In this document: piece after piece, positions 1 to 64,000 of the stretch
How the letters are laid out: each line of letters opens with the position of its first letter
How positions within the stretch are numbered: the stretch's first letter is position 1
DNA from: Actinomycetes bacterium
Lineage (GTDB): Bacteria > Actinomycetota > Acidimicrobiia > Acidimicrobiales > Palsa-688
Direction of reading: 5' to 3'
Assembly: GCA_021838445.1 (NCBI GenBank)
Contig: JAKCDU010000015.1
Span: 1 to 64,000, forward strand
DNA: 64,000 nt
Notes under the pieces: generated by a model
The model's database searches: none
What the model was told of the DNA's origin: nothing
Seen by the model: only the letters and a program-made list of their open reading frames with translations
Position numbers and translations under genes: made by a program

Positions 1-3000
1 GCCGCGGAGGTCCTGCGGGGTCTCGGCTACTGGTACTTCTACGGTTGGGACAAAGTGCAGCCCTGGACCCTGCAGGCCGTCCCCTACACCCAGTCGGTGT
101 GGCTCCTCGCTGTGAGCTTCACCCTCCCGGCCCTCGGCGTGGCCCTCGGGCTGGCCACCCGTTGGGTCTACCGCAGCTACTGCCTCCTGCTCATAGGTGT
201 CGGCACGGTGGTAGCCGTAGGGGCCTACCCCTTCAGCGACCCGTCCCTGTTCGGGGCGGTGATCAAGGGGGCTTCGGCGGGGTCGACCCTGGCCCTGGCC
301 ATGCGCTCGGTGGACCGGATCGTGCCGATCGTCGTGCTCGGCCTGGCCCTCCTCATGGGCTCGGGGGTGACCGCCCTGCACCTGCGGCGCCCGTCGGTGG
401 GCCTGGTGGTGGGGGGGCTGACGCTCGGGTTGATCGCCGCCGACCTGCCGGCGATCTGGACCGGGGGTCTGATCGCCGCCAACCTGTCGCGCCCCGAGTC
501 GGTGCCGGCCTACTGGAAGCAGGCGGCGGCCTATCTCGACTCGCTCGGCTCGGCCAGCCGGGTCCTGGGCCTGCCCGGCGAGGACTTCGCGGCCTACTCC
601 TGGGGCATCACCGAGGACCCGGTGCCCTCGGGCCTGCTGACCCGGTCGTATGTGAGCCGCCAGGTGGTGCCGTCGGGGACGCCGCCGTCGGCCAACCTGG
701 TCCAGGCCCTCGACGAGCCCATCCAGGAGGGGACGGTCTACCTGCCGGCCATCGCCCCGGTGGCCCGCCTCATGAGCGTCGGGCAGATTCTGCTGCAGTC
801 GGACCTGCAGTACGAGCGCTACCACCTGCCCTTCCCGCAGGTCCTCTACGGCCAGCTCACCGCACCCCAGGCCGGCCTGGGCCCGCCCCGGTCCTTCGGT
901 GCCCCCAACCCGGCCCCGCAGATCCGCTACCCGCTCGACACCGAACTGCGGCTCGGCATCCCCACCGCCACCCCGCAGCCGCCCGCCCTGTCGGTGTTCG
1001 ATGTCGCCGACCCCGAACCCCTCGTGCGCACCGAGGCGGTGAGCGACCCGGTGATCCTGGCCGGGGACGGCTCGGGGGTGGTGGAGGCGGCCGGGGCGGG
1101 GCTGCTCGACGGGGCCCGACCCATCGTCTACGCCGCGTCTCTCGCCAGCGACCGGGCGGCGCGGGCCGAGGCCGCCACCGGAGCGGCCACCCTGGTGCTC
1201 ACCGACACCAACGCCCTGGCGGCGCATCAGTGGGGCAGCCTGCAGGCCAACCAGGGGCTGCTCCAGCAGCCGGGCCAGAAGCCTCTCGTGACCGACCCTT
1301 CGGACTACACGCTGCCCCTGTTCCCGGGCCAGACCGCCGCCGACCAGACCGTGGCGGTGGTGTCCGGAGTCAAGTCGGTGCAGGCCACCCAGTACGGGGA
1401 CTCGCTCACCTACACCCCGGAGTTCCAGCCCCTCAACGCCTTCGACGCCAACCCGGCCACGGCCTGGGCCTTCGGCGCCCACGAGGCGGTCGCCGGGGTC
1501 ACCGTGGTGGCCGACCTCGACGCCCCCGTGACCGCCGACCACGTCGTGCTCCACCAGCTGCCCCAGCTCGGCTCGGTCAAGCGGCGGATCACCCAGGTGA
1601 CGTTGAAGTTCGACGGCGGCCACCCGGTGACCGTGGCCCTGACCGCCGCGTCGCTCCGCCCGGCGGGGCAGACGGTGAGCTTCCCGATGCGTACTTTCTC
1701 CCGGTTCCAGCTGGTCGTCGACGGCGCCACGGGCGGGCTGGACAAGCGCTTCGACGGCCTGCCCCAAGTCGGCTTCACCGAGATATCGATACCCGGGGTG
1801 AACGCCGCGTCGGAAACGGCCCGGCTGCCCACCGACCTCCTCGCTGCGCTACCCGACTCCCAGCGCGACCCCCTCGACATCCTCATGCAGCGGTCCCGGG
1901 TGGTGGCCCCGCCGCGCAGCGACCCCGAGCCGCAGATGAGCCGTACCTTCGACCTGCCCGAGCCCCGGGCCTTCTCGGTGTCGGGGACGGCCGAGATCAG
2001 CGCCGCCGACTCCGACGCCCTCATCGACCAGCTGATCGGCCTGGACCACCCCGCAGTGGCGGCCTCAACCCCCGGCGCGGTGGTGATCACGGCCAACTCG
2101 TCCACCCGTCTCGTCGGCGACCGGGCGGCCCGGGCCAATGCCGCGGTCGACGGGAACCCGGCCACCGCCTGGATTTCCGAGACCGGTCCTCAGGACGGGG
2201 AATGGCTCACCGTCGGGCTGTCGAAGAGCATCTCGTTCGACCATCTCGACCTCCAGGAGCTCAACGACGGCCGCCACTCTCTCCCGTCGCGCATCACCGT
2301 GTCGACTCCCTCCGGGCAGCGCACCATCGATGTGCCGGTCCCTCCCGTAGGAGCGGGGCGTCCGGCCAACGCCACCACCACGGTAAGGGTGAGCTTTCCG
2401 GCGCTGAGCGGCGACTCCGTCAAGGTCACCATCGACGCCGTGCACCAGGTGCGGGCGCTCGACTACTACTCGACGTTCGCCGGGCGCACCGACATCCTCC
2501 CGGTGGGCATCGCCGAGCTCGGCCTGCCCGGGGTGGTCCAGCCGGCCCCCCCGGCCGCAGTACCGCCCGTCTGCCGGTCGGACCTGCTGCAGGTCGACGG
2601 GCACCCCGTCGACATCGAGGTGACCGGGTCGACCTCGGACGCGCTCGGGGGCCAGCAGCTGACCTTCCGGGCCTGCGGCCCCTCGGCGGCCGGCGTGGAC
2701 CTGGCGGCCGGCTCCCACACCGTGACCACGAGCCCCCGCTTCCCGAGTGGCTGGGCCCTCGACCAGGTCTGGCTCTCGTCGGGGGCAGGCGGGGGAGCCG
2801 CCCCGCTGGTCTCCGCCCCGCCCGCCGCCGCCCGCGGCGGCGCGACCGGTGCCGCCGCAGCGGCCACGGTGATGGCCGAGAGCCGGACGGCTCTGACCGT
2901 GAGCGTCACCGCCACCGGGGCGCCGCAGTGGCTGGTCCTCGGGCAGAGCTTCAGTTCCGGCTGGACGGCCACCACGGCGGGTCGCAGCCTCGGCCCCCCA

Positions 3001-3618
3001 CAGCTCATCGACGCCTACGCCAATGGCTGGTATCTGCCGGCCCTCCCCGCCGGGGAGAAGGTGGTGGTGGACCTCGCCTGGTCGCCCCAGACGGTCATCT
3101 GGGCCGCGCTGACGGCCTCGGCGGCGTCCATCGTCCTGTCGGGCCTGATCGCGGTGTGGCCCGAGCGGGCCGGACGCCGCCGCCGGACCGGGGCCGCGGG
3201 CCGGACCGGCGCGAGGTCGCCCACCCCAGCCAGCTGGTCCACGCTGTTCAACTTCGAGCGGGTCCGGGGCTCCCCGCCGTGGGGCGCGACGGCGCTCGGC
3301 GCCCTGTGCTGGGCCGCCGCGGTGGCCGTCGTCACCCGGCCCCTGACGGGCGCCGTGGCCGGGGTGGCACTCGCCCTGGCGGCCGGCCGTTGGTGGGGTC
3401 GGGTCGCGGTGCGGGTGGCGGCGCTGGCCGCCCTGGCGGTGCTGCCCTTCTACGTCGTCAACCAGCAGATGGCCTACCGCTACTGGCCCGACATCAACTG
3501 GCCGTCCGACCTCAGCTCGGCCAATGACATCGCCTGGCTGGCCCTGGCCCTGCTCGGCTCGGACCTCGTCGCCGGCGCCGTCTACGCTCGACGGGGAATG
3601 AAGGCGCGGCGGCGATGA
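1..3618 (+). CDS. AftD-like arabinofuranosyltransferase, C-terminal part (5' truncated)
   Basis: Membrane GT-C glycosyltransferase of the AftD (DUF3367) type; in mycobacteria AftD adds alpha-1,3-arabinofuranose from a decaprenyl donor to cell-wall arabinan. The frame is open from base 1 (LRGLGYWYFYG precedes the first GTG at 55), so the true start lies upstream of the window; 1205 residues remain. Visible here are four N-proximal membrane helices (about residues 27-155), then a long extracellular part with two discoidin/F5-8C-like blocks marked by FDANPATAWAF (near 481) and AVDGNPATAWIS (near 715), which are probably carbohydrate-binding, and about five C-terminal helices from residue 1030. 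The stop overlaps the next start as ATGA, implying translational coupling. Family assignment is strong; the actual sugar and acceptor in this organism are inferred. Confidence 0.85.
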   Translation, partial: AAEVLRGLGYWYFYGWDKVQPWTLQAVPYTQSVWLLAVSFTLPALGVALGLATRWVYRSYCLLLIGVGTVVAVGAYPFSDPSLFGAVIKGASAGSTLALAMRSVDRIVPIVVLGLALLMGSGVTALHLRRPSVGLVVGGLTLGLIAADLPAIWTGGLIAANLSRPESVPAYWKQAAAYLDSLGSASRVLGLPGEDFAAYSWGITEDPVPSGLLTRSYVSRQVVPSGTPPSANLVQALDEPIQEGTVYLPAIAPVARLMSVGQILLQSDLQYERYHLPFPQVLYGQLTAPQAGLGPPRSFGAPNPAPQIRYPLDTELRLGIPTATPQPPALSVFDVADPEPLVRTEAVSDPVILAGDGSGVVEAAGAGLLDGARPIVYAASLASDRAARAEAATGAATLVLTDTNALAAHQWGSLQANQGLLQQPGQKPLVTDPSDYTLPLFPGQTAADQTVAVVSGVKSVQATQYGDSLTYTPEFQPLNAFDANPATAWAFGAHEAVAGVTVVADLDAPVTADHVVLHQLPQLGSVKRRITQVTLKFDGGHPVTVALTAASLRPAGQTVSFPMRTFSRFQLVVDGATGGLDKRFDGLPQVGFTEISIPGVNAASETARLPTDLLAALPDSQRDPLDILMQRSRVVAPPRSDPEPQMSRTFDLPEPRAFSVSGTAEISAADSDALIDQLIGLDHPAVAASTPGAVVITANSSTRLVGDRAARANAAVDGNPATAWISETGPQDGEWLTVGLSKSISFDHLDLQELNDGRHSLPSRITVSTPSGQRTIDVPVPPVGAGRPANATTTVRVSFPALSGDSVKVTIDAVHQVRALDYYSTFAGRTDILPVGIAELGLPGVVQPAPPAAVPPVCRSDLLQVDGHPVDIEVTGSTSDALGGQQLTFRACGPSAAGVDLAAGSHTVTTSPRFPSGWALDQVWLSSGAGGGAAPLVSAPPAAARGGATGAAAAATVMAESRTALTVSVTATGAPQWLVLGQSFSSGWTATTAGRSLGPPQLIDAYANGWYLPALPAGEKVVVDLAWSPQTVIWAALTASAASIVLSGLIAVWPERAGRRRRTGAAGRTGARSPTPASWSTLFNFERVRGSPPWGATALGALCWAAAVAVVTRPLTGAVAGVALALAAGRWWGRVAVRVAALAALAVLPFYVVNQQMAYRYWPDINWPSDLSSANDIAWLALALLGSDLVAGAVYARRGMKARRR

Positions 3619-4550
3619 AAGAGCTGGTCGGCGCCGGTGTGGCGGTGGTGTCCGCCCTGCTCTACGACCTGGGGTACGTCCTGGAGAAGCAGGCCCTCGA
3701 CGCCATGCCGGCCATCGGCCTGCGGCCGGCATCGGTGCTGCGGGTAGCCCGCGACAGCCGGCGCTGGCGGGCCGGGTTCGTGGCCATGCTGGCCGGGCTG
3801 GCGCTGCAGGTGGTGGCTCTCACCCTCGCCCCGGTGTCGGTCGTCCAGCCCATCCTCGCCGGCGGTCTGGTGGCCCTGGCGGCGGCCGGGTCGGTGCTGC
3901 TGGGTGAGCGCCTCGACCGGCGCCACCGCAGGGCCCTGGTCCTGGTGGTGGTGGCGGTGGCGGTGGTGTCGGTCTCAGCCGGCCACGGCGCACCGCTGGC
4001 CCAGCACGTCCCGGGAGGCCGCTTCGCCGTGGTCGTGGCCTTGGCCGCCGGCCTGGCCGCCGTCTGCGCCTGGGCCGGGGTGCGCCGGGACGGGCCACCG
4101 GGCCGGTGGTCCATGAGCGGGCTGTCGGGCACCGCGCTCGGCGCCGGGCTGCTCTACGGCACGGGTGCCATCGCCGAGAAGGCGGTGGCCACCCGCCTGG
4201 TGCGCGACGGCATGGTGCGGGGCGCCTGGTCGGCGCTGGCCACCCCCTACCCGTGGCTGTTCCTGGTGGCCACTCTCGCCGGCATGCTGCTGTTCCAGGT
4301 CGGGCTCCAGGGAAACCCGGCCAGCCTGATGGCGTCGCTCACCAACGTGGTGTCAGGGGTGTGCGCCCTGGTGGGGGCGTCTGTGGTCTTCGGCGAGGCG
4401 GTGCTGCCCTCCGGGTGGTGGTCGGTGCTGCGAGGCGCCGGGTTCGTCAGCCTCCTGGCCGCGGTGCTGGTCTTGATGGTGGACCCCGAGACGGTCCCCA
4501 CCGCCGGGGGTCCCGAGCCGGACCGGCCGGGCCAGGCCGTGGCGCCCTGA
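3615..4550 (+). CDS. DMT-superfamily (EmrE/NIPA-like) integral membrane transporter
   Basis: A 311-residue, almost wholly hydrophobic protein with about nine to ten membrane helices arranged as two similar halves. Typical EamA/DMT features are the N-terminal YDLGYVLEKQAL segment, the matching YGTGAIAEKAVA in the second half (near residue 183), and PVSVVQPILAGGLV after helix 3. Length and topology fit the DMT superfamily; the repeated Glu-Lys motif also resembles NIPA-type magnesium transporters. The ATG overlaps the stop of the arabinosyltransferase gene by four bases, so it is probably co-translated and may serve envelope assembly, for example lipid-linked sugar or small-molecule movement. 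The substrate cannot be read from the sequence. Confidence 0.75.
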   Translation: MKELVGAGVAVVSALLYDLGYVLEKQALDAMPAIGLRPASVLRVARDSRRWRAGFVAMLAGLALQVVALTLAPVSVVQPILAGGLVALAAAGSVLLGERLDRRHRRALVLVVVAVAVVSVSAGHGAPLAQHVPGGRFAVVVALAAGLAAVCAWAGVRRDGPPGRWSMSGLSGTALGAGLLYGTGAIAEKAVATRLVRDGMVRGAWSALATPYPWLFLVATLAGMLLFQVGLQGNPASLMASLTNVVSGVCALVGASVVFGEAVLPSGWWSVLRGAGFVSLLAAVLVLMVDPETVPTAGGPEPDRPGQAVAP

Positions 4551-4585
4551 GAGGTGGGGCCCTGAGAGGGGGCCCTGACAGGTGG
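4545..4585 (+). repeat. three short imperfect direct repeats
   Basis: CCCTGAGAGGTGGGG (4545-4559), CCCTGAGAGGGGG (4560-4572) and CCCTGACAGGTGG (4573-4585) follow one another head to tail. The first copy contains the stop codon of the preceding transporter gene, so the array looks like a slippage duplication of the gene end. No function is evident. Confidence 0.7.
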
Positions 4586-4608
4586 CGCCCCCGGGCGGGC
4601 AGGGCGCC
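4584..4608. terminator. hairpin between convergent genes
   Basis: GGCGCCC (4584-4590) pairs with GGGCGCC (4602-4608) around an 11-base loop, exactly in the gap between the rightward transporter gene and the leftward glycosyltransferase gene. There is no T-run on either side, so this is at best a bidirectional pause or Rho-assisted terminator. Confidence 0.4.
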
Positions 4609-4609
4609 G

Positions 4610-5884
4610 TCAGGCCTGGTCGGCCAGCACCCGCATGGTGTCGAGGGCGGCCCGGTCCCAGGTCAGCGTCTCGGCTCTCACGCGGGCCGCCTGCTGCATG
4701 CGACGCCGGAGGGCGTGGTCGGCGAGGAGGGCGTCGATGCGGCCGGTCATGGCCGGTCCGGGCTCGGCCAGGAAACCGGTGATGCCGTCGGCCACCGCGT
4801 CGCGGTGCCCGGAGATGGGGCTGACCACCGCCGGTGTGGCGCACGCCGCGGCCTCGGTGATGGTGAGGCCCCACCCCTCGTAGGCCGAGGTGGAGGCCAG
4901 CACCCACGCCCGCTGGTAGAGGTCGACGAGGGCCGCGTCGGAGATGCGCCCGGGGAGGGTCAGCCAGTCCTGGGCCCCGTGACGGCCGACGAGCTGCTCC
5001 AGGGCGCCCCGCTCCTGACCCTCACCGGCGATGACCGCTTCGAGGTCGGGGTGGCGCTGCCGCAGGTCCACGAGCACCTCGATGAGGCGGTCGAAGCGTT
5101 TGTAGGGAACCAGGCGCCCCACTGCCACCACGAGTGGTCGGGCGCTGCGCTGCGGGCCGGGTTGGTACATGTCGTCGACGCCGGGCTCGACGACATGGAC
5201 CTGTTCGGGGCGGAAGCGCAGATGATCGAGGATGGCCTGGCGCGACGAGCTCGACAGGGTGACGATGGGCGTGCCGCGGTACACCGGGGGAGCCACCGAG
5301 CTCTCGATGAAGCGGCCCAGGGCGGCCAGGCCCGACGGAAGGACCAGGTCCCACATCTCGTCGTGGATGTGGTGCAGGAACACCGCCCGGGGGCGGGCCG
5401 CCCACATCGGGGAGAAGAACGGCATCCCGTTCCAGATCTCGACGGTGGCGTCGGCCGGTCCGGGCCCGCGGCGCGAGCCGCCCGGTAGGTGTGACCTGAC
5501 GTAGCGGTCGAGGAGCCGGCCGGCCGCCACCCGGGGGAATATCCCGTAGCGGCCGGCGGGCCGGGTCACCCGGCACCCCTCGACGACGCCGTGGCCGGCT
5601 CCGCCCTCGAAGCTCGACGTGGTGATGGCCACGTCTATCCCCGCCCCGGCCCAGCGCTCAGCGATGCGCGCCGCGTGCAGTTCGGAGCCACCGGCCTCGG
5701 GGTGGTGGAGGTCCCGCCAGGCCACCACGTCCACCGATCGGATCCCCGCCGACGCGGCCAGATCACCGATCTTGACCAGGGGGTCGGCGAGGCCGGGCGG
5801 CGAGCCGAGACCGGAGGGCTCCAGGGTGGCGTCCCCGACCACGGCCCAGCCGGGCCGTCCCGGGGTGGGGAGGTCGTCTCGCAT
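4610..5884 (-). CDS. glycosyltransferase family 4 (GT-B fold)
   Basis: A 424-residue retaining glycosyltransferase that would transfer a sugar from a nucleotide donor to an envelope lipid or polysaccharide. The N-terminal Rossmann half contains HHPEAGGSELHAARIAERWA (acceptor side). The C-terminal half has VAVGRLVPYKRFDRLIE and the E-x7-E signature EGWGLTITE near residue 345, which binds the donor. An ATG at 5884-5882 shares its A with the TGA of the upstream acyltransferase gene (TGATG), which fixes the start. A much longer open frame continues upstream but only as antisense to the acyltransferase. With the neighbouring acyltransferase and AftD-like genes it suggests a locus that builds and acylates a surface glycan. 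Confidence 0.85.
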   Translation of the reverse strand: MRDDLPTPGRPGWAVVGDATLEPSGLGSPPGLADPLVKIGDLAASAGIRSVDVVAWRDLHHPEAGGSELHAARIAERWAGAGIDVAITTSSFEGGAGHGVVEGCRVTRPAGRYGIFPRVAAGRLLDRYVRSHLPGGSRRGPGPADATVEIWNGMPFFSPMWAARPRAVFLHHIHDEMWDLVLPSGLAALGRFIESSVAPPVYRGTPIVTLSSSSRQAILDHLRFRPEQVHVVEPGVDDMYQPGPQRSARPLVVAVGRLVPYKRFDRLIEVLVDLRQRHPDLEAVIAGEGQERGALEQLVGRHGAQDWLTLPGRISDAALVDLYQRAWVLASTSAYEGWGLTITEAAACATPAVVSPISGHRDAVADGITGFLAEPGPAMTGRIDALLADHALRRRMQQAARVRAETLTWDRAALDTMRVLADQA

Positions 5885-7170
5885 CAGCGGGCCTCGAGCA
5901 ACCGCGACCAACGCCGGCCCGGCATGCGCTGCTGCAGCTCGAGCTCCTGGGGGAGCGTCGGGCGGCCGTGGCGCAGGATCGGCCGTTCGACCAGGACGTA
6001 GCTGGCGGTGGCGGCCGCCACGGCGAGACCGCCGATGACGAAGGTCAGGTGGAGCCACGGGATGTTGAAGAGGTGGTCGCCGGTCCACACCAGGTACATG
6101 TGGATGAAGCCTTCGTGCCACAGGTAGACCCCGTAGGAGACGATCCCGATGAGCACGAGGGGACGCCACCGCAGCAGGGCCCGGATGGCCCCCCGGTCCT
6201 GGGCGCCGAAGACGGCCGGGAGGACGGCGAAGAAGGCGAACAGGCCGTAGAGGGTCTGGCGGGCCAGGCTCAGGCCGAGGTCGCTCGGCACGAGAGGGAC
6301 CAGCGGCAGGCCGATGTTGCCGACCGCCCCGAAACACACCAGGGCCAGCAGCCACGACACCCACGGCAGGGCGGGATGCCACAGCCACGACGGGCGGCTG
6401 TCGCGATGGGCCAGGTAGGCGCTGCCCACAGCGAGCAGCATGCCGAGGGCGAACTGGTCGAGGTAGGCGGGCAGCCAGTTGGGCATGACCTGCACCACGT
6501 GCCCGTTGTGGTGGAGCATCCCGTCGCGGTAAGCCGCGGGCAGGACGGGGATGCGGAAGGCGAAGCTGATGGCCGTCAAGGTGGCCAGGCCGGCCAGCTC
6601 GACGCGCAGCTGCGAGGCCAGGCGACGCCCGGCCCAGCCCACCGCTGCGGCGTAGAGCGGGACCATCAGGTAGAAGGTCATCTCGGTGCACAGCGACCAG
6701 GCCTGGCTGACGCCGTGCAGGGCGTAGGTCGGGAAGTAGATCTGGGCGAAACCCAGGTAGACGAGGGGCCCCTTCCAGCCGGGACCGCCGGTGTTGGCCC
6801 GCAGGACGTAGGTCAAGAAGACGAACGCCACCCAGTAGGCCGGGATGATGCGCTTGAGACGCCTCACCCAGAAGCGCCGCGCCGGGGGAGGGGCCTGCCC
6901 ACGGAAATGGGCCAGGGCGAAAGGCCGGTAGAGCAGGAACCCCGAGATCACGAAGAACACCTCGACGCCGATCTCCAACCTGGAGGTGTACCGACCGAGG
7001 GTGGAGTTGCGCAGGGTGAGCCCGCTCACGAACGACGTGTGGACACCGACCACGGTGAGCGCGGCGAACGCGCGGAGTCCGTCGAAGCACGGGAAGTGGC
7101 CGCCCTTGGTGCGGTCCCCCCGGTCCGCCGCCCCTAGCTCCCGGCGTGCCGTCGTGGCGTCGAGCCTCAA
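5884..7170 (-). CDS. acyltransferase family 3 (OafA/YrhL type) membrane protein
   Basis: A 428-residue integral membrane acyltransferase with about ten helices. These enzymes move acetyl or other acyl groups across the membrane to O-acylate surface polysaccharide, lipid or peptidoglycan. The N-terminal motif CFDGLRAFAALTVVGVH (near residue 28), with its conserved Arg and His, and the basic stretch RRFWVRRLKRIIPAYW (near 95) are family hallmarks. It lacks the extracytoplasmic SGNH domain found in longer relatives. It is the first gene of a two-gene leftward operon with the GT4 enzyme (TGATG overlap). The ATG at 7170 is followed by a hydrophilic lead of about 25 residues. Confidence 0.85.
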   Translation of the reverse strand: MRLDATTARRELGAADRGDRTKGGHFPCFDGLRAFAALTVVGVHTSFVSGLTLRNSTLGRYTSRLEIGVEVFFVISGFLLYRPFALAHFRGQAPPPARRFWVRRLKRIIPAYWVAFVFLTYVLRANTGGPGWKGPLVYLGFAQIYFPTYALHGVSQAWSLCTEMTFYLMVPLYAAAVGWAGRRLASQLRVELAGLATLTAISFAFRIPVLPAAYRDGMLHHNGHVVQVMPNWLPAYLDQFALGMLLAVGSAYLAHRDSRPSWLWHPALPWVSWLLALVCFGAVGNIGLPLVPLVPSDLGLSLARQTLYGLFAFFAVLPAVFGAQDRGAIRALLRWRPLVLIGIVSYGVYLWHEGFIHMYLVWTGDHLFNIPWLHLTFVIGGLAVAAATASYVLVERPILRHGRPTLPQELELQQRMPGRRWSRLLEAR

Positions 7171-7204
7171 ACGTGGACTCCGTTCATATGAATCCGGGCA
7201 GCGT

Positions 7205-7265
7205 AACCGGCCGGGGGACCGGGTGGGGGGTGCCCCCCGGTCGGCCCGGAGGGGGCCGGCCGGTT
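7205..7265 (-). terminator. nested inverted repeat after sbcC
   Basis: AACCGGCCGG (7205-7214) is a perfect inverted match to CCGGCCGGTT (7256-7265). Inside lies a second hairpin, ACCGGG (7218-7223) with CCCGGT (7236-7241). It begins at the sbcC stop codon and separates the sbcDC transcript from the downstream acyltransferase gene. No U-tract is present. Confidence 0.45.
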
Positions 7266-9592
7266 CAGTCGCCGAGGACCCGGGCGGTGGCCCGCCGGCC
7301 CGGTCGCTTGACCACCTCGATGGCGTTGGGCAGCTGGTCCTTGATCTCCGAGTCGTGGGTTACCACGAGCACCTGGCGGAAGCGTCCCTTCAGCCGTTCG
7401 AGGGCCAGCAGCATCCGCGTCTTGCGGTCGTCGTCGAGGGGGCCGAAGACCTCATCGAGCACCAGCAGGCCCACTGATCCCCCCGACTGGAAGTGGATGT
7501 GCTCGCTGATGGCCACCCGTAGGGCCAGGTTGGCCAGGTCGATCTCCGAACCGGAGAATCGGTCCAGTCCGTAGAGCCGGCCGCCGTCGGAGATCTGCAG
7601 CTGGTACGTCTCGGGGTCGACGTCGATCTTCTCGTACTCGTGGTCGGTCAGCTCGCCGAACAGGTCGGCGGCCTGCACGGCCAGGCGGGGCCCGACCGAC
7701 GCCACCACCGTGTTGCGGAACTCGCCGAGCAGGTCGGCGGCCCGGCCCCGGTGGCGGGCCTCGCTCTCGAGATCAGCCAGCTTGGCGTGCTGATCGCGTC
7801 CGTCGCGCAGGCGGGTCTCGGCGGCGACCGCCCGTTCCTGGTCGGTCGCCGCGGTCACCACCGCCTGCTGGGCCTGCCGGGAAGCCTCCTCGGCGGCCAC
7901 CGCGGCCCGGTCGCGCCCCGCCCGGGCGGCGTCGAGAGCGTCGCGCTGGAAGCCCAGGGCCCGGACCTTCTCGCGTAGCGCCTCGACCCGCGACGCCGCC
8001 AGGTCACGCCGCTCGCGGGCGGCGGCCAAGGCCGCCTCGACCGTGGCCCGGGCCTCCAGGCGGGCCCGGATGCCCCCGGCCCGCCCGGCGGCGTCGCGCT
8101 TGGCCTTGACCTCCCGACGGAGCCGGTCGGTCGCCTCTCGAAGGGCGTCCGCGCCGGGCGCCGTGTCGTCGGGGTGGTCCAGCCACTCGCCGGCGCCGGC
8201 CGACCGGGCCCGGGCCCAGGCCCGGTCCCGCTCGTCGTCGGCGTCCTGCTTGCGCCGGGCTACCGCCTCCCACTCGGCGAAGGCCTGGCGGGCCCGCTCC
8301 CAGTCGTGGGTGAGCGAGTCGACCTGGCTATGGGCGTGGCCCACCTGGCCGGTCAGGTCCGCCACCCGCTGGGCGAGCTCCTGCTCGGCCCGGCGGGCCT
8401 CGTCGCGTTCGCGGCGGCGGTGGTCGCGGACCTGCTCGAAGGCCGGCCCGAGGGCCTGCCCGCAGGTCGGGCACTCGCCCTGGGCGGTCAGGGCGGCGCC
8501 GCCTTCGAGGGCCCGCTCTGCGGCGGCGCTCGCCGCCCGTGCCGCGGCGAGCAGGGCCCCCGCCGCGGCTGACGCCTGGCGCAGCTCCTCGGCGCGCGCC
8601 ACGGCGGCCAGGCGGGGCCCCTCGTCGGGCTCGGGCGGACGCCGGCCGGGGTCGGGGCGGCCCGCGGCGACGGCCGCCGCGCCCGCCGCGCTCAGCACCT
8701 CGAGGAGGGCCTCGGCGGCCTCGGCGCCGGCGGCGGCCCGGTCCAGGCTGATGAGCTCGGCCTCGAGACCCTCCAGCTGGCCCAGCTCGCCGACCCGGGT
8801 GTCCACCTCGGTGGTGGCGACGTCGAGCTCCTGGCGCGCCGCCCGCCCCTCGAGCACCAGCCCCTCGTACTCCTGGCGGCGGAGGTCCTCGAGGTGGAAG
8901 GCGGCGGCGGCCCGCTCGGCGCGTTCCCGGGCGGCGGCGGCGGCGGTCGCCTCCTCCCGGGCGGTGACCGCCGAGGCCTCGGCCCGGGCCCGGGTGTCGG
9001 CCGCCTCCACCTCGAGCGAAGCCAGATCGGCGAGCATCCCCCGCAGACGGTCGTGGTTGGCGGTGAGCTCCCGGGCGTCGCGCCGGGCGGTGTCGCGGGC
9101 CGCGTCGAGGGGGGTGATGCCGAGCAGCTGCAGCACCAGGCGCCGCCGGTCGGCGGGCGACTGGTTGGAGAAGGCCGCCAGCTGCTTCTGCTCGGTGAAC
9201 ACCGACGCCCGGAAGGCGGCGTCGTCCATCCCCAGCACCGACTCCACGAACCGCTCGGCGTCGCGGGTTCCGGTGGACATGAGAGCGCCGTCGCAGTGGG
9301 CTTCGACGCTGACCTGGGAGTTCAGGCCGCGCAGCGAACGGCGCACCAGGTACAGGTGGCCTTCGTGCTCGAACTCCACCTCGGTGACGCACTCGCCCCC
9401 GACCCCCGAGGAGCGGATCTGGTCCTTGGTCGTGCGGGCCTTCCCCCAGAGGGTGAAGAGGATGGCCTCGAGGAGGGTCGACTTGCCCGCCCCGTTGGGG
9501 CCGTAGATGCCGACCAGGCCAGGGGGTATCTCGAGGTCGAGCTCGTCCTCGTAGACCCGGAAGTTGCGCAGGTAGAGCCGCTTGATCAGCAA
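7265..9592 (-). CDS. sbcC: SbcC/Rad50-type SMC ATPase
   Basis: ATPase subunit of the SbcCD (Mre11-Rad50-like) nuclease that tethers and processes DNA ends and hairpins. It has 775 residues when started at TTG 9592, which overlaps the sbcD stop by seven bases. It begins with LLIKRLYLRNFRVYEDELDL, then Walker A GPNGAGKS (residues 31-38). Long Ala/Arg/Glu-rich coiled coils flank a zinc-hook CPTCG near residue 374. The C-terminal ABC signature FSGSEIDLANLALR and Walker B/D-loop LVLDEVFGPLDDDRK (about 705-718) complete the ATPase. It is shorter than E. coli SbcC (1048 residues) and nearer to archaeal Rad50 in size. It is co-transcribed behind sbcD. Starts one codon later are equally possible. Confidence 0.92.
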   Translation of the reverse strand: MLIKRLYLRNFRVYEDELDLEIPPGLVGIYGPNGAGKSTLLEAILFTLWGKARTTKDQIRSSGVGGECVTEVEFEHEGHLYLVRRSLRGLNSQVSVEAHCDGALMSTGTRDAERFVESVLGMDDAAFRASVFTEQKQLAAFSNQSPADRRRLVLQLLGITPLDAARDTARRDARELTANHDRLRGMLADLASLEVEAADTRARAEASAVTAREEATAAAAARERAERAAAAFHLEDLRRQEYEGLVLEGRAARQELDVATTEVDTRVGELGQLEGLEAELISLDRAAAGAEAAEALLEVLSAAGAAAVAAGRPDPGRRPPEPDEGPRLAAVARAEELRQASAAAGALLAAARAASAAAERALEGGAALTAQGECPTCGQALGPAFEQVRDHRRRERDEARRAEQELAQRVADLTGQVGHAHSQVDSLTHDWERARQAFAEWEAVARRKQDADDERDRAWARARSAGAGEWLDHPDDTAPGADALREATDRLRREVKAKRDAAGRAGGIRARLEARATVEAALAAARERRDLAASRVEALREKVRALGFQRDALDAARAGRDRAAVAAEEASRQAQQAVVTAATDQERAVAAETRLRDGRDQHAKLADLESEARHRGRAADLLGEFRNTVVASVGPRLAVQAADLFGELTDHEYEKIDVDPETYQLQISDGGRLYGLDRFSGSEIDLANLALRVAISEHIHFQSGGSVGLLVLDEVFGPLDDDRKTRMLLALERLKGRFRQVLVVTHDSEIKDQLPNAIEVVKRPGRRATARVLGD

Positions 9593-10743
9593 TGCGGCCC
9601 GCCGGCGGTGCTGTCCGCTCCGGTGATGCTGTCCGCTCCGGTGATGGCCCGGTCGAGGTATTCGTGGCCGAGGCGGCGCACCCGGTCCCGGTCCAGTCCG
9701 GTCAGGTCCTGGGCGGCCAGGTAGCCGTCCCACTGGGCCCCCAAGCCCGACACCGTGGGCAGTTCGGCGTGCATGGCGGCGGCCACGAACGACGGCTCCA
9801 ACTTGAGATGCAGGGCCGCCCCGGCGGCGTCGCGGATGGCCAGGTGGTCCAGCAGCCGCCACACGTCGGGGTCCACGCCCTCCACGTAGAGCCGGGCCAC
9901 CGCGCCGGGGGGAACCGACGCGGCCCGCTCGAGGAGGCGGAGCTGTAGATCGGTGGGGTCCACGCCCAGGGCGTAGACCGGGTCGAGGGTGACGAGGGGG
10001 CGCCGCCCGGCGAGCGGGACCAGGCGGCACTCGCCGGTGTCGGTGTCGAGGACCACGATGCCCTTGGGCTGGTCGGGATCGTCGGCGAAGCTGAACGAGT
10101 CGGGTGCCCCGGCGTACCACACGCCCGGGCCGACCCGGGCGAAGGTGTGGTAATGGCCGAGCAGCACCAGATCCGACTGTAGGAGCCCGGCGTCCACCTC
10201 GATCTCGTTGATGTCGGCGTAGCGGGGCTGCAGCTGCGTGATCCGGGGGTGGGTCAGCAGCAGGTTGGTCACGCCCGGGCGGCGCTGCTCGGCGGCTTCG
10301 GCGAGGGCCGTCTTGGCCGCCTCGACGGTCAGGGTCTGGGGGACGGCGTGTATTACCAGGCCGGGGAGGTCGAAACGCTCGTAGGCCAGGCGGTGGGCGA
10401 AATGCATCTCCGGGAAGGTGTCGGCGAGGGAGCTGTACGGGCTGCCCTTGCCGGGCAGGCGGGGGGTGTCGTGGTTGCCGGTGATGAGTGCCACCCGGAT
10501 GCCGTGCTCCCGGATGCGCTGCAGGGCCCGCTGAGCCACCCGGTAGGAGCGGTAGGTCGGCCGCGGGTGGTCGAAGATGTCGCCCAGCCAGACGATCAGG
10601 TCGGGCTGTTCGGCCAGGGCCAGGTCCACCGCTGCTTCGAACGACTGCTCGAAGTCGTGCTCCCGCTGATTGACCCCCCCGTCGGTCGTGTAGGGGTAGT
10701 AGGAGCGGCCCAGATGGGCGTCACCGAGGGCGGCGATTCGCAT
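9586..10743 (-). CDS. sbcD: SbcD/Mre11-type DNA repair exonuclease
   Basis: Manganese-dependent calcineurin-like phosphoesterase, the nuclease partner of SbcC. It has 385 residues. The metal-binding motifs appear in order: GDAHLGR (residues 6-12), WLGDIFDHPRP (near 51), TGNHDTPR (near 85), LLLTHPRI (near 161) and LLGHYHTF (near 190); together they form the two-metal site. The C-terminal half is the less conserved capping/SbcC-binding region. The ATG at 10743 opens the conserved MRIAALGDAH; the frame upstream has no homologous content. The gene overlaps sbcC and diverges from the NERD operon across a 60-base gap that must hold both promoters. Confidence 0.93.
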   Translation of the reverse strand: MRIAALGDAHLGRSYYPYTTDGGVNQREHDFEQSFEAAVDLALAEQPDLIVWLGDIFDHPRPTYRSYRVAQRALQRIREHGIRVALITGNHDTPRLPGKGSPYSSLADTFPEMHFAHRLAYERFDLPGLVIHAVPQTLTVEAAKTALAEAAEQRRPGVTNLLLTHPRITQLQPRYADINEIEVDAGLLQSDLVLLGHYHTFARVGPGVWYAGAPDSFSFADDPDQPKGIVVLDTDTGECRLVPLAGRRPLVTLDPVYALGVDPTDLQLRLLERAASVPPGAVARLYVEGVDPDVWRLLDHLAIRDAAGAALHLKLEPSFVAAAMHAELPTVSGLGAQWDGYLAAQDLTGLDRDRVRRLGHEYLDRAITGADSITGADSTAGGPHC

Positions 10744-10803
10744 ACGTCTCCAGCAAACCAGACAGGTGAGACGAATACCAACGATGTGGTTTAGAGTCGG
10801 GGG

Positions 10804-11508
10804 GTGGTCACCGAGGCGGGAGCGAGCGCGCGGCAGCGCTACCGGAGCCTGCGTCACCGCAGATGGCGGCGGCTGGTGGCGGCCGCCGCAGTGGCGGCTC
10901 TGGCGGCGCTGGCCGTGGTCAGGGGTTGGCCGCCGCCGGTGGCGGTGGTCCTCGCCGCGGTGGCGGTGACTACGGCGGCCACGGCGGTGGCCGGCGAGAA
11001 GGGGCGGGATCTCGACCGCTGGCGGCGGGGGGCGGCGGGGGAGCGTCTGACGGCCGCGGTGCTCGAATCGTTGTCCCCCCGGCTGTGGTCGGTCTGGCAC
11101 GATCTTGCGGTGCCCGGCAGCCCCGCCAATCTGGACCATCTCGTCGCCGGGCCGACCGGCGTGTGGCTCATTGACAGCAAGGCGACCCGGGCTCCGGTCG
11201 AGGCGGGATGGAGGTCGGTCCGGGTGGGTGGCCGCCGACTCGACGTCGAAGCCGTGCGCTGGGAGGCCGAGACCGTGGCCGCGGTGCTCGAGACCCGGCT
11301 GGGCCGACCGGTTCGGGTGCGGCCGCTGGTCGCCCTCCACGCTGAGGGGCTGGCCCGTCGAGGGGTCCGCTGCCGGGGGGTGCGGATCGTCCCCGCCGCG
11401 GAGGTGGCGGCCCGGGTCCGCCGCGGTCGACGCCGGCTCGGTCGGGCGGAGATCAGGGAGGTCTGCCAGGCGGTGGACGTCGGTCTGGCCCCCAGGCGGT
11501 CCCGTTGA
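10804..11508 (+). CDS. NERD-domain membrane protein
   Basis: A 234-residue protein with two predicted membrane helices at residues 24-62 followed by a NERD (nuclease-related) domain. NERD folds resemble restriction-endonuclease/Holliday-resolvase cores and are predicted to bind or cut nucleic acid. Visible elements are AGEKGRDLDRWRRGAAGERL (Gly-Glu entry motif), LDHLVAGPTGVWLIDSKA (Asp and D-S-K catalytic-type strand), and a basic C-terminal tail ending RRSR. The GTG start sits 60 bases from divergent sbcD. Its stop overlaps the NUDIX start as TTGA. The biochemical role of most NERD proteins is unproven; proximity to SbcCD, HerA and NurA hints at DNA processing. Confidence 0.75.
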   Translation: MVTEAGASARQRYRSLRHRRWRRLVAAAAVAALAALAVVRGWPPPVAVVLAAVAVTTAATAVAGEKGRDLDRWRRGAAGERLTAAVLESLSPRLWSVWHDLAVPGSPANLDHLVAGPTGVWLIDSKATRAPVEAGWRSVRVGGRRLDVEAVRWEAETVAAVLETRLGRPVRVRPLVALHAEGLARRGVRCRGVRIVPAAEVAARVRRGRRRLGRAEIREVCQAVDVGLAPRRSR

Positions 11509-12206
11509 GCGGGGAGGCGCCGACGCCACGTCCGGACCAGAGGGTGCCGGCGGCCACCGTCGTCCCGTTGCGCGACGGGGTCGACGGCCTGGAGGTGCTG
11601 ATGCTGCGGCGCAGCGCGAGAGGGACCTTCGGCGGCATGTGGGTCTTTCCGGGGGGCCAGGTCGACCCGGCCGACCTCACCGCCGAGGCGGCGAGCGACG
11701 AGGTCACTGCGGCCCGCGTGGCGGCGGTGCGCGAGGCGCGCGAGGAGGCGGCCATCGAGTTGGACCCGGCGTCGCTGGTCGTGCTGTCGTTCTGGTTCCC
11801 GCCCCCCGGCGCACCGAGACGCTACGCCACCTGGTTCTTCCTGGCCGCTGCGGCGGGAACGGCCGAGGTGGTCGTGGACCAGGTGGAGATCCACGAGCAC
11901 CGCTGGATGCGCCCCTCGGAGGCCATGGGGCTGCGCCAGTCGGGGGTCATCGAGCTGGCGCCTCCGACTTTCATGACCCTGTGGTGGCTGGACCAGCAGG
12001 CGGATACCGAAGCCGCCATCGCGGCGGCGGCCGCGGCGGAGCCACCCCGGTTCGAGACCCACCTGGCCACCTCGGGCGAGACCGGCCTGTCGGCCTGCCT
12101 GTGGGCGGGCGACGCCGGCTACGACGACGCCGACATGGACCGGTCCGGTCCCCGCCGCCGGCTGGTGCTCCACCCCGCCGGCTGGACCGTCGAGATGGGC
12201 CGGTGA
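11505..12206 (+). CDS. NUDIX hydrolase (NUDT19-like extended Nudix box)
   Basis: A 233-residue pyrophosphohydrolase. The Nudix box is split by a roughly ten-residue insertion: FPGGQVDPAD starts it near residue 48 and AAVREAREEAAIEL ends it near 85, giving the REx2EE metal ligands. This long-box layout is seen in NUDT19/NUDT7-like enzymes acting on CoA esters and in some NDP-sugar hydrolases, so the substrate is open. The start codon is TTG within TTGA, overlapping the NERD stop; the stop overlaps the MarR start as GTGA. Three tightly coupled genes therefore form one transcript. Confidence 0.8.
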   Translation: MSGEAPTPRPDQRVPAATVVPLRDGVDGLEVLMLRRSARGTFGGMWVFPGGQVDPADLTAEAASDEVTAARVAAVREAREEAAIELDPASLVVLSFWFPPPGAPRRYATWFFLAAAAGTAEVVVDQVEIHEHRWMRPSEAMGLRQSGVIELAPPTFMTLWWLDQQADTEAAIAAAAAAEPPRFETHLATSGETGLSACLWAGDAGYDDADMDRSGPRRRLVLHPAGWTVEMGR

Positions 12207-12730
12207 GCAGCCGGCGCCCCTTACGTCTCGACCCCATCGCCGAGGCTCGCCGGCAGTGGGCCGATCACGGCTGGTCGGAGGCGGCGGCGGGCATGGCCGC
12301 GGTGACCTCGGTGATTCGTGCCCATCAGATCTACATGGCCCGGGTGGAGTCGCGGTTGCGCCCGCTCGGGCTCAGCTTCGCCCGCTACGAGCTGCTCATG
12401 GTGCTCACCTTCAGCCGGCAGGGGGCCCTGCCGCTCAACAAGCTGGGAGCGCGCCTGCAGGTCCACCCGACCAGCGTCACCAACGCCGTCGACCGCCTCG
12501 AGGACCAGGGGCTGATCGCCCGGGTGGCCCACCCCACCGACCGCCGGACCACGCTGGCCCGCATAACGCCGGCGGGGCGGGCTCTGGCGGGGGAGGCCAC
12601 CGCCGTGCTGAACGAGGCGGTCTTCTCCGATCCGGGGCTCGACCCGGCTCAGGTGGAGCAGCTGGTGGCCATCCTCACCGGTCTCCGTCGCTCGTCGGGC
12701 GACTTCGAGGACTCGCTCCGACGGTCATAG
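12203..12730 (+). CDS. MarR-family transcriptional regulator
   Basis: A 175-residue winged-helix regulator. The N-terminal helices (residues 20-50) would form the dimer interface. The helix-turn-helix lies around LPLNKLGARLQVHPTSVTNA, followed by the wing AHPTDRRTTLARITPAG, the usual MarR DRR motif. GTG 12203 overlaps the NUDIX stop. The frame upstream of this GTG is only a shadow of the NUDIX and NERD genes. It may autoregulate the operon or respond to a small phenolic or lipid ligand; no operator could be confidently identified upstream of 10804. Confidence 0.85.
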   Translation: MSSRRPLRLDPIAEARRQWADHGWSEAAAGMAAVTSVIRAHQIYMARVESRLRPLGLSFARYELLMVLTFSRQGALPLNKLGARLQVHPTSVTNAVDRLEDQGLIARVAHPTDRRTTLARITPAGRALAGEATAVLNEAVFSDPGLDPAQVEQLVAILTGLRRSSGDFEDSLRRS

Positions 12731-12763
12731 GGCCCGGCCTCCGGCGGCGGCTCCCGGCGCTTC

Positions 12764-14389
12764 TCAGTCCACCAGAGCCGACACGTGGGCCGGCGCCGTC
12801 GGGCGGGGGGCCGGGGGAGGGGTGGAGGTGGCGAGCACGTCGGAGTAGAGATGCACATGGGCGGGCACCGCGAAAGGGGCGGCCAGATTGACCAGCAGGC
12901 ATTCGCCGGGCATCAGCGTCTGGATCTCGGCGCCCTGGGCACTGATGTCCTGTTTGGAGGCGCCCCGCAGCATGTTGCGGTCCTTCTCGTCGGCCAGCCC
13001 CAGGATGAAGAAGGTGTTGAACTGGCTGAGCAGCTCGTCGTCGAGGAGCTTGGGCTGCTGGGTGACGGCACACAACCCGACGGCGAACTTCCGGCCCTCG
13101 CGTGCCACCCGGGGGAAGACGTTGGACTCGCGGTCGCGCGATGAGCCGAGCACCCGCTGGGCCTCCTCCAAGGCGATGCAGACCACGGGCATCCGGGCGT
13201 GGCGCTCGGGGTCGTCGAGGTAGGCCTCCTGCCAGGTCTCCAGGACCCGCCGGGCGAGGAAGGACCCGACGAGGACCTCCTCGGTCGAGCCGAGCCCGCT
13301 CACGTCCACCAGGACCACCTTGCCGCCCAGCAGGTCGTCGATGATCCGACCCCCCGCCGACACCGCCGGGTCGGCGGACACGCAGCGCAGGTCCACGATC
13401 CGCCGGGCCCGCCGGTGCACGACCTGTAGGGTGGACAGGGCCACCCGGGCCGACAGCTCGACGTCGCGGAACCCGGCCAGGTCCTCCAGGCGGGCGAACT
13501 CGGCCAGCCAGGCCAGGCCCTCGACACGTCCCCCCGACCCGGGCCGCCCTGCCGGCGAGCCGCTGTAGTGCCGTTCGAGCTCGTAGAGCGCCTCTTCCTG
13601 GGGTCGGCTCCACTCGTAGGCGGTGCGCAGGTCGTCGACGGTGAGCTCGGCCAGCGCGATGCGCAAGGCATTGGAGCCGGGCAGGGACCGGTTGGCGTAG
13701 ACCCGCAGCGCTGACTCGGCCCAGGGATGACGGCCGAGGGCGCTTCGGTACTCGCCGTGGGGGTCGATGACCAGCATCGAGTAGCGACCGTTGGTCTGCA
13801 TGACCGCTCCGCACAGGACCTGCATGAGGTTGGACTTGCCCATGCCGGTGGTGGCGAAGACCCCGATGTGCGACGCCAGGGACACGCCGGGGATCCCGAC
13901 CTCGAAATCGACGACGGTCTCGCCGCTTCGCAGCTTGCCGATGGGGAGGTCTCCCATCCGCTCGGACAGGAAGGCGAAGTCCTCGGGGGTCGGAGCCACC
14001 ACCGCCGAGAACTGCGTCGGGAGGCTCTTGGGCTTGCGGAACACCGTCCGGGCCGCCGACGCGGGCGGGGCGGGTGCCAGGTACCCGAGGCACCGGCACT
14101 CGGCCACCCGGTAGGTGCGCCGATCCTGCTCGTGCAGGGGGTGCTCGCCCGGCGCCCCCCGGGCGTCGTCGGCGAGCAGGGTCCCGGCCACCCGCTCGGC
14201 CCAGCCCGGCTCGCGGTGCTCGGTCCCGTAGGTGACGTCCACGACCCGGAAGATGTAGCGGCGGTCGGTGGCCTCGTCCACGCCGACGAGCAGCTCGCCG
14301 ATGAAGAGGTCCTCGTCGGGCGCGGCCCGAAAGAAAGCTTCGAGGACGTTGCGACCGAAGAGCCGGCCTCTCGCCGGCGTCGGGTTCAT
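12764..14389 (-). CDS. herA: HerA-like hexameric DNA translocase ATPase
   Basis: A 541-residue HerA/FtsK-superfamily ATPase (DUF87). It starts with a HAS-barrel-type beta domain (residues 1-110). Walker A is ATTGMGKSN (near 179-187), Walker B ends in ALEEAQ (near 405), and a sensor segment VTQQPKLLDDELLSQFNTFF with a downstream Arg finger (KDRNMLRG) follows. In archaea and some bacteria HerA pumps DNA through a ring and feeds the nuclease NurA during 5'-end resection. The nurA gene lies directly upstream with a four-base gap, as in those systems. The stop faces the MarR gene across 33 bases. No Sir2 or other effector domain is attached, which argues for repair rather than a known HerA defence fusion. 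Confidence 0.87.
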   Translation of the reverse strand: MNPTPARGRLFGRNVLEAFFRAAPDEDLFIGELLVGVDEATDRRYIFRVVDVTYGTEHREPGWAERVAGTLLADDARGAPGEHPLHEQDRRTYRVAECRCLGYLAPAPPASAARTVFRKPKSLPTQFSAVVAPTPEDFAFLSERMGDLPIGKLRSGETVVDFEVGIPGVSLASHIGVFATTGMGKSNLMQVLCGAVMQTNGRYSMLVIDPHGEYRSALGRHPWAESALRVYANRSLPGSNALRIALAELTVDDLRTAYEWSRPQEEALYELERHYSGSPAGRPGSGGRVEGLAWLAEFARLEDLAGFRDVELSARVALSTLQVVHRRARRIVDLRCVSADPAVSAGGRIIDDLLGGKVVLVDVSGLGSTEEVLVGSFLARRVLETWQEAYLDDPERHARMPVVCIALEEAQRVLGSSRDRESNVFPRVAREGRKFAVGLCAVTQQPKLLDDELLSQFNTFFILGLADEKDRNMLRGASKQDISAQGAEIQTLMPGECLLVNLAAPFAVPAHVHLYSDVLATSTPPPAPRPTAPAHVSALVD

Positions 14390-14393
14390 GGTG

Positions 14394-15434
14394 TCAGTAT
14401 CGCTCCATGAGGCGGTGGCGGTCGGCGAAGGCCCGCTCGCGGACCTCGGGGGTGATCCCGGCCCGGTCGAGGCGGTCGTCGATGCGGTGGCTCAGCTCCT
14501 CCCGGACCCAGTTGGGGCAGGCGGCGAGGCGGTCGGCGGTGCTCAGCGGGTAGGGGTAGCCGGGAAAGCCGGCGTCGTCGCAGAGGGCGGCCAGCACCGG
14601 TAGCGCCAGCGCCGGGTCCACGTAGCCGGGCAGGTCGATGCGGAAGGCGAAGCGGGCGTCGGGGTCGAGCCGGGCGACGACGATCTGCGTGCCGGGGCCG
14701 GCCGCAGGTTCGGTGCGGGCCACCGGAACCCACCACATCGAGCGCGGCCCGAGGCTCTCGTCGGCCATGCGTTCGAGGACCCCCAGCAGCGGGGCCCCAC
14801 CCCACGAAAGGGCCGTGTGCTTGGTCACCCCGATCAGGGTCACGGCCTGGTCGTCGGCGCGGTCGAGCAGCCCCGCCAGCCAGTCGGGGGCGATGCGCCA
14901 GTCGGGCGCCAGGTCGCCGTCGACGAGGACCAGAGCACCGGGGAGGGCCTCGTCAACGCAGGCCGAGGCCTCGGACCACTCGCCCCACTCCCGCAGCAGG
15001 TTGACGTCGATGACACATTCGTCGGTCACGGGCGCGCCGAGCTGGCGGCGGATCCCCTCGGATTGGCCGGGGCCGAGCAGCCAGACCCGCAGGGCACCGG
15101 CCTCCTCGACCACCGAGCGGCCACCCGACCAGCAGACCCGGGCCGAGCGGGTGGCGAAGACCTGGAGGCAGCGGGCGTCCGCGACCAGGCACTGGCCGCC
15201 GTCGACCGCCCAGGCCTGGACCGGTGGGGATTCGGCCCGTTCGAGAGGCCGCGGTTCGAGCGACGTCTCGAAGATGAGCTCGTGGCCGGAGGGGTCCAGC
15301 AGGCCGGCCCCCCCCGAGCCGAGCAGGGAGGCCAGGCGCTGCGAGACGGCGTCGAGGGACCCGTCGGTCGGGCCCTCGGTCGCGGGGGCGACCGGGGGCA
15401 GGAGTGACAACTTCGGGGAGGAGAGCTCCGGCAT
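14394..15434 (-). CDS. nurA: NurA-domain 5'-3' nuclease
   Basis: A 346-residue protein with the NurA nuclease fold, the partner of HerA in end resection. Visible conserved elements are AVDGGQCLVAD (metal-binding Asp near residue 76), LVDGDLAPDW (second acidic motif near 167), GVTKHTALSW (near 200) and the C-terminal GYPYPLSTADRLA block. ATG 15434 is preferred; upstream in-frame ATGs at 15452 and 15518 would run into the divergent Ku gene. The gap to herA is only four bases. The combination of motifs, size and herA linkage makes the call strong despite low overall conservation of the family. Confidence 0.82.
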   Translation of the reverse strand: MPELSSPKLSLLPPVAPATEGPTDGSLDAVSQRLASLLGSGGAGLLDPSGHELIFETSLEPRPLERAESPPVQAWAVDGGQCLVADARCLQVFATRSARVCWSGGRSVVEEAGALRVWLLGPGQSEGIRRQLGAPVTDECVIDVNLLREWGEWSEASACVDEALPGALVLVDGDLAPDWRIAPDWLAGLLDRADDQAVTLIGVTKHTALSWGGAPLLGVLERMADESLGPRSMWWVPVARTEPAAGPGTQIVVARLDPDARFAFRIDLPGYVDPALALPVLAALCDDAGFPGYPYPLSTADRLAACPNWVREELSHRIDDRLDRAGITPEVRERAFADRHRLMERY

Positions 15435-15450
15435 CGGGAAGAATGTTCTC

Positions 15451-16236
15451 ATGCCCCGCGCCATCTGGAGTGGATCAGTGAGCTTCGGGCTGGTCAATGT
15501 GCCAGTGAAGCTGACCACAGCCCAGTCCCCGAAGGACGTCCGCTTCCACCAGCTCCACGACGCCGATGGGGCCCGGATCAGCCAGAAGCGGGTCTGTTCG
15601 GCCGACGGGGAAGAGGTCGACTACGGCCACATCGTGAAGGGATACGACGTCGGCGGGGGTCGCTACGTGGTCGTCGAACCCGAGGAGCTGGCATCCATCG
15701 ACGTCGAGATGACCCGCAACATCGACATCGAGGAGTTCGTGGACCTCTCCGAGATCGACCCGGTCTACTTCGAGAAGTCCTACTACCTCGTCCCCGACGG
15801 GCGGGCCGAGAAGCCCTACGCCCTGCTCGTGGAGACCATGCAGAGGTGCGGGAAAGTGGCGCTCGGGCGGTTCGTGCTGCGGACCAAGCAGTATCTGGCC
15901 GCCTTGAGGGCCCGCGACGGTGTCCTGGTGCTGTCGACCATGCTCTACTCCGACGAGGTGGTAGACCCGGGGACCCTCGAAGTGCCGACCGCGCAGAACA
16001 CCTCGCCGAGCGAGCGGGAGCTGCAGATGGCCGCCCAGCTGGTCGAGTCGCTCTCCGCGCCCTTCGAGCCCGACAAGTACCGGGACGACTACCGGGAGAA
16101 GGTCCTGGCCCTGATCGAGGCCAAGGCCGACGGTGAGATCATCTCGGCCCCCGAGCCGGCGGGCGAACCGGCGCCGGTGGTCGACCTGATGGCCGCGCTG
16201 GAAGCCAGCCTGGCCCGGGCCCGCCAGTCGGCCTGA
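15451..16236 (+). CDS. ku: Ku protein, bacterial NHEJ end-binding factor
   Basis: Homodimeric ring protein that binds double-strand ends and recruits LigD for non-homologous end joining. It has 261 residues and opens with the family-typical MPRAIWSGSVSFGLVNVPVK. The central beta-barrel and bridge include RTKQYLAALRARDGVLVLSTM. The C-terminal arm ends RQSA and carries acidic Pro/Ala sequence instead of the long Lys-rich tail of some actinobacterial Ku proteins. No ligD lies in the window. The start is 16 bases from the divergent nurA start, so regulatory elements must overlap coding sequence. Confidence 0.93.
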   Translation: MPRAIWSGSVSFGLVNVPVKLTTAQSPKDVRFHQLHDADGARISQKRVCSADGEEVDYGHIVKGYDVGGGRYVVVEPEELASIDVEMTRNIDIEEFVDLSEIDPVYFEKSYYLVPDGRAEKPYALLVETMQRCGKVALGRFVLRTKQYLAALRARDGVLVLSTMLYSDEVVDPGTLEVPTAQNTSPSERELQMAAQLVESLSAPFEPDKYRDDYREKVLALIEAKADGEIISAPEPAGEPAPVVDLMAALEASLARARQSA

Positions 16237-16260
16237 CCGCACCGTAGGCGGAGACGGCCT

Positions 16261-16430
16261 TCAGACACCGGCTTCGGCGGGGAGGCGGCCGGTCCGGATG
16301 GCCTCGACCAGCGTCTGGTATCCCGCTCGTTCTGGTCGGCGTAGGCCGAGACGAATCGGGCGATCGCCTGCATCAGGCGCGGCCCGGCGACGACCCGTTC
16401 GCCGTGCTGCTTGTAGGTGCTGCGGGGCCG
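16261..16430 (-). pseudogene. DUF2252 remnant, internally deleted and frameshifted
   Basis: On the minus strand the frame reads YKQHGERVVAGPRLMQA and runs directly into IARFVSAYADQNERD, then a one-base loss shifts to YQTLVEAIRTGRLPAEAGV and a TGA at 16263-16261. In intact DUF2252 proteins the GERVV..QRLMQA block and the AYADQNERD terminus are separated by roughly a hundred residues, so this copy has lost its middle as well as everything upstream. The remnant sits between ku and the FGGY kinase gene and fills the 256-base gap. Confidence 0.75.
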
Positions 16431-16492
16431 GCGCGCGCACACCTGGGCGGACGGCGCCGCCGGCCAGGGGCTGATCCGGACGGGGCCGGGCT

Positions 16493-17941
16493 TCAGAAGC
16501 GGATGCCCGACAGGTCGGGTATCCAGTGCCCGGCCCGCTCGGTGGCTTCCCTCCAGCGGTCCCGCCCGGGGTCCCTCCCGCTCGGGGCCACCACCACCCG
16601 GGGCGACCAGGCGGCGGCGATCTGATCCAGGTCGTCCCACATGCCGACCCGCAGGCCGGCCAGGTAGCCGGCCCCGAGAGTGGTCGCCTCCATTTCGGGC
16701 GACACCTCCACGGGCCGGCCGCAGGCGTCGGCGAGGGCCTGGACGAAGACCTCGTTGACCGACATCCCGCCGTCCACTCTGAGCGACGGGATGGACAGGC
16801 CGGTGTCGACTTCGGTGGCCTCGAGCAGGTCGGCTCCGGAGTGGGCCACCCCCTCCAGCACGGCGCGCACGAGCTGAGCCCGGCCGCTGCCCCGGGTCAG
16901 TCCGAACACCGAACCTCGGGCACCGAAATCCCACTGGGGCGTCCCGAAGCCGAGCAGGGCGGGCACCATGATCACCCCGCCGGCGTCTTGGCAGCCGACC
17001 GCCACGACCTGCGAGGCGGCGGCATCGTCGAGGACGCCCAGGTCCTCGACCAGCCAGTCGACCGCCGACCCGGCGCAGAGCATGATGGCCTCGCTACCCC
17101 AGGTGAGCGCGCCGGCGATCCGCCAGGCGATGATCGGAAAGCAGCCCCGCTCGGTGCGTACCTCGGCCGACGGGGGGTTCGGTCCGAGGCACACGTCGAG
17201 CATGGCGCCGGTACCGAAGGTGGCCTTGGCCAGGCCCGGCCGGGTGCAGGACTGACCGATCAGGGACGCCTGCTGGTCGCCGACCACGGCGGTCAGCGGC
17301 AGGTCGCCGAGGCTCACCGCGACCCCGAGGTCGCCCGCGGTATCGGTGATCTGCGGCAGCCACGCCGGATCGAGGCCGAGGACCTCGAGGCGATCGCCGC
17401 GCCAGCCGCCGGTGGCTGCGCTGTAGAGCCCGGTGACGCCGGCGTTGGTGGCGTCGGTCAGGTGCCGGGCGCCCCCGGTGAGGTTCCAGACGATCCAGCT
17501 GTCGACCGTCCCGAGGCGCAGGTCGGCGGGACGGTCGGCGCCCATCTGCTCGACGTGCCAGGCGAACTTGGTGGCCGACTCGCTCGGCGAGAAGCGCAGA
17601 CCGGCCCCCTGCAGCTCCAGGCAGCGGCCCACCGTGCGGAGGTCCTGCCAGCCCAGACCCGGCCCGACGGGCTGGCCCGTCACCCCGTCCCAGGCCACCG
17701 TCGACGCCCGTTGGGTGGTGACCCCGAGGGCCAGGGGCGGGGTGGGGCAGCGGGCGAGGGTCTCGGCGGCGGCCTCCAGCGCCGCTCGGGCGAGGGCCGC
17801 CGGATCGAACTCGACCAGCCCGGGGAAGGGGACCGACGCAGGGGTGGCCCGGCGGGCGACGTGGAGCACCGCGCCCCCGTCGTCGACGAGGGCGGCCCGC
17901 ACGCTGGAGGTACCGACGTCTATGACCAGCACCCCGCTCAT
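16493..17941 (-). CDS. FGGY-family carbohydrate kinase (glycerol kinase-like)
   Basis: A 482-residue sugar/polyol kinase. Features are the N-terminal phosphate loop IDVGTSSVRAALV, a TQRAST element in the substrate region, VVGDQQASLIGQ and TFGTGAM in the nucleotide-binding half, and the FGGY-signature region LRVDGGMSVNEVFVQ (near 383). It resembles glycerol kinase more than xylulokinase but is distinct from the second copy (glpK) at 37.3 kb. It lies 58 bases downstream of the AGPS-like gene and is probably the last member of the glpD operon. The substrate is likely glycerol or a close C3 compound by context, not proven. Confidence 0.8.
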   Translation of the reverse strand: MSGVLVIDVGTSSVRAALVDDGGAVLHVARRATPASVPFPGLVEFDPAALARAALEAAAETLARCPTPPLALGVTTQRASTVAWDGVTGQPVGPGLGWQDLRTVGRCLELQGAGLRFSPSESATKFAWHVEQMGADRPADLRLGTVDSWIVWNLTGGARHLTDATNAGVTGLYSAATGGWRGDRLEVLGLDPAWLPQITDTAGDLGVAVSLGDLPLTAVVGDQQASLIGQSCTRPGLAKATFGTGAMLDVCLGPNPPSAEVRTERGCFPIIAWRIAGALTWGSEAIMLCAGSAVDWLVEDLGVLDDAAASQVVAVGCQDAGGVIMVPALLGFGTPQWDFGARGSVFGLTRGSGRAQLVRAVLEGVAHSGADLLEATEVDTGLSIPSLRVDGGMSVNEVFVQALADACGRPVEVSPEMEATTLGAGYLAGLRVGMWDDLDQIAAAWSPRVVVAPSGRDPGRDRWREATERAGHWIPDLSGIRF

Positions 17942-17999
17942 CGGGGCCGACCGGCGCAGCTGCGGTGACCCTCGGGCCGATTGATCAGTTGGGTGGCGC

Positions 18000-19499
18000 T
18001 CACGGAACCGAGACGGTACCGAAAGGATCGTCGAGGCCCAGCTTTCCGGGGTTCAGCACTCCGGCCGGGTCGAGTGCGACCTTGACCCGCTGCAGTACGT
18101 CGAGGGACCGTCCGAGGGCCGCCGGCAGGTAGCGGGCCCGGTTGAGGCCGACACCGTGATGGTGCGAAATGGATCCGCCGTGGGAACGCGTCACCTCGGT
18201 CACCGCGTCGAAGGCCTGCCGGTAGTAGGACTCGGCGGCCGGGCGGCCCGGATCGGGCGCTCGCCCGGCGAAGGTGAAGTACAGGCAGGCCCCGTCGGGG
18301 TAGGCGTGGGACTGATGGACCGACGCCGCCACGGTGCCGTCGACGCGGTGCAGGCGCTCGACGGCATCCCGGTGAATGGCCGCCAGCGCGCTCCACCGGG
18401 CCGCGACCTCCACCGTGTCCACGACCAGACCGGCGGCCACCAGGTCGGCGATGGGAGGGATGTGGTTGCGCCGCTCGAGCCAGGCTCCCGCCAGTTCAGG
18501 GTGGCGCCGGCGGGCTCCGGCGCGACCGGCCTCCTCGTCGACCACGGTCATCGTGGCATCGACGATCACGGGGTCGCCCTCATCCACGACGACGAGCAGG
18601 CAGCCGTCCCCCACATCGAAGTTGCGGGCCGACTCGCTGCGGTCGTAGAGGCGCAGCACGGCGGGGGTGGCGCCACGGCGGAGGACCCGCCGGCACACGT
18701 CGAGGCCGGCGTCGAAGCTGTCGAAGCTGAAGGCCGAGCGGCGCTCGGCGGCTGCCGTCGGGTGCACCCTCAGGGTGGCCGAGGTGATGACTCCGAGGGT
18801 TCCCTCGCTGCCCACGAACAGCTGGGTCAGGTCGGGCCCGGTGGCCGATCGGGGGGCTGTCCCACCGGTGCGCACCAGACCGGCTGCGGCCGTGGCCACC
18901 TCCAGCCCCACGACCATGTCCTCGATCTTGCCGTAGCGGGTGGAGTACTGGCCGGCGCTGCGGCAGGCCAGCCAGCCGCCGACGGTGGACAGGTCGAACG
19001 ACTGGGGCCAGTGCCCGAGGGTCAGGCCCGCGGCGCCGAGCCGGGCCTCGAGATCGGGCCCGAAGGTGCCGGCTCGGACCTCGACGAGCAGGTCGTCGGC
19101 GTCGATGCCGACCACCCCGTCGAGGCCGGTCAGGTCGAGCGACACCCCGCCGTGGACCGGGACGCTGCCGCCGCAGACGCCGCTGGCTCCGGCGAAGGGG
19201 GTGACGGCCACGCCCGAACGGCTGCAGAGGTCGACAACCTCGGCCACCTCGCCGGCCGAGCCGGGTCGGCAGACGGCGGCGGGCAGGGCCGGGGCGGTCC
19301 CGTCGTGGGCCCACACGGCCGACAGGGGCCACCAGTCCCGGCCGGCGTCGACCCGGTCGTCGTCGGTGACGCTGACCGACGCGCAGATGGCCTGCAGGCG
19401 GGCGACGAGATCGGGGTCGAGGTCGGGCCCGGGTCCGAAGCGGGCCGGGCGGCGGGCGGCCCCCGCGTCGAGGGGAGCCGGCCGCGGCGAACGTCTCAA
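18000..19499 (-). CDS. FAD-binding oxidase, alkyl-DHAP synthase-like
   Basis: A 499-residue flavoprotein of the vanillyl-alcohol-oxidase fold. The FAD domain shows PFAGASGVCGGSVP, STVGGWLACRSAGQYSTRYG and FVGSEGTLGVIT. The cap and C-terminal part carry HQSHAYPDGACLYFTF, the triple-His GGSISHHHGVGLNR and a closing LDPAGVLNPGKL. The STVGGWLA..Q.S..YG and HHHGVG elements are those of alkyldihydroxyacetonephosphate synthase, which forms ether lipids, though glycolate/lactate oxidases share the fold. TTG 19499 overlaps the glpD stop as TTGA, so the two are co-translated. Coupling with G3P dehydrogenase (a DHAP producer) supports the ether-lipid reading, but the acyl-DHAP partner is not seen here. 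Confidence 0.78.
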   Translation of the reverse strand: MRRSPRPAPLDAGAARRPARFGPGPDLDPDLVARLQAICASVSVTDDDRVDAGRDWWPLSAVWAHDGTAPALPAAVCRPGSAGEVAEVVDLCSRSGVAVTPFAGASGVCGGSVPVHGGVSLDLTGLDGVVGIDADDLLVEVRAGTFGPDLEARLGAAGLTLGHWPQSFDLSTVGGWLACRSAGQYSTRYGKIEDMVVGLEVATAAAGLVRTGGTAPRSATGPDLTQLFVGSEGTLGVITSATLRVHPTAAAERRSAFSFDSFDAGLDVCRRVLRRGATPAVLRLYDRSESARNFDVGDGCLLVVVDEGDPVIVDATMTVVDEEAGRAGARRRHPELAGAWLERRNHIPPIADLVAAGLVVDTVEVAARWSALAAIHRDAVERLHRVDGTVAASVHQSHAYPDGACLYFTFAGRAPDPGRPAAESYYRQAFDAVTEVTRSHGGSISHHHGVGLNRARYLPAALGRSLDVLQRVKVALDPAGVLNPGKLGLDDPFGTVSVP

Positions 19500-21223
19500 C
19501 GGACCGGGATGGTGTCGGTGGGGCTCTCGGCGGCGAGCTCGGCCCGGATCAAGGCTTCGAAGGCGGCCACCTGGGAGGCTCTCTGGTCGTCGCTGAGACC
19601 CAACTCGTCGCCGAGGAGATCGGCCACGCGGGGGGCGACCCGCAGGGCGGCGTCGCGGTGGAGGATGAGGGCCCGGGTGCGGCGAGCCAGTACGTCGGTG
19701 ACGGTGAGGGCCATCTCCGACCGGGCCGCCCACACCACCTCGGCGGTGATATACGGCAGCTGCGGGTCGAGCAGGGCGGTCAGGCCCGGGCGGGCGCGGC
19801 AGAGGTCCATCACGCTCGCCGTCTCGGAGCCGTAGCGGCCCCAGAGGTGGCGGAAGGTCGCCTGGTCGAGGCCCAACTGGGCCGCCCGGGCCTGCAGATC
19901 GCCGGGCGCACGGCCGCCGTCCTCGCCCCCGAGCAGGGTGAGGCGGCCCGTCCGCGACCGCGGCGCCCGGACGGGCCGGCCCGGGATGGAGCGCGACCAG
20001 CGGGGGGAGCGGAGCCCGACGACGGTGTCCACGGTGTCGGCGGCCATCTTGCGGTAGGTGGTCAGCTTCCCCCCGGTGACGGTCACCAGCTCGTCGGCGC
20101 CGACCGAGATGCGATGCCGGCGCGACAGGTCGGCGGTGCGGGCCCGTCGGGTGTCGCTCACGAGCGGTCGCAGGCCGGCCCAGGTGGCGGTCACGTCGTC
20201 GGGGACCAGGTCGGCGCCGGTCCAGGAGTTGACCGCGTCGAGCAGGTAGGCGACGTCCTCGGGTCGGCAGAGGGGCTCGTCGAGGGAACCTGTGTAGTCG
20301 GTGTCGGTCGTCCCGACATAGGTGTAGCGACGGGCCCCGCTCGGCCCGTCGGCCTCGTCGGCGGCCCAGGGCACCACGAATATCGAGCGACGGTCGCCCG
20401 GTACGGTCAGCACCACGGCCTGACTGCAGGGCAGGCGCTCGGAGGGAACGGTCAGGTGGATGCCCTTGGCCGGGCGGATGGACACCCCGTCGGCCCCGGA
20501 CGGGCCGAGTCGGCCGACCTCCTCGGCCCACACGCCCCCGGCGTTGACCACCGCCGCGGCCCGGACGGTGGAGCCGTCGGCCAGTCGTACCCCCCGCACC
20601 TTGCCCCCCTCGACCAGCAGCGAATCCACCGGTGCGTGGTTGGCGGCCGCGGCTCCGTAGCGGGCCGCGGTCCGGGCCAGGGCCAGGGTGAGGCGGGCGT
20701 CGTCGGCCTGGGCGTCCCAGTACACGAACGCCGCCACCAGTCGATCGGTGCGAAGAACCGGGAAGTGGGTCAGGGCCTCCCCGGCACCGACCCGGCGGTG
20801 GCGGTGACCGATGCGCAGACCGCCGGTCAGGTCGTAGAGCCACAACGCCGACGAGTAGGCCTTGGCCACGCTGCGGCTAACCACCCCGTCCCGGCCGAAC
20901 AGGGGGATCAGGAAGGGAAGGGGGTGCACCAGGTGGGGGGCGTTGCGCAGCAGGCGCTGGCGCTCGTGGAGGGCCTCGTAGACCAGGAGGTAGTCGTGCT
21001 GCTGCAGATAGCGCAGCCCACCGTGGACCAGCTTGGACGATTTGGACGAGGTGCCCTGGGCGAAATCTCCGGCCTCCACCAAAGCGGTGCGCAGGCCCCG
21101 GCTGGTCGCGTCGAGGGCCACCCCGCACCCGGTGACGCCGCCGCCCACTACCACCAAGTCGAATTCCTCGGCCCGCATCCGGGCCAGGGACGCCTCCCGG
21201 TCGAATGCGGCGACGGTCACCAC
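19496..21223 (-). CDS. glpD: aerobic glycerol-3-phosphate dehydrogenase
   Basis: A 575-residue FAD flavoprotein that oxidises glycerol-3-phosphate to DHAP at the membrane. The FAD dinucleotide motif VVVGGGVTGCGVALDA is at residue 23. TSSKSSKLVHGGLRYLQQ (near 59) is the classical GlpD signature. NAGGVWAEE and VTGGKLTTYRKMA (near 375) lie in the substrate domain, followed by the C-terminal helical DAO_C domain. GTG 21223 is the first of two adjacent GTGs. It heads the leftward glpD-AGPS-kinase operon and diverges from fur across 73 bases. Confidence 0.93.
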   Translation of the reverse strand: MVTVAAFDREASLARMRAEEFDLVVVGGGVTGCGVALDATSRGLRTALVEAGDFAQGTSSKSSKLVHGGLRYLQQHDYLLVYEALHERQRLLRNAPHLVHPLPFLIPLFGRDGVVSRSVAKAYSSALWLYDLTGGLRIGHRHRRVGAGEALTHFPVLRTDRLVAAFVYWDAQADDARLTLALARTAARYGAAAANHAPVDSLLVEGGKVRGVRLADGSTVRAAAVVNAGGVWAEEVGRLGPSGADGVSIRPAKGIHLTVPSERLPCSQAVVLTVPGDRRSIFVVPWAADEADGPSGARRYTYVGTTDTDYTGSLDEPLCRPEDVAYLLDAVNSWTGADLVPDDVTATWAGLRPLVSDTRRARTADLSRRHRISVGADELVTVTGGKLTTYRKMAADTVDTVVGLRSPRWSRSIPGRPVRAPRSRTGRLTLLGGEDGGRAPGDLQARAAQLGLDQATFRHLWGRYGSETASVMDLCRARPGLTALLDPQLPYITAEVVWAARSEMALTVTDVLARRTRALILHRDAALRVAPRVADLLGDELGLSDDQRASQVAAFEALIRAELAAESPTDTIPVR

Positions 21224-21246
21224 GACAAACTACCAAGAACCTCCCC

Positions 21247-21259
21247 AACAACGATTGTT
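21247..21259. promoter_or_regulatory. palindrome, candidate Fur/PerR box
   Basis: AACAACGATTGTT is a perfect inverted repeat (AACAA, spacer CGA, TTGTT) in the divergent glpD/fur gap. It is AT-rich in an otherwise GC-rich region and ends 37 bases before the fur ATG. Fur-family regulators commonly autoregulate through AT-rich dyads, so this is the leading operator candidate for the peroxide-response unit and possibly for glpD. Confidence 0.5.
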
Positions 21260-21296
21260 AGGTACTAAGCTTTGTTGTGTGAGGACCGCGGCAGAG

Positions 21297-21731
21297 ATGA
21301 CCGACCTGTTCCGTGCCCGCGGGCTCAAGGTCACACCTCAGCGGGAGTTGATCTTCGAGGTTCTCGCCGGAGCCGGGCACCACCCGAGCGCCGATGCTGT
21401 GTACGCCGAAGCGCGGAACCGGATGCCGACCATGTCGTTGCGCACGGTCTATCAGACGCTCAACGATCTGGTGGACATGGGCGAGCTGCAGACCCTCGAT
21501 CTCGGGACCGGATCGACCCGCTTCGATCCGAACACCGACGCCCATCATCACCTGGTCTGCAACGGCTGCGGGAAGGTCCGGGATCTCTACGCCGACTACA
21601 GCCACCTCCGCGTGCCCGAGGGCGCCGCCACGGGGTTTGCGGTGGGCGCCGCCGAGGTCGTGTTCCGGGGGCTGTGCGAAGACTGTAAGAACCATCTCAA
21701 CCCAAAGACAAGAGAGCAAGGAGCTGACTGA
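21297..21731 (+). CDS. Fur-family regulator (PerR-like)
   Basis: A 144-residue metal-responsive repressor. The winged helix contains TPQRELIFEVLA and SLRTVYQTLNDLVDMGEL. The metal region HHHLVCNGCGK and the C-terminal CEDCKN supply the two Cys pairs of the structural zinc site. PerR-like function is inferred because the next gene is rubrerythrin. ATG 21297 is chosen; an in-frame GTG at 21279 would add six residues and neither has a convincing Shine-Dalgarno. Its stop overlaps the rubrerythrin ATG (TGATG). Likely autoregulated through the palindrome at 21247-21259. Confidence 0.87.
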   Translation: MTDLFRARGLKVTPQRELIFEVLAGAGHHPSADAVYAEARNRMPTMSLRTVYQTLNDLVDMGELQTLDLGTGSTRFDPNTDAHHHLVCNGCGKVRDLYADYSHLRVPEGAATGFAVGAAEVVFRGLCEDCKNHLNPKTREQGAD

Positions 21732-22150
21732 TGCCCGATCTGAAGGACACCAAGACCCACGAGAACCTGAAGGAGGCGTTCGCCGGGGAGAGCCAGGCCA
21801 ACCGCCGTTACCTCTACTTCGCCCAGAAGGCCGATGTGGAGGGCTACCCGGACGTGGCCGCGCTGTTCCGGTCCGTCGCCGAAGGTGAGACCGGTCACGC
21901 CTTCGGGCACTTCGACTTCCTCGCCGAGGTCGGCGACCCGGTGACCGGGGTGGCCGTGGGCGACACCGAGGACAATCTGAAGTCGGCCATCGAAGGGGAG
22001 ACCTACGAGTACACCGAGATGTACCCCGGCTTCGCCAAGACGGCCCGGGAGGAGGGTTTCGACCAGATCGCCGAGTGGTTCGAGACCCTGGCCAAGGCCG
22101 AGAAGAGCCACGCCGGGCGCTTCACCAGCGGTCTGCAGTCCGTTTCCTGA
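21731..22150 (+). CDS. rubrerythrin (ferritin-like diiron domain only)
   Basis: A 139-residue diiron protein that reduces hydrogen peroxide. The four-helix bundle ligands are visible: [17 protein letters not shown] (first Glu, near 17), [11 protein letters not shown] (ExxH, near 52), [15 protein letters not shown] (near 91) and the final [14 protein letters not shown] (ExxH-type, near 120). The C-terminal rubredoxin domain of classical rubrerythrin is missing, so an external electron donor is needed; the Fe-S protein encoded next is a plausible route. Co-translated with fur. Confidence 0.92.
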
Positions 22151-22186
22151 CCGGTAGCCGGCCGTAGTCGGCTGGCCGGGGAGGAT

Positions 22187-22240
22187 CCGGGTGGTGTGAC
22201 GAGTCCGTGCCACCCGGGTCCCCCCCTTTCTTTTTCTTCT
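22187..22240 (+). terminator. Rho-independent terminator after rubrerythrin
   Basis: CCGGGTGG (22187-22194) pairs with CCACCCGG (22210-22217), followed by C-rich sequence and the T-rich tract TTTCTTTTTCTTCTT ending at 22240. It would let the fur-rubrerythrin transcript end, or attenuate expression of the next two genes. Confidence 0.7.
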
Positions 22241-22253
22241 TGGAGATGAAGCG

Positions 22254-23558
22254 TTGACCACGTCATACGACCCCAGTCACCCGGCCTACTACGACGAGAA
22301 GGACCTGCGCGGCGAGCTGGAGAGGGTCTACGACCTGTGCCACGGGTGCCGCCTGTGCCTGTCGCTGTGCCCGTCCTTCCCGACCATGTTCAACCTGATC
22401 GACGCCCGCGACGGTGATGTTGCGGCGATGACCCCGGCCGAGCAGGACCAGGTGGTGGACGAGTGCTACCAGTGCAAGCTCTGCTACGTGAAATGCCCCT
22501 ACATCCCGCCCCACGAGTGGGAGCTGGACTTCCCCCGGCTGATGCTGCGGGCCGCCGCGGCCCGCCCCAAGACGCTGAAGGATCGCATCACCACCCAGGC
22601 CCTGGCCCGCACCGACCAGACCGGGAAGTTGGCCAGCGCGGTGGCTCCCCTGGCCAACAAGGCCCTGGGCCAGCCGGGTTCGCCGGCCCGGCGGCTGATG
22701 GACCGGTTGGTCGGCATCGCCTCGGAACGGATTCTGCCTCCCTACGCCCGGGTCCGGTTCAGCACCTGGTTCAAGAAGCGCCCGACGCCCCGTCTGGGCC
22801 GAAGCGAGCAGGGCCGGGTGGCGGTCTTCCCGACGTGCCTGGTCGAGTACCAGAACCCGGCCATCGGCCAGGATCTGGTCAAGGTCTACGAGCGCAACGG
22901 CGTGAGCTGCAGCCTGGCCGAGGGCGCCGGCTGTTGCGGGGCGCCGTGGCTGCACAGCGGCGAGTTCGACGCCTTCAAGAAGCAGGCCGCCAAGAACGTC
23001 GCCCGTCTGGCCGAAGAGGTCCGGGCCGGCCGGGACATCGTGGTGGCCCAGCCCACGTGCGGGTACGTGCTGAAGCGGGACTACCCCGAGTACCTGAAGA
23101 CCCCCGAAGCCGAACTGGTCGGTTCGCACACCTACGACGCGGCCGAGTACCTGTGGCGGCTGCACAAGGGCGAATCGACGTCGCTCGACACCGACTTCAA
23201 CGGGGAGGTACCGGCCACCACCGCGTACCACGTCCCCTGTCACCTCCAGGCGCAGAACATCGGCCTGCGCAGCCGGGACCTCATGAAACTCACCGGCACC
23301 AAGGTGACCGCCGTCCAGAAGTGCTCCGGCATCGACGGCACCTGGGGCCTGCGCTCGGAGAACTTCGAGCTGTCCCGAAGGGTCGCCCAGCCTCTGAAGG
23401 ACGGTCTGGAGAAGGCCGCCGCCGAGGTGGTGACCGGGGACTGCCAGTTGGCCAACGGGGCCATCGTCTTGGAGACCGGGGTGGTACCGGTGCACCCCCT
23501 GCAGTTCATGGCCCGGGCTTACGGGATCACCCCCGAGCCGGGCGAGGAGTCCCGATGA
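22254..23558 (+). CDS. heterodisulfide-reductase-like Fe-S oxidoreductase
   Basis: A 434-residue cytoplasmic electron carrier. It has two N-terminal 4Fe-4S motifs, [12 protein letters not shown] (near residue 29) and [12 protein letters not shown] (near 71), then two CCG-type domains with [15 protein letters not shown] and [15 protein letters not shown]. It resembles GlpC/HdrD proteins that pass electrons between quinones or flavins and redox partners. Start TTG 22254 follows TTGGAGATGAAGCG, a good Shine-Dalgarno. Its linkage to rubrerythrin and DUF3501 recurs in many bacteria, so a role in delivering electrons to rubrerythrin is likely but inferred. Its stop overlaps the DUF3501 start (ATGA). 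Confidence 0.88.
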
Positions 23559-24166
23559 CGGGGCGTCACCTGACCCTGGACGACATCGCCGATGCCCGGG
23601 CCTACGAGCGCCAGCGCAGCGAGTTCCGGGACCACATCATCGAGCTCAAGAAGAAGCGCCGGGTGGCGGTGGGCCCGGTGGTCAGCGTGGTGTTCGAGAA
23701 CCGCGAGACCATCCGCTTCCAGATCCAGGAGATGGCCCGGGCCGAGCGCCTCCTGTCCGACCAGGCCATCCAGACCGAGCTGGACACCTACAACCCCCTG
23801 ATCCCCGAACCGGGTGAGCTGTCGGCGACGTTGTACGTCGAGCTCACCAGCCGGGAGGAGATGGAGCACTGGCTGCCCCGCCTGGTCGGCATCGAGCAAG
23901 CCGTGCGGCTGGAAATCCACCCGGCCGGCAACGGAGCGGGGCCCACGGTCATCTCCTGCCTGGTGGACCCCGACCACGCCGCCCACCTGACCCGCGAGGA
24001 GGTCACCGCAGCCGTGCATTTCGTGCGCTTCGAGCTGTCCGCCGAGCAGGTCGTGCAGTTCCGCACCGGTCAGGTCGCGCTCGGAATCGATCATCCCGCC
24101 TACCGCGAGAGCACCGTGTTGGGCCAGGACACCAAGGACAGCCTGCTCGCCGACCTGGAGGGCTAG
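23555..24166 (+). CDS. DUF3501 family protein
   Basis: A 203-residue soluble protein of unknown biochemistry that habitually accompanies rubrerythrin and the HdrD-like Fe-S protein. It begins with LTLDDIADARAYERQRSEF and has a Lys/Arg-rich KKKRRVAVGP segment, FENRETIRFQIQEM, and a C-terminal beta-rich half. It has no Cys motif, signal peptide or membrane segment. Co-translated with the Fe-S gene through ATGA. A supporting role in peroxide detoxification is inferred from linkage only. Confidence 0.85.
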   Translation: MTGRHLTLDDIADARAYERQRSEFRDHIIELKKKRRVAVGPVVSVVFENRETIRFQIQEMARAERLLSDQAIQTELDTYNPLIPEPGELSATLYVELTSREEMEHWLPRLVGIEQAVRLEIHPAGNGAGPTVISCLVDPDHAAHLTREEVTAAVHFVRFELSAEQVVQFRTGQVALGIDHPAYRESTVLGQDTKDSLLADLEG

Positions 24167-24238
24167 ACAGGCGCCGAACCGTAGGCCAGACTGGGCCCGG
24201 ACCGACCACCGCCGCGCCGGGAGCCCAGCTGCTCCGGA

Positions 24239-24258
24239 ACCGGCGACCGGTCGCCGGT
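24239..24258. promoter_or_regulatory. perfect 20-bp palindrome upstream of whiB
   Basis: ACCGGCGACCGGTCGCCGGT is fully self-complementary and ends 19 bases before the whiB ATG at 24278. Its position fits an operator overlapping the promoter or leader of whiB. It could equally fold as a GC-rich hairpin in RNA. Confidence 0.55.
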
Positions 24259-24277
24259 GTAGAACGGAAATCGGACC

Positions 24278-24529
24278 ATGACCAACCCCAAGGACAGCCA
24301 GATGCCGGTGTGGCGCCAACGAGCGGCTTGCCGCGGCGTCGACCCGGACATCTTCTACCCCGTCTCCGACGAGGAGGCCGAGGACGCCAAATCCATCTGC
24401 CGGGGCTGTGCGGTGCAGGAGCTGTGCCTCGAGTGGGCCTTGTCCAACCGGGAGAAGGAAGGGGTCTGGGGCGGGGCGACCGAGCGTGAGAGGCGGCGGA
24501 TCATCCGGCGCCGGCGCCGGACCGCCTGA
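24278..24529 (+). CDS. WhiB-family redox-sensing transcription factor
   Basis: An 83-residue actinobacterial iron-sulfur regulator that binds sigma factor region 4. The four cluster ligands are Cys18, Cys41, Cys44 and Cys50 (C..CxxCx5C), followed by the turn GVWGG (near 63-67) and a basic tail ERRRIIRRRRR that contacts DNA. The leader is short and the ATG is clear. It stands alone downstream of a 20-bp palindrome. Length and layout resemble the WhiB1/WhiB2-like group; the subtype is not assigned. Confidence 0.93.
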   Translation: MTNPKDSQMPVWRQRAACRGVDPDIFYPVSDEEAEDAKSICRGCAVQELCLEWALSNREKEGVWGGATERERRRIIRRRRRTA

Positions 24530-24545
24530 TCGTCCATCCCACCCC

Positions 24546-25619
24546 GTGACCCAGACCCTCGATGACCTCGGTGGTTGGCGCGGCGTCCTGAGCCGGGTGG
24601 CCGCCCGGGAGGACCTGACCGCCTCCGAGTCGGCGTTGGTGCTCGGTGAGATCCTGGCCGGCAACGCCACCCCGGCCCAGATAGCCGCGGTGATGTTCGG
24701 ATTGCGCTGCAAGGGTGAGACGGTGGAGGAGATGACCGGGATGGTCTCGGCCATGCTCGCTGCCGCGGAGCGGGTGGACCTGCCCGCCGACCTGGCCGGG
24801 CGGGTCATCGACACGTGCGGGACCGGGGGCGACCGCAGCGGAACCATCAACGTGTCCACCATCGCCGCCCTGGTCGTGGCCGGGGCGGGGGTGCCGGTCT
24901 GCAAGCACGGGGGGCGGGCGGCCTCGTCGCAGGCCGGATCGGCCGACGTGCTCGAAGCGCTGGGCGTGGCCATCGAACTGGACCCCGAGGGGGTGGCCCG
25001 CTGCGTGACCGAGGCGGGTATCGGTTTCTGCTTCGCGCCGCGCTACCACCCGGCCATGCGTCACGCCATCCCCGTCCGGCGCGAGTTGGGAGTTCCTACG
25101 GCGTTCAACTTTCTCGGCCCACTGGCCAACCCGGCCCGGGTCCGCCGCCAGGTGGTCGGTGTCGGCGACCCGTCCATGGCGGCCCGGATGGTGGCCGTGC
25201 TGGCCGCCGGGGGTGCCTCCCGGGTGATGGTCGTCCACGGCGCCGGCGGCCTCGACGAGCTCTCCACCACCGGACCCTCGACGGTGCACGAGTACCGCGA
25301 CGGAGCCTTCGAGGAGCACACCGTGGACCCCGCGGAGCTGGGACTGGCGCCGGCCACGCTCGAGGACCTGCGGGGTGGGGATGCGGCTACCAACGCCGGG
25401 CTGGCCCGGCGGGTGCTCGAAGGCGAGAGCGGTCCCCGCCGGGACATCGTCGTGCTCAACGCGGCTGCCGGTCTGGTGGTGGGGGGGGCCAGCCCCGATC
25501 TGCGGTCGGGTATCGAGCTGGCCGGGGCGGTCATAGATGACGGCCGGGCGCGGTCGTGCCTGGAACGTTTGATCTCGTCGTCGCAGGCGGGCCGCGCCGC
25601 CCACCCCCCGGCCAGCTGA
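24546..25619 (+). CDS. trpD: anthranilate phosphoribosyltransferase
   Basis: Second step of tryptophan synthesis: anthranilate plus PRPP to phosphoribosylanthranilate. It has 357 residues. The PRPP loop DTCGTGGDRSGTINVSTIAA lies near 95, followed by KHGGRAASSQAGSADVLEALG, RHAIPVRRELGVPTAFNFLG and HGAGGLDE. GTG 24546 follows the whiB stop by 16 bases; the open frame upstream is whiB antisense-free shadow. No other trp genes are in the window. It converges on the lone RAM-domain gene. Confidence 0.93.
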   Translation: MTQTLDDLGGWRGVLSRVAAREDLTASESALVLGEILAGNATPAQIAAVMFGLRCKGETVEEMTGMVSAMLAAAERVDLPADLAGRVIDTCGTGGDRSGTINVSTIAALVVAGAGVPVCKHGGRAASSQAGSADVLEALGVAIELDPEGVARCVTEAGIGFCFAPRYHPAMRHAIPVRRELGVPTAFNFLGPLANPARVRRQVVGVGDPSMAARMVAVLAAGGASRVMVVHGAGGLDELSTTGPSTVHEYRDGAFEEHTVDPAELGLAPATLEDLRGGDAATNAGLARRVLEGESGPRRDIVVLNAAAGLVVGGASPDLRSGIELAGAVIDDGRARSCLERLISSSQAGRAAHPPAS

Positions 25620-25667
25620 TCCCGCTCGCGGGCTACGGCCGGGCCCGGGAGCTGGCCGAATGCCGGC

Positions 25668-25946
25668 TCAGTCGGAGCCGATCTCCCAGATGGCGTCGAG
25701 GTCCTTGCGGCTGTAGGCCTGAAAGGCGATGAGGGTGCGGGTGTCGACGACCCCTTCGAGCTGGGAGATACGACGGGTCACCACCTCGGCGAGCTCTTCG
25801 TGGTGGCGGACCCGGACCACCGCCACTATGTCGGCGTGGCCGGCCACGGAGTAGACCTCGCTGACCCCGTCGACGGCCGCCAGCTCGGCCGCCAGGTCGG
25901 CGACGCGCGCCGGATGGCCGTCGATCAACACGAAGGCGTGGACCAT
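25668..25946 (-). CDS. stand-alone Lrp/AsnC ligand-binding (RAM) domain protein
   Basis: A 92-residue protein consisting only of the alpha-beta RAM/ACT-like effector domain of Lrp/AsnC regulators. MVHAFVLIDGHPARVADLAAE opens it and VAGHADIVAVVRV carries the ligand-contact loop. There is no helix-turn-helix. The ATG at 25946 has an AGGAG five bases upstream. Such single-domain relatives are thought to sense amino acids or to modify full-length Lrp oligomers. Its convergent position next to trpD may be meaningful but is not evidence of function. Confidence 0.85.
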   Translation of the reverse strand: MVHAFVLIDGHPARVADLAAELAAVDGVSEVYSVAGHADIVAVVRVRHHEELAEVVTRRISQLEGVVDTRTLIAFQAYSRKDLDAIWEIGSD

Positions 25947-26016
25947 TCCTGCTCCTAACCCGAACCGGTCGGACTCCGGATCTCTGCCCAAGGTAGTGCG
26001 CCGGTAGCATCCGCCG

Positions 26017-27513
26017 GTGGCCCTCCCGCAGCCGTCCGTGACCCAGCTCCGGTCGGTCCTGACCCTTGCCTTGGACCTGGCCCGTTCGGCCCCGCCCGGC
26101 CACCCCCTGCCCGGGCCGGTGAGAGGCCTGGTCCGCGGGCGCCGCCTACCGGTCACCTGGGAGGCCACGCTTCGGCGGGCTCTCCAAGACGACGAAGCCT
26201 TTCGGCGATGGGTCGCGGAAGCCGCCTCCGAGGAGGAGCTCGGTCGCCTGGGCTGGTTGTGGCTCCATCGACCCGACGGGTGGTCGGAGGCCGTGGCCGA
26301 GTTGATGGACGCCGACGCCGAGGACAAGGAGGTGCTGCGGCTGGCCGCTCGGGTGGCCGACCTGGAGGCTTCCCTGGCGGACGCCCACTCAGCGGCCGGT
26401 TCGGCGGTGGCGGCCAGCGAGGACCGGGCGGCGCTCCACTCGAACCTGCTGGCCGAAGCCCAGCAGGAACTGGTCCGCAGCCAGGCCGAGGTCCGCCGAG
26501 AAGCCAGCCGTCACGACCGCGAAGCCGCCCGGCTGCGGGCTCGCGTCGCCGCCCTCGAGCAGGCGGCAGCCGAAGCAGGAACCCAGCGGGAACGCCTCGA
26601 GGCCCGGGCTGCGCTGCTCAGCGAGGAACTGGCCCGGGCCCGGTCGCGCGTCGCCGAGATGGAGGGGAGGGCGCGGCGGGCCGAGGGGCGCGTCGGGGTA
26701 CTCGAGGCGGAGAAGCGGACCGCGGCCGAGGCGCAGGCCCGGGCGCGCTCGGCGGAGCAGGCCGTCCGGTCGGCGGCGGCCGCCGCGGTGTCCCGGGCGG
26801 CCAAGACGGCATCGGAGCTCGGTGCGGTCCTGGCCGAGGTGGCCGGCCACCTCCACCAGCCGGGGCCGTCCGCCTCGGGGGCCGTCGCCCAGGCCCGGCC
26901 GGCGGCGACTGGGAGCCCGGCGGTCAACCCCGGTGGGGTGCGATCCGGGGGGACCGGCTATTCCGGTGCGGCCCGGGCCGCGGGCGGCGGCCGGGAAGGC
27001 GAGGGGCGTCGCCGGGCCCCGGAGCCGGCGCTGAGCCTCCCCCTCGGGGTCACCGCCGATTCTCCCGAAGCCGCCGCCCACCTGATCCGGGCCGACGGCG
27101 TCCACCTGATCGTCGACGGCTACAACGTGGCCCTCCGGTCGTGGGCCGTGGGAACCGACGGGTTGCCGGCCGGGGGCGACCTGGCCGACCTGCGTCAGCG
27201 CCTGGTGGATGCGCTGAGCGAACTGGCCCTGAGGTCGCGGGTGGGCATATCGGTGATCTTCGACGGGGACCAGGCCAGCCGGGTGTCGGCGCCGGGGCCG
27301 GCCGGCCCCTGGTTGCAGATCGTCTTCAGTGCCTCCGGGGTGGAAGCCGATCAGGTGATCCTCGACACGGTCGTGGCCCGCCGGCCGCACGGGCCGGTCC
27401 TGGTGGCCACCGACGACCGAGCCGTGCAGGAGGCGGCTGGGCGGCGGGGAGCCAACGTTTTGTCCTCGGTGCAGATGCTGGGCCTGCTGAACCGTCACAC
27501 CCCCCTGGGATGA
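26017..27513 (+). CDS. coiled-coil protein with C-terminal NYN (YacP-like) nuclease domain
   Basis: A 498-residue protein in three parts. Residues 1-105 are a helical N-terminal region with LGWLWLHRPDGW. Residues 108-265 are a long Ala/Arg/Glu coiled coil. After a Pro/Gly/Ala-rich linker, residues 345-495 form a NYN/PIN-like domain with LIVDGYNVAL (first Asp), FDGDQAS, VEADQVILD and VATDDRAVQE, which supply the acidic metal site of this RNase fold. Actinobacterial YacP-type proteins are suspected ribosome- or RNA-associated endonucleases. GTG 26017 has no strong Shine-Dalgarno. The stop overlaps the next small gene (ATGA). Confidence 0.8.
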   Translation: MALPQPSVTQLRSVLTLALDLARSAPPGHPLPGPVRGLVRGRRLPVTWEATLRRALQDDEAFRRWVAEAASEEELGRLGWLWLHRPDGWSEAVAELMDADAEDKEVLRLAARVADLEASLADAHSAAGSAVAASEDRAALHSNLLAEAQQELVRSQAEVRREASRHDREAARLRARVAALEQAAAEAGTQRERLEARAALLSEELARARSRVAEMEGRARRAEGRVGVLEAEKRTAAEAQARARSAEQAVRSAAAAAVSRAAKTASELGAVLAEVAGHLHQPGPSASGAVAQARPAATGSPAVNPGGVRSGGTGYSGAARAAGGGREGEGRRRAPEPALSLPLGVTADSPEAAAHLIRADGVHLIVDGYNVALRSWAVGTDGLPAGGDLADLRQRLVDALSELALRSRVGISVIFDGDQASRVSAPGPAGPWLQIVFSASGVEADQVILDTVVARRPHGPVLVATDDRAVQEAAGRRGANVLSSVQMLGLLNRHTPLG

Positions 27514-27716
27514 TCTCGGACATGGACTCTCTGACCTTCAGCTGTGACGAGTGCTCCATGCGGTCCACGTCGGCGTGCGAGGGCTGTGTGGTCACCTTCA
27601 TCTGCGACCGCGAGCCAGACGATGCCGTGGTGATAGACGTGGCCGAGGCCCGCGCCATGCGCCTGCTCGGCCGGTCGGGGCTGATACCTCCGCTGCGTCA
27701 CCGGGCCTGCGGCTGA
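27510..27716 (+). CDS. small cysteine-rich protein, probable zinc binder
   Basis: A 68-residue protein starting at ATG 27510 inside the ATGA overlap with the NYN gene; a second ATG at 27522 is possible. It contains CDEC, CEGC and a further Cys (FICDRE) in the first 35 residues and a terminal ACG, a pattern fit for a zinc knuckle. The middle, DDAVVIDVAEARAMRLLG, is helical. No named family is recognised with certainty. Translational coupling to the NYN nuclease suggests a partner or regulator of that protein. Confidence 0.75.
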   Translation: MISDMDSLTFSCDECSMRSTSACEGCVVTFICDREPDDAVVIDVAEARAMRLLGRSGLIPPLRHRACG

Positions 27717-27758
27717 CTTCCCGGTCGGGCCGGCCGACCCTCGGATGAGCGGTTTGTC

Positions 27759-27791
27759 CCATCCATATGCCGGGGCCCCGCCGGTGGATGG
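27759..27791 (+). promoter_or_regulatory. leader hairpin before sepH
   Basis: CCATCCA (27759-27765) is complementary to TGGATGG (27785-27791), enclosing the GC-rich GCCGGGGCCCCG. It ends 12 bases before the sepH ATG and could occlude the ribosome-binding site. Whether it lies inside the transcript is unknown. Confidence 0.35.
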
Positions 27792-27803
27792 TACCGTGCC
27801 GCG

Positions 27804-28934
27804 ATGGGTACCTCCCCTGGCCGAGGCGCGTCCGCAAACCTGCGACGGCTCTACGTTGTGGGCTACTCCGCCGAACACGGCGGCCTGCTCCTGTCCACGC
27901 GCACAGGGGCCCGTACGGGGACCCACGTCCTCGAGATCGACGACTCCGTGCTCGACGAGCTGGAGCGGGCGGGTAGGCGGCGAGCGTCCAAGGCCGCCGG
28001 CCCGACCCGAGGCGGTGACCAGAGCGCCCTGACGCCCCGGGAGATGCAGGCCCGGTTGCGGGCCGGCGAGTCGATCGAGGAGGTCGCCGCCGAGGCCGGG
28101 GTGGGCGTCGACTGGGTCGAGCGTTTCGCCAATCCGGTGCTGGCCGAGTTGGCCGCGGCGGTGGACCGGGCCCGCGACGCCGTTCTGCACTCGGTCGACG
28201 CCGGACCCTCCGACCACCCGCTCGGGGTCTCGGTCCGCCAGAACCTGGCGTCGCGGGGGATCATCCTCGACGACGAGGAGTTCCGTTCGGGCTGGTCGGC
28301 CCGCCATCTCTTCGGCCCCGAGTGGTGCGTGTCCTTCCGCTACCGGAGCCGGGGTCGGGAGCTGAGCGCCGAATGGACCCTCAACAGCCAGAGCGGGACG
28401 ATCGGCGCCCGCAACAGCTCCGGGGAGGAGCTCGGTCACAGCGGCTCGCGCCCGGTGACGGCCCGGACCCCCCGATCGCGCCCGGCCAGGACCGAGTCGC
28501 TGGCCCCGCCCGATGATTCGCCTACCACCACGCCGCCGAGCGGCGCGGCCCAGACTGCCCCCCCGACCCCGCCGGCCGGCGCCGAGAGCGCCGGGTCTGG
28601 TGAGGTCGCCCAGTCTCCGGTGGCCGGGGGCGCAGCCGGTCCAGCGGGGCCGGGGGGACTGGTCGCTGCGGTGCCCACCGCCGGGGTCGGCGAGGTCGCT
28701 GTCGCGGTCTCTGTGGCGCCGACTGGCGGGGTCAGCGGGGTCGGCGAGGTCGGCGAGGTCGCTGAAGCGGTCGGGCCCGAGGGGCTGGTCGATGCCCCGC
28801 CGGAGGGCCTCGTCGAGGCGGGCGCGCCGGGCGCGCCGGCGCGTAACGAAAGGCGGCGCCGGCCCCACGCCCAGACCAGCTTGCCTCTCATCGATCGAGC
28901 GGGGACGCCGCCCCCGGTGGGCGCCGCGGATTGA
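27804..28934 (+). CDS. sepH: septation protein SepH
   Basis: A 376-residue actinobacterial cell-division protein that binds FtsZ and promotes its assembly. The conserved N-terminal domain starts LRRLYVVGYSAEHGGLLL. The helix-turn-helix-like element ALTPREMQARLRAGESIEEV lies near residue 75-95, and WVERFANPVLAELA follows. The second conserved part ends around ARNSSGEELG (near 210). From there the protein is a disordered Pro/Ala/Gly/Val-rich tail closing in RPHAQTSLPLIDRAG. Start ATG 27804. Its stop overlaps the queG start as TTGA. Confidence 0.9.
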   Translation: MGTSPGRGASANLRRLYVVGYSAEHGGLLLSTRTGARTGTHVLEIDDSVLDELERAGRRRASKAAGPTRGGDQSALTPREMQARLRAGESIEEVAAEAGVGVDWVERFANPVLAELAAAVDRARDAVLHSVDAGPSDHPLGVSVRQNLASRGIILDDEEFRSGWSARHLFGPEWCVSFRYRSRGRELSAEWTLNSQSGTIGARNSSGEELGHSGSRPVTARTPRSRPARTESLAPPDDSPTTTPPSGAAQTAPPTPPAGAESAGSGEVAQSPVAGGAAGPAGPGGLVAAVPTAGVGEVAVAVSVAPTGGVSGVGEVGEVAEAVGPEGLVDAPPEGLVEAGAPGAPARNERRRRPHAQTSLPLIDRAGTPPPVGAAD

Positions 28935-30058
28935 CCGGCATTCCGGAGCTGGCCGACGAACTCCGGCGTATCGGCCGAGAGGCCGGGCTGGACTCCGTGG
29001 GCATCTGCCACGCCGAGCCCTTCGACGGGGCCCGAACTGCCATCGAGCATCGGCGGGCCAGCGGCGAGTCGGCCGGGATGCAGTTCACCTTCCGCAACCC
29101 GGCCCGCTCCACCGATCCCCGAGCCACGCTGCCCGTGGCGCGGGCCCTCTTCGTCGGGGCCCGCGGCTACTACCGCCAGCCCGTCGGCCCCGCCGGCCCC
29201 GCCGGTCCGGCGCCGGCCGCCCGCGTCGCCCGCTACTCCTGGTCGGACCACTATGCGCTTCTGCGGCGCGCTCTGGGCGAGGTGGCCAACCGCCTCGTGG
29301 AGGAGGGATGGTCGGCGCGGGTCCTCGTCGATGACAACGCTCTGGTCGATCGGGCCGCCGCGGTACGCGCCGGCCTCGGCTGGTACGGCAAGAACACCAA
29401 CGTCCTCCTGCCCGGTAAGGGCTCGTGGTTCGTCCTGGGCTCGGTGGTCACCGACGCCCCCATCGCGCCGGTCGCCGTGGTCGAGGAGGTGGCCGACGGC
29501 TGCGGCGGCTGCCGCCGGTGCCTCACGGACTGCCCTACGGGGGCCCTGGTCGAGCCGGGGCGTCTCGACGCCCGCCGCTGCCTGGCCTGGCTGCTGCAGG
29601 CCCCTGGTCCGTTCCCCGTCGAACACCGGGAAGCTCTCGGGGACCGGATATACGGCTGTGACGCCTGCCAGGAGCGCTGCCCGGTCAACCGCCGGGCGCT
29701 CGCCGATCGACCGGCGGCGGCGGCCGGACCGGCGGACCGGCCCTGGCTCGCCGCGCTCGACCTGCTCGACGCCACCGACGGGGAACTGGAGCGACTGGTG
29801 GGGCGGTGGTACATCCCCGGCCGGGAGATGCGTTACGTGAGGCGCAACGCCCTCGTCGTGCTGGGCAACGTGGCCCGGGGCGACGACCCGGCCGTGGTCG
29901 CCGCCCTGCGGCGCTACCTCGACCACGACGATCCCCTCCTGCGGGGCCATGCCGTATGGGCGGCGGGGCGTCTCGGCCGGCGCGACCTCATCGACGAACG
30001 CGATGACGACGATGGATTCGTGACCGGCGAGCTCGCCCGCGCCCGGGCCCCGAAGTGA
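28931..30058 (+). CDS. queG: epoxyqueuosine reductase
   Basis: Cobalamin- and Fe-S-dependent enzyme for the last step of queuosine synthesis in tRNA. It has 375 residues, close to E. coli QueG (379). The cobalamin-binding half includes YSWSDHYALLRRALGE and GWYGKNTNVLLP. Two 4Fe-4S motifs follow: CGGCRRCLTDCPTGAL (near 190) and CDACQERCPVNRR (near 243). A C-terminal HEAT-like part contains MRYVRRNALVVLGN. TTG 28931 overlaps sepH and the stop overlaps the next gene (GTGA), so the three are co-translated. B12 dependence matches the nrdJ in this genome. Confidence 0.92.
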   Translation: MTGIPELADELRRIGREAGLDSVGICHAEPFDGARTAIEHRRASGESAGMQFTFRNPARSTDPRATLPVARALFVGARGYYRQPVGPAGPAGPAPAARVARYSWSDHYALLRRALGEVANRLVEEGWSARVLVDDNALVDRAAAVRAGLGWYGKNTNVLLPGKGSWFVLGSVVTDAPIAPVAVVEEVADGCGGCRRCLTDCPTGALVEPGRLDARRCLAWLLQAPGPFPVEHREALGDRIYGCDACQERCPVNRRALADRPAAAAGPADRPWLAALDLLDATDGELERLVGRWYIPGREMRYVRRNALVVLGNVARGDDPAVVAALRRYLDHDDPLLRGHAVWAAGRLGRRDLIDERDDDDGFVTGELARARAPK

Positions 30059-31197
30059 CCCGCCATCTGCTGGTCACCAACGACTTCCCGCCCAAGGTCG
30101 GAGGCATCCAGACCTACCTGTGGGAGCTGTGGAGGAGGCTGCCCGCCGACGACTTCACCGTGCTCACCAGCCCCTACGAGAAGGCCGCCGACTTCGACCG
30201 CGACCAGCCCTTCGAGGTGATACGCACCCGGGAGCCGGTACTGCTGCCGAGCCCGTTCATGTCCCGCCGCATCCGGCGGTTGGCGGCGCGCACGGGGGCG
30301 GAGGCGGTGGTGCTCGACCCGGCCGTGCCCCTCGGGGCCGTCGGTCCCTACCTGGGCATCCCCTACGCCGTGGTGCTCCACGGGGCCGAGGTGACGGTAC
30401 CGGGGCGCCTGCCGGTGACCCGGCCGATCCTCGGCCGGGTGTTGAGAGAGGCGTCGCTGATCATCTCGGCCGGGGGCTATCCGGCGGCCGAGGCGGCGCG
30501 TGCGGCGGGCGGGGAGTTACCCCCGATCGCCCACGTGCCCCCCGGGGTGGACGTGGCCCGCTTCGTTCCCCTGGACCACCTGGGGAAGGCCAAGGCCCGT
30601 CTCCGCCTCGGTCTGCCCGGCTCCGGTCCCCTGGTCACCAGCGTGAGCCGGCTGGTGCCGAGGAAGGGCATGGATGTCCTCATCGAGGCCGCCGCCCGGC
30701 TCCGCCACCGCCACCCTGATCTCACCGTGGCTATCGCCGGGGGCGGGCGCGACCGGGACCGGCTGGAACGGCTGGTCCGGCGCCGCGGCGCCCCGGTCCG
30801 GCTTCTCGGTCGCCTGGCCGACGATGACCTGGCGGACTTCTACGGGTGCGGCGACGTGTTCGCCCTGCCCTGCCGGAGCCGATGGGGTGGCCTCGAGCAG
30901 GAGGGCTTCGGGATCGTGTTCCTCGAAGCGGCGGCCGCCGCGGTGGCATCGGTGGCGGGGCGCAGCGGGGGTGCCGCCGAGGCTGTGGCCGAGGGCCGGA
31001 CCGGGGTGGTCGTGGCCGAGCCCCACGATGCGGCGGCGGTGGCCCGGGCCGTAGGCGACCTCCTCGACGACCCTGGGCGGGCCCAGGAGTGGGGTGCCGC
31101 GGCCCGGGTCCGGGCCATCGAAGAGTTCTCCTACGACGTCCTGGCCCGACGATTGAAGTCGGCGCTGGACGATTTCACCCGGTCCGCGGCGCGCTGA
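30055..31197 (+). CDS. GT4 glycosyltransferase, PimB-like mannosyltransferase
   Basis: A 380-residue GT-B enzyme. It begins TRHLLVTNDFPPKVGGIQTY, the hallmark start of actinobacterial PimB, which adds a mannose to phosphatidylinositol mannoside at the inner membrane. Further elements are VLHGAEVTVPGRLP, VSRLVPRKGMDVLIEA, and the E-x7-E donor motif EGFGIVFLE near residue 285. GTG 30055 overlaps queG. PIM synthesis is inferred from the N-terminal motif and the lineage; other mannosyl transfers are possible. Confidence 0.83.
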   Translation: MTRHLLVTNDFPPKVGGIQTYLWELWRRLPADDFTVLTSPYEKAADFDRDQPFEVIRTREPVLLPSPFMSRRIRRLAARTGAEAVVLDPAVPLGAVGPYLGIPYAVVLHGAEVTVPGRLPVTRPILGRVLREASLIISAGGYPAAEAARAAGGELPPIAHVPPGVDVARFVPLDHLGKAKARLRLGLPGSGPLVTSVSRLVPRKGMDVLIEAAARLRHRHPDLTVAIAGGGRDRDRLERLVRRRGAPVRLLGRLADDDLADFYGCGDVFALPCRSRWGGLEQEGFGIVFLEAAAAAVASVAGRSGGAAEAVAEGRTGVVVAEPHDAAAVARAVGDLLDDPGRAQEWGAAARVRAIEEFSYDVLARRLKSALDDFTRSAAR

Positions 31198-31253
31198 GGC
31201 CGCTGGGCAGACTACGTTGCAGAAGCGGGACAGTGCCAAGGAGGTTCCCACCC

Positions 31254-31742
31254 GTGGAGGAACAGGTCGCCGAACGGATGATCATCGGGGGGACGCCGGA
31301 ACACTGCTACGAGGTGCTCGCCGGCTTCGAGCGGTACCCGGAATGGGCCGCCGACATCAAGTCCGTCCATGTCGAAGAGCGTGACGGCGCCGGACGCCCC
31401 TCGCTCGTCACCTACCGCGCCGCGGCCTTCGGGCGCAGCACGTCCTACACCTTGCGCTACGACTACCACCGGGCCCCGGAGGTCCTGTCGTGGGTGCAGG
31501 TCGACGGGGACCTGACGCGCCGCCTGGACGGCTCCTATGAGCTCACGCCGGCCGGTGACCACGGCACCGAGATCGTCTACCGCCTGGTCGTCGATCTGAG
31601 AGTGCCGCTGCCAGGTTTCGTCAAGCGGCGGGCCGAGGGGCGGATCATGGGTACTGCGCTCAGGGAGTTGAAAGCGGTCGTGGAAGGCTCCCACCCGGGA
31701 GGACTGGGCGCCTGGCGTAAGCCGGCGGCCCAGGATTCCTGA
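31254..31742 (+). CDS. SRPBCC (START/polyketide cyclase-like) protein
   Basis: A 162-residue helix-grip-fold protein with an internal hydrophobic cavity. Typical motifs are TPEHCYEVLAGFERYPEWAA (residues 13-32), the beta strands TSYTLRYDYHRAPEVLSW, and a C-terminal helix RAEGRIMGTALRELKAVVE. GTG 31254 follows AAGGAGG at a nine-base spacing. The family includes lipid carriers and cyclases; no catalytic residue can be named here. Its 3' end overlaps the probable start of the TrmH methyltransferase gene. Confidence 0.83.
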   Translation: MEEQVAERMIIGGTPEHCYEVLAGFERYPEWAADIKSVHVEERDGAGRPSLVTYRAAAFGRSTSYTLRYDYHRAPEVLSWVQVDGDLTRRLDGSYELTPAGDHGTEIVYRLVVDLRVPLPGFVKRRAEGRIMGTALRELKAVVEGSHPGGLGAWRKPAAQDS

Positions 31743-32577
31743 GCCGGTCCGGCTGGCCGACGCCGACGACCTGCGGGCCGCCGGCTACCGCAACCTGATC
31801 GAGCCGTCCCGCCATCGGGAGGCCGATCGGCTCCCCGCCCATTTCGTGGTCGAGGGGCCCCGGATAGTCGGCCAGCTGCTCGCCGACGGGTGGCCCGTCG
31901 AGTCGGTGCTGCTGTCGGCGAACCGCTACGACCGCCGGTCGGACCTCGTCGAGCTGGCCGCCGTCCGGGAGGTCCCGTTGCTGGTGGCGGCCCAGGACCT
32001 CTTCGACCGCATCGCCGGATACCACGCCCACCGGGGGGTTCTGGCCCTGGCCCGTCGGCCCCCGGCGCGCCGCGTCGGGGAGGTCATCGGGTTGGCCCGT
32101 CTGGTGCTGGTCGTGGAAGGGGTCAACGACCACGAGAACCTCGGAGCGCTGTTCCGCAACGCCGCCGCCTTCGGCGTCCAAGCCGTCGTCCTCGACCCGA
32201 CCACGGCCGATCCGCTCTACCGCCGCTCCGTCCGGGTGTCGGTCGGGCACGTCCTGAGGGTGCCCTTCGCCCGGGCCGCCGGATGGCCCGCCGAGCTCGC
32301 TGCGCTGCGGGCCTCGGGCTGGCGCATCGCCGCGCTCAGCCCACGGGGGACGGTCAGCGTCGGGGAGCTCCGACCAGACGGCCACCGGTGGGCGCTGGTG
32401 GTCGGATCAGAGGGCGACGGGCTGTCCGAGGTGGCCCTGGCGGCCGCCGATGTCAAGGTCCGGATCCCGATGGCACCGGGCGTGGATTCGCTCAACGTGG
32501 CGACGGCGGCCGCCCTCGGCCTGCACCGGCTGTCGGCCCTCGATCAGACGGGTGGCCCGGCACCGGTTGGGCCCTGA
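31735..32577 (+). CDS. TrmH/SpoU-family RNA 2'-O-methyltransferase
   Basis: SPOUT methyltransferase acting on rRNA or tRNA. The C-terminal domain has the knotted SAM-binding motifs LVVEGVNDHENLGALFRNAAAF, VVGSEGDGLS and PMAPGVDSLNVATAAAL. The N-terminal substrate-binding part, from GYRNLIEPSRH through HFVVEGPRIVGQLL, is homologous and precedes the only ordinary start (GTG 31846), so translation must begin earlier. The frame upstream has no ATG, GTG or TTG; ATT 31735, overlapping the SRPBCC stop, or CTG 31753 are the candidates. Function is confident, the start is not. Confidence 0.82.
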   Translation: MPEPVRLADADDLRAAGYRNLIEPSRHREADRLPAHFVVEGPRIVGQLLADGWPVESVLLSANRYDRRSDLVELAAVREVPLLVAAQDLFDRIAGYHAHRGVLALARRPPARRVGEVIGLARLVLVVEGVNDHENLGALFRNAAAFGVQAVVLDPTTADPLYRRSVRVSVGHVLRVPFARAAGWPAELAALRASGWRIAALSPRGTVSVGELRPDGHRWALVVGSEGDGLSEVALAAADVKVRIPMAPGVDSLNVATAAALGLHRLSALDQTGGPAPVGP

Positions 32578-32644
32578 GCCGGGTGGGTGCACGGCGTGGT
32601 GACGCCCCGGTGCGGGCGGCCACCGGGCGCGTAAGTTGTCCGGC

Positions 32645-33445
32645 ATGGCCGAAGCCCACCTGGATCATGACCTCGCCGGCCGCGTCGCCGTCGTCACGGG
32701 AGGAGCCGGTGGCATCGGTTCGGCGCTGGCCGCCCACCTGGCTGCGGCCGGATGCCGGGTGGCGGTGGTGGACCTCGATCTCGGCCGGGCCGAGGAGACC
32801 GCGGGCGGACTGGCCGGCGGACCCCACATCGGGCTCGCCGCCGACGTCGGGGATCCGGGCGGCGTCGAGTCGCTGGTGGGCGACACCGAACGGCGCCTCG
32901 GCCTGATCGACATCTACTGCTCCAACGCCGGAGTCATCACCGGCCAGGGGCTGGGCGCCGACGCCGACTGGGAGGCCGGTTGGCGGGTGCACGGAATGGC
33001 CCACGTGCACGCCGCTCGCGCCGTCCTGCCCGGCATGCGCGAGCGGCGCTTCGGGGTGTTCGTGGTCACCGCCTCGGCCGCCGGGCTGCTGATGATGATG
33101 CAGTCGGCGGCCTACACCGCCACCAAGCACGCCTCGGTGGCCATAGCCGAGTGGCTGGCGGTCAACTACGGCGGCGACGGCGTGCAGTTCCACTGCGTGT
33201 GCCCCCAGGGGGTGCTCACCCCCATGGTCCTCGGCGGCTCGGCCACGGCCGAGTCCGAGCTGAAGGCCGCCGGCAACCTGCTCGAGCCCGGGGACGTGGC
33301 CGAAGCGGTCATGGCCGCCATCGCCGAGCGGCGCTTCTTGGTGCTGCCGCACCCCGAGGTTCACGGCTACGAGCAGGCCAAGGTCGCCGACCGGGACCGC
33401 TGGCTGGCCGGGATGAGGCGCCTGCTGCACCGGGTGACCGGGTGA
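32645..33445 (+). CDS. short-chain dehydrogenase/reductase
   Basis: A 266-residue NAD(P)-dependent oxidoreductase. The Rossmann loop is VTGGAGGIGSALA (near 17), with the cofactor-selecting VVDLDLGRAEE, the NAG motif CSNAGVI (near 96), Ser in VTASAAG and the active-site YTATK. ATG 32645 is preferred over TTG 32636. The stop overlaps the ROK kinase GTG (GTGA), so the two are co-translated. The substrate is unknown. Confidence 0.88.
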   Translation: MAEAHLDHDLAGRVAVVTGGAGGIGSALAAHLAAAGCRVAVVDLDLGRAEETAGGLAGGPHIGLAADVGDPGGVESLVGDTERRLGLIDIYCSNAGVITGQGLGADADWEAGWRVHGMAHVHAARAVLPGMRERRFGVFVVTASAAGLLMMMQSAAYTATKHASVAIAEWLAVNYGGDGVQFHCVCPQGVLTPMVLGGSATAESELKAAGNLLEPGDVAEAVMAAIAERRFLVLPHPEVHGYEQAKVADRDRWLAGMRRLLHRVTG

Positions 33446-34404
33446 GTGCCGTCGGGGTGGACATCGGCGGCACGAAGCTCCTGGCCATCAGGGTCGACGA
33501 CCGGGGCACGGCGGAGACCGAGCCGCTCTACATGGCCGCGCCGGGCACCGCCGAGGAGCTGGTGTCGGCGGTGCTGGCCGCGGCCGGGCAGCTCAGTGGG
33601 TCCGGGAGGCCCGAAGCGGTCGGCGTCGGGGTGCCCGGCCTGGTCGACCGCTCCGACACCCTGCTGTTCGCCCCCAACCTGGCCGGGGCGGCCGGAGCCC
33701 GAATCGGTTCGGCTCTGCGGGTCGGGGCTTCCGCGGCGCGGGTCTGGGTCGGCAACGACGCCACGGCCGCCGGCTGGGCCGAGTTCCGGGTCGGTGCCGG
33801 CCAAGGATCGTCGGACATGCTCATGGTGACGCTCGGCACCGGCATCGGCGGGGGAGTGGTCAGCGGAGGGCAGCTCATCGAAGGGGCCCACCGCTTCGCC
33901 GGGGAGTTCGGGCACATGGTGGTCGACCCCAACGGTCCGCTCTGCCCATGCGGCAAGAAGGGATGTTGGGAGCGCTACGCGTCCGGCGCGGGCTTGGGCG
34001 TCCTGGCCCGGGAGATGGCGGTGGCGGGCGGCGCGGCGGACCTCACAGCACGCGCCGGCGGGGACCCCGAGCACGTCAAGGGTGAGCACGTGACCGCCGC
34101 CGCCGCTGCGGGTGACGCCGCCGCCCTCGAGATCATGCGCCGCTTCGGCTGGTGGGTGGCGCTCGGTCTGGCCAACCTGGCCAACCTGTTCGATCCCGAG
34201 GTGATCGTGGTGGGTGGGGGACTGGTCGACGCCGGGGCGGTCCTGATGGACCCCGTCCAGGAGGCCTTCGAAGGGCTGGTGGAGGCGGGGGGTATCCGGC
34301 CCATGCCCATCGTCGTGCCGGCCGTGCTCGGACCGCGGGCGGGAGCTATCGGCGCCGGACTTCTCGCCGCTAATGCACCGGGTTCAGCCGGCGTGGGCCA
34401 CTAA
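33442..34404 (+). CDS. ROK-family sugar kinase (glucokinase-like)
   Basis: A 320-residue kinase that probably phosphorylates glucose or a related hexose. The phosphate motif [11 protein letters not shown] is at the N-terminus, GVGVPGLVD follows, then [11 protein letters not shown] with the catalytic Asp, [10 protein letters not shown], and the ROK zinc site [17 protein letters not shown] near residue 157-174. GTG 33442 overlaps the SDR stop. The C-terminus ends just before alaC. Confidence 0.9.
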
Positions 34405-34414
34405 CCTCGTAGTC

Positions 34415-35590
34415 GTGGAGTTCCGCCGGATCAACGGGCTGCCGCCCTACGTGTTTGCCATCATCAACGAGTTGCGCGACGAGGCCCGGCGAGCCGGCCG
34501 CGACATCGTGGACATGGGCTTCGGGAATCCCGACATCCCCTCCCCGGAGGTGGCCGTCGAGAAGCTGGCCGAGGCGGCCCGCAACCCCCGCAACCACCGC
34601 TACTCGGCATCGCGTGGGATCCCGAAGCTGCGCCTGGCCATCTCCAACCTGTACCTGCGCCGCTACGGCGTGGAGCTGGACCCCGACACCGAGGTGGTCA
34701 CCACCATCGGGGCCAAGGAAGGCCTCTCCCATCTCATGTGGACGCTCGTGGGGCCGGGCGACACCGCCCTGGTGCCGACCCCGAGCTACCCGATCCACAT
34801 CTACGCCCCGCTGTTCGCCGGGGCCGACGTCCAGCAGGTGAGGCTGGGCCCCGACCAGGACTTCTTCGCCAACCTGATGGACAGCTGGGAGTCGACCTGG
34901 CCCCGGCCCCGGGTGATCGTCTTCTCCTTCCCGCACAACCCGACCACCGAATGCGTGGACCTGGCCTGGATGGAGCGCCTCGTGGCCTTCGCCAAGGAGC
35001 ACGACGTCATCCTGGTGCACGATTTCGCCTACTCCGACACCGCCTTCGACGGCTTCCAGCCCCCCTCGGTCCTGCAGGTTCCCGGCGCCAAAGATGTGGC
35101 AGTCGAGCTGTACACGATGACCAAGTCGTTCTCCATGGCCGGGTGGCGGGTGGCCTTCCTCGTGGGTAACCGCGAGATCGTCCAGGCCCTCACCAAGCTC
35201 AAGAGCTACCTCGACTACGGGACCTTCCAGCCCATCCAGATCGCTTCCATCGTGGCTCTGAACGAGGCGCCGGACTATCCCAAGGAAGTCAACGAGATCT
35301 ATCTCTCGCGCCGCAACGCTCTCTGCGAGGGTCTCAACCGGATCGGCTGGACCCTCGAACCGCCCAAGGGGACCATGTTCGTCTGGGCGCCCATCCCCGA
35401 GCCCTACCGGGAGATGGGCTCACTCGAGTTCGCCAAGTTCCTCGTCACCGAGGCCGAGGTGGCCACCTCACCCGGCGTCGGCTTCGGCAAGGGCGGGGAG
35501 GGCTTCGTGCGCTTCGCGCTGATCGAGAACGAGAAGCGGATCCAGCAGGCCATACGGAACATGCGCAGGGTGCTCACGAAACTGGGGTGA
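34415..35590 (+). CDS. alaC: glutamate-pyruvate aminotransferase
   Basis: PLP-dependent class I/II aminotransferase of the AlaC type, interconverting pyruvate/glutamate and alanine/2-oxoglutarate. It has 391 residues. It starts [20 protein letters not shown] as AlaC does; later elements are [37 protein letters not shown], the PLP-lysine motif [11 protein letters not shown] (near 245) and [15 protein letters not shown] 34415 is preferred because it avoids the overlap that an in-frame ATG at 34373 would make with the ROK gene. Confidence 0.9.
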
Positions 35591-35594
35591 CAAG

Positions 35595-36314
35595 GTGGCC
35601 TACTGGGCCTTGAAGATCATTCTGACCCCGATCCTGCGGGTCATCTACCGCGTCCGGGTGGAGGGCCGTGAGCACCTGCCACCATCTGGACCTTTGATCC
35701 TGGCCTCCAACCATCACTCCTTCATGGACAGCATCTTCCTCCCGCTGTGCGTCCCGCGGCGGGTCACCTTCGTGGCCAAGGCCGAGTACTTCGAGAGTTG
35801 GAAGACCGCCTGGTTCTTCCGGGCGGTCGGCATGATCCCCCTGAAGCGCGAGGGAGGCAGCGCGTCTGAGCGGGCCCTGGCCGCGGCCCGGGAGGTCCTG
35901 ACCGGGGGAGGGGTCCTCGGTATCTACCCCGAAGGGACCCGTTCGCCCGACGGGCGTCTCTACCGGGGCCACACCGGCGTGGCCCGTCTGGCCGTGCAGT
36001 GCGGGGCCCCGGTGGTACCGGTGGCCCAGTTCGGCACGGCCGAGGTCCAGCCCATCGGGGTGATGGTGCCCAGGCTGTTGAAGCGGGTGACGGTCCGGAT
36101 GGGACCTCCCCTGCGCGCCGATGAGCACCACGCCGGCGGGGAGGAGGGACCCGGGTCGCTGGACGGCGCTGCCCTCCGGGCTTTCACCGATGAGGTCATG
36201 GGGGCCATCGCCGCCCTGTCGGGCCAGGAGCGCGTCGGCGATTACGCCAAGCGCGATCTGGGGCTGCTGGCGGCGCCGGGATCCGATGCCGAGCCCACGC
36301 CGGTGCCCGGCTGA
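35595..36314 (+). CDS. 1-acyl-glycerol-3-phosphate acyltransferase (PlsC family)
   Basis: A 239-residue membrane-associated acyltransferase for phosphatidic acid synthesis. A hydrophobic N-terminus (YWALKIILTPILRVIY) is followed by the HX4D catalytic motif in ASNHHSFMDS (near 43), GMIPLKREGG, and the substrate motif YPEGTRSPDG (near 114). GTG 35595 lies four bases after alaC and the pair is probably co-transcribed. Substrate chain preference cannot be inferred. Confidence 0.88.
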   Translation: MAYWALKIILTPILRVIYRVRVEGREHLPPSGPLILASNHHSFMDSIFLPLCVPRRVTFVAKAEYFESWKTAWFFRAVGMIPLKREGGSASERALAAAREVLTGGGVLGIYPEGTRSPDGRLYRGHTGVARLAVQCGAPVVPVAQFGTAEVQPIGVMVPRLLKRVTVRMGPPLRADEHHAGGEEGPGSLDGAALRAFTDEVMGAIAALSGQERVGDYAKRDLGLLAAPGSDAEPTPVPG

Positions 36315-36420
36315 GACCGGGTCGTGGCCATGTGGCCGGGTCTGGCGTTGAGACCGGGTCGTGGCCATGTGGCCGGGCCTGGCGTTGCGGCCGGGTCTGG
36401 CGTTGCGGCCGGGTCTGGAC
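36313..36420 (+). repeat. tandem repeat of 37-bp and 18-bp units
   Basis: A 37-bp unit starting GAGACCGGGTCGTGGCCATG occupies 36313-36349 and repeats at 36350-36386 with a single mismatch. Two shorter copies of its second half (GCGGCCGGGTCTGGCGTT, 36387-36404, and a partial one to 36420) follow. The array begins at the plsC stop codon and fills most of the gap before the ACT-domain gene. The shared unit suggests recent slippage expansion. Confidence 0.85.
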
Positions 36421-36495
36421 GCCGCCCACTGGCTGTAACCCGCCGGGCAACTGTCAGAAACAAACGGTTCACAATCGGCTGGTAGCGTCGGAGGC

Positions 36496-37176
36496 GTGCC
36501 GTTCTACACCGTCCGGGTCTGGGTGCCCGACCGCCCCGGGGCACTAGGAGCCGTGGCCAGCCGTATCGGGGCGGTGCGCGGTGACCTGGTGGGGATCGAC
36601 ATTCTCGAACGCGGTGGTGGGCGGGCCATCGACGAGCTGGTGGTCGACCTTCCCTCCGAGTCGCTGGTGGAGCTGCTCGTATCGGAGATCTCCCAGGTCG
36701 ACGGGGTCGACGTGGAGGACATCCGCCGGGCGAGCGACTCGCTCGCCGATCCCCGTCTCGATGCCCTCGAAACGGCGGTGGCTCTCGTCACCCAGTTCGC
36801 CGTGGATCCGCTGCTCGCCAGCCTGGCCCGCAGCAGTCTGCGGGACTTCCAGAGCGACTGGGCCGGCATCGTCGACCCCGACCGCGGTGAGTCGGTGGTC
36901 AGCGTCGGTCCAACCCCCCCCACGGAGTGGTTGCAGGCATTCCTGGCCGGCAGCCGGGCCTCCATCGCCCCCCGGCCCGGCGAGGCGGCGCCCGACGACG
37001 TGGCCTGGGCGGACCTCGACGTGGCCGGGCTGGTCCTGGTCCTCGGCCGGCAGGGACGGCCGTTCCGGATTCGAGAGCGCCGCCAGCTCACCGCCCTGGC
37101 CCGCATCGTCGACACCCGATGGGGTGAGCTCAGCGGGCGGGGCGATCGCTACGCCCAGCCCGGCGCCAGCCGCTGA
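36496..37176 (+). CDS. ACT-domain protein with GAF-like C-terminal part
   Basis: A 226-residue cytosolic protein. Residues 1-75 form an ACT domain (PFYTVRVWVPDRPGALGAVA, then DILERGGGRAIDELVVDLP), a small-molecule sensor typical of amino-acid metabolism. Residues 85-220 resemble a divergent GAF-type sensor, ending RIRERRQLTALARIVDTRW. There is no output domain. GTG 36496 is the start. It probably binds an amino acid and acts on a partner; none can be named. Confidence 0.7.
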   Translation: MPFYTVRVWVPDRPGALGAVASRIGAVRGDLVGIDILERGGGRAIDELVVDLPSESLVELLVSEISQVDGVDVEDIRRASDSLADPRLDALETAVALVTQFAVDPLLASLARSSLRDFQSDWAGIVDPDRGESVVSVGPTPPTEWLQAFLAGSRASIAPRPGEAAPDDVAWADLDVAGLVLVLGRQGRPFRIRERRQLTALARIVDTRWGELSGRGDRYAQPGASR

Positions 37177-37257
37177 ACCACGGGGCGTTCCCGTCGCCGG
37201 CGTTGGCCTCTACCCGCGGTCCGGGATGTCGGGTCCGGCCTAGCCGCGGCCCGGGGG

Positions 37258-38739
37258 TCAGGGCCAACCCACGGCCCGGCGCACCGCTTCGCCCCAAGAG
37301 TGGTAGGCGGCGAGCACCCCGTCGCGGGCGGGACCAGGCCTCGCCTCGGCGTTGGCCGACCACATGGCAGTGATGTCCCCGAGGTCCCACACCCCTTCAG
37401 CCACACCGGCCAGGTACGCCGCGCCCAGGGCGGTGCTGTCGGCCGAGGCCGTCCGGCGCACCGGTATACCGAGCACGTCGGACTGCAGCTGCAACAGGAG
37501 GTCCATCACCGAAGCGCCACCGTCGATGCGCAGCTCGGGAATGTCCCGGCCGCACACCGCCCGCATGGCGCCGACTACGTCGGCGGTCTGGAAGGCCATG
37601 GCCTCGACCACGGCCCGGGCCAGGTGGGCCCGGCCCACCCCCCGGCTGAGGCCCACGATGGTACCGCGGGCGTTCGGGTCCCACCACGGGCTGCCGAGGC
37701 CGGTGAGAGCCGGGACGAACACCGCACCGCCGGTGTCGGCCACGGACTCGGCCAACGGGCCGATCTCGGCCGATTCGGAGATCACGCCTAGACCGTCGCG
37801 CAGCCACTGCACCGCCGCCCCGGTTACGAATACGGCACCCTCGAGGGCGTAGGAGGTTCCCGCCGGCGATACCTCGCCGATGGACCAGGCCACCGTCGTG
37901 AGCAGGCCGTCGGCCGGTGCGGGCGCCTCGCTACCCACGTTCATGAGCACGAAGCTGCCCGTGCCGTAGGTGTTCTTGGTCATGCCCGGCTCGGTGCAGG
38001 CCTGCCCGAACAGCGACGCCTGCTGGTCGCCCGCCACACCGCTTATGGGGATGCCGCCGGGTAGGCCGGCCACCACCCCCTCGGCGGTGACCGCCACCCG
38101 GGCGCTCGAGGGGGCGATCTCGGGCAGCACGCTCGAAGGAACCCCGAACACCGCGGCGAGCTCGTCGTCCCACGCCAGGGTGTGGATGTCCAACAGCAGG
38201 GTACGGGCGGCGTTGGTCGTGTCGGTCACGTGGGCCCGCCCTCCCGACAGGCACCATATGAGCCACGAGTCGACGGTCCCGAAGGCCGTGTCGGCGTCAT
38301 GGCCGACGCCTCCATCGCGGAGGAGCCACGCCAGCTTGGTGGCCGAGAAGTAGGGGTCCAGAACCAGGCCGGTCCGGGCCCGGATCAGATCCAGGTGACC
38401 CTCGGCCCGGAGGTGCTCGCACGCCTCGGCGGTACGGCGGTCCTGCCACACGATGGCCGGGGCCAGGGGGTGGCCGCTCCGACGGTCCCACAGGACCGTC
38501 GTCTCCCTCTGGACGGCCAGGCCGATGGAGGCCACCGGCTCGTCGAGATCGACGAGCAGGCCGGCGAGAGTGGCCGACACGGCATCCCAGATTTCCCGGG
38601 GATCGTGCTCCACCCATCCCGGGCGGGGGAAGTACTGCGGGAACTCCTGGTAGCGCCAGCCCCGGACCTGCCCCTGCTCGCCGATCGCGACCGAACGTGC
38701 CCCGGTCGTGCCGGCATCGATAGCCACGATCACAGCCAC
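37258..38739 (-). CDS. glpK: glycerol kinase
   Basis: ATP-dependent glycerol phosphorylation. It has 493 residues. The phosphate motif IDAGTTGARSVAI leads, then FPRPGWVEHDP (typical of GlpK), VQRETTVLWDRRSG, YFSATKLAWLL, VAGDQQASLFGQ, NTYGTGSF and the FGGY region ELRIDGGASVMDLLLQ (near 393). GTG 38739 is chosen; GTG 38733 is an alternative. It lies convergent to the ACT gene. A 17-bp palindrome sits four bases upstream of the start. It is the more canonical of the two glycerol-kinase-like genes in the window. Confidence 0.9.
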   Translation of the reverse strand: MAVIVAIDAGTTGARSVAIGEQGQVRGWRYQEFPQYFPRPGWVEHDPREIWDAVSATLAGLLVDLDEPVASIGLAVQRETTVLWDRRSGHPLAPAIVWQDRRTAEACEHLRAEGHLDLIRARTGLVLDPYFSATKLAWLLRDGGVGHDADTAFGTVDSWLIWCLSGGRAHVTDTTNAARTLLLDIHTLAWDDELAAVFGVPSSVLPEIAPSSARVAVTAEGVVAGLPGGIPISGVAGDQQASLFGQACTEPGMTKNTYGTGSFVLMNVGSEAPAPADGLLTTVAWSIGEVSPAGTSYALEGAVFVTGAAVQWLRDGLGVISESAEIGPLAESVADTGGAVFVPALTGLGSPWWDPNARGTIVGLSRGVGRAHLARAVVEAMAFQTADVVGAMRAVCGRDIPELRIDGGASVMDLLLQLQSDVLGIPVRRTASADSTALGAAYLAGVAEGVWDLGDITAMWSANAEARPGPARDGVLAAYHSWGEAVRRAVGWP

Positions 38740-38743
38740 GGAC

Positions 38744-38760
38744 GGAACTCTAGAAGTTCC
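38744..38760. promoter_or_regulatory. palindrome at the glpK start
   Basis: GGAACTCTAGAAGTTCC is a perfect inverted repeat (arms GGAACT/AGTTCC, 5-base centre) located four bases upstream of the glpK GTG. It could be a repressor operator or, as RNA, a hairpin masking initiation; no Shine-Dalgarno is visible there. Confidence 0.5.
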
Positions 38761-39134
38761 CCGGCGCAGCCCCCCGTCGAAGGGGCGGGGACAGAGGGGC
38801 CAGCGCCGGGGTGAGCCGCCGAGGGGGCAGCATCGGCGGCTGTTGTCTTCCTTTGTACCCTGCCGGTGGCGTTTGCATGCCGATCCTGCAGAAAAGAAAA
38901 TCGGCAAATTGGCCGGGCACGGTGATCGCCCGCTCCACCGTCTCGCCGGGGTGGTGCAGGGGGGTTGGGGAGAAGCCGGACCTTGTCCACCGCGAACAAC
39001 ACAGGTTGGTCCCCCTGTTGCTCCACAGGCGACCCCTTCTACGGTGGGAACCGAGCAGGAACCGGAGGAGTCCGGCGGGGCGCGCAAACCTTCGCGAGCA
39101 CCCTCGGCCCGACCTGTTTGTCCGGGATCGGCCA
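38761..39134. other. intergenic region between glpK and nrdJ
   Basis: About 370 bases between divergent genes with no supported coding frame on either strand. It must contain the glpK promoter. Only a small inverted repeat, GCCGAT (38879-38884) with ATCGGC (38900-38905), was noticed. No cobalamin riboswitch core was found. One 9-mer, TTGTCCACC, differs from the actinobacterial DnaA box at one base but stands alone. Confidence 0.6.
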
Positions 39135-39164
39135 TTGACAAGCGTGAAACTACGGTGTTGTAAT
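39135..39164 (+). promoter_or_regulatory. nrdJ: sigma70-type promoter of nrdJ
   Basis: TTGACA (39135-39140) and TGTAAT (39159-39164) are separated by 18 bases and lie about 100 bases upstream of the nrdJ ATG. The -35 element is a perfect consensus and the -10 differs at one base, unusually good for this GC-rich genome. The predicted transcript start near 39171 places the folded leader inside the 5' UTR. Confidence 0.7.
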
Positions 39165-39185
39165 TTGGTCCTCATGTTGTGGGCG

Positions 39186-39234
39186 GCGGGCGCGACTCGT
39201 CGACGAGACCACAACTTCTTGTGGTTACGCCCGC
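39186..39234 (+). promoter_or_regulatory. nrdJ: structured nrdJ leader, predicted three-way junction
   Basis: Closing stem GCGGGCG (39186-39192) with CGCCCGC (39228-39234). Inside it sit two abutting hairpins: CTCG/CGAG with loop TCGA (39196-39207) and ACCACAA/TTGTGGT with loop CTTC (39208-39225). All three helices are perfectly paired. The element ends 12 bases before the Shine-Dalgarno AAGGAG. The second hairpin also partly resembles an NrdR box as DNA. A cis-regulatory RNA or a repressor site are both possible. Confidence 0.6.
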
Positions 39235-39258
39235 AGACAGTCGAAGAAGGAGAGAGGT

Positions 39259-42114
39259 ATGGCAATAGCCCCCGAGCGCATGGGTATCGGTATCACCCGG
39301 TATTTCACCACCGCGGGTGAGAGTCCCTACGACAGCGTCCAGTGGGAGCGTCGGGACGCCCGGATAGTCCACTACGCAACGGGGGCCGTGGCCTTCGAGC
39401 AGCTCGGAGTGGAGGTGCCCGCCTCCTGGAGCGTCAACGCCACCAACATCCTGGCCCAGAAGTACTTCCGGGGCACCCTCGGGGAGCCCGACCGGGAGTG
39501 GTCGCTGCGTCAGGTGGTGGACCGGGTGGTCGACACCATCACCGCGTGGGGGCGCAAGGACGGGTACTTCCTCGACGACGAGGAGGCGGCGGCGTTCAGT
39601 GACGAGCTCAAGTACCTCGTGATCCACCAGCGGGCCGCGTTCAACTCTCCCGTGTGGTTCAACATCGGGGTCAAGGGCGTACCCCAGCAGGGGTCGGCCT
39701 GCTTCATCCTCTCGGTGGACGACTCGATGGACTCCATCCTGCGCTGGTACACCGAGGAAGGGACCATCTTCAAGGGAGGCTCCGGCGCCGGTGTCAACCT
39801 GTCGAAGATCCGCTCCTCCAAGGAAGGTCTGCGCGGGGGAGGCACGGCGTCGGGTCCGGTCAGCTTCATGCGCGGCGCCGATGCGTCAGCCGGCACCATC
39901 AAGAGCGGGGGCAAGACCCGCCGGGCGGCCAAGATGGTCATCCTCGATGCGGGCCACCCTGACATCGAGGACTTCATCTGGTGCAAGGCAATCGAGGAGC
40001 GCAAGGCCCGGGCCCTGCGCGACGCCGGCTTCGACATGGACCTCGACGGCAAGGACAGTCACTCCATCCAGTACCAGAACGCCAACAACTCGGTACGGGT
40101 CACCGACGAGTTCATGCAGGCCGTGCTCGACGACGCCGACTGGCACCTGCGAGCGATCACCACCGGTGAGGTCGTGCAGTCGGTGCGCGCCCGCGACCTG
40201 TTCCGTCAGATCGCCAAGGCGGCATGGGAGTGCGCCGACCCAGGGATGCAGTTCGACACGACCATCAACCGGTGGCACACCGCCCCCAACGCCGGGCGTA
40301 TCAACGGCAGCAACCCGTGCAGCGAATACATGCACATCGATGATTCGGCCTGCAACCTGGCCAGCCTCAACCTGCTCACCTTCCTCGAGGAGGACGGGGA
40401 CTTCGACGTCGCCGGCTTCAAGGCGGCCACGGCGTGCGTGTTCACCGCCCAGGAGATCATCGTCGGCAACGCCGACTACCCCACCGAGGCCATCGCCGAG
40501 AACTCCCGCCGCTTCCGCCAGCTCGGCATCGGCTATGCCAACCTCGGAGCCCTGCTCATGGCCGAGGGACTGCCCTACGACTCCGAGGGCGGCCGGGCCT
40601 GGGCGGCGGCCATCACCGCCCTGCTCACCGGGCACTCCTACGCCACCTCGGCCCGCACGGCCTCCCGGATGGGCCCCTTCGCCGGGTACCAGGCCAACCG
40701 GGACGCCATGTTGTCGGTGCTGCGCATGCACCGCGACGCGGCGTCGCACATCGACGAGGAGCTGGTGCCGCCGGAGATCCTCTCGGCGGCCCAGGAGGCG
40801 TGGGACTCGGCGGTGGAGATCGCCGAGCAGCACGGGGTGCGCAACAGCCAGGCCAGCGTCCTGGCCCCGACGGGCACCATCGGTCTCCTGATGGATTGTG
40901 ACACCACGGGAATCGAGCCCGACCTCGGTCTGGTCAAGATGAAGAAGCTGGTCGGTGGCGGCACCATGTCGATCGTCAACCAGACGATCCCCCGGGCCCT
41001 GCGCCGTCTCGGCTACCGAGCAGATCATATCGGCGACATCGTGGCCTACATCGACGAGCACAAGTCGATCGTGGGGGCCCCCCATCTGTCAGCCGGGCAC
41101 CTGCCCGTCTTCGCCTGCTCCATGGGGGACAACACGATCCATTACCGCGGCCACATCACCATGATGAGTGCCGTCCAGCCCTTCATCAGCGGGGCCATCT
41201 CCAAGACCGTCAACGTGCCCGAGGAGGTGACCGTCGAGGACGTCGAGCAGTTGCACATCGAAGCGTGGCAGCTCGGTCTCAAGGCCGTCGCCATCTACCG
41301 GGATAACTGCAAGGTGGCCCAGCCGCTGGCCACGGCCAAGAAGACCGTCCAGGACGCCACGGCCTCGCCTGCGGAGATCCACGACGCCGAGTTGGCTCTG
41401 AAGGTGGCCGAGCTGGAGCGGGCCCTGGAGCGCCAGACGACGGTGGTCGTGAAGCAGCCCATCCGCGAGCGCCTGCCCCGCAAGCGCAAGTCGAGCACCT
41501 TTGCCTTCCGGGTGGCCGACTGCGAGGGCTATGTGACCGCCGGCGAGTACGACGACGGACGGCCCGGTGAGGTCTTCATGAAGGTCTCCAAGCAGGGTTC
41601 GACCCTGGCCGGCATCATGGACGCCTTCGCCATCGCCGTCAGCCTCGGTCTCCAGCACGGGGTGCCGCTGGCCACCTACGTGCGCAAGTACACCAACATG
41701 CGCTTCGAGCCGGCCGGCATGACCGACGACCCCGACCTGCGCATCGCCCAATCGCTGGTCGACTACATCTTCCGCCGGCTGGCGGTGGACTACCTGCCCT
41801 ACGAGGACCGGGTGGAGCTCGGGGTGCTCACCTCGCAGGAGCGCACCCAGATGACCCTGCCAGGCATGGAGGAGGCGGTCACCCGCAACGCCCCCCTCGA
41901 CGCCGGTCCAGTCATCGAAGCCCAAGCCACGGATGCCCTGACCGAGGTCGCGCCGGCCGTACCGGCCGTCTCCGAGGAGCCGACCGTGGTGGAGCTGCGT
42001 CAGTCCCGTATCGAATCCGATGCGCCCTACTGCTTCCAGTGCGGGGTCCAGATGCAGCGGGCCGGCAGCTGCCACGCCTGCCCCTCGTGTGGGACGACCA
42101 GCGGCTGTTCGTGA
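39259..42114 (+). CDS. nrdJ: class II (adenosylcobalamin-dependent) ribonucleotide reductase
   Basis: Reduces ribonucleotides to deoxyribonucleotides with B12 as radical source. It has 951 residues. Visible are FNSPVWFNIG, the disulfide Cys in QQGSACFILS, GGSGAGVNLSKIRSS, the finger-loop NGSNPCSEYMHID with the radical Cys and Glu (near 353), SVLAPTGTIG, and a C-terminal redox tail FQCGVQMQRAGSC..CPSCGTTSGC with zinc-type and thioredoxin-reduced cysteines. The ATG has AAGGAG six bases upstream. The gene stands alone behind a strong promoter and folded leader. Confidence 0.95.
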   Translation: MAIAPERMGIGITRYFTTAGESPYDSVQWERRDARIVHYATGAVAFEQLGVEVPASWSVNATNILAQKYFRGTLGEPDREWSLRQVVDRVVDTITAWGRKDGYFLDDEEAAAFSDELKYLVIHQRAAFNSPVWFNIGVKGVPQQGSACFILSVDDSMDSILRWYTEEGTIFKGGSGAGVNLSKIRSSKEGLRGGGTASGPVSFMRGADASAGTIKSGGKTRRAAKMVILDAGHPDIEDFIWCKAIEERKARALRDAGFDMDLDGKDSHSIQYQNANNSVRVTDEFMQAVLDDADWHLRAITTGEVVQSVRARDLFRQIAKAAWECADPGMQFDTTINRWHTAPNAGRINGSNPCSEYMHIDDSACNLASLNLLTFLEEDGDFDVAGFKAATACVFTAQEIIVGNADYPTEAIAENSRRFRQLGIGYANLGALLMAEGLPYDSEGGRAWAAAITALLTGHSYATSARTASRMGPFAGYQANRDAMLSVLRMHRDAASHIDEELVPPEILSAAQEAWDSAVEIAEQHGVRNSQASVLAPTGTIGLLMDCDTTGIEPDLGLVKMKKLVGGGTMSIVNQTIPRALRRLGYRADHIGDIVAYIDEHKSIVGAPHLSAGHLPVFACSMGDNTIHYRGHITMMSAVQPFISGAISKTVNVPEEVTVEDVEQLHIEAWQLGLKAVAIYRDNCKVAQPLATAKKTVQDATASPAEIHDAELALKVAELERALERQTTVVVKQPIRERLPRKRKSSTFAFRVADCEGYVTAGEYDDGRPGEVFMKVSKQGSTLAGIMDAFAIAVSLGLQHGVPLATYVRKYTNMRFEPAGMTDDPDLRIAQSLVDYIFRRLAVDYLPYEDRVELGVLTSQERTQMTLPGMEEAVTRNAPLDAGPVIEAQATDALTEVAPAVPAVSEEPTVVELRQSRIESDAPYCFQCGVQMQRAGSCHACPSCGTTSGCS

Positions 42115-42205
42115 TGTGATGGGGTGACCGTCGGGGCATCCCCGTGCCCGACGCCGGGATGTGTTCGGGGTACGGCTCGACGGTGACTTTCCAGACGACG
42201 ACGAG

Positions 42206-42243
42206 GAGGGCCGCTGGTATCCACCGGCGGCCCTCCGGTCGTT
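42206..42243 (+). terminator. terminator hairpin after nrdJ
   Basis: GAGGGCCGC (42206-42214) pairs with GCGGCCCTC (42227-42235), extended inward by TGGT/ACCG pairs to a 13-bp stem with an ATCC loop, then CGGTCGTTT. The stem is very strong and the T-run short. Confidence 0.65.
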
Positions 42244-42341
42244 TGGTCCCGGGTGCTCGAAGTAGAGCTCGGCACTGGGTCGGGGGAGGGCGGGCCGGGG
42301 CGGGTGCGGTGGCGGGGATCACTGCGCTCTGGCATCACAGC

Positions 42342-42373
42342 CCCGACTGCCCGACTGCCCGACTGCCCGACTG
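42342..42373 (+). repeat. four tandem copies of an 8-mer
   Basis: CCCGACTG is repeated four times without interruption in the gap between nrdJ and the next gene. The rest of 42244-42595 shows no supported gene. Confidence 0.85.
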
Positions 42374-42595
42374 GCCGAACCTGGCTCGACTTGGCTCGTT
42401 CGGGCTGGCTGCGGTAGTCGGGTCCAAGGGTGGACTAAGTGCCAATAGGTGTGCCGATTCTGTGAATGGAAATGACCAACTGTGCACCGATGGTGCTGCT
42501 ATACCGCAGTTACGGTTCACGGCTCGGGTGAAGTTCAGGGCGGCTGCTCACCGACGCCGAGGCCAAGGACCGTCGCCGGTCAGACACTCATCGTG

Positions 42596-42850
42596 CCCCA
42601 ATCCAAGTCGTTGGCTGTCCGCAACCCTGCCACCTACCCCGACACCCGGCGGCTGGTGGACGGGCTCCGGGCATGGGGGGAACCTCCACCGTGGCCACCC
42701 TGTACCACTGCAGGTCGCCGTTGGCGACCACCGAGAAGCCGGGTCGGTGGCGTCCTCCAGCGGCTGGGGCAGATAGTCGGCGAGCTATCGGTTGCCGCCG
42801 GTGTATGTCACCGAGAACGGAGCATCGCTTTCCGACTACCAGGGGCCCCG
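42596..42850 (+). pseudogene. GH1 beta-glucosidase remnant
   Basis: Three shifted pieces match successive parts of a GH1 enzyme: NPATYPDTRRLVDGLRAWG (from about 42620), then after a frameshift TVATLYHCRSPLATTEKPGRW (42689-42750, compare TLYHWDLP..L..GGW), then, after a large internal deletion and an in-frame TAG, SYRLPPVYVTENGASLSDY (to 42840), which carries the catalytic nucleophile motif TENG. Substitutions at normally invariant Trp and Asp confirm decay. The remnant lies in the 814-base gap after nrdJ. Confidence 0.72.
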
Positions 42851-42928
42851 GGCGGCCGAAGTGCTCCGAGCAGGCGGCCCGCCGGTCGCGGCCTGCCGTC
42901 AGCGGGCTGCACCGGACACGGCGGGCTG

Positions 42929-44023
42929 TCAGGCGGGCCGCACCGGCGGGTCGATGCCGATGAGCTCGGCGGTGATCGAGGCGACGGGGTTGTACACGGC
43001 CATGTCGGCGTCGGCCAACTCGGGGGCGAAGCGCGACATCATCTCGGCCAGCTTGACCATGACCAGGGTGAAGTGGAAGCCGCCGAGGACCTCGTAGAAA
43101 TCCACGTGCTGGGCGGGCCTGGCCCGCACCTCCTCCCACCGCGCGATCGTCTGATCGCGGTCGAGCATCCCCTCGGGTAGCGGCACACCGCTGCCTTCGG
43201 TGTGGTAGCGCTGGAGGAACAGCCACCAGCCCAGATCCGACTCGGAGTTGCCGAGCGAGACCATTTCCCAGTCGAAGATGCCGACGACGTCGAGGTCCCG
43301 GAACATCTGGTTGCCCGGGCGGGCGTCGCCCCACGACAGCTCGACCAGGTCGTCGTCCTGGGGCCAGTGGGCCAGGAGCCAGTCCCAGGCGGGGTCGGCC
43401 ACCGGGTGGGGGAGACCCCGGCAGGCCCAGCGCAGGAACAAGTCGAAGTAGTTGCGCCGCTGCTCGGCGCCGAGCCGCCCGTGATGGGGTTTGTCCAGGT
43501 AGTCGAGGCCGGCGGCCCGCCAGTCCACCGCGCCCACCCGGGCCATGGCGGTGATGGCGTTGTGGTGCCAGGTGCGCCGCTGCTCGGGGGTCATGTCCAT
43601 GACGAACCCCTCCACGGTGTAGGGCGGGGAGTCGCCGGGAACGTCCCCCTTCACCCGGTCCATGACGAAGAAGGGCTGGCCGAGTACGTCGGTCCCCGGT
43701 TCGGCCCAGCGGGTGCGCGGCACGGGGATGTCGGTGTGGGCGGCGAGCTGGGTCATCGTGCGGTACTGCTGGCTGATGATGTCGATCTCGGGGAAAAGGG
43801 CCGTGGTCTGCGGCTGAGACCGCAGCACCAGCTCGGCCTCGACCGGTCCCGCCGGCTCCACCCAGCGGACGTCCATGAGAAAGGTCTCGTTGGAGAACCC
43901 CGTAGCAGCGGGAACGACCAGTTCGGTGATCTCGATGGCCGAGGCGTTGGGCATCTGGCGGCCGAGCCACGCTTCGAGTGCGAGGCGCACCTGACCCGGA
44001 TCGCGTTGGTCACTTACTGGCAA
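42929..44023 (-). CDS. phosphotransferase family protein (APH/ACAD10-like)
   Basis: A 364-residue protein-kinase-fold phosphotransferase. ATGFSNETFLMDVRW is the nucleotide loop, FFVMDRVKGDVPGD the hinge, and LSWGDARPGNQMF with IFDWEMVSLG the catalytic and metal-binding loops (near 220 and 240; the usual catalytic His is Trp-Gly here). In actinobacteria such proteins accompany acyl-CoA dehydrogenases and resemble the kinase domain of ACAD10/11, which phosphorylates 4-hydroxy acyl-CoA; antibiotic resistance is unlikely. TTG 44023 is chosen because AAGGAGG lies just upstream. Confidence 0.82.
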   Translation of the reverse strand: MPVSDQRDPGQVRLALEAWLGRQMPNASAIEITELVVPAATGFSNETFLMDVRWVEPAGPVEAELVLRSQPQTTALFPEIDIISQQYRTMTQLAAHTDIPVPRTRWAEPGTDVLGQPFFVMDRVKGDVPGDSPPYTVEGFVMDMTPEQRRTWHHNAITAMARVGAVDWRAAGLDYLDKPHHGRLGAEQRRNYFDLFLRWACRGLPHPVADPAWDWLLAHWPQDDDLVELSWGDARPGNQMFRDLDVVGIFDWEMVSLGNSESDLGWWLFLQRYHTEGSGVPLPEGMLDRDQTIARWEEVRARPAQHVDFYEVLGGFHFTLVMVKLAEMMSRFAPELADADMAVYNPVASITAELIGIDPPVRPA

Positions 44024-44171
44024 GAGGACCTCCTTGGCGGCGGCAGCCTCCCCCGGGGGAAGCCGAGCCGGTGTGTGGAGGCCCATATTCGCACCGCGTC
44101 GTCGGCTCCGCAGTGATCCCGGCGCCGCCGGGCTACCCCGAGCCGCCCCGCCGACGTGCCAGGATGGCCCC

Positions 44172-44921
44172 GTGTCCGATCCCGGGGATCTGTCCGATCT
44201 GGAGAACGACCCGCTTCCCGAGGACCAGATCGGCCTGTTGGCCGGCCTGTGCACCACCAGGGCCATCCGGCGCTATACCGACGAGCGGGTGCCGGCCGCC
44301 GCCCTTCGGGCCATGCTCTTCGCCGCGACCCGCGCGCCCAGCGGATCCAACCGGCAGCCCTTCCGCTTCGTCGTGCTGACCGACGGGCCCAAGGCCCGGG
44401 AGGCCAAGCAGCTGATGGCGTCGAGCGCCCAGGCCGTCTGGTCGGACAAGCGGGCTCGCGACGGTTACGACTCGGGGAGCGGTGCCGACTCCAACAGTCC
44501 CAAGACCCGGATGGCGAGATCTATGGAGCACTTCGTGGCGCATTTCGCCGATGCCCCGGTGCTCATACTGCCCAGCCTCGTGAGGTACCGCCCGCCCCAC
44601 CCGGGTGAAGGAGCGTCGATCTACCCGGCGTGCCAGAACCTCCTGCTGGCCGCCAGGGCCCTCGGCTACGGCGGGGTCTTCACCGGCATGCACCACATGG
44701 TCGAAGACGAGCTGAAGCGGCTGCTGCGGATTCCCGACGAGGTCTTCATCGCCGGGACCATCACCGTCGGCCGTCCCGCCGGAGGGCACGGCCCGGTCAG
44801 ACGACGACCGCTGTCGGAGCTGGTGTTCGCCGAGGAGTGGGACGCTCCGGCGGTGTGGGCCGTGGACCCGCCCGGGACGGCGTTCACCTCGGCCGGGCCT
44901 CCCCGAAAGACCGGGCTGTAG
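44172..44921 (+). CDS. nitroreductase-family flavoprotein
   Basis: A 249-residue FMN-dependent NAD(P)H oxidoreductase. TTRAIRRYTDERVP (FMN phosphate Arg pair), RAPSGSNRQPFRFVVL (substrate/FMN loop, near 57), YPACQNLLLAARALGYGGVF and PAGGHGPVRRRPLSELV close the fold. GTG 44172 starts it, divergent from the phosphotransferase across 148 bases that contain no visible gene. The natural substrate of these enzymes is rarely known. Confidence 0.87.
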   Translation: MSDPGDLSDLENDPLPEDQIGLLAGLCTTRAIRRYTDERVPAAALRAMLFAATRAPSGSNRQPFRFVVLTDGPKAREAKQLMASSAQAVWSDKRARDGYDSGSGADSNSPKTRMARSMEHFVAHFADAPVLILPSLVRYRPPHPGEGASIYPACQNLLLAARALGYGGVFTGMHHMVEDELKRLLRIPDEVFIAGTITVGRPAGGHGPVRRRPLSELVFAEEWDAPAVWAVDPPGTAFTSAGPPRKTGL

Positions 44922-45058
44922 CAGCACATCACCGGTGAGGGAGCCGTGGCGGCCAGACATCGCGGCGTCCAGGGTGACGGCTCGCATCGAGCATCCGGGT
45001 GGCTGTCGCGTTACGGTTTGGGAGTGGGGGGATCATCGAGTAGCAGTGAGGGGCACGA

Positions 45059-45877
45059 ATGACCGGGGTTCTGGCTGGCAAGCGCGCCGTGGTGGTAGGC
45101 GGCGGCAGTGGTATCGGCTTCGCTTCGGCCCGGCTGCTGGCCCGTGACGGCGCCGAGGTGACCATCGTCGGACGCACCGGGGCCAAGCTGGAAGCGGCCC
45201 AGGAGCGGCTGGCCGGTGAGGGTTTGACGGTCTCCACCTTCGCCGCCGACGCTCTCGACGCGGGAGGGGTACGCGACGCCGTCGAGGTGGCCTCCGACGC
45301 CGAGGGCCGTCTGCACATCGCCGTCGTGGTCCCGGGGGGCGCAACCATCAAACCGGTACTGCTGATCGACGACGACCGATTCGACGAGGAGATCAGGCTC
45401 AACGTCCGACCGGTGTTCCTGCTGCTCAAGTACGCCGGGCGGGCCATGGTGCGCGCCGGGGAGGGCTCGTTCGTGGCCATATCGTCCACCGCGGCGGTCT
45501 TCCCGTGCCGCTACATCGCCACCTACTCGGCCGGCAAAGCGGCGGTCGACCAGCTCGTGAGGGTCGCCGCCGACGAGCTGGGTCGTCTCAACATCCGGGT
45601 CAACTCGGTTCAGCCCGGAATGACCCGCACGGGGGCCACCGAGCGGGCCTTTGCCAACACCGAGATGATGCAGCAATTCCTCGACGGTCAGGCCCTGGAC
45701 CGCCACGGCGAGCCCGAGGACCAGGCACAGGCCGTCCGCTACATGGCCGGGCCCGAGTCGGGATGGGTGACGGGACAGTTGTTGACCGTGGACGGCGGCC
45801 ACACGTTGAGGTCGTTCATCGACTACGCCAGTCTGATGGACCTGCCCGATCAGGGCGATCCAACCCAGTTCGTCTGA
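45059..45877 (+). CDS. short-chain dehydrogenase/reductase
   Basis: A 272-residue SDR. AVVVGGGSGIGFASA is the cofactor loop, IVGRTGAKLEAA the adenine-side strand, VPGGATIK stands where NAG is usual, SSTAAVFPC holds the catalytic Ser, and YSAGKAAV the Tyr-x3-Lys. VNSVQPGMTRT and the C-terminal TGQLLTVDGGHTL are typical. The NAG-to-VPGG substitution is unusual but seen in lipid-related SDRs. Probably a hydroxyacyl or terpenoid dehydrogenase; unproven. Confidence 0.88.
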   Translation: MTGVLAGKRAVVVGGGSGIGFASARLLARDGAEVTIVGRTGAKLEAAQERLAGEGLTVSTFAADALDAGGVRDAVEVASDAEGRLHIAVVVPGGATIKPVLLIDDDRFDEEIRLNVRPVFLLLKYAGRAMVRAGEGSFVAISSTAAVFPCRYIATYSAGKAAVDQLVRVAADELGRLNIRVNSVQPGMTRTGATERAFANTEMMQQFLDGQALDRHGEPEDQAQAVRYMAGPESGWVTGQLLTVDGGHTLRSFIDYASLMDLPDQGDPTQFV

Positions 45878-45900
45878 CGGCCCCGGCTCCCCCGCCGCAT

Positions 45901-46150
45901 TGGTTCTTCGGCCGCCGTAGGGCCGGGTTCCTGCTCGGTGGGCTGAGGGTCAACCATGCCATCGTGAGCTCGCTGCTGATCTTCGCGGCGTTGCAGACCG
46001 GCCACGCGTCGTTCGGCTACGTCCAGTAGTTGCAGATCGCAGGTTTGGCGGCGGGGGCAACATGGTCGGCGGGATCACCCTGGTCACGCTGCTGCGCCTG
46101 TTCCAGGTCACCCACGAGGTGCTCGAGGAGCGGGCCCACCCGGCCATGGG
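45901..46150 (+). pseudogene. formate/nitrite transporter (FNT) C-terminal remnant
   Basis: RRAGFLLGGLRVNHAIVSS, then LLIFAALQTGHASFGYVQ read as the last helices of an FNT channel, but a TAG stop (46027-46029) replaces the Trp expected before LQIAGLAAG. A one-base shift in the GGGGG run near 46052 is then needed to continue as NMVGGITLVTLLRLFQVTHE. The conserved GN.VGG...VTL.R motif of the last helix identifies the family. It lacks the N-terminal two-thirds and any start. It fills most of the 427-base gap between the SDR and pirin genes. Confidence 0.72.
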
Positions 46151-46304
46151 GGTACCTATCGGCGATCACCGACGCGAGGCCGGGTGGAGGGTCCCGAGCC
46201 GGCAGGCTCCCAGTCGGCCGGCCCGCCAGCAGGCCCTCCGGAATAGTTGATTCATCATCTATGTTCGATAGTCCAGGGGCATCGCCGAGAGGAGCTGCAG
46301 GAAG

Positions 46305-47072
46305 ATGAGTCAGATGGCGCAGGTTGGACCGCTGGTCGATGTTCGTCGGGCCGACGCCCGCTTCAAGACCGATCTCGGCTGGTTGGACTCCAAGCACAGC
46401 TTCAGCTTCGGTCACCACTACGACGCGGACAACACCCACCACGGGCTGCTCCTCGTCAGCAACGATGACCTGGTACGACCCGGAACCGGGTTCGACACCC
46501 ACCCCCACCGCGACATGGAGATCGTCACCTGGGTCCTGCAGGGCTCGCTGGTGCACCAGGACTCGGAGGGGAACTCAGGCGTGATCTACCCCGGCCTGGC
46601 TCAGCGCATGAGCGCCGGCACCGGGATCCGCCACAGCGAGAAGAACGACAGTTGGCGTATCGAGGGCGAGCCCCACTCGGAGCCGGTCCACTTCATCCAG
46701 ATGTGGGTGGTCCCCGACGAGGCCGGCATCGCGCCCGGCTACGAACAGCTCGAGATCGACCACGAGCTACTGAAGGGAGGGTTGGTACCGGTGGCGTCGG
46801 GGATGGCCCGCCACGCCGGCGAGGCGGCCATCCGGATCAAGAACCGTTACGCTGCCCTCTTCGCCGCCCGGCTCGATCCGGGCCGGTCGGTGGAAGTGCC
46901 GGACGCGCCGTTCGTGCACCTCTTCGTGGCCCGCGGCGTCGTGGACCTCGAAGGTTGGGGCCCGCTCACCACCGGCGATGCGGTCCGCTTCACAGGGGTG
47001 GGGGGACAGAAGGTGACCGCCCTGGAGCCCTCCGAGATACTCGTGTGGGAGATGCACGCCAGCATCGGCTGA
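46305..47072 (+). CDS. pirin family protein
   Basis: A 255-residue bicupin. The N-terminal cupin carries the metal ligands in DTHPHRDMEIVTWVLQG (His-x-His) and the second set in GTGIRHSEKNDS with a downstream Glu; HFIQMWVVPDE follows. The C-terminal cupin is the usual degenerate one, ending with LEPSEILVWEMHA. Pirins are iron-binding redox or quercetinase-like proteins; the role here is unassigned. ATG 46305 is preceded by AGGAGCTGCAGGAAG. Confidence 0.9.
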   Translation: MSQMAQVGPLVDVRRADARFKTDLGWLDSKHSFSFGHHYDADNTHHGLLLVSNDDLVRPGTGFDTHPHRDMEIVTWVLQGSLVHQDSEGNSGVIYPGLAQRMSAGTGIRHSEKNDSWRIEGEPHSEPVHFIQMWVVPDEAGIAPGYEQLEIDHELLKGGLVPVASGMARHAGEAAIRIKNRYAALFAARLDPGRSVEVPDAPFVHLFVARGVVDLEGWGPLTTGDAVRFTGVGGQKVTALEPSEILVWEMHASIG

Positions 47073-47092
47073 GCTGCCCGGGCCGTCGGCGA

Positions 47093-48103
47093 TCAGGCCG
47101 CCGGCGTGGCCCGCCGGTCGTCGAGTCCCAAAGCGGCGACCAACTCGAGGGAACGCAGCCGATCCTGGTAGGAGTGCACCCGGGTCGAGATCATCAGCTC
47201 GTCGGCTTCGGTCCGCCGGGTCAGCGCCACCAGACCGGTCCGAACCGTCTCGGGATCGCCGATGACGTGGGTGGCCAGCGTCTGCTCCACCAGGGCCCGC
47301 TCCCCCTCACTGAAGTGGTAGGCGGCGGCCTCCTCAGGGGTCGGAAGCGGCCCGAGGCGGCCGGTGCGCAGCTGAAGCACGCCCAGGGCCGACGAGCCAG
47401 CCAGCCACCGGGCTTCCTGTTCGGTCGGCGCGCACAGGACCGTCACCGCCACCATGGTGTGGGGGGCGGCGAAGACGCCGGGTCGGAAGGTCGTCCGGTA
47501 GGTGTCGAGAGCGGCATCTAGGGGACCCGGGTTGAAGTGGTAGGCGAAGGCGAAAGGCAGCCCGAGCAAACCGGCGAGCTGGGCGGAGTAGAGGGAGGAG
47601 CCGAGGAGCCACACCTCGGGCAGGTAGCCCCGGCCGGGCACGGCTGTGGGGTGGGCGGCAGGGTCGTCGGCGTCGGCGAGGTAGCGGATCAGCTCTACGA
47701 CGTCCTCCGGGAAGGTGTCGGGGCCGCTGCCGGAGTTGCGCCGCAGGGCTCGGGCGGTGAGCTGGTCGGTTCCGGGGGCCCGGCCGAGGCCCAGGTCGAT
47801 GCGGCCGGGATGCAGCGCTTCGAGGGTGCCGAACTGCTCGGCCACGACCAGGGGCGAGTGGTTGGGCAGCATCACCCCCCCGGATCCGACCCGGATGGTC
47901 TTGGTGGCCGCCGCCAGATGGGCTATGAGCACGGCCGGCGCCGAGCTGGCCACTGCGGGCATGCCATGGTGTTCGGCCACCCAGAGGCGGTCGTAGCCGA
48001 GCCGCTCGGCCTCCACGGCCAGCCTGGTCGTGTCGGCCAAGGCAGAGGCGGCGGTCGATCCCGAGCCGACGGTGGCCAGGTCCAGTACTGATAGTGCGGG
48101 CAT
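47093..48103 (-). CDS. LLM-class flavin-dependent oxidoreductase
   Basis: A 336-residue luciferase-like TIM-barrel enzyme using FMN or F420. [31 protein letters not shown] (the family WxxEHH signature, near residue 41), [19 protein letters not shown] and [13 protein letters not shown] are conserved across the group related to MsnO8/YhbW. ATG 48103. It converges on the pirin gene across 20 bases. Cofactor choice is not determined from sequence. Confidence 0.9.
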
Positions 48104-48454
48104 CGAGATGGTTCAACACTCCAGGGCCCGGGGTGCTTCCCGGGCCCTCGAAGCCGGCGCCGGACGGAACGGCGACCTCCATCGAAGGGTACCGATCCAC
48201 CGGTGTGAAGTTGGTGGTGGGTGGCCGGCGGCCACGATCCACGCCAGGAACGCCGGGAGTGCAACCCCCGGTCGGGCTCGGCTCGACCCCGCGGCCACAA
48301 CCATTGGGGCGGCCTCTCGCGGTTCGACTCGTCGGGCCGTTCTCCGATTGAGCACAGTCATTGGTCCTCCGGCGGTCGCCGGGGTTGGTCGCGCTCGGAC
48401 CACGTCGCTACCGCGGGCGGCGGGCGGTGCGGAGTGCTTGACTTGGGGCGGGCT
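48104..48454. other. intergenic region with a perfect hairpin
   Basis: Divergent gap of about 350 bases. AGGGCCCGGG (48123-48132) and CCCGGGCCCT (48139-48148) form a perfect 10-bp stem with a 6-base loop 20 bases upstream of the LLM oxidoreductase start. No gene is supported in the remainder; an open frame from 48221 lacks family content before the PilZ start. Confidence 0.55.
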
Positions 48455-49030
48455 ATGGACACCGCCGGTTTGGCCCACCTCATCGGGCTCACAGCACTGG
48501 TCGAGACCGGGGACGTCGAGGCGACCGGGTCGGTCGCCGCCGTCGGACCCTCCGACTTGACCGTCACCTGTGACGGGCCGCCTTGGGATGACACCCATGA
48601 CCTCGTCGTGCTGGTGAGCGTTTTCGCCCCTGACGCGCTCTACCGGATGAGCGGTCGCGCCGTCGGACACGGGGCCGACCTCAACCTCGGAGCGGAATGC
48701 GAGATGGAACGGATCCAGCGGCGCCACTGGCCCCGGCGGTGCCTCGACCTGGCGGTCACCGTCTGCCCCGTGGTGGAGGGACGGCACCTCGAGGGTGTTC
48801 CGGGCCGGACCGTGGATGTGGGGATCGGGGGCATCTGCGTGGAGACCCTGCGGGAGCTGCCCGGCGGGGGGGATCCGGTGGTCATCCTCAGCCTGCCCGA
48901 CGGGACCGCGGTGGTATCGGCCGCCAGTACGGTTCAGGTCGAGGACCTGGGCGACGGTTGGCGGTACCGGCTGGCCTTCCAGGACCTCGAGTCCCACGAC
49001 GCCGTGCGTATCTCGGAACTGGTGGACTGA
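48455..49030 (+). CDS. PilZ-domain protein, YcgR-like
   Basis: A 191-residue protein with an N-terminal beta-barrel (PilZN/YcgR-like, residues 1-90) and a C-terminal PilZ domain, the cyclic di-GMP receptor fold. The arginine motif is QRRHWPRR (near 89), and the second motif reads VDVGIGGICVE, where the canonical Ser of DxSxxG is Gly, so affinity may be altered. ATG 48455 begins at the first residue of the barrel. It probably modulates envelope or motility functions. Confidence 0.75.
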   Translation: MDTAGLAHLIGLTALVETGDVEATGSVAAVGPSDLTVTCDGPPWDDTHDLVVLVSVFAPDALYRMSGRAVGHGADLNLGAECEMERIQRRHWPRRCLDLAVTVCPVVEGRHLEGVPGRTVDVGIGGICVETLRELPGGGDPVVILSLPDGTAVVSAASTVQVEDLGDGWRYRLAFQDLESHDAVRISELVD

Positions 49031-49068
49031 CCCGAGGAGCCGGGCTCGGCCACGGCCACTGCCTCGGG
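49031..49068. terminator. bidirectional hairpin between pilZ and the peptidase gene
   Basis: CCCGAGG (49031-49037) pairs with CCTCGGG (49062-49068) in the 43-base convergent gap. There is no T-run. Confidence 0.4.
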
Positions 49069-49073
49069 ACCCC

Positions 49074-51125
49074 TCAGGCGGTCCCTTCCGCCAGAGCTTC
49101 TTCCAGGAAGGCCAGCCGGTCGGCGGCCTCGTCGATCAGCATGGCGGTCGGCTTACCGGCCCCGTGGCCTCCCGACGAGGTGACCCTGAGCAGGATGGGC
49201 CGGTCGCAGGACTGGGCCTGCTGGAGCCGGGCGGCGAACTTGAACGAGTGGGCCGGCACCACCCGGTCGTCGTGGTCCCCGGTCATGATCAGCGTGGCCG
49301 GGTAGCACCGACCCTCCCGGACGTTGTGCAGAGGGGAGTACGCGTGCAGCCACCCGAAGGCCACCGGGTCGTCGGGATCGCCGTAGTCGGACTTCCACGC
49401 CCATCCAATGGTGAACAGATGGAAGCGCAGCATGTCGAGCACGCCGACCTCGACCAGGGCGGCGCCGACCAGCTCGGGGTGTTGGGTGAGCGTCGCACCG
49501 ACCAGGAGACCCCCGTTGGAGCCGCCCATGACGGCGATCCGTGACGGACGTGCCCAACCGGAGGCGACCAGCCAGCGGGCGCACGAGGCGAAGTCGTCGA
49601 ACACGTTCTGCTTCTTCGACAGACGGCCGGCCTCGTGCCAGGACCGGCCGTACTCGCCACCACCGCGCAGGTTGGCGACCGCAAGTACCCCGCCCCGGTC
49701 GAGCCAGCCGGCGAAGGTGACCGAGAAGGTGGGGGTGAGGGCCACGTCGAAACCGCCGTAGCCGTAGAGCAGCACCGGCCGGTCCCCGTCCGGTCGGGCA
49801 TCCGACGCGTAGGTGAGGAACATCGGGACCGGGGTCCCGTCGAGTGACTCGACGAAGACCTGCTCGGTGACGAAACGGGCCGGGTCGATGGGGGCCGTGG
49901 ACGGGGCCAGCGACCGGGTGGTGCCCTCGGCCAGATCGTGGGCCCACAAGGCCCCCGACTGGGTGTAGGACATCACCAGGAGGTGCATCACGGACGAGCC
50001 CGGGCGACCGGTGATCTCCACGATCGTCGCCGGTCCGGGCACCTCGATGTCCCCCGCCGCGGTCCCGTCGAGCTCGAAGACCCGCAGCACCGAGGTGGCG
50101 TGGTGGAGATAGTGGACGACGAGGACGCCTCCGATCAGTCGGGCGTCGAGGAGGGTGTCGGCGGACTCGGGGACGATCTCGTCCCAGGCGCCGGGGTCTT
50201 CACCTAGCCGGGCACGGACCACCCGGCCCCGCTCGGCCGAGCGGTCCGTGAGCACCAGGAACTCGCCGGCCCCGACCCGCTCCACCACCTGGTCCTTGGC
50301 CGAGAACCGGTCGTTCAACGCCTGCAGGGGGGACCCGTCCTCGTGGAGGTCTCCCACCAGGACGTGGGTTTCGGTGCCGGTGCCGCGGGTGAGGGTTATC
50401 ACCAGGTAGCGGCCGTCGTCGCTCGTCGAGGCGTGCGGCAGCCAGTCCGGTTCATCGGGAGCGCAGTACTGCACCCGATCCGCCTCCTGGGGGTCGCCGA
50501 GGGCGTGGTAGGCGATGCGTGGCACGGCCACGGGGGCGGTGAGCTCCCCGCCGGCGGCGGGTGGGTCGAAGGCCGTGTAGTAGAACCCGTTGCCCGACCA
50601 GGCGGCGTCGGAGAACTTCGACCACTCCAGCCGGTCGGCCAGATCGTCACCCGTGTCGACCGACCGGACCCGCCAGGTCTGCCAGTCCGATCCGTCCTTG
50701 CTGGTGGACCACGCCAGGTAGGAACCGTCGTCGGATACCGACAGGCGCGACAGCGAGACGGTGCCGTCCAGGGACAGCTCGTTGGCGTCGATGAGGATCC
50801 GGCTGATGTCGGCGGGGTCGTCGCCGACGTAGACCACCGGCTGGGCCTGGAGCCCGGAGTTGCGCAACTGGAACCACCGCCCGCCCCGCTCGAACGGCGC
50901 GCCCTGCTTGGGGTGGTCCCACAGCTCGGCGATCCGGGTGCGGATGGCCTCCCGGCAGGAGATCGACGAGAGGTGGGCCGAGGTGAGGGACTGCTCCTCG
51001 GCCAGCCAGTGGGCGGTCGCCGGGGCGTCGAGCTCCTCGAGCGGCCGGAACGGATCGGGAACCTCCACGCCGTGCAGCTTCTCGGTGAGGGAGAGATGCG
51101 GGGCAGTCGGATACTTCGGGTCCAT
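49074..51125 (-). CDS. prolyl oligopeptidase (S9A)
   Basis: A 683-residue serine peptidase cleaving after proline in short peptides; cytoplasmic, with no signal peptide. The beta-propeller (residues about 65-410) contains repeated blades such as SVSDDGSYLAWSTSKDG. The hydrolase domain shows YGYGGFDVALTPTFS, NLRGGGEYGRSWHEAG, the nucleophile GGSNGG (near 532), GDHDDRVVPAHS (Asp) and SSGGHGAGK (His). ATG 51125 opens the conserved DPKYPTAP..DPFRPLEELD. The longer frame upstream is antisense to the carboxylase gene. Confidence 0.93.
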   Translation of the reverse strand: MDPKYPTAPHLSLTEKLHGVEVPDPFRPLEELDAPATAHWLAEEQSLTSAHLSSISCREAIRTRIAELWDHPKQGAPFERGGRWFQLRNSGLQAQPVVYVGDDPADISRILIDANELSLDGTVSLSRLSVSDDGSYLAWSTSKDGSDWQTWRVRSVDTGDDLADRLEWSKFSDAAWSGNGFYYTAFDPPAAGGELTAPVAVPRIAYHALGDPQEADRVQYCAPDEPDWLPHASTSDDGRYLVITLTRGTGTETHVLVGDLHEDGSPLQALNDRFSAKDQVVERVGAGEFLVLTDRSAERGRVVRARLGEDPGAWDEIVPESADTLLDARLIGGVLVVHYLHHATSVLRVFELDGTAAGDIEVPGPATIVEITGRPGSSVMHLLVMSYTQSGALWAHDLAEGTTRSLAPSTAPIDPARFVTEQVFVESLDGTPVPMFLTYASDARPDGDRPVLLYGYGGFDVALTPTFSVTFAGWLDRGGVLAVANLRGGGEYGRSWHEAGRLSKKQNVFDDFASCARWLVASGWARPSRIAVMGGSNGGLLVGATLTQHPELVGAALVEVGVLDMLRFHLFTIGWAWKSDYGDPDDPVAFGWLHAYSPLHNVREGRCYPATLIMTGDHDDRVVPAHSFKFAARLQQAQSCDRPILLRVTSSGGHGAGKPTAMLIDEAADRLAFLEEALAEGTA

Positions 51126-51237
51126 ACGGACCGTTCTAGTCGAGCGCCGCGGCCCCGGCCGGGCCCCGCGGCGGCTCGTGGTCCCGGGCAGGGGAGCGCC
51201 GCGGCGGGGGTCGCGGCGTCTAGTGTGCCTTCCCGGT

Positions 51238-53085
51238 ATGGGTGCTGAGGGCACGCTCGGGGGCCCCGGCCCGGAGATAGCGGTGGACGCCCACATCACC
51301 GGGACCGTGGTGGCCGTCCTGGTAGGGGAGGGCGACGCCGTGGGCGCTGGCACCCCGGTCGTGGTGATCGAATCCATGAAGATGGAACACGAGGTGACGG
51401 CTCCGGTCGGCGGTGTGGTCCTCTCCTTGGCGGTCGCGACGGGTGCCACGGTCTCGGCGGGGGAGGCCGTACTGGTGCTTCGGGAGGCGCACCTGGAGGC
51501 GGCCGAGCTCGGCCCCCCCGCCGATCCGGACGGGGCGGACGGGGCGGCCATCCGGGGCGATCTGAGCGAGGTGCTCGAGCGCCACCGCCGCACTCTCGAC
51601 GAGGGCCGCCCGGAGGCCGTCGCCCGCCGCCACGACCGGGGTCGGCGCACCGCCCGGGAGAATCTGGCCGATCTGTGTGACCCCGGTACCTTCAGCGAGT
51701 ACGGGGCCCTCGCCCTGGCCGCCCAGCGTGACCGTCGCGACGTCGAGGACCTCATCGCCCACACCCCCGCCGACGGTCTGATCGGGGGCGTGGCCCGGGT
51801 GCAGGGCGTCGAGTGCGTCGTCATGTCCTACGACTACACCGTCCTCGCCGGCACCCAGGGCTTCTACGGCCACCACAAGCTCGACCGTCTCTTCGAGCTG
51901 GCCGCCCGGCAGCGGCTGCCGCTGATCATCTTCGCCGAGGGGGGAGGGGGTCGACCCGGGGACACCTCGTCTCCTTCGGTGTCGGGCCTCGATGTCATGG
52001 GCTTCGCCCTGTTCGGCCGGCTGAGCGGGCTGGTGCCGCTCATCGGCGTGGTCTCCGGTCGATGCTTCGCCGGTAACGCCGCCCTCCTCGGCTGCTGCGA
52101 CGTGATCATCGCCACACGGGACTCGAGCATCGGCATGGCCGGGCCGGCCATGATCGAAGGCGGCGGGCTCGGTCGCTTCCACCCCGACGAGGTGGGGCCG
52201 GCGGCGGTGCAGAACGCCAACGGCGTGATCGACGTGCTGGTCGGCGACGAGGCCGAGGCGGTGGCGACCGCCAAGCGCTACCTGTCGTACTTCCAGGGGC
52301 GCAGCGGGCCGTGGACGTGCCCCGATCAGGACCTCCTGCGCCACGCCATACCCGAGGACCGCATGCGGGTCTACGACGTGCGCCGGGTCGTCGCCGGTCT
52401 GGCCGACACCGACTCGGTGCTGGAGCTGCGCGCCGGCTGGGCCCCGGGCATCATCACCTCGCTGGCCCGCCTGGCCGGGCTGCCGATGGGGGTCATCGCC
52501 AACAATCCGGCCCACCTCGGGGGGGCCATCGACGCCGACGGCGCCGACAAGGCGGCCCGGTTCATGCAGTTGTGCGACGGCTTCGACCTTCCCATCGTGT
52601 TCCTGTGCGACACCCCCGGCTTCATGGTCGGTCCCGACGCCGAGCGGACCGCCCAGGTACGCCACTTCGCCCGGATGTTCGTGGTCGGCGGGAGCATCAC
52701 CGTCCCCTACGCCACGGTGGTCCTGCGCAAGGGTTACGGGCTCGGCGCCCAGGCCATGGCCGGCGGCAGCTTCCGGGCGCCGCTGCTCACCGTCGCCTGG
52801 CCGACCGGTGAGATCGGCGGGATGGGCCTCGAAGGCGCGGTGCGGTTGGGTTTCCGCCGCCAGCTCGAGGCCGAACCCGACGAGACCCGCCGCGGGGAGC
52901 TCGAAGCCCAGCTGATCGCCGCCGCCTACCGCAACGGGAAGGCGCTCAACGCGGCCAGCCACTTCGAGCTCGACGACGTGATCGATCCGGCCACGACCAG
53001 GTTCAGGCTGCTCAGCGCGCTCGAAGCGACGCCACCCCCGCCTGCCCGGGCCGGCAAGAAGCGACCCTGCATCGACACCTGGTGA
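51238..53085 (+). CDS. biotinyl-domain/carboxyltransferase fusion (acyl-CoA carboxylase)
   Basis: A 615-residue fusion. Residues 10-85 are a biotin carrier domain with the modified lysine in ESMKMEHEV (near 46); after a short linker, residues 95-600 are a complete propionyl-CoA-carboxylase-beta-type carboxyltransferase with both halves ([40 protein letters not shown], then [33 protein letters not shown]). Actinobacteria normally fuse the biotinyl domain to biotin carboxylase instead. A biotin carboxylase must be supplied in trans, as none is nearby. A Pro-rich basic tail ([17 protein letters not shown]) closes it. Confidence 0.87.
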
Positions 53086-53116
53086 GATTCGGACCGGGGG
53101 GCGGTACCCTCCAGAC

Positions 53117-53521
53117 ATGGCCCCAGATATCCAGAAATCCGAGCAGGAGTGGCGAGCGGAGCTGAGCCCCGAGCAGTACGAGGTGCTGAGGCAGGCCGGC
53201 ACGGAGCGGCCCTGGTCGGGCAAGTACGTCCACAACCACGACGACGGGACCTACACCTGCGCCGGTTGCGGGGCCGTTCTGTTCGACTCCTCGACCAAGT
53301 TCGAGTCGGGTAGCGGATGGCCCAGCTTCTACGAGCCGATGGTCTCCGACGCCGTCGAGTTGGTCGAGGACCGCAGCCACGGCATGGCCCGGACCGAGGT
53401 CCGCTGCCGGCGCTGCGGCGGCCATCTCGGGCACGTCTTCGACGACGGCCCCCAGCCGACCGGTCAGCGCTTCTGCATGAACTCGCTGGCCCTCGACTTC
53501 AAGCCTTCGACCGAGGGCTGA
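53117..53521 (+). CDS. msrB: peptide-methionine (R)-S-oxide reductase
   Basis: Repairs methionine-R-sulfoxide in proteins. It has 134 residues. Two zinc CxxC pairs, CAGC (near 46) and CRRC (near 95), the [13 protein letters not shown] substrate loop and the catalytic Cys in [11 protein letters not shown] (near 118) are all present; the resolving Cys is supplied elsewhere. The stop lies inside the stem of a strong terminator hairpin. Confidence 0.94.
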
Positions 53522-53548
53522 GCCCGGCGCGAATGGGCCGGGCTCAGC
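53517..53548. terminator. strong hairpin between convergent genes
   Basis: GCTGAGCCCGGC (53517-53528) and GCCGGGCTCAGC (53537-53548) form a perfect 12-bp stem with an 8-base loop. The stem begins in the last msrB codon and separates msrB from the convergent small gene. Confidence 0.6.
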
Positions 53549-53563
53549 CCGCTTCGGTCGGGA

Positions 53564-53932
53564 TCAGTCGGCTTCGGCGAGGCGGCGGGTCGCCGCGTTG
53601 CGCTCGGCCCAGAGGTGGCTACGCCGCTTCCAGAACGGGGTCTTCCAGACCTTGAAGCCGTCGCGCCGTCCCGGTTTGGCGGCCTTGCGGGGCGGTCGGG
53701 ACGTCTTGCGTCCCAGATCGTGAGCGGCTTGCGGGCACAGCAGGTCGGCGTCTTCTAGAGCCTCGTCGTCACCGGCTACCTGGTGGAGACGGGTTCGGGC
53801 CGCGTGGCGCACGGCCCGGGCGGTCCGCCGCCGGTGGTCGGGGGCGTCCTCGACGATGTCGTCCGGCGGCCGGGACGGGCCGGCGTCGGGTTCATCGACT
53901 GGCTGACGGATGGCTGGCTCGCTCGTACGCAT
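53564..53932 (-). CDS. small basic protein of unknown function
   Basis: A 122-residue protein from ATG 53932; GTG 53941, closer to an AGGAGG, is an alternative start. The first half is acidic and Pro-rich; a helical middle reads TARAVRHAARTRLHQVAG; the C-terminus is strongly basic with KVWKTPFWKRRSHLWAER, suggesting nucleic-acid or membrane contact. No family is recognised. A clear Shine-Dalgarno and a terminator on its far side argue for a real gene. Confidence 0.6.
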   Translation of the reverse strand: MRTSEPAIRQPVDEPDAGPSRPPDDIVEDAPDHRRRTARAVRHAARTRLHQVAGDDEALEDADLLCPQAAHDLGRKTSRPPRKAAKPGRRDGFKVWKTPFWKRRSHLWAERNAATRRLAEAD

Positions 53933-54049
53933 CGCGACCACGAGACCTCCTGTGTTCCGCCGGTGCGGGGTGGCACCGGGCCTTTTCGCCCATGGTGCCA
54001 CGAGTCACGACCCCGTGTAAGGGGTCGATGGTCCCTTTTCAACAAACTT

Positions 54050-54658
54050 TTACAAATCGGAAGCGGTGGCCTGGACAGCGTCGGGAGTCGAGGCCGGCTG
54101 GGGGGTCGACCCGCTCGCCGCTTCGGCGGGGAGGAAGATGGCGTTGCGGTAGTAGGCCAGTTCGGTGACGCTCTCGAGGATGTCGCCCATGGCCCGGTGG
54201 GCGCCGGTCTTCTTGGGCTGGGCGGCGAGAGCCTGCGGATACCAGCGTCGGGCCAGTTCCTTCACCGTCGATACGTCGATCGAGCGGTAGTGGAGGTACT
54301 GGTCGATCTCGGGCAGCCACCGGGCCAGGAAGCGCCGGTCGGTCCCTATCGAGTTACCGCACAGAGGCACCGTCTTCGCGGCCGGGATGTGGGCCTTCAG
54401 GAACTCGAGGGTGGCCTCGCCCGCTTCGACCAGATCGACCTGCGACGAACGGATGGCGTCCAGAAGGCCGCTGCGGGTGTGCATGTTGACCACGACCTCG
54501 TCCATGGCGGCGAGGGCGTCCTCGCCGGCTCTGATCACGATGTCGGGCCCTTCGGCCACCACCCGTAGGTCGTCGTCGGTGATGAGCGTGGCTATCTCCA
54601 CGATCACATGGCGGTCGGGATCGAGCCCCGTCATCTCGAGGTCCATCCAGGCGAGCAT
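54050..54658 (-). CDS. orn: oligoribonuclease
   Basis: DEDDh 3'-5' exonuclease that degrades 2-5-mer RNA and pGpG. It has 202 residues. WMDLEMTGLDPDRHVIVEIA gives the first D and E, CGNSIGTDRRFLARWLP the second Asp, YRSIDVSTVKEL follows, and HRAMGDILESVTEL holds the catalytic His-x4-Asp. A variable Ala/Pro/Ser tail ends it. ATG 54658. Together with the PilZ protein it points to cyclic di-GMP turnover in this organism. Confidence 0.93.
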   Translation of the reverse strand: MLAWMDLEMTGLDPDRHVIVEIATLITDDDLRVVAEGPDIVIRAGEDALAAMDEVVVNMHTRSGLLDAIRSSQVDLVEAGEATLEFLKAHIPAAKTVPLCGNSIGTDRRFLARWLPEIDQYLHYRSIDVSTVKELARRWYPQALAAQPKKTGAHRAMGDILESVTELAYYRNAIFLPAEAASGSTPQPASTPDAVQATASDL

Positions 54659-54783
54659 CCGCCCGACGCTACTCGCGCGCCCGCCCCGAGGGCTCCGCCG
54701 TCCGGGGGGCGTTCCCCCCAGGTCCGGTGCCCCAGCGGGCCCCCCACCCGCTTCGAAGGCTGCAGTCGCTACCTTGATCGCAG

Positions 54784-55221
54784 GTGTTGGAGATCCCCAT
54801 CGTTCGCCTCGATACCGAACTGCCCGTTCCGGCCCCGGCGCGACCCGGTGACGCCGGGGTCGACCTGCGTGCCCGGACCGACGCCGTCCTCGCCGCCGGC
54901 GGCGGGCGGGCTCTCGTCCCCACCGGGATCCGGGTCGCCATTCCCGACGGCTACGCCGGCTTCGTGCAGCCGCGCAGCGGTCTGGCTCTGCGCCACGGGG
55001 TGACCTTGGTGAACTCGCCGGGGCTGATCGACGCGGGCTACCGGGACGAGATCGGGGTCATCCTGGTCAACACCGATCCCGACGAGGAGTTCCAGGTGCG
55101 GCGAGGGGACCGGATAGCCCAACTGGTGATCCAGCGGGTGGAGACGGTGTCGTTCCTCGAGGTGGCCGACCTCGACGACTCGGTGCGCGGCCGCGGCGGC
55201 TTCGGCCACACGGGGCGATGA
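54784..55221 (+). CDS. dut: dUTP diphosphatase
   Basis: Hydrolyses dUTP to dUMP. It has 145 residues. The five motifs appear in order: [10 protein letters not shown] (1), [12 protein letters not shown] (2), [16 protein letters not shown] (3), [15 protein letters not shown] (4) and the C-terminal [11 protein letters not shown] (5), so the trimeric enzyme should be active. GTG 54784 opens the protein, and the fpg gene starts three bases after its stop. Confidence 0.95.
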
Positions 55222-55224
55222 GAC

Positions 55225-56085
55225 GTGCCTGAGCTTCCCGAGGTGCAGGCCCTGGCCGGGTTCCTCGACGACCACTGCCGGGGCCAGGAGATCACCCGCC
55301 TCGAGGTGGCCGCCCTCTCGGCGCTGAAGACCTTCGACCCACCCGTCGACGCTCTGGTCGGCGCCGCCGTGGCCGGAGTGACACGGGTCGGCAAGTACCT
55401 GTCGTTCCGGGTCGGGGAGCAGTTCATGGTGGTGCACCTGGCCCGGGGCGGCTGGGTCCAGTGGCGCGACCGGGTCCCTCCCGGCCGGGCCCGCCCCGGA
55501 CGCGGCCCGCTGGCGCTTCGAGTCGGACTCTCCGGGGGCGCCGGTTTCGACGTCACCGAGCAGGGCACGGAGAAGCGTCTGGCCATCTGGGTGGTGCGAG
55601 ACCCCGCCGACGTCGAGGGGGTGGCTCGCCTGGGTCCCGATCCTCTGGCGCCGGATTTCGACGTCGAGACCCTCGACCGGCAGTTGCGCGGCGCCACCGG
55701 ACACCTGAAGAAGGTCCTGACCGATCAATCGGCGTTGGCCGGGATCGGGAATGCCTACTCCGACGAGGCCCTTCACGCCGCCCGCCTGTCGCCGTTCAAA
55801 CCGGCCGCCAAGCTGACCGCCGAGGAGACCGAACGGCTCTACGCGGCGCTCGTCGAGGTGCTCGCAGAGGCCGTCGTGCGCTCCGATGGGGTGGCCGCCT
55901 CCGGTCTCAAGTCGGAGAAGAAATCCGGCCTGGCGGTCCACGGCCGGGTGGGCCAACCCTGCCCGGTGTGCGGCGACACCATCCGCGAAGTCTCCTACGC
56001 CACCAAGTCCTTCCAGTACTGCCCCACCTGCCAGACCGGAGGCAAGCCGCTGGCCGACCGGCGCCTGTCACGGCTGTTGAAGTGA
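55225..56085 (+). CDS. Fpg/Nei-family DNA glycosylase
   Basis: Base-excision glycosylase/AP lyase for oxidised bases. It has 286 residues. MPELPEV supplies the catalytic Pro2 and Glu3. Lys in VGKYLSF (near 56), the helix-two-turn-helix GIGNAYSDEALHAARLSP (near 174) and the zinc finger CPVCG..CPTCQ (near 249-272) are intact. GTG 55225. Whether it prefers 8-oxoG or oxidised pyrimidines cannot be decided from the sequence. Linked to dut, giving a nucleotide-pool and base-repair pair. Confidence 0.9.
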   Translation: MPELPEVQALAGFLDDHCRGQEITRLEVAALSALKTFDPPVDALVGAAVAGVTRVGKYLSFRVGEQFMVVHLARGGWVQWRDRVPPGRARPGRGPLALRVGLSGGAGFDVTEQGTEKRLAIWVVRDPADVEGVARLGPDPLAPDFDVETLDRQLRGATGHLKKVLTDQSALAGIGNAYSDEALHAARLSPFKPAAKLTAEETERLYAALVEVLAEAVVRSDGVAASGLKSEKKSGLAVHGRVGQPCPVCGDTIREVSYATKSFQYCPTCQTGGKPLADRRLSRLLK

Positions 56086-56095
56086 GAGGGGTGTC

Positions 56096-56653
56096 GTGAT
56101 CAGGGGACGCCGTGGCGGCGACGGTGACGGCGACGAAGGCGAACGCTGCGTGCACCGGGGGGTGCACTGGTACCGGGACGCCCGGGGCAACGTCAGCTTC
56201 TACGACGCCAGCGGCTCGGAATGGGTGCGATGGGCCCGGGGCGTGGACGCCCCACCCCTGCCACCGCGCTGGCAGCTGCTCGGCGTCCCGACGCGGGTGA
56301 CCCGTCCCGGCTGGCGCAGCCCCTGGCGCGTCATTCCGCTCCTGCTGCTCGTGGCGGTGATCATCATCGCCGTCTTTCAGTCCGTGCCGTCGTCGTCGGG
56401 CAACACGGCCGCCGAAGCCAAAGCGGCGACGGCACTGCTCGGCCAGTGCCTGGCGAGAACCGGCTCCAAGGGGTTCAGCAGCAAGGCCGTGGCCTGCACC
56501 TCGGCCAAGGCGGCGGTGAAGGTGGTGCAGGTGGTCCCCACCACCCCGGGCAGCCCCACCTGCCCCTCCAGCACGGTGGCGGTGGAGCTGGCCTACCCCG
56601 GGGTGCGCTACCTCCACCAGGAGTGCGTGGTTGCGGTGACCCCCGGAGGTTGA
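56096..56653 (+). CDS. single-pass membrane protein of unknown function
   Basis: A 185-residue protein. The N-terminal cytoplasmic part has a short WYRD..SFYDASGSEWVRWARG element resembling the small actinobacterial DUF2510-type WYPDP module. A membrane helix RVIPLLLLVAVIIIAVFQSV lies at residues 78-97. The outer part contains four cysteines that could form two disulfides. GTG 56096 is a weak start 10 bases after the glycosylase stop. Function unknown. Confidence 0.65.
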   Translation: MIRGRRGGDGDGDEGERCVHRGVHWYRDARGNVSFYDASGSEWVRWARGVDAPPLPPRWQLLGVPTRVTRPGWRSPWRVIPLLLLVAVIIIAVFQSVPSSSGNTAAEAKAATALLGQCLARTGSKGFSSKAVACTSAKAAVKVVQVVPTTPGSPTCPSSTVAVELAYPGVRYLHQECVVAVTPGG

Positions 56654-56688
56654 CCGGGCCGACAGTCTGGTACCATGACGCTCCGCTT

Positions 56689-56764
56689 GCGGACGTGGCT
56701 CAGCTGGTAGAGCACAACCTTGCCAAGGTTGGGGTCGCGGGTTCGAATCCCGTCGTCCGCTCCA
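56689..56764 (+). tRNA. tRNA-Gly (GCC)
   Basis: A complete cloverleaf: acceptor stem GCGGACG/CGTCCGC, D-arm with GGCTCAGCTGGTAGAGC, anticodon stem CAACC/GGTTG with loop TTGCCAA giving anticodon GCC, and T-arm GCGGGTTCGAATCCCGT. The discriminator is T (56761) and CCA is encoded at 56762-56764. Confidence 0.97.
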
Positions 56765-56812
56765 AGAAGCACCACGTCAGGTGCGGTTCCAAGCTCGGTT
56801 CGCGCCGCGGGG

Positions 56813-58447
56813 CTAGTGGGCGGCGGGGACAGCGGCTGATGACGGGACCGGGGGATTGTTCAGCGTGGTCGGGACCTGGGACGTCGTAGTCGAGGTCGGG
56901 GGGGCCGACTGGGTCACCAGGTCCGGCGACGACAGGGCGTAGTCGAGCATGGAGGCGTAGATCTGCAGGATCTGCTGGCTGTAGGTCGGGTCGGTGGCCC
57001 ACACTCCGGTCAGGGACTCCACGGTGGCGCAGCATCCGGCTCGACCCTGGGCCGCCGGGGTGAGGACGGGCAGGACGGGTCGGGGGGCCTGGGCTGGTCC
57101 GGGGCCGGCGTCGGCGAAGATGCGGAGCAACTGCACGTGGCCGAGGACTCCCAACTCCGGCGAGGGAAAGGCCCAACCGGCCGGGCAGGTGTCGCAGTGG
57201 CCGATCCCGGCGTAGTTGTTGAGGTCCACCGCGTCGGGTGAGGCGAAGCCGCCCGTCTCGAGGATGGCCTGGGCGAAGGCCAGGTCACCCCGCACGCCTT
57301 CGGCGGTGCCCGCTTGGAGGTACCAGTTGGCCAGTTCCGAGATGGGTGTGCTGGTGAGGTCGACGTACCCCTGCGAGTTGTACCACCCGACGAGTTGGCG
57401 GGCGTCGATGGCGGCCCCGCCCAGCAGGCTCACCTGTCCGGGCGGGGTGTCGGCCGGCCCGTTGAGAGAGGCGAGGGCGGCGGTCAGGGCGGCCTCGACC
57501 GAACCGAGCTGCTGGACGGCCTCGGTCTGTCCCTTCTCGTCGCTGTCCAGGGTGGCTTGGTCCTGGGCCAGTTGGTGGAGCCCGTCGGCGACGGCCAGCA
57601 CCGCCTGGGTCAGGTCTTGCTGGTCCTGCCCCACCAGCGTTACGGCGCGGCCCACCCGGTCGCGGTCACGCGACTCCGCCCCCACGTCGCGGCGGAGGTT
57701 GTGATCGACCAGGCCGGCCACCACTTCGGCCTCGGAGGTGTCGATGACCTGCTGCTGGGCCAGGATCAGGCTCTGGCCGCTGCTCGGGGGAGGATCGGTG
57801 AAGTCCCCGGTGTACATACCGACGGCAATGACCCGCAGCTGGGCCCGGTCCAGGCTGAGGGCGGCCTCAGCTGCGCTCAGGGTCCGGCGGTCGCCGAGCA
57901 GCGCGGCCTGGTCGGCGGCGAGGCGGCCGGCGGTGGCGGTCTGCTGCGCCTGGGTGGCGACCAACTTCTTCTGGTCGGTGGCGATGGCGCCTTGGTCGGT
58001 GGCTATGGCGGCGGTGAAGTGGTCCACCGCCACCCGGGCCAAGTCGAGGGCGGCGCGGTGCTCGGCGGTCACGACCAGCTCCTGCTGGGAAGTGATGGTG
58101 GTGGTGGGAGGTGTGGCCGGGGCCGCCGGTTGGCTGCTCGGCGGCGCGAGGGGCGCGCCGGTGGTGGGCGCCGTCGAGGAGGGGCCGTCCGAGCCGGCCA
58201 GGGCGGCCGCAGCGGTCGTCGTGGGGGCGCTCGTCAGTGTGCCAGTGAGCGTGCCCGTCAGGGCCTGGGCCGGTAGCTCACCCCCGCCGAGGAGGACCCC
58301 GCCGAGGAGGGCCCAGCCGACCACCGCCACCGCCACCAGCCGACCCAGGAGGCGGACCGGTCGCCCACGGGCGGCCGGCTCCCGAGCCGGTTCAGGCCAC
58401 GAAATCGAAGTCGATGTGGGCCGAGCGCAACCCGTAGACGAACGCAT
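56813..58447 (-). CDS. secreted coiled-coil glucosaminidase-domain protein
   Basis: An exported protein that probably cuts peptidoglycan glycan strands. A signal segment (RPVRLLGRLVAVAVVGWALL, cleavage near PAQA) is followed by a Thr/Pro/Ala-rich linker, a long helical/coiled-coil region and a C-terminal glucosaminidase domain with FAQAILETGGF (catalytic Glu) and NNYAGIGHCDTC. It resembles NlpC/RipA-associated or PcsB-like hydrolases in layout. The start is uncertain: ATG 58447 has GGAG upstream but overlaps the P450 gene by 56 bases; GTG 58336 would begin inside the signal helix. Confidence 0.75.
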   Translation of the reverse strand: MRSSTGCARPTSTSISWPEPAREPAARGRPVRLLGRLVAVAVVGWALLGGVLLGGGELPAQALTGTLTGTLTSAPTTTAAAALAGSDGPSSTAPTTGAPLAPPSSQPAAPATPPTTTITSQQELVVTAEHRAALDLARVAVDHFTAAIATDQGAIATDQKKLVATQAQQTATAGRLAADQAALLGDRRTLSAAEAALSLDRAQLRVIAVGMYTGDFTDPPPSSGQSLILAQQQVIDTSEAEVVAGLVDHNLRRDVGAESRDRDRVGRAVTLVGQDQQDLTQAVLAVADGLHQLAQDQATLDSDEKGQTEAVQQLGSVEAALTAALASLNGPADTPPGQVSLLGGAAIDARQLVGWYNSQGYVDLTSTPISELANWYLQAGTAEGVRGDLAFAQAILETGGFASPDAVDLNNYAGIGHCDTCPAGWAFPSPELGVLGHVQLLRIFADAGPGPAQAPRPVLPVLTPAAQGRAGCCATVESLTGVWATDPTYSQQILQIYASMLDYALSSPDLVTQSAPPTSTTTSQVPTTLNNPPVPSSAAVPAAH

Positions 58448-59588
58448 TGGGCATCTCCACCGGCTCGGTCCCCGGGACCATCCGGAACGACGACACCCGC
58501 CGGACCAGCTCCTCGAAGAAGATGCGGATCTCGGTGCGGGCCAGGGAAGCACCGAGGCAGAAATGGGTACCAAACCCGAACGCGATGTGGTTGTTCGGGG
58601 TGCGGGCCAGGTCGAACTCCTCAGGGCGCTCGAACACCGAGGCATCCCGGTTGGCCGACCCGTACATCATGACCACCTGCTGGCCGGCCTTCACCACCCC
58701 GTCGGCGACGGGGGTGTCGACGGTGGCCACCCGGCACATGTTGTGGACGGGGGTGACGTAGCGGATCATCTCCTCCACTGCTACGACCAGGTCCCCGCCC
58801 GCTTTGAGGTGCTGCCACTGCTCGGGGTGGGCGATGAGGTTGACCACCGTGCGGGCGATCACCGTGCGGGTCGTCTCGGCGCCTCCGTCGAGCACGAGCA
58901 GGCAGTCGGCGGCGACGGTGTCGGCCGGGATGGGTTGGCCGTCGATGACCGACTGGGTCCAAACGGTCATCACGTCGTCGGCCGGGCAGCGGGCCTTCTC
59001 CTGGTAGAGCTCGACCGCCGACATGAAGAACTCCGTGGCGGCCAGGACTCCGGCCTCGTCCATGTAGCGGGGTCCCCCGCCGAGGGCGATGGTCTGCTCC
59101 GACCAGCGCTGGAGGTCGGGCCAGCGGTCCTCCTCGAAGCCGAGGAGCCGGCCGATCATCATGGCCGGCAGGGGGGCCGCGAGATCCCCGACGACCTCGG
59201 CCGAACCGCCCTTGGCGGCGACGGCGTCGAGCAGCGACGTGACCTTCTCCCGGATCACCCCCTCCCAGGCCGCCACGGCGCGAGGGGTGAACCGGCGAGA
59301 GACCAGGTTGCGGCGGACATGGTGGACGGGGTCGTCGAGGCCGATGATGGCCGGGTCGGCGGGGATGTTGGGCCGGTAGCCGCCCTTGGCCTGGTCGGAG
59401 CTGATGAAGACGTCCTTACGCTTCTCGATCTCGACCACGTCGGCGTGGCGGGACACGCCCCACAGCTCGTTGATCTCGTCCCAGTAGAGCGGGGCCTCCT
59501 CGCGCATCCAGGCGTAGTCGGCGTAGGGACCGTTGGCGTACCAATCGCCGTCGAGGAGGTCGATGCTGCGGGCGGAGGGCTCGGTCAC
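58392..59588 (-). CDS. cytochrome P450
   Basis: A 398-residue heme monooxygenase. DVFISSDQAKGG lies in the B-C region, the I-helix reads LDGGAETTR (near 235), ExxR lies in AVEEMIRYV, and the heme loop is FGFGTHFCLGASLAR (near 343) with the thiolate Cys. It resembles CYP142/CYP125-type steroid or fatty-acid hydroxylases; substrate unproven. ATG 59588 diverges from the zinc-ribbon/thiolase pair, a common layout in sterol and lipid degradation regions. Confidence 0.92.
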   Translation of the reverse strand: MTEPSARSIDLLDGDWYANGPYADYAWMREEAPLYWDEINELWGVSRHADVVEIEKRKDVFISSDQAKGGYRPNIPADPAIIGLDDPVHHVRRNLVSRRFTPRAVAAWEGVIREKVTSLLDAVAAKGGSAEVVGDLAAPLPAMMIGRLLGFEEDRWPDLQRWSEQTIALGGGPRYMDEAGVLAATEFFMSAVELYQEKARCPADDVMTVWTQSVIDGQPIPADTVAADCLLVLDGGAETTRTVIARTVVNLIAHPEQWQHLKAGGDLVVAVEEMIRYVTPVHNMCRVATVDTPVADGVVKAGQQVVMMYGSANRDASVFERPEEFDLARTPNNHIAFGFGTHFCLGASLARTEIRIFFEELVRRVSSFRMVPGTEPVEMPNAFVYGLRSAHIDFDFVA

Positions 59589-59671
59589 GCCAAAGAAGCT
59601 ATAGCCTCCGAATTGGTGCCGACGTGATGGGCGGGTAGGCTACGGCGTCGTTACGACGCATAGGAGGAAGC

Positions 59672-60064
59672 GTGGGCCAACAGATCCCGCTGGTCGATTA
59701 CCTGGTGCTCGGTGACGAGCCCCACCTGGTGGCCCAGCAGTGCGAGTCCTGCGGTGCGCGGTTCTTCGACCACCGCAACGCCTGCGCGGCGTGCAGCAAC
59801 ACCACCTTCAAGGCCGTGGACCTGCCCACCGAGGGCGTGTTGCGGGCCTTCACCATCGTCGCCTACGCCGCTCCGGGGATTCCCGTGCCTTTCGTGGCCG
59901 GGGTGGTCGACTGCGACGGGACCAGCGTGCGGGGCAACGTGATCAACACCCCGGCGGATCCCGAGCACGTGCAGACGGGCATGAAGGTCCGCCTGGCCAC
60001 CTACGTGGTCGGGACCGACGACGAGGGTACCGAGGCCGTCGGTTTCGGCTTCGAGCCCGCTTAG
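59672..60064 (+). CDS. zinc-ribbon/OB-fold protein (DUF35 type)
   Basis: A 130-residue acyl-CoA-binding subunit. The N-terminal zinc ribbon has CESC (near 25) and CAAC (near 39); the rest is an OB-fold with LRAFTIVAYAAPGIPVPFVAGVV. Such proteins pair with SCP2-type thiolases, as the next gene shows. GTG 59672 follows AGGAGGAAGC. The spacing to the thiolase gene is 21 bases. Confidence 0.9.
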   Translation: MGQQIPLVDYLVLGDEPHLVAQQCESCGARFFDHRNACAACSNTTFKAVDLPTEGVLRAFTIVAYAAPGIPVPFVAGVVDCDGTSVRGNVINTPADPEHVQTGMKVRLATYVVGTDDEGTEAVGFGFEPA

Positions 60065-60085
60065 CAGAGAGAGGGAGCGACTCCA

Positions 60086-61285
60086 ATGGCAACCGATGAC
60101 GTCTGGATCCTCGGGATCCACATGACCAAGTTCGGCAAGCATCCCGATAAGGACGCCATCGACCTGGCCTCCGACGCCGCCCTGAACGCCCTGAAGGACG
60201 CCCAGGTGACCATGAAGGACGTCGGGATCCTGGCCTACGGCAACCTCGTCGGCCAGACGCAGGGGCAGATGCTCCAGAAGCAGATCGGCCAGACCGGCAT
60301 CCCGGTGTTCAACGTGAGCAACGCGTGTGCCACCGGCGCCACCGCCATCCGCACCGCGGTCATGGCCATCAAGGCCGGCGAGACCGACATGGGTCTGGCG
60401 GTCGGCGTGGAGAAGCTGGCCGGGGCCGGCCTGCTCGCCGGGGGCTCGGCCAAGAAGGACGGCAACAAGTACGAGCCCCACGGTCGCTACGGCGCGGTGG
60501 CTCCTGTCGACGGGCGCATCGGGACCGACACCATGCCCGGTGTGTTCGCCCAGATCGGCATGGAGTACGGCCACCGCTACGGCGGCGCCAGCTTCGAGCT
60601 GTTCGCCCGGATCAGCGAGAAGAACCACTCCCACTCGACGCTCAACCCGCTGGCCGCCTACACCAAGAAGATGACCCTCGACGAGATCATGAACGACGTC
60701 ATGATCGCTTACCCCAATACCCGGCCGATGTGCTCGGCGAACTGCGACGGGGCGGCCGCCGCGGTGCTGGTCTCGGGGGCCAAGCTGAAGACCCTCGATC
60801 CCGACCAGCAGCGACGGGCCGTGAAGATATCGGCGTCGGTGCTGACCAGCGATCCCTGGGAGGAGGCCTGCCAGGTGCTCCCCAACGTCAACACCCTGAC
60901 CCGCAACGCCGCCGAGCAAGCCTACGCCGCTTCGGGGGTCGGCCCCGAGGACCTCGATCTGATCGAGCTGCACGACTGTTTCGCCACAGCCGAGCTGGTG
61001 CACTACGACAACTTGATGCTGTGCAAGTCCGGTGAAGCGGTGCCGTTCTTCGAATCGGGGGCCACCTGGAGGGACGGGAAGAGCCCGGTGAACGTGTCCG
61101 GCGGTCTGGAGTCCAAGGGTCACCCCATCGCCGCCACCGGGATCGCCAACGTGTGGGAGATCTGCCATCACCTGCGGGGTGAGGCCGGGGACCGCCAGAT
61201 CCCTGACGCCAAGGTCGGCCTGGCCCACGTGATCGGGCTCGGTAACGCCTGCGGCGTGCACATCCTCGAGCGCCACGCCGCCTGA
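60086..61285 (+). CDS. SCP2-type thiolase
   Basis: A 399-residue thiolase-fold enzyme for acyl-CoA chain shortening or aldol-type cleavage. The nucleophile loop is NVSNACATGATA (Cys near 76), followed by MCSANCDGAAA, the ELHDCFATAEL motif (near 290) and GGLESKGHPIAATGIANVW (near 345), ending GLGNACGVHILE. It forms a unit with the zinc-ribbon/OB-fold protein, as in sterol side-chain degradation complexes. Substrate unknown. Confidence 0.9.
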   Translation: MATDDVWILGIHMTKFGKHPDKDAIDLASDAALNALKDAQVTMKDVGILAYGNLVGQTQGQMLQKQIGQTGIPVFNVSNACATGATAIRTAVMAIKAGETDMGLAVGVEKLAGAGLLAGGSAKKDGNKYEPHGRYGAVAPVDGRIGTDTMPGVFAQIGMEYGHRYGGASFELFARISEKNHSHSTLNPLAAYTKKMTLDEIMNDVMIAYPNTRPMCSANCDGAAAAVLVSGAKLKTLDPDQQRRAVKISASVLTSDPWEEACQVLPNVNTLTRNAAEQAYAASGVGPEDLDLIELHDCFATAELVHYDNLMLCKSGEAVPFFESGATWRDGKSPVNVSGGLESKGHPIAATGIANVWEICHHLRGEAGDRQIPDAKVGLAHVIGLGNACGVHILERHAA

Positions 61286-61292
61286 GCTTCAT

Positions 61293-61316
61293 CCCCGAGG
61301 GGGCCCGTCGGGGTCT
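61293..61316 (+). terminator. terminator hairpin after the thiolase gene
   Basis: CCCCGA (61293-61298) and TCGGGG (61308-61313) form a stem with a 9-base loop followed by TCTCT. It separates the thiolase from the small gene at 61331. Confidence 0.45.
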
Positions 61317-61330
61317 CTAGACTCGCTCCC

Positions 61331-61480
61331 ATGACGACCGAACCGGAAGATGTCAGCCCCGGCCCGGACGACACCGCCGCTTTCCAGCGGTTCTACGGAG
61401 GCGGTACCGTCGGCGATGGCAGCCGCGATCGAGGGTTGCTCTACCGGCTCCTGGTGGGCTGGTGGCGGGACCGGGCCTAG
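61331..61480 (+). CDS. small 49-residue protein
   Basis: A short frame from ATG 61331 to TAG 61480 encoding MTTEPEDVSPGPDDTAAFQR, then FYGGGTVGDGSRDRGLLYR and LLVGWWRDRA. The first half is acidic and the second basic-amphipathic. Its codon use looks like that of the neighbours. No family is recognised; there is no clear Shine-Dalgarno. Offered as a probable small gene. Confidence 0.4.
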   Translation: MTTEPEDVSPGPDDTAAFQRFYGGGTVGDGSRDRGLLYRLLVGWWRDRA

Positions 61481-61530
61481 GAGCCCCGCCCGATTCGTCC
61501 GCTCCGGGTGAGCCCGGCGGTCTGGCCACC

Positions 61531-61554
61531 CTTCTCGGCGACTTGGCCGAGAAG
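61531..61554. other. hairpin and nearby 16-bp direct repeat
   Basis: CTTCTCGGC (61531-61539) and GCCGAGAAG (61546-61554) form a perfect 9-bp stem. A 16-bp unit, CGGGCTCGAAAGGGAC, is then repeated at 61636-61651 and 61652-61667. Both lie between the small gene and the convergent AIM24 gene and may act in termination. Confidence 0.45.
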
Positions 61555-61725
61555 GCGCGCCCCCCTGGCCGAGATGCCGGCCGACGACGCCCGCTAGCGT
61601 GTAGCCGCGATCCGGGTCCACCGCTCCAAGGGGATCGGGCTCGAAAGGGACCGGGCTCGAAAGGGACCGGGGTGGCTGCGACGGGCCGTCCTCGGCCGTC
61701 CCTGAGGGTCAAAGGAGCGCTCGGC

Positions 61726-62700
61726 TCACCACATGTGCTGGGTGTACTGGCAGCTGTCGCGGAAGTCGGTGCCGGGATCCTCGAGGCGGTCGTAGCTCGA
61801 CTGCAGAGCCACCCGCCCCGGTCCCCACAGGCGCAACCACATGTAGCGGTTGCCCCACGACCGCCAGAACTTCATCCCGGCGTGGGGGAACTCGACGTGG
61901 AGCTGCCAGGCCACGCCGGGATCCTTGTAGAGCAACGCCGGCGGTTTGACCAGGATGTTCTCGCCGTCGGCGAGGTCCCGCAGGAACACGTTGCCGCCGG
62001 CCTGGGCCAGGACCAGGCCGGGCCGGTCGCGGGCGACGAAGCGGTCCACGAACTGCCCGAGGGGGTAGTGGTACTCGGTCTCGTTGCGGTCCCCGCGGTC
62101 GCTGTCGAGGACCGCGTCCATGCCCAGCTTGAGCAGGCCGGACCCTCCGAACTGGCTGCCCGCGCCCGGGCTGCCGCTGGTCACGAACCAGACGCCGCTG
62201 TCGTACCATTCGAAGCCGAGGCCGCTGGTCGCCGCGATCATGTGGTGTTCGCGCACGTCCACGGCCGAGCCGGCCTGGACGGGTATGGCCACCAGCTCGC
62301 CCGGCCGGTCGGCCGAGAAGGAGATGGTGCCCGGCCCCTTGGCTTCGAGCATGACGACCGGCAGGCCGGCGCGCATGCGGTTCCAGGCCCCGTCGAGGCG
62401 GAGATTGTCGACCTGCACCGAGGGCTCCTGCCACAGCAGCGAGTGCTGGGGGAACATCACTCCCTCGCCGGAGGCCAGGCGGACGTCGGCGGCGGGGGCC
62501 AGTTTGCCGAGGATCTGCATCGTCGAGCCACCCATCTGGATCCGGGTCATGTCAGGGATGGCCGGCTGCTCGACCCAGCCCGATGTGGTCCGGCGGGCGA
62601 TGTCGACGGGCGCCCCGCAACTGGGGCAGGTGGTCTCGGCGCCACTCGACGTGCTGCGGCAGTACGGGCAGGTGTAGCTGGTGACGCTGGCGTCGGACAT
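61726..62700 (-). CDS. AIM24-family protein with N-terminal zinc ribbon
   Basis: A 324-residue protein. CPYC..CPSC (residues 11-29) forms a zinc ribbon, followed by a TRAP-like/AIM24 beta-sandwich domain of two symmetric halves (VMLEAKGPGTISFSADRPGE, VDVREHHMIAAT, GPGLVLAQAGGNVFLRDLAD). AIM24 proteins are soluble beta-sandwich oligomers of uncertain function. ATG 62700 shares its A with the stop of the upstream paralogue (TGATG). Confidence 0.8.
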   Translation of the reverse strand: MSDASVTSYTCPYCRSTSSGAETTCPSCGAPVDIARRTTSGWVEQPAIPDMTRIQMGGSTMQILGKLAPAADVRLASGEGVMFPQHSLLWQEPSVQVDNLRLDGAWNRMRAGLPVVMLEAKGPGTISFSADRPGELVAIPVQAGSAVDVREHHMIAATSGLGFEWYDSGVWFVTSGSPGAGSQFGGSGLLKLGMDAVLDSDRGDRNETEYHYPLGQFVDRFVARDRPGLVLAQAGGNVFLRDLADGENILVKPPALLYKDPGVAWQLHVEFPHAGMKFWRSWGNRYMWLRLWGPGRVALQSSYDRLEDPGTDFRDSCQYTQHMW

Positions 62701-63647
62701 CAGGCCGCTCCGAAGTGCTGGTACATCGACTGGACGCCCACCCTCCCCGGGCCGGTCAGCTTCATGAGGCTGAGACCGGGTCCGGTGAAGATGGCGCTGG
62801 CCTGCTGCATCACGTCCCCGGAGAGGATGCCGCTCAGACCCTCCTTCTTCAGGGCTTTGGCCGCTCGCAGCCCGGCCAGGCCGCGGCTGGCCAGCCCCTT
62901 GGCGGCCTGGGCCGCCCCCGAGGAACCCTCGGGGGCCAGCTTGTAGGTCGACAGGGCGTAGCTGACCGAAGCCTCCTTGTAGAGGAACCCGCCGGGTTCG
63001 ATCTCGATGGTCTCCCCGGGGGCGAGGGTGCGATCCATGACGTTGCCGAATCCGTGCAGGAGCAGCAGGCCCGGTCCGGCCTCGGCCCGGAATCTCTCCA
63101 GGTACATGCCGCTTCCGACCGCCAGTGTGGCTTTGAGCCCAGCCATCTTCTCGAAGCTGTAGGTGAGGCTGGAGGTGGCCAGCAGCATGGCGTGCTCCCG
63201 GACATCCACCTCCTGGCCGGGGTCGACGGGCAGGACGACCAGCTCGCCCGGCGCGTCGCGAGAGCAGGAGACCCGTCCCGGCCCGCGGGCCACGCTCAGC
63301 ACGAACGGTAGGTCCCCGAGCATCCTCCGGGCTCCCCCCGGTGCGTCCATCACCGACATGGAGGTCTGATCGTCCTTCCAGAGCATGGCGTGATGCTCGA
63401 AGAAGATGGAGTCGTCCGGCCCGAGCTCCACGTCGGCCACGGGCACGATGGTCCCGTCGATCTGTAGGCGGGTGCCCCCGAGCGAGAACTCGGTCAGGTC
63501 CCGTAGCCGCGGCGCCGCCCGCCAACCCGAATCGGCGACCACGTCGCGCCCGTCGAGCGGCGCTCCGCAGCGGTCACAGGTCCTGGCCGTGCTCGGTGAC
63601 TGGGCCCGGCACCAACGGCAGGCGATCCGTTCGTCGGTGACACTCAC
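62700..63647 (-). CDS. second AIM24-family protein with zinc ribbon
   Basis: A 315-residue paralogue of the next gene downstream. CRWC..CDRC (residues 10-27) is the zinc ribbon, then the same AIM24 halves appear (VLSVARGPGRVSCSRDAPGE, VDVREHAMLLAT, GPGLLLLHGFGNVMDRTLAP). A Gly/Ala/Lys helical insertion AAKGLASRGLAGLRAAKALK precedes the final strands. GTG 63647 is chosen over TTG 63704 because it aligns with the start of the paralogue. Co-translated with it. Confidence 0.78.
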   Translation of the reverse strand: MSVTDERIACRWCRAQSPSTARTCDRCGAPLDGRDVVADSGWRAAPRLRDLTEFSLGGTRLQIDGTIVPVADVELGPDDSIFFEHHAMLWKDDQTSMSVMDAPGGARRMLGDLPFVLSVARGPGRVSCSRDAPGELVVLPVDPGQEVDVREHAMLLATSSLTYSFEKMAGLKATLAVGSGMYLERFRAEAGPGLLLLHGFGNVMDRTLAPGETIEIEPGGFLYKEASVSYALSTYKLAPEGSSGAAQAAKGLASRGLAGLRAAKALKKEGLSGILSGDVMQQASAIFTGPGLSLMKLTGPGRVGVQSMYQHFGAA

Positions 63648-63738
63648 GTCGTGGAGGGTAGCGCGCCACTCGGGCGGGACGCCGAAATGTGGCCGCTGGG
63701 TCAACCGCCAAGGTCAACCGCCTGGGGACGGCGGTCGG

Positions 63739-64000
63739 TTAGGCCCCGCTCACAGCCACCGCCTCGGCGGGCTCGGCGGCGGCCGGTCGGCCCGCCCCCC
63801 GGCGGACCATGGTCGGCGCGGCAGCCTCGTCGTCGATCCACAGGGCGGCGACAGCGGCCATCAGGGAGATGGCGGCGGCGGCGAGGAACGTGGCGTGGTA
63901 GGCGGCCAGGCGGGGCACCAGATGCCCGTGGGACAGGGCGACGGGGCCGATCTCGGCGACCACGGTCGACAGCAGGGCGACGCCGACGGCTCCGCCGAGC
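63739..64000 (-). CDS. MFS drug-exporter C-terminus (partial at window end)
   Basis: The frame is open to the window edge, so the gene begins beyond 64000. The visible 86 residues hold LGGAVGVALLSTVVAE and two membrane helices (LAAYHATFLAAAAISLMAAV), the ending typical of 14-helix EmrB/QacA exporters, and a disordered Ala/Glu tail. The substrate cannot be inferred. Confidence 0.7.
   Translation of the reverse strand, partial: LGGAVGVALLSTVVAEIGPVALSHGHLVPRLAAYHATFLAAAAISLMAAVAALWIDDEAAAPTMVRRGAGRPAAAEPAEAVAVSGA

Follow-up and report, generated by a model that had tools for sequence, protein, structure and literature searches.

The question raised by the region upstream of nrdJ is whether this gene is controlled by a folded leader RNA or by a protein that reads the DNA. 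The window, the whole 64,000-nucleotide stretch that was analysed, encodes at 39259..42114 on the + strand a 951-aa adenosylcobalamin-dependent class II ribonucleotide reductase (RNR), which is recognized by NF005122 (1433 bits), TIGR02504 and the Pfam domains PF02867, PF08471 and PF12637. The gene starts with an ATG codon at 39259 (+ strand), behind an AAGGAG Shine-Dalgarno sequence at 39247..39252 (+ strand). The original prediction had correctly named this product a B12-dependent reductase and had placed before it, between 39186 and 39234, a three-way-junction leader RNA acting as a cis-element for nrdJ.

The near-consensus promoter proposed at the same time was confirmed. It consists of a -35 hexamer TTGACA (39135..39140, + strand), an 18-bp spacer and a -10 hexamer TGTAAT (39159..39164, + strand) with a TG one base upstream. 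The nrdJ promoters of relatives align on the same elements, TTGACA being kept 17-18 bp from a conserved TGTAAT (logo of 53 promoters). From the sequence, the nrdJ transcription start is predicted near 39171.

Two putative NrdR boxes lie just downstream of the nrdJ -10. Box 1 (39167..39182, core C39170-N8-G39179, CCTCATGTTG) overlaps the predicted transcription start; its right half, TTGTGG, is canonical and its left half is degenerate. Box 2 (39209..39224, CCACAACTTCTTGTGG, core C39212-N8-G39221) is fully palindromic and is the only match to the exact pattern CCACAANNNNTTGTGG in the whole 4-Mb genome. Its sole departure from the consensus acaCwAtATaTwGtgt, which is built on a C-N8-G core, is a TT centre in place of the usual AT. 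Both peculiarities, the half-degenerate box 1 and the box 2 without an AT centre, recur in several members of the family to which the window belongs. One-mismatch look-alikes occur elsewhere in the genome (L094, L095), with no adjoining RNR gene among the listed reading frames.

Logos built from 54 relatives read C-w-A-n-A-T-n-T-w-G for both boxes, with the C and the G nearly invariant; the C and G base pairs of the core have been reported as essential for NrdR. In these relatives the first box retains the C, AT, T and G together with the right half TTGTGG and lies about 11 bp past the first base of the -10, in most cases 10-13 bp downstream of the -10, while the second, further downstream, is the full palindrome CCACAAnnnnTTGTGG. 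For this clade the published NrdR regular expression is overly stringent. In the window it fits box 1 on the + strand but recovers box 2 only from the opposite strand; the pairs that it does find among the relatives still peak at 31 and 42 bp.

The distance between the boxes in the window is 42 bp, that is four helical turns, with a 26-bp spacer between them. The spacing was surveyed in two sets of nrdJ upstream regions, the first comprising 84 loci from the same genus, family and order and the second 69 more non-identical loci from named records, chiefly Acidimicrobiia metagenome genomes. The best pair per region was sought over distances of 18-74 bp, and pairs scoring at least 20 were retained, the maximum among 415 shuffles being 19. 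In the first set, 47 of 51 such pairs were spaced by 31, 32, 41, 42 or 43 bp; in the second, all 55 were spaced by 30-32 or 41-42 bp. Altogether, 102 of 106 Acidimicrobiia nrdJ promoters have their boxes 30-32 or 41-43 bp apart. Such distances correspond to three or four turns of the B-DNA helix, and there is no reason for an RNA to obey such an integer-turn rule. For the NrdR proteins of four bacteria, binding is strongest when the box centres are separated by integer turns, usually three, with four tolerated (PMC12051234). The four-turn arrangement, which accounted for 42 of the 106 pairs, is common at Acidimicrobiia nrdJ promoters, and this adds a point to what is otherwise a mostly ordinary NrdR site. 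The length of the linker between the Zn-ribbon and the ATP-cone has been proposed to set the spacing tolerance of NrdR (PMC12051234). Within the order, linker length is nearly uniform and fails to separate three-turn from four-turn species, and it was rejected as the determinant of spacing there.

The genome of the window encodes the corresponding regulator. Its nrdR gene adjoins lexA and is cut by a contig end, leaving the N-terminal 77 aa. This fragment matches solved NrdR structures and carries D15, R17 and R26-R29, through which the Streptomyces coelicolor protein has been described to contact DNA. Among relatives, nrdR was present in 77 of 99 genomes and co-occurred with the box pair: 49 genomes had both, 17 had neither, 15 had nrdR only and 2 had the boxes only (Fisher p = 2.9e-7, on counts that are not phylogenetically independent). 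The two boxes-only genomes are 75% and 84% complete. Several of the 15 nrdR-only genomes have sub-threshold pairs at 31, 32, 41 or 42 bp. A separate observation concerns the genomes G004 and G018 (L057 and L014), which belong to a single genus of the window's family; in both, nrdR was not detectable and the nrdJ boxes look decayed. By their sequences, a recent loss of NrdR control is possible in these two.

Taken together, these features suggest, with a probability of about 0.94, that 39167-39224 is a double-stranded DNA operator of NrdR, of the four-turn kind, through which nrdJ would be repressed at high dATP. Box sequence, phased spacing, conservation and nrdR co-occurrence argue for the operator; binding, repression and nucleotide control are carried over from characterised NrdR proteins, which act as repressors when their ATP/dATP-loaded tetramers occupy both boxes and which, in ATP-only forms, do not bind (PMC9110341, PMC12051234). 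With one box over the predicted nrdJ start and the other 42 bp away in the early transcribed region, ATP/dATP-loaded tetramers would bind both boxes when dATP is plentiful, bending the DNA and preventing nrdJ transcription from starting. A drop in dATP would change the oligomeric state of NrdR and free the DNA.

The reading to be weighed against this operator is the one from which the study started, namely that the junction in the leader RNA controls translation or elongation of nrdJ in response to B12 or nucleotides. Its three helices do exist in the window as perfectly Watson-Crick-paired + strand stems: P1 (7 bp, 39186-39192/39228-39234), which ends 12 bases before the Shine-Dalgarno sequence as had been described, P2 (4 bp, 39196-39199/39204-39207) and P3 (7 bp, 39208-39214/39219-39225). 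The predicted fold of the 97-nt leader has, however, the same stability as the average shuffled version (MFE -31.2, shuffled mean -31.2, sd 3.6, z = 0). When box 2 was held fixed and its flanks were dinucleotide-shuffled, 11% of the sequences likewise showed an outer helix of 7 bp or longer around it, and 6.7% showed such a helix together with a hairpin of at least 4 bp. Compensatory changes, whose lack in relatives had been named as grounds for giving up the RNA, were sought in 23 other leaders with 42-bp spacing, which align without gaps up to box 2. P1 and P2, paired in 38% and 37% of cells, were at chance (about 37.5%; slid controls 27-47%) and were neither conserved nor compensated. Only P3 persists (89% of cells), because P3 is NrdR box 2. 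Where P3 is broken, it is mainly at one position, by an uncompensated A to T change where the NrdR consensus has w and so accepts either base. Within the genus, three of the seven P1 pairs are kept in G002 and most in G001. Across nine near relatives aligned with MAFFT the whole structure was paired in 70% of cells vs 64% in shuffles, a mild excess in favour of the RNA that is carried by P3 (94%), with P1 and P2 near 54%; the RNAalifold consensus fold of this alignment lacks the junction. Among the scored regions, box 2 precedes the start codon by distances of 35 to 308, so the element keeps no fixed position relative to the ribosome-binding site. Searches with the Rfam covariance models (4227 families) gave no match in the region at the gathering score or at E<=10, the sole Rfam match within the window being a tRNA gene at 56689-56761, and a nrdJ-associated structured-RNA motif was looked for in the literature with nothing usable found. 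No adenosylcobalamin riboswitch (RF01482), the B12-responsive element used for comparison in the original prediction, lies upstream of nrdJ in the window, where its core had been rightly reported missing, or in 20 relatives. In this single genome the helices form a three-way junction by coincidence, and a leader RNA of this kind is extremely unlikely to control nrdJ. What stood of the proposed cis-element is a real promoter and regulatory site; its RNA structure did not. A remark made in passing, that one hairpin partly fits an NrdR site, proved the apt one, as that hairpin, P3, is box 2, with its matching logo. The candidate riboswitch is thereby removed and its signal is accounted for by NrdR, a well-known nucleotide-sensing repressor.

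A dual role, in which the NrdR operator in the DNA is accompanied by pairing of the box halves in the mRNA (TTGTGG/CCACAA) that modulates translation, is very unlikely. The RNAalifold consensus consists of exactly this pairing, but such pairing is inevitable wherever one palindromic box is present twice; it contains no compensated pair and would involve a box 1 that is only partly transcribed if the start is near 39171. That the palindromes are bound by another dimeric repressor is the least probable of the readings considered. The 15 nrdR genomes lacking a pair above threshold would agree with it, and NrdR binding in this clade is a prediction from sequence, but the consensus, the phasing on the helix, the gene targeted and the joint occurrence with nrdR are all as expected for NrdR.

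The proposed NrdR operator resembles those of nrdRJ and nrdAB in S. coelicolor (PMC9110341) in its palindromic C-N8-G boxes, its class II RNR target, its overlap with the start region and its genome-encoded NrdR. It differs in having four turns (42 bp) between the boxes instead of three (31), a half-degenerate box 1, an nrdR located beside lexA and not in an operon with nrdJ, and a longer linker in the protein; binding by the S. coelicolor NrdR is weaker at long spacers (PMC12051234). Long-spacer sites of Streptococcus (PMC12051234) share the extra turn, with 25-26 bp between 16-bp boxes compared with 26 bp here, whereas their targets are class Ib and III RNRs and their boxes are positioned differently relative to the promoter.

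A further element, common to nrdJ and recA promoters, is a lead left by this analysis. The nrdJ promoter spacer and -10 form a conserved sequence, GnAAYTACnnTGnTGTAAT (39146..39164, + strand; logo of 53 promoters), whose fuller form GnAAYTACnnTGnTGTAATT is an inverted repeat, AAYTAC-N6-GTAATT, with a left half nearly as conserved as the -10. Of 99 genomes, 35 contain exact matches, almost all of them at nrdJ; among these is the nrdJ of G078, in which nrdR was undetected. G079, likewise without a detected nrdR, has a close form at nrdJ. The exact matches away from nrdJ were at recA in G056 and G049 and, in G091, ahead of a small reading frame. Relaxed forms occur at recA promoters (L284, L285, L287-L316), often directly behind a LexA box, as AAYTACAnTnnTGTCGTT. 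In the recA promoters of 25 relatives the mean score was 11.4 out of 15, with 48% scoring at least 12 (shuffles 0%), and in 30 rpoB upstream regions no score exceeded 10. LexA was rejected as the reader of the element, since LexA boxes adjoin it at recA and none was seen at nrdJ; for PafBC, a match to its motif was not established. It could represent either an operator or a class of promoter. We would only tentatively propose, and at well under even odds, that Acidimicrobiia nrdJ and recA share an undescribed spacer operator whose bound regulator couples DNA-precursor supply to recombination repair.

Two minor observations concern nrdJ in the relatives. In G091, an adenosylcobalamin riboswitch (RF01482, 56 bits, L023:1112-1250, minus strand) is located on the same strand as nrdJ and to its 3' side, so that it would serve a neighbouring gene; it was the only such riboswitch detected in the 20 relatives. 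While nrdJ of the window has no intein, inteins are suggested in many nrdJ genes of the order, with frames of 1300-2300 aa (e.g. in G004, G005, G006, G007, G016, G017, G031, G068 and G074) that the 951-aa query matches in pieces, with breaks near residues 147, 355, 541 and 648.
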